A stretch of 10,175 nucleotides of DNA from Victivallales bacterium (GTDB lineage Bacteria > Verrucomicrobiota > Lentisphaeria > Victivallales > UBA1829). The notes beneath the pieces were generated by a model that was not told the DNA's origin, did not search any database, and saw nothing but the letters and a program-made list of their open reading frames with translations. The stretch is taken from positions 1-10,175 of the forward strand of contig JAEEQO010000099.1 in NCBI GenBank assembly GCA_016285335.1, in the 5' to 3' direction. Positions 1-10,175 of this stretch are shown in pieces. Numbering within the stretch: position 1 is the first letter of the stretch; each line of letters begins with the position of its first letter. The position numbers were made by a program, and so were the translations under genes.

Positions 1-325
1 CACCGCCGCCGAATCCGCCGAAGCCGCCCATCATGCCACCGGCAGGAGCCGCGCCACTGGCGCCGCCAGCGGGAGCACCGCCGCCGAATCCGCCCATGCC
101 ACCGGCAGGAGCCGCGCCACCGGCAGCACCGCCGCCGAAGCCGCCGAATCCGCCCATGCCGCCGCCGAATCCGCCCATGCCGCCGCCGAATCCGCCCATT
201 GCGGGAGCGCCGCCGCCAGCGGGAGCGCCCCCGGCAGGAGCCTGTGCGGAGAGCACGGAGGCAAGGAGCAGAGATCCGGCGATGACGGTACCGGAAGCCA
301 GTTTCTTGTTCAGTTTCTGTTTCAT
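1..325 (-). CDS. Secreted Gly-rich MGGFGG-repeat protein, 5' part only
   Basis: The gene begins at 325 and runs off the left edge, so only the first ~108 codons are present. The start follows an AGGAG site (333-337) at 7 bases. The N-terminus is a classic Sec signal: KQKLNKK, a hydrophobic stretch (residues ~10-26, ending LLLASVLSAQA) and a likely cleavage after AQA or SAQ. Everything after that is low complexity: APAGG and GGAAPAGG blocks alternate with MGGFGG/MGGFGGG units, with almost no charged residues. Such Gly/Phe/Met sequence is expected to be disordered or to self-assemble in the periplasm or outside the cell. No catalytic domain is visible and I do not recognise the family. A functional domain could lie beyond the window. 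A sigma70-type promoter sits about 80 bases upstream, so it is probably transcribed alone. Confidence 0.8.
   Translation of the reverse strand, partial: MKQKLNKKLASGTVIAGSLLLASVLSAQAPAGGAPAGGGAPAMGGFGGGMGGFGGGMGGFGGFGGGAAGGAAPAGGMGGFGGGAPAGGASGAAPAGGMMGGFGGFGGG
32..199. repeat. 21-base tandem repeat with 63-base higher-order copy
   Basis: The 12-mer gaatccgcccat occurs at 146, 167 and 188, exactly 21 bases apart, and encodes MGGFGGG on the minus strand. A further copy lies at 86. A 26-base block at 32-57 recurs identically at 95-120, an offset of 63 bases, or three repeat units. The near-identity at DNA level, including third positions, indicates recent duplication by slippage or unequal recombination within the coding sequence. 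Confidence 0.85.
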
Positions 326-412
326 GTTTTTTCTCCTATAAGTTGGTTCTCGGGAGGTTGAAAATGTGGGTGTGTTGAGGTTATGTTGTCATGATTTCTT
401 CATTTCCAAGAA

Positions 413-441
413 AACATACTTCTGAAACAGGGAAAAATCAA
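413..441 (-). promoter_or_regulatory. Sigma70-type promoter for the Gly-rich protein gene
   Basis: Reading the minus strand, TTGATT (436-441) and TATGTT (413-418) are separated by exactly 17 bases, in an AT-rich island. Each box matches the consensus at 4 of 6 positions. Transcription would start near 406, giving an ~80-base leader before the AGGAG site and ATG at 325. The rest of the 326-639 gap holds an inverted repeat (526-572) and the terminator of the upstream GH9 gene; I see no gene in it. Confidence 0.55.
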
Positions 442-525
442 TATCAAAAACGACTGGTTTTCGTATTTTTTTCGGATAATCGGTCCACTGGATGTTAAAT
501 AACGTTGCTTCCGCTCCGCCTCAGA

Positions 526-572
526 AGACTTCCCACGAACGGCGGCGGATGCTTTCCTCCGTTCAAAAGTCT
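526..572. repeat. Two-step imperfect inverted repeat
   Basis: AGACTT (526-531) pairs with AAGTCT (567-572), and GAACGG (537-542) pairs with CCGTTC (559-564), leaving a 16-base loop and a small internal loop. It lies between the GH9 terminator and the promoter of the Gly-rich protein gene. It could be an RNA stem-loop in read-through transcript or a regulator-binding palindrome. No T-tract follows on either strand, so it is not an obvious terminator. Confidence 0.45.
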
Positions 573-575
573 CCG

Positions 576-610
576 AAAAAAAGCCCCGGACCTCACACGG
601 GATCCGGGGC
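576..610 (-). terminator. Rho-independent terminator of the GH9 gene
   Basis: On the minus strand an 8-bp perfect stem (GCCCCGGA, 603-610, with TCCGGGGC, 583-590) encloses a 12-base loop and is followed at once by seven T residues (582-576). It begins 29 bases after the GH9 stop codon. There is no T-tract on the other side, so it acts in one direction only. Confidence 0.9.
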
Positions 611-639
611 CTGGATTTCAGTTCGATTTCAGCTGAATT

Positions 640-3363
640 TCATTTTTTCGACTTCACCATGCTCTTGAAGGCTTCTCCGAAGATCAGGTAACTGCAGTTG
701 CCCGCGATCGTGCCTTCGTTCTGTCCCCACAGGAACGGCCAGTCGTCGAAGTTCTCGAAGTGATCGGGCCTGCGGAACAGCAGACCGGGCGCCACGTTGC
801 CCGGGATGAACGAGAAGTCGGCGCGGTTGTTGCCGTAGAAGACCTCCTTGGGACGCGCCGCGCCGACGGCGGCCACCAGCGAGTAGTTGTGGTACGGATG
901 GCAGCCGAACATGAACGCGGCGGCCTTGTAGGCGTAGCTCTTGTCGATGATGTCGGGGAAGTAGAGGTTGGCAAGGCAGGCCGTTGCGCCGAAGCTGACC
1001 ACGGAGCCGCTGCCCGCCCAGTTGCCTTCGCCGATGGGCACGCCGTACGGGTTGAGCGTGTCGAAACGGTCCATGTACGCCTTGTACTGCGCCACGTAGG
1101 GCGCGAGCTTCTGCTTGTATTCGGCGTCCATATAGGGGACGGCGTCGAGCGCGGTCCTGATGCCGCCGTTCACGTTGCGGCTCAGGTCCTGCCAGATCTG
1201 CTGCTCGAACCGCTCCAGATAGGATTTGTCGCCGGTCGTGCGGTACAGCTGGAAGTTGAGGCCCATGTTGTTGCCGCCGAAACCGCCGCGGCGGTTGCCG
1301 TTCGCGCCGCCCGCCAACGCCGAATTGTCGGATTCTCCCGAAAAGCGCCTGGCCTGCTTCATGCAGCGTTCGGCGAGTTCATCGTTGTAGCCCTTCAGAA
1401 CGCGTGCGGCGGCGGCGAACATGGCGGCCGCATTGGGGTTGGGCCCGGTGTTGCCGCCGGCGAACGCCCACATGTCGTCGGGGGTGCCGCTGCGCTTGCC
1501 GTCTTCCGACTTCACGTATTTGGGCAGGCTCGGGTCGTAGTGCAGGCCGTCGGTGATGGCGGCGGCGTCGCCCAGATGATGGTAGTTGTCCAGGACCGAG
1601 TTGGAAAGGGTCCTCGACATCTGCCCGAGCTGCTCGGCCTGCGCAACCAGGTTCAGTACGCCGTGTTCGATGTACTGCAGCAGGTCGGGCTTGCCGTCCG
1701 GACGGTGCAGGTCCACATAACGCTGCTCCTCGCTCACGAACGTCTCGTCGCGCTTGTTATGGAAGAGTTCCCACGCTTCCACCAGACTGCGGACCACGCC
1801 GATGTTCGCGCCGGTCTCGATGTCGAAGTCGCCCGCGTCGAAGTAGCCGCCGACGTTCAGTCCCGGGATGAGTTCGTAGGGCTCGTAGTGGGTGCCGTCG
1901 GGCTTCACGGCGGTGACCCGTCCCTGGGAGTGCATGTCGAAGTGATCGCTCGGCGGGGCCTGCAGATAGCCTTCCTTGAAGGGTTCGCCGTGCCAGATGC
2001 GGTACGCCTCGTTGACGGTCATGTGGTTCATGTGAATGGGGATCCACACGTCGCTGGTGGCGTCCGTCATCCAGTTGTAGACGGAATCGTCGATGATGAA
2101 GTTGCCGGACCTGTATTTGCCGTAGCGGATGAAGTAAATGCCGGGCGTTTTCACCTGGCTGAAGTCGAACTTCACATAGTTGTATTTATAATAAGCGCCC
2201 CATACGTCGGTTTTGCCCTGGTATGCCAGCTTTTCGCCGCCGTCGTCGGTGATCCTGTAGATCGCCGCGTTCGCGATCGGCTTGTCGTTCTTGTCGATCT
2301 CGATCACGGCGATCTTGGGCTGCGAGGGGACGTATCCAACCTGGGAGAACCCGATGTTCGGCTCCCGGATCCAGCCGGGAACGGCGTTGGGCTCGACGAT
2401 CCAGGTGATCACCTTGCCGGTCTTCTTCGCGGGCAGCGTGCTGCGCAATACGAACCAGCCGTTCTGCGCCAGGATGCGGCCGTCGTACAGCTCCAGCGTG
2501 GAATCCGTCGATGTGATTTTGATCATGCGTTCCGGCTCGTCGGGCGCGATGATGATGGAATGTCCCTTTTCAAGCGGCAGCGGGTCCACGAACTCGCCGG
2601 TGCCGCGGTCGTCGTAGGTGCGGAATCCCTTGAACTGCCGGGGTTTCTCCTCGTTCGGCAGTGCCTGGGTCCTGCTGACGGCGTAACGGGGGAATCTGTT
2701 CGGGCGGCCGTCCATGAGGTAGGTCTTGCCCCAGTACTGGGACGGCAGGAACTCCAGGTTGAACCCCGCCTTGCCCTCCAGAAACGCGGGCAGCGGCTCG
2801 TCCAGATAGACGTCGATCTCCACGGCCTTTCCCTTGCCTGTGACCACCACGCGCGAGTTGAAGTTGTAATCGTTGTAGCGCATCCCGACCTCGATGGAGT
2901 TGTTCTCCGGGTTCACCCTGCGCGTGGGAGAAGCCGGGACCAGGTCCCACTGCTCCGGGGTCTTGGAAAGCCTCACCGCGCCGCCCTGAACGGTCCTCAC
3001 GCCGTGATGGATGATCTCGATGCCGGAATTCTTCTCGTCGTTGAACCCGCCCGTGAACGCGTTGCTGAACACCAGCACATTCACGCCCGGACGCTCGAAA
3101 TACTGCATGTTGTTCAGGAGCAGCTTTTCCGGGTCGAGCTTCTGCGCCGGCTGCTGTTGAGACTGGCCCTGCCGGGGTTGCTGCCGGGTCTGGCCCTGAC
3201 GGGGCTGCTGACCTTGCACCTGGGGCATCTGCCGGGTCTGGCCCTGACGGGGTTGAGGTTGAGTTTGAGCTTGCCGGGTCTGCTGGTTTTGTGCCCGGGC
3301 AAAGACGGCGGGCAGCGCGATCAGCGCGGCGACGATGAGGGAGGAACAGGAGCGGAAGTTCAT
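640..3363 (-). CDS. Secreted family 9 glycoside hydrolase (cellulase-like)
   Basis: The product is a predicted endo-acting beta-glucanase/cellulase exported from the cytoplasm. From the start at 3363 it has 907 residues. Domains in order: signal peptide 1-24 (ends FARA), a Gln/Arg-rich low-complexity linker ~25-75, a beta-rich region ~80-330 (VLVFSNAFTGGF, IEIIHHGVRT, GKAGFNLEFLPSQYWGK) known from PVC and Bacteroidota GH9 enzymes, a CelD_N Ig-like domain ~335-428 (SQVGYVP), and the (alpha/alpha)6 catalytic domain ~435-900. The GH9 signature GGYFDAGDFD supplies D509 and the probable base D512; GQNEGTIAGN near the end supplies the acid E883. An in-frame ATG at 3423 would add 20 residues, but 3363 has AAGGA at 8 bases and puts the signal peptide at the terminus. 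The usual P-x-HPHHR motif of cellulases is not seen, so true substrate is uncertain. Single-gene transcription unit. Confidence 0.92.
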   Translation of the reverse strand: MNFRSCSSLIVAALIALPAVFARAQNQQTRQAQTQPQPRQGQTRQMPQVQGQQPRQGQTRQQPRQGQSQQQPAQKLDPEKLLLNNMQYFERPGVNVLVFSNAFTGGFNDEKNSGIEIIHHGVRTVQGGAVRLSKTPEQWDLVPASPTRRVNPENNSIEVGMRYNDYNFNSRVVVTGKGKAVEIDVYLDEPLPAFLEGKAGFNLEFLPSQYWGKTYLMDGRPNRFPRYAVSRTQALPNEEKPRQFKGFRTYDDRGTGEFVDPLPLEKGHSIIIAPDEPERMIKITSTDSTLELYDGRILAQNGWFVLRSTLPAKKTGKVITWIVEPNAVPGWIREPNIGFSQVGYVPSQPKIAVIEIDKNDKPIANAAIYRITDDGGEKLAYQGKTDVWGAYYKYNYVKFDFSQVKTPGIYFIRYGKYRSGNFIIDDSVYNWMTDATSDVWIPIHMNHMTVNEAYRIWHGEPFKEGYLQAPPSDHFDMHSQGRVTAVKPDGTHYEPYELIPGLNVGGYFDAGDFDIETGANIGVVRSLVEAWELFHNKRDETFVSEEQRYVDLHRPDGKPDLLQYIEHGVLNLVAQAEQLGQMSRTLSNSVLDNYHHLGDAAAITDGLHYDPSLPKYVKSEDGKRSGTPDDMWAFAGGNTGPNPNAAAMFAAAARVLKGYNDELAERCMKQARRFSGESDNSALAGGANGNRRGGFGGNNMGLNFQLYRTTGDKSYLERFEQQIWQDLSRNVNGGIRTALDAVPYMDAEYKQKLAPYVAQYKAYMDRFDTLNPYGVPIGEGNWAGSGSVVSFGATACLANLYFPDIIDKSYAYKAAAFMFGCHPYHNYSLVAAVGAARPKEVFYGNNRADFSFIPGNVAPGLLFRRPDHFENFDDWPFLWGQNEGTIAGNCSYLIFGEAFKSMVKSKK
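3142..3291 (-). repeat. Gln-rich PRQGQTRQ repeat region of the GH9 gene
   Basis: Directly after the signal peptide the gene encodes about 50 residues made of Q, R, P, G and T, with PRQGQTRQ and variants (PRQGQSQQ, QPRQGQTR) recurring. At DNA level the matching strings gccgggtctggccctgacgg and close variants recur between about 3170 and 3260. This is a flexible, positively charged linker that may hold the enzyme near the envelope or a polymer; that role is inference. Confidence 0.75.
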
Positions 3364-3371
3364 GCTGATGA

Positions 3372-3376
3372 TCCTT
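3372..3376 (-). promoter_or_regulatory. Shine-Dalgarno site fixing the GH9 start at 3363
   Basis: AAGGA on the minus strand lies 8 bases before the ATG at 3363. The alternative ATG at 3423 has only a weak GAAGAG immediately before it, and would leave just ~10 bases of leader from the promoter at 3440-3468. Confidence 0.7.
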
Positions 3377-3439
3377 ATGCGGCGGAGAGAACCGCCGTTG
3401 TTGGGGGTTGTTGAGAAGGGCATCTCTTCATTTTTGAAT

Positions 3440-3468
3440 AATATATGCTTGAATTTCTAAATTTTCAA
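3440..3468 (-). promoter_or_regulatory. Strong sigma70-type promoter for the GH9 gene
   Basis: Minus-strand TTGAAA (3463-3468) and TATATT (3440-3445) are separated by 17 bases; each matches the consensus at 5 of 6 positions. The predicted start of transcription is near 3433, giving a ~70-base leader to the ATG at 3363. Confidence 0.75.
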
Positions 3469-3476
3469 GCAAAAAC

Positions 3477-3512
3477 GGAAAAGAATGCCGAAGTTTTTTC
3501 TGCGTCCGGCAT
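3477..3512 (-). terminator. Possible weak terminator of the THSMGG hydrolase gene
   Basis: On the minus strand ATGCCG (3507-3512) can pair with CGGCAT (3485-3490) across a 16-base loop, and TCTTTTCC follows. It starts 10 bases after the stop at 3523. The short stem and long loop make it weak, so some read-through into the GH9 gene is possible. Confidence 0.3.
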
Positions 3513-3522
3513 CGCGATCGCA

Positions 3523-4224
3523 TCAGGCGGAGAACGACTTCGAGCGGAAGAACCGGAGGATCGGGTCGAGCGTGTACTTCGGATCGCGCAGGTCGGGATG
3601 CGTGCACGGCACCACGATCCGTTCGCACGGCTGACCATCCGGCAGAAGCGTGCTGCTCAATGCCACCTTGCCGTCGTATTTGCCCGCGACGATTCCGACC
3701 GGAGGCAGAAACGGCGGAGGCGGGATGTTCCGAACGTAGGAATCCGGCGACGGTGTCATGTCCGCGAGCGAGGCGTTGATGCCGCGGACCGCCCTGCTGT
3801 CCCCGAAATACGCGAGAAGGGACCCCCGGTTCGGCGGGCCGAGCATGACGACGGCTTCGATGCGGCGGCATTCGGCATCGTTCATCCGCGCGAGCGCGGC
3901 ACGGAGCAGGATGCCGCCCATGCTGTGCGTGACGAAGCACACATGCGCGGGCTTTTCCGTGCGCAGGAGACGGCGGTACAGCGTGAGGAAGATTTCAGAA
4001 TGTTCCCGGATGTTCCGTTTCGAGGTGGGGTAGTCGTAGTTGTAGACCGTGAACCCTTCGTCCGCCAGAGCGGACGCCAGACGCGCCATCGCGACAGCCC
4101 GCACGCCCCAGCCGTGAACGAGGAATACGGCATTCGTCTCCTGTTTTTTGCCTGCGGCGGGAACAGATTCGAGCTTGTGAAACCGGAATCCGCGCTCAAA
4201 ATAGTTTGTCAGGACATGCGGCAT
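3523..4224 (-). CDS. Cytoplasmic alpha/beta hydrolase (lipase/esterase-like)
   Basis: The 233-residue product is an alpha/beta-hydrolase fold enzyme, probably a serine esterase or lipase with unknown substrate. FLVHGWG (H37-G38) forms the oxyanion-hole strand, VTHSMGG gives the nucleophile S101 (T replaces the usual first Gly of GHSMGG), GKYDGKV gives a candidate acid D184, and VPCTHPDL gives the candidate base H209. Together these make a complete triad in the correct order. There is no signal peptide or membrane segment, so it should act in the cytoplasm. The length is short for a lipase but complete, resembling PGAP1-like/short lipase members. The start at 4224 follows GAGGGGG at about 6-8 bases. 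It has its own promoter and is transcribed away from the plus-strand cluster, which carries a second, larger GHSMGG hydrolase. Confidence 0.85.
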   Translation of the reverse strand: MPHVLTNYFERGFRFHKLESVPAAGKKQETNAVFLVHGWGVRAVAMARLASALADEGFTVYNYDYPTSKRNIREHSEIFLTLYRRLLRTEKPAHVCFVTHSMGGILLRAALARMNDAECRRIEAVVMLGPPNRGSLLAYFGDSRAVRGINASLADMTPSPDSYVRNIPPPPFLPPVGIVAGKYDGKVALSSTLLPDGQPCERIVVPCTHPDLRDPKYTLDPILRFFRSKSFSA

Positions 4225-4270
4225 GGAAAAGCCCCCTCAATTCGAAAAAAACGATCCGCTTCGATCCCCA

Positions 4271-4299
4271 AATATATCACAGGAAAAAGATAAAATCAA
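4271..4299 (-). promoter_or_regulatory. Sigma70-type promoter for the THSMGG hydrolase gene
   Basis: Minus-strand TTGATT (4294-4299) and TATATT (4271-4276) are separated by 17 bases. Transcription would start near 4264, about 40 bases before the ATG at 4224. The 290-base divergent gap (4225-4514) otherwise shows only the candidate plus-strand -10 box at 4489 and no convincing gene. Confidence 0.7.
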
Positions 4300-4488
4300 G
4301 AAGAAGTCCCGTCATTCCTGAAACAAATGACGCAAATAACGGCAGTTCATTCAAAGCGTTTTGGGCATCGTCAAAACCGAATGCCCCGGACTTCATGCGG
4401 TACACAGGCAGGAAAACCGAAAAAAACACAGTTGTCCGGGCGATTTCGGCTTGTATTTTATATGGCGCGGTATACATTAATAAAAAAC

Positions 4489-4494
4489 TATAAT
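4489..4494 (+). promoter_or_regulatory. Candidate -10 box for the plus-strand cluster
   Basis: A perfect TATAAT lies in a very AT-rich stretch (4471-4494) just before the first plus-strand gene. No good -35 box stands 16-18 bases upstream. Transcription from it would start near 4501, 14 bases before the ATG at 4515 and 41 before the alternative ATG at 4542, which bears on the choice of start. Confidence 0.4.
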
Positions 4495-4514
4495 CCTGAC
4501 GAGAATTCCTCCTT

Positions 4515-5597
4515 ATGTTCAAAACGTTCAAAAACAGTCAAATGCGAACATCCGTGAAAAAGATTCTGATGCGATTCCTGCGCGCTCTGGGCATCCGGTC
4601 TCTGAAGACGCTTTTCTGGTTATCGTTTGTGGTGCTGGCGCTTGGCGTGCCGTGGTGCATCGGAGCATTGTTCCACGCATTCGATATTCCCGTTTTCGTT
4701 TCGTGGTGCGGCGTCGTCCTGCTGCTGGCTTCACTGATCGCGAGCCTGTTTTCCCGATGGGCGCTGCTTGGGACTTTGCTGATCGAAGTCCTGCTGACCG
4801 CGGTGTTCTGCCTCATCAACCCGAAAGAACGTTTCCAGCATACGATCTGGCAGAAACCGTGGTGGTATACGCTGGAAGTGAACAGGCTCGACGACGGCAG
4901 ATACGTGCTTCTCAATGTGCGGGATTTCGTCTACCGGTCTGTGACGGATTACGATGTTCAGTACCACACCGTAACCGTCGACCCGGAGCAGATCTCTTCC
5001 ATCGATGCGGTGTTTTCGCATTGGGACAACATGGAGGAGATCGCGCATTCCATGCTTGGACTGAACTTCGCTGACGGCACGACGGTCGTGATCTCGCTGG
5101 AGACGCGCCTGCCCGAGGGCGCCAAACAGAACGGCATCGACGGGCTCTACCGCCGCTACGGACTGGCAATGCTCGCCGGCACGCCGGAAGACCTCTACGG
5201 ACTGCGCGTCGACCACCGCGGGGAAACGCTCTATGTCTACCGCCTGGACATGGATCGGCAGACCATGCGCGACACGGTCCTTTCGCTTTTTGAACGGGCG
5301 GCGGAGCTTCAGCGGAACCCGCAGTTCTACAACAGCCTCTACCGCAACTGCACGACAGGATTGCTGCCGATGCTGCCGACCGCTGACCAGCATCTGGACA
5401 GCGACGACATCCGCCTGATGCTGAACGGAATGGCGGCGAAGATGCTTTTCGAGAAAGACCTGATCGTTCACCGCGAAGGGGAAAGCTTCGGCTCGATCCG
5501 GGCGCGTTCGCTCGTGCCGGGGCTTTGCCGCGGCAAGGACGCGCCGCCTGCTCACTACGCCGGCGAATCGGAGGCCGGCTGGCTCCGCGAACACTGA
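4515..5597 (+). CDS. Membrane protein with DUF4105 / Lnb-type domain
   Basis: This 360-residue product has three predicted membrane helices (~33-54, 58-79, 82-100) followed by a domain I recognise as DUF4105, now named for Bacteroides Lnb, a lipoprotein N-acyltransferase. Conserved features are NVRDFVYRS (134-142), EEIAHSMLGL with H178, ISLETR (193-198), and YNSLYRNCTTG with C279. The His and Cys are the presumed catalytic pair of this thiol-enzyme-like fold. The C-terminal part would face the periplasm if the three helices leave the N-terminus inside. It is the first of four closely spaced plus-strand genes, two of which encode lipoproteins, which fits but does not prove a lipoprotein-modifying job. 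Start is uncertain: neither 4515 nor the in-frame ATG at 4542 (MRTSVKK, a typical positive N-terminus) has a clear Shine-Dalgarno. Family assignment is strong; activity is inference, as many DUF4105 proteins are uncharacterised. Confidence 0.82.
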   Translation: MFKTFKNSQMRTSVKKILMRFLRALGIRSLKTLFWLSFVVLALGVPWCIGALFHAFDIPVFVSWCGVVLLLASLIASLFSRWALLGTLLIEVLLTAVFCLINPKERFQHTIWQKPWWYTLEVNRLDDGRYVLLNVRDFVYRSVTDYDVQYHTVTVDPEQISSIDAVFSHWDNMEEIAHSMLGLNFADGTTVVISLETRLPEGAKQNGIDGLYRRYGLAMLAGTPEDLYGLRVDHRGETLYVYRLDMDRQTMRDTVLSLFERAAELQRNPQFYNSLYRNCTTGLLPMLPTADQHLDSDDIRLMLNGMAAKMLFEKDLIVHREGESFGSIRARSLVPGLCRGKDAPPAHYAGESEAGWLREH

Positions 5598-5630
5598 ATC
5601 TGTCTGTTACGAGTCAAATAAACAAAACCT

Positions 5631-5636
5631 GAGGAG
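5631..5636 (+). promoter_or_regulatory. Shine-Dalgarno site of the lipase lipoprotein gene
   Basis: GAGGAG stands 8 bases before the ATG at 5645. It is the clearest ribosome binding site on the plus strand and contrasts with the carboxylesterase at 9070, which has none. Confidence 0.85.
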
Positions 5637-5644
5637 ATGAATTC

Positions 5645-7603
5645 ATGAAACAAAACTTCGGACGGAGCCGTTTTCCCGGTTGGTTCCGCATGGGCTTGAT
5701 CGTGCAACTGGCCGTTATGGCGTCGGCTTGGCTGCTGCTGACTTCATGCTCGTTCATCGAGAGCCGCGAGGTGACGATTTCGCCCGCGTCGGCAGCGGAG
5801 AAGGAGAGCTATTATCAGGATGAAGCCTTCTCCCGCGAAGGGCTTTCCTTCGAGTCCGAGAACTTCCTGCGGGGCAATATGGAGCAGGATGACCTCAAAG
5901 AGAATCCGGAGGTGACGCTGCACAAACTCAATGTCTATTACGATATCTCCGAAGATCCGAAATTCCTGCGGATCGCCGCCGATTACTGCCGCTGGCTCGC
6001 CTTGGAGTCGGGCGATGAGGAATTTGCCGTTCGCGCCCATCTGTCCGCACTCTACTACGTCAGGCGCGCGGCCATGGCGCGGACGCAGATGCGTGGCAAT
6101 GCCTCGAGCTATGACTTTTCCGACTTTCGGATGATGCAGATATACAACGATGCCTGCCGGGGAGTATTCAGCTTCCTGAAGTCGCACAAACTGCTTGCGA
6201 ACAATTCCTTCAGCCTGCTGGACATGGAGGACAGGCGTTACTTCTTCCAGGCGCCCCATTATCATCTTTCCGTCCCCGACGACACGGTCGAAGATTTTAC
6301 CCTCTGTTCCGACTACACCGTCAATGCTCTGATGCAGAAGAACCGGCAGCCGGGCGTCGGGATCCCGCTGGTCGGACAGGTGACGCAGCAGGAAAACTAC
6401 CATGTGCTGAAAAGCCCGCGCGGTCTCACGATCCCGGTGACGCTGATCGTGGGGCTCCGGGAGTCCGACTCGCATGTCATGGAAGTAACGATGCACTATC
6501 TGGACACATCGCTGGAGGAAACGGCCCCCAAGGAGCTTGAGTTTCTGGCGGCCGGGAACTGGCCGCTGGCGCTGGACTTCTCCACCCCGCTCGCCTGCTT
6601 TCTGAACAGCCTGCCCAACCGCAATCTGATTTCCGTCATGGTCAAGTCCGATGATCAGGATGACCACTCCGGGCTGTTTCTGATCGAACCGTACCAGCCG
6701 GGCAAGATCCCCGTGGTCTTCATCCACGGGCTGATGTCCAGTCCCGACACCTGGGTCCAGATGATCAACGCGCTGAAAAATGACCCGGTCATCCGGAATC
6801 GCTACCAGTTCTGGTTTTACTCATTTTCCAGCGGCGTGCCGGTCATGGCGACCGCCGGCAATCTGCGCAAAGTGCTGCTTGCGGCGAGGGAGGAACTCGG
6901 CACTACGCCGGAAGCGCGCGAGAACTTCGACAAGATGGTCCTGATCGGCCACAGCATGGGCGGCCTGGTCTCCCGCACGCTCCTGCAGAGAGATCCGCAC
7001 TTCATCGTCGAACAGGTCACGCACCGCACATGGGACGAGATCACCTCCGAACTTACGGAGGAAGAACTTGCCGTGGTCGAGGAGTACGCCGTTATCCCGG
7101 CGCTGCCGTTCGTCAACCGCGTTGTTTTCATGGCCGTGCCGCACAGGGGGTCCGAGATGGCGCAGTGGTCGCTCACTCGATACGGATCGAAGCTCGTCAA
7201 CCTCCCGAAAGCCCTGCGGGAAAAGATGCCGATCTTCGGCCGGGTGTTCCAGAAGCTCAACAAAAACACCGAAGAGATCGAAAAACTGCGCAAAGCCAGG
7301 AAGGAGACCGGAGACGACCATTCCATCACCGGACTCCATGATCTGGATCCTGACTCCCTCTTCATCCGGGCGCTCTCGGAATCCCCCATGAAGGAAGGGC
7401 TCGTCTTCCATTCGATCATCGGCGATAATGAACAGGCCGATCATCCCGGCGGCACCGACGGCGTGGTGCCGTACTCCAGCAGCCATCTCGACAACGCCGA
7501 AAGCGAAGTGATCGTCCATTCCGGACACAGCATCCACCGCAGCCCCGGCGCCATGCAGGAACTGCTCCGCATCCTGCGTCTGCATCTGCGGGAAGTGGAA
7601 TGA
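5645..7603 (+). CDS. Lipase/esterase lipoprotein with GHSMGG motif
   Basis: The 652-residue product is a predicted outer-membrane lipoprotein with an alpha/beta-hydrolase domain. The signal ends in lipobox LTSC with C35; Ser at +2 gives no inner-membrane retention signal. Residues ~60-200 are mostly helical, and ~230-340 form a beta-rich region (GIPLVGQV, FSTPLACFLN) that I associate with a widespread family of large lipase lipoproteins in Proteobacteria and Planctomycetes. The catalytic domain begins at PGKIPVVFIHGLMSSPDTW (H361-G362, oxyanion hole). GHSMGG supplies nucleophile S437, GTDGVVP supplies D605, and HSGHSIH near the C-terminus supplies the base, H628 or less likely H631. The triad is complete. 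It sits 47 bases after the DUF4105 gene and 42 before the dipeptidase gene, probably in one operon. Likely substrates are lipids or esters at the envelope; none can be named from sequence. Confidence 0.88.
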   Translation: MKQNFGRSRFPGWFRMGLIVQLAVMASAWLLLTSCSFIESREVTISPASAAEKESYYQDEAFSREGLSFESENFLRGNMEQDDLKENPEVTLHKLNVYYDISEDPKFLRIAADYCRWLALESGDEEFAVRAHLSALYYVRRAAMARTQMRGNASSYDFSDFRMMQIYNDACRGVFSFLKSHKLLANNSFSLLDMEDRRYFFQAPHYHLSVPDDTVEDFTLCSDYTVNALMQKNRQPGVGIPLVGQVTQQENYHVLKSPRGLTIPVTLIVGLRESDSHVMEVTMHYLDTSLEETAPKELEFLAAGNWPLALDFSTPLACFLNSLPNRNLISVMVKSDDQDDHSGLFLIEPYQPGKIPVVFIHGLMSSPDTWVQMINALKNDPVIRNRYQFWFYSFSSGVPVMATAGNLRKVLLAAREELGTTPEARENFDKMVLIGHSMGGLVSRTLLQRDPHFIVEQVTHRTWDEITSELTEEELAVVEEYAVIPALPFVNRVVFMAVPHRGSEMAQWSLTRYGSKLVNLPKALREKMPIFGRVFQKLNKNTEEIEKLRKARKETGDDHSITGLHDLDPDSLFIRALSESPMKEGLVFHSIIGDNEQADHPGGTDGVVPYSSSHLDNAESEVIVHSGHSIHRSPGAMQELLRILRLHLREVE

Positions 7604-7622
7604 CGTGTTTGAGGCGATGACC

Positions 7623-7649
7623 ATGGAACAACAAAAGGTTTTCGCATGA
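7623..7649 (+). other. Possible 8-codon leader ORF coupled to the dipeptidase gene
   Basis: ATG at 7623 follows GAGG (7611-7614) at 8 bases and encodes MEQQKVFA before a TGA that overlaps the dipeptidase start as ATGA (7646-7649). Another in-frame ATG at 7617 is too close to GAGG. Such an arrangement would permit translational coupling. The dipeptidase ATG also has its own AAAAGG at 7 bases, so the short ORF may be chance. Confidence 0.3.
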
Positions 7650-8446
7650 AAAGACTTCTGAATTCGATTGCGGCGCGCAGGGTGTTCGCCGCCGCGAAGC
7701 ACTGCCTGTGCATCATCGCCGCGTCGACCGCCTTGCTCGCCGCGACGGCCTGCCGGACTGCCTGCACTGATGATTTGCCGCCGCAGGGGTTCGTGTATGT
7801 GGCGGAAGCCGTGCCGGACGCGATCCTGGAGGTCCGCTACTACTCCACCTACAATTTCGTCGGCGACCGCATCCGCGGCTACGAACGCCCCGCGCCCATG
7901 CTCACGGTCGAGGCGGCCGAAGCATTGAAGGCGGTGAGCGACGAGCTGATCCCGCAGGGTTACCGCCTGAAGATATACGACACCTACCGCCCGCAGCGGG
8001 CCGTCGATCACTTCGTGGAGTGGTCGAAGAAAGCCGGCGACACGCGGATGAAACAGTATTTCTACCCCGACCTCGACAAGACCGTGCTGTTCCCGCAGGG
8101 ATACATCGCCGCGAAATCCGGCCACAGCCGCGGCAGCACCGTGGACCTCACGCTGTTCGATATGAACACGGAAAAGGAAGTCGACATGGGCGGAACGTTT
8201 GACTGGTTCGGACCGGAAAGCCATCCCGACTGGGGCGGAAACCCCGAGACGCAGCAATTCACTGGTAAATTCCCCGCCGACACGCCCGCCGAACGAAAAA
8301 TCAACGAGTTCCAGTTCCGCAACCGCATGCTGCTCCGTTCGGTCATGCTGAAACACGGATTCAAACCTGTTGATACGGAGTGGTGGCATTTCACGCTCGA
8401 AAACGAACCGTACCCGGACACGTATTTCGACCATCCGGTCAGATGA
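7646..8446 (+). CDS. ddpX: D-Ala-D-Ala dipeptidase (VanX/DdpX type), lipoprotein
   Basis: The enzyme is a zinc metallopeptidase of family M15D that splits the dipeptide D-Ala-D-Ala. It has the expected motifs: IYDTYRPQ with the transition-state Arg R115, SGHSRGSTVD with zinc ligands H160 and D167, and EWWH with catalytic E245 and zinc ligand H248. Early motif VRYYSTYNFVG is also typical. At 266 residues it is longer than cytoplasmic VanX (about 200) because of an N-terminal export signal ending in a lipobox-like ATAC, C36, so it should be anchored at the periplasmic side of a membrane. There is no vanH, vanA or two-component pair nearby, so glycopeptide resistance is not indicated; peptidoglycan turnover or use of D-Ala-D-Ala as nutrient is more likely. 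It ends 7 bases before the GNAT start, consistent with one operon. Confidence 0.93.
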   Translation: MKRLLNSIAARRVFAAAKHCLCIIAASTALLAATACRTACTDDLPPQGFVYVAEAVPDAILEVRYYSTYNFVGDRIRGYERPAPMLTVEAAEALKAVSDELIPQGYRLKIYDTYRPQRAVDHFVEWSKKAGDTRMKQYFYPDLDKTVLFPQGYIAAKSGHSRGSTVDLTLFDMNTEKEVDMGGTFDWFGPESHPDWGGNPETQQFTGKFPADTPAERKINEFQFRNRMLLRSVMLKHGFKPVDTEWWHFTLENEPYPDTYFDHPVR

Positions 8447-8453
8447 GGCCGCC

Positions 8454-9011
8454 ATGAGCGAGATCGAAACGAAACGTCTTCTTCTCCGGCCGTTCCGCGA
8501 AAGCGACGCCGCGGATGTGCTGGAATACCTGAGCGGCCCTCTGCCGCACTGCTTCACAGGACTGAAGATCGACTCGCTCGAGGAAGCGCGGGCGGAGGTG
8601 GTGAAACGCGGCGAAGATCCCGAATACTGTTTCGCAATCGTGCTGAAGGAGACCGGCAGGGTCATCGGAGAGATCGACGCCGAGCCGTCGGACTACTTGC
8701 CGCCGATGCTGCGTTCGCGGGAGACGCCTCCGGCGTTCCAGGACACGTTCACCCCGAGCCTGATCCTGAACGCCGCGCATCAGGGTAGCGGCTACGCATA
8801 CGAGGCGACGTATGCCCTCTTCGACTATCTTTTCACGCGGAAGGGCGCGCGCCGGATTTATTCCTATGTGGACGATTACAATGCGTGCAGCCGGCATCTC
8901 TGCGAAAAGCTCGGCATGCGCCACGAGGGACTTTTCCGGTCGTTCGTCTCGTTCGTCAACGATGCCGATGGAAACGAAGGTCCATTTCACAGCCTGGCCC
9001 GGCGGTCATGA
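8454..9011 (+). CDS. GNAT N-acetyltransferase with abnormal C-terminus
   Basis: This is a RimJ/RimL-type GNAT enzyme that would transfer acetyl from acetyl-CoA to an amine; substrate unknown. ETKRLLLRPFRESDA is the typical N-terminus, HQGSGYAYEA (109-118) is the acetyl-CoA binding loop with Q110 and G113, and CEKLGMRHEGLFRSFVSFVNDADGN is the typical late region. In relatives the latter continues with a segment like YENTMQYAILKKEW; here it turns into GPFHSLARRS and stops. Thus about 15-20 native residues are missing, including the last beta strand. I take the true start as 8454 (GAGG at 5 bases, MSEIETK); the longer in-frame reading from 8370 overlaps the dipeptidase gene and has no family resemblance. 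The last ~11 codons are probably foreign sequence read in the wrong frame, so the product shown is likely not a functional whole enzyme. Confidence 0.85.
   Translation: MSEIETKRLLLRPFRESDAADVLEYLSGPLPHCFTGLKIDSLEEARAEVVKRGEDPEYCFAIVLKETGRVIGEIDAEPSDYLPPMLRSRETPPAFQDTFTPSLILNAAHQGSGYAYEATYALFDYLFTRKGARRIYSYVDDYNACSRHLCEKLGMRHEGLFRSFVSFVNDADGNEGPFHSLARRS
8972..8990. other. Probable chimeric join between two unrelated loci
   Basis: GNAT similarity ends after the conserved DADGN (8961-8975), and esterase similarity in another frame begins by about 8977-8985. Both gene parts are truncated at the same point with no intervening mobile element. The pattern fits an assembly mis-join at a short shared string or an illegitimate recombination breakpoint. 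Confidence 0.65.
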
Positions 9012-9066
9012 GTGGCAGCCCTGGCGCAAGTCCCTTCACGAATTCGTTCAAATGTTGTTCAAATAG
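8976..9066 (+). pseudogene. C-terminal fragment of a PF00756-type esterase
   Basis: In the frame +1 relative to the GNAT gene, the sequence encodes KVHFTAWPGGHEWQPWRKSL followed by HEFVQMLFK and TAG at 9064-9066. The pattern WPGGHxWxxWRxxLxxFxxxLF is the hallmark ending of Esterase-D/enterochelin-esterase-like proteins (PF00756), where the His of GGH is the catalytic base. These are common in Bacteroidota, often beside carbohydrate-active enzymes. Only ~29 of the family's 250-400 residues remain. The fragment begins exactly where the GNAT stops resembling its family, so its 5' part has been replaced by the GNAT gene. The identification rests on a short but distinctive motif. Confidence 0.72.
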
Positions 9067-9069
9067 ACT

Positions 9070-10175
9070 ATGAAAAAGGTTTTAATCATCATGACGGCGG
9101 CGCTCGCCCTCTGGGCCTGCGCTTCCGAACCCGGCCGGGTGAAAGTGACCGGCGGAACCATCCAGGGTACGGTCCTGGAAGACATGACTGTTTACAAAGG
9201 CATTCCCTTCGCCGCACCGCCGGTGGGCGAACTGCGCTGGAAGGCACCGCAGCCCGTCGTGGCTTGGAAAGGAGTCCTGGAATGCAAGGAATTCGCTCCC
9301 AACCCGATGCAGGGAAACGGCGAAGGCTGCAGCGAGGACTGCCTGTACCTGAACGTATGGACACCCGCCAAGAGCCCGAAGGATAAGCTCCCGGTGATGG
9401 TCTGGATCTACGGCGGCGGTTTCGCCGGCGGTGCCACTTCCTACTATGACGGAGCTTTACTGGCCCGCAAGGGAGTGATTCTCGTCAGCGTCGCTTACCG
9501 CGTAGGCAAGCTGGGCTTCCTGTCCCTGCCGGAACTCTCGGCCGAGAATCCGAACGGTGTGAGCGGCAACTACGGCCTGCTGGACCAGATTGCCGGACTG
9601 CAGTGGGTGAAGGACAACATCGCGAAGTTCGGCGGCGATCCGGACAAGGTGACCATTTTCGGCGAATCTGCCGGCGGCATCTCCGTGAGCATGCTCTGCG
9701 CTTCTCCCCTGGCAAAGGGCCTCTTCCGCGGTGCCATCTCCCAGAGCGGTGGCTCCTTCGGTCCCACCAATCCGCAGTCTTATCCCGGTGAAAACATGCA
9801 GACCCTCGCCGTCGCCGAGCAAGCCAACGCGGCTTGGGCCAAAGGCGCTTTCGGCGAGGATTATACGTTGGAGCAGCTGCGTGCGGCGGATGTCAAGGCC
9901 GTCATGGGCGGCTTCGGCGGTTCCGGCGGCTGGCCCGTCACGGACGGCTATGTGATTCCGGACGACCAGTACAAACTGTACGAGGCCGGGAAATACAATG
10001 ATGTCGATGTCCTTATCGGCTATAACTCCGACGAAGGCCTGAGCTTCGGCTTCTCCTTTGGCGGCGGCAGCCACGAAGACCAGGTGCGCGCCCGCTATGA
10101 GGATTATGCCGACGCCCTCCTCGCCGCCTATCCGGTCGAGGCCGACGGCAAGGTGGGCAAGACCGCCCGCGACCT
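9070..10175 (+). CDS. Type-B carboxylesterase lipoprotein, 3' end missing
   Basis: The gene runs off the right edge after 368 codons of an expected ~500-540. It is a serine esterase of the carboxylesterase/cholinesterase family (PF00135). Hallmarks are YKGIPFAAPPVGELRW near the N-terminus, EDCLYLNVW (89-97), the oxyanion loop YGGGF (114-118), FGESAGG with nucleophile S200, and YNSDEG with catalytic acid E322. The catalytic His lies beyond the window. A hydrophobic signal ends LALWAC with C17, so it is a likely lipoprotein, though Trp at -2 of the lipobox is unusual. The ATG is only 3 bases after the esterase fragment's stop and has no Shine-Dalgarno; both features, plus sequence style, suggest Bacteroidota, where esterase genes cluster in polysaccharide or ester-using loci. 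It probably belongs with the preceding esterase fragment and not with the genes left of 8975. Confidence 0.9.
   Translation, partial: MKKVLIIMTAALALWACASEPGRVKVTGGTIQGTVLEDMTVYKGIPFAAPPVGELRWKAPQPVVAWKGVLECKEFAPNPMQGNGEGCSEDCLYLNVWTPAKSPKDKLPVMVWIYGGGFAGGATSYYDGALLARKGVILVSVAYRVGKLGFLSLPELSAENPNGVSGNYGLLDQIAGLQWVKDNIAKFGGDPDKVTIFGESAGGISVSMLCASPLAKGLFRGAISQSGGSFGPTNPQSYPGENMQTLAVAEQANAAWAKGAFGEDYTLEQLRAADVKAVMGGFGGSGGWPVTDGYVIPDDQYKLYEAGKYNDVDVLIGYNSDEGLSFGFSFGGGSHEDQVRARYEDYADALLAAYPVEADGKVGKTARD

Follow-up and report, generated by a model that had tools for sequence, protein, structure and literature searches.

A metagenomic contig joining Lentisphaeria and Bacteroidales DNA inside a GNAT gene is very probably chimeric

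Two broken genes meet close to the right-hand end of the window, by which we mean the whole stretch of 10,175 nt that was analysed here. The frame of a GNAT acetyltransferase (8454–9011) reads ...FVNDADGN up to position 8975 and then continues with EGPFHSLARRS and a stop codon. A second frame (8977–9066) encodes KVHFTAWPGGHEWQPWRKSLHEFVQMLFK, followed by a stop codon of its own, and a carboxylesterase starts at 9070. An earlier note on this DNA had read the arrangement as a GNAT gene fused out of frame to the tail of a PF00756 esterase. A metagenomic mis-join was offered as the simplest reading, and a true recombination boundary, by which an esterase cluster had been acquired, as the more exciting one. 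Does the locus hold a new kind of gene, a boundary of DNA transfer or an artefact? Our analysis points to a chimeric metagenomic contig, a reading we hold to be very probable: the DNA up to 8975 belongs to a Lentisphaeria bacterium, that from 8976 to 10175 to a ruminant-gut Bacteroidales bacterium, and the two were joined artificially (Table 1).

Table 1. Annotated features of the window on either side of the join.
Feature	Position	Strand	Evidence or remark
GH9-type glycoside hydrolase with CelD_N domain	643..3423	-	Pfam PF02927/PF00759
Lnb_N-domain protein	4515..5597	+	PF13387; 75-79% amino acid identity in 5/5 fetched left-hand loci
Alpha/beta-hydrolase, lipase-like	5645..7603	+	Pfam; 74.5-79% amino acid identity in 5/5 fetched left-hand loci
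M15 D-Ala-D-Ala dipeptidase-like protein	7646..8446	+	PF01427
GNAT acetyltransferase, residues 1-174, cut at the join	8454..8975	+	PF13302, E 4.5e-18; open reading frame extends in foreign DNA to 9011
Join of left-hand Lentisphaeria and right-hand Bacteroidales DNA	8975..8976	.	Block identities; 1 nt common with Bacteroidales relatives
PF00756-type esterase, last 29 codons and stop, 5' part missing	8977..9066	+	28/29 identical to the esterase end of L002
Type-B carboxylesterase, 5' part, cut by the contig end	9070..10175	+	PF00135, E 2.4e-91

We used the 185-residue GNAT frame as query for a protein search and inspected the best 120 of the 1929 proteins found, one of which is the window's own. 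In every one of the 119 others, the equivalent of residue 174 is followed by PVYENT or a close variant. Homologues ending in LARRS would have spoken against a join; none occurs among these 119 (again of the best 120 of 1929). Within the same set of 120, P0002 to P0017 share 95–98% identity over 94% of the query, and P0003, which is named Lentisphaeria bacterium, is 97% identical to the window's GNAT as far as residue 174 (94% query coverage). The GNAT of the left-hand (Lentisphaeria) family commonly has about 24 more residues (PVYENT...LK.EW...) where the window becomes foreign; the window's copy and those in the loci L098, L099 and L101 belong to the same protein family and lie in the same lipase neighbourhood. 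In the family of genome G434, reached through the lipase, the GNAT was found in 9 of 36 genomes (E 1e-30), with a normal tail in eight of the nine and cut by a contig end in the ninth. The GNAT-like sequence ends at DADGN, as the earlier note had said, and a foreign tail follows. Most likely, no biological gene corresponds to the fused frame (GNAT plus EGPFHSLARRS).

A search of solved structures confirmed the GNAT family and yielded nothing further, and neither the GNAT nor the M15 peptidase had relatives among the viral contigs scanned. The cluster to which protein P0001 belongs has two member sequences on one contig. Another assembly breaks inside the same GNAT gene: in L100, a contig of 8321 bases, the match (7903–8319) stops after residue 133.

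On the other side of the join, the relatives are of a different kind. Of the 29 residues of the fragment, 28 are identical to the C-terminus of an esterase in the Bacteroidales locus L002 (96.6%, E 1.2e-18), and this esterase, a 357-residue open reading frame at 4924–5994, belongs to PF00756 (E 8.2e-20, Pfam having been run on L002 only). The claim that the frame ending at 9066 is the C-terminus of a PF00756 esterase is borne out by this relative. It is not borne out by a Pfam match of the fragment itself: the 84-residue open frame containing the esterase tail, of which about 29 residues are esterase-derived, matched no Pfam family. Taken literally, this is an outcome that the earlier note had named as speaking against a join; given the 28 of 29 residues identical to a PF00756 protein, it does not do so in substance. 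A complete esterase catalytic domain is absent from the window, only the last 29 codons being left.

The carboxylesterase places this fragment in its context. When genome contigs were scanned, the best 80 of 155 relatives were kept, and among these 80 an amino acid identity of 85–95% was found in 24 loci, all titled as Bacteroidales or Bacteroidia MAGs and many of them from the ruminant gut. Identity reaches 95% to L001 and 93% to L002, L005 and L007. With these four ruminant-gut Bacteroidales MAGs, the window DNA forms a single alignment from 8975 or 8977 to 10175 (1.2 kb, 87.9–88.9% nucleotide identity). Upstream in all four lies an esterase that ends in ...AAGAKVHFTAWPGGHEWQPWRKSLHEFVQLLFK (or ...LLFR), followed by 3 nt and the ATG of the carboxylesterase. 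The window agrees with this Bacteroidales pair (PF00756-type, then PF00135) in 27–28 of the 29 end residues, in the 3-nt spacer and in the downstream gene, but of the esterase itself no more than the last 29 codons are left. In 13 of the 24 closest loci (at least 85% amino acid identity), the esterase end is located directly upstream of the carboxylesterase (estimated gap about 3–62 nt); in five it is elsewhere in the locus, and the remaining six gave nothing above chance.

These results bear on a third explanation, according to which the GNAT with its divergent LARRS tail is a natural variant and the out-of-frame likeness to an esterase came about by chance. The frame is indeed open to 9011, and the esterase-like frame has no Pfam match by itself, but such a tail occurs in 0 of the 119 other homologues listed, the out-of-frame reading agrees with an esterase end in 28 of 29 residues and the surrounding DNA is 88–89% identical to that of the Bacteroidales relatives. 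We regard a natural variant as refuted by these three observations and allow it next to no probability; chance is excluded as the source of the esterase-like frame.

Where the two sources meet can be read from blocks of 12 nt. The block 8964–8975 is identical to the left-hand relatives L099 and L101 at 8 of 12 positions and to the Bacteroidales loci L001, L002 and L005 at 4–5 of 12; for the block 8976–8987, the values are 1 of 12 and 11–12 of 12, respectively. Block identities switch between 8975 and 8976, which agrees with the claim that both genes are broken at one position. The overlap at the join is 1 nt for six Bacteroidales relatives, against 0 nt for L099 and L101, and within 200 nt the two gene ends have no common word longer than 7 nt (two loci compared per side). 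Since the overlap is only 0–1 nt and the longest common word only 7 nt, the two pieces simply abut. Such a sequence is what a chimeric molecule or read, a blunt merge or a real end-joining or illegitimate recombination would each leave, and the join gives no apparent indication of a repeat-driven de Bruijn mis-join. With only 1 nt in common, a chimeric molecule or blunt merge therefore fits better than a repeat-driven mis-join.

To the left of the join, the relationship to one group can be followed across several genes. Of the five left-hand loci that were fetched, L099 and L101 show the order GH9, Lnb_N, lipase and GNAT, which is the order of the window, with different intervening genes. L098 carries Lnb_N, lipase, GNAT and M15 peptidase, so that GNAT and peptidase are swapped relative to the window; in L100, Lnb_N and lipase are followed by a GNAT that the contig end truncates, and L102 has only Lnb_N and lipase. 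The GH9 protein shares 69–70% amino acid identity with L099 (residues 7–702) and L101 (residues 2–700); the other three stretches that were fetched gave no match. For the M15 peptidase, an 82% match was found beside the GNAT in L098 and none in the fetched stretches of L099, L100, L101 and L102. Because the peptidase comes first in the window, the GNAT comes first in L098 and the peptidase is unmatched in L099 to L102, the small M15/GNAT neighbourhood is reshuffled within one family. In the databases, the best relatives of the lipase reach 90–95% identity and the best full-length relative of the peptidase 93%. The nearest nucleotide relatives of the left side are at about 75–84% in the main alignments.

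Proteins named Lentisphaeria also occur among the relatives of the lipase (P0200, P0229) and of the M15 peptidase (P0351); together with the name of P0003 and the phylum of the left-side genomes, their names suggest that these genomes are Lentisphaeria. In a draw of 387 genomes across the phylum of the genome of L039 (titled Lentisphaerae), with the 652-residue lipase as query, 95 genomes were matched at E 1e-50, and in five of these the identity was 75–80%. A class-wide search around the genome of L039 gave the GNAT in only 2 of 345 genomes, at 49% and 59%; the family of G434, which the lipase draw brought up, falls outside this class as searched (G434 is not among the 345), so that its placement in Lentisphaeria comes from the protein names. 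For the 233-residue alpha/beta hydrolase between GH9 and Lnb_N (3523–4224, minus strand), tblastn gave no match in any of the five left-hand loci, and the left part is therefore not tied to the Lentisphaeria group along its whole length.

Neither side was found in the family of the other. No close carboxylesterase occurs in the left-hand family of G434, where 4 of 36 genomes have relatives at 35–38% only (E 1e-30), and no close GNAT occurs in the right-hand Bacteroidales family, where 10 of the 299 genomes drawn have relatives at 28–33% (E 1e-10). A tetranucleotide comparison of the two sides, as proposed by the earlier note, showed a composition shift at the join that is weak and in the expected direction. 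The 4-mer score changes sign, from -0.035 in the left 1.2 kb to +0.022 in the right 1.2 kb, against held-out references of 0.021 for Bacteroidales (s.d. 0.026, n=60) and -0.068 for loci of the left-hand phylum (s.d. 0.016, n=17), the left-hand training loci including relatives of the window's own genes. The left 1.2 kb deviates from its own group by two s.d., and the GH9 stretch (601–3000) scores like the right side, that is, like Bacteroidales. The sign change agrees with two sources, but the make-up of the training loci, the deviation of the left 1.2 kb and the GH9 score make this weak evidence.

Two sources adjoin at 8975|8976, and on both sides the relatives continue without interruption. 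The best relatives of the two sides lie in different phyla: P0003 (Lentisphaeria) and the synteny in the phylum of L039's genome on the left, Bacteroidales on the right. How the two came together is less directly visible. One explanation is a real recombination junction, in which a Lentisphaeria cell acquired the Bacteroidales esterase end and the carboxylesterase gene after it through end joining within its GNAT gene. It is in line with a join that lacks a common repeat, as expected of end joining, and with Bacteroidales relatives that are, by their record titles, largely from the ruminant gut. Lnb_N, lipase, M15 peptidase and carboxylesterase all have open frames, which also suits a real junction and shows that the window is not a noisy single read. 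Transfer by end joining requires no mobile element, integrase, tRNA or border repeat.

Several observations argue against such an event. An exact 22-mer spanning the join was found neither in IMG/VR (0 matches) nor in the 85 loci gathered (0/85), and with the GNATs listed no second copy of the join appeared in any of the three. The 36 genomes of the left-hand family have no close carboxylesterase, as described above, and the Pfam scan of nine window proteins revealed no mobile-element domain. Nor does the window contain any Rfam family at gathering score. The right-hand Bacteroidales piece extends to the end of the contig, whose length of 10175 bases is that of the window, so that an insert would have no second boundary within the window, and the join cuts one gene on each side. 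We judge a true recombination between phyla improbable and a junction formed in this way very unlikely; a very recent transfer from Bacteroidales to Lentisphaeria by end joining, with its breakpoint inside the GNAT gene and carrying the carboxylesterase gene, is a shade less likely again. Beyond the missing common repeat at the join, there is little to recommend the recombination that the earlier note had found more exciting. Its simplest reading, a metagenomic mis-join, gains support from relatives in different phyla, uninterrupted continuation on each side and no second join found.

We infer that the join is of artificial origin. The two pieces would have been united in a chimeric library molecule or read, or else through a blunt merge of contigs; the GNAT gene would thereby have been severed after codon 174 and the Bacteroidales PF00756-type esterase reduced to its last 29 codons. 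What looks like a GNAT-esterase chimera most likely arose as an artefact of sequencing or assembly and not as a new kind of gene. Chimeric (interspecies) contigs are among what has been measured in metagenome assemblies (PMC7881036). As such contigs are outlined there, the window resembles them in combining two genomes within a single contig, but its join has an overlap of only 1 nt with known relatives.

The main value of this 10,175 nt contig lies in the warning it gives: it should be cut at 8975 before binning or mining. Left uncut, it would have a GNAT annotated with a false tail, and a Bacteroidales carboxylesterase would be credited to Lentisphaeria, with the possible consequence that a horizontal transfer is falsely reported.

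Some minor observations concern the two parts separately. At the left end of the window, an open frame on the minus strand (2–325) is cut by the contig start; it has a very high content of Gly, Ala and Pro and no Pfam match. In L099 and L101, repeat-like DNA matches are located in the GH9 stretch. Between lipase and GNAT, at the place of the window's M15 peptidase, L099 has a 659-residue open reading frame (7850–9829) that looks leucine-rich-repeat-like by eye. In L039, the MAG titled Lentisphaerae, there is a relative of the Bacteroidales carboxylesterase at 63%, which may reflect transfer, bin contamination or old shared ancestry. Finally, in the Bacteroidales loci L013, L014, L015, L017 and L019, about 1.7–5 kb separate a relative of the esterase tail from the carboxylesterase, and in L013, L014 and L017 this relative is on the opposite strand; given this distance in five Bacteroidales loci, esterase and carboxylesterase are not always adjacent.
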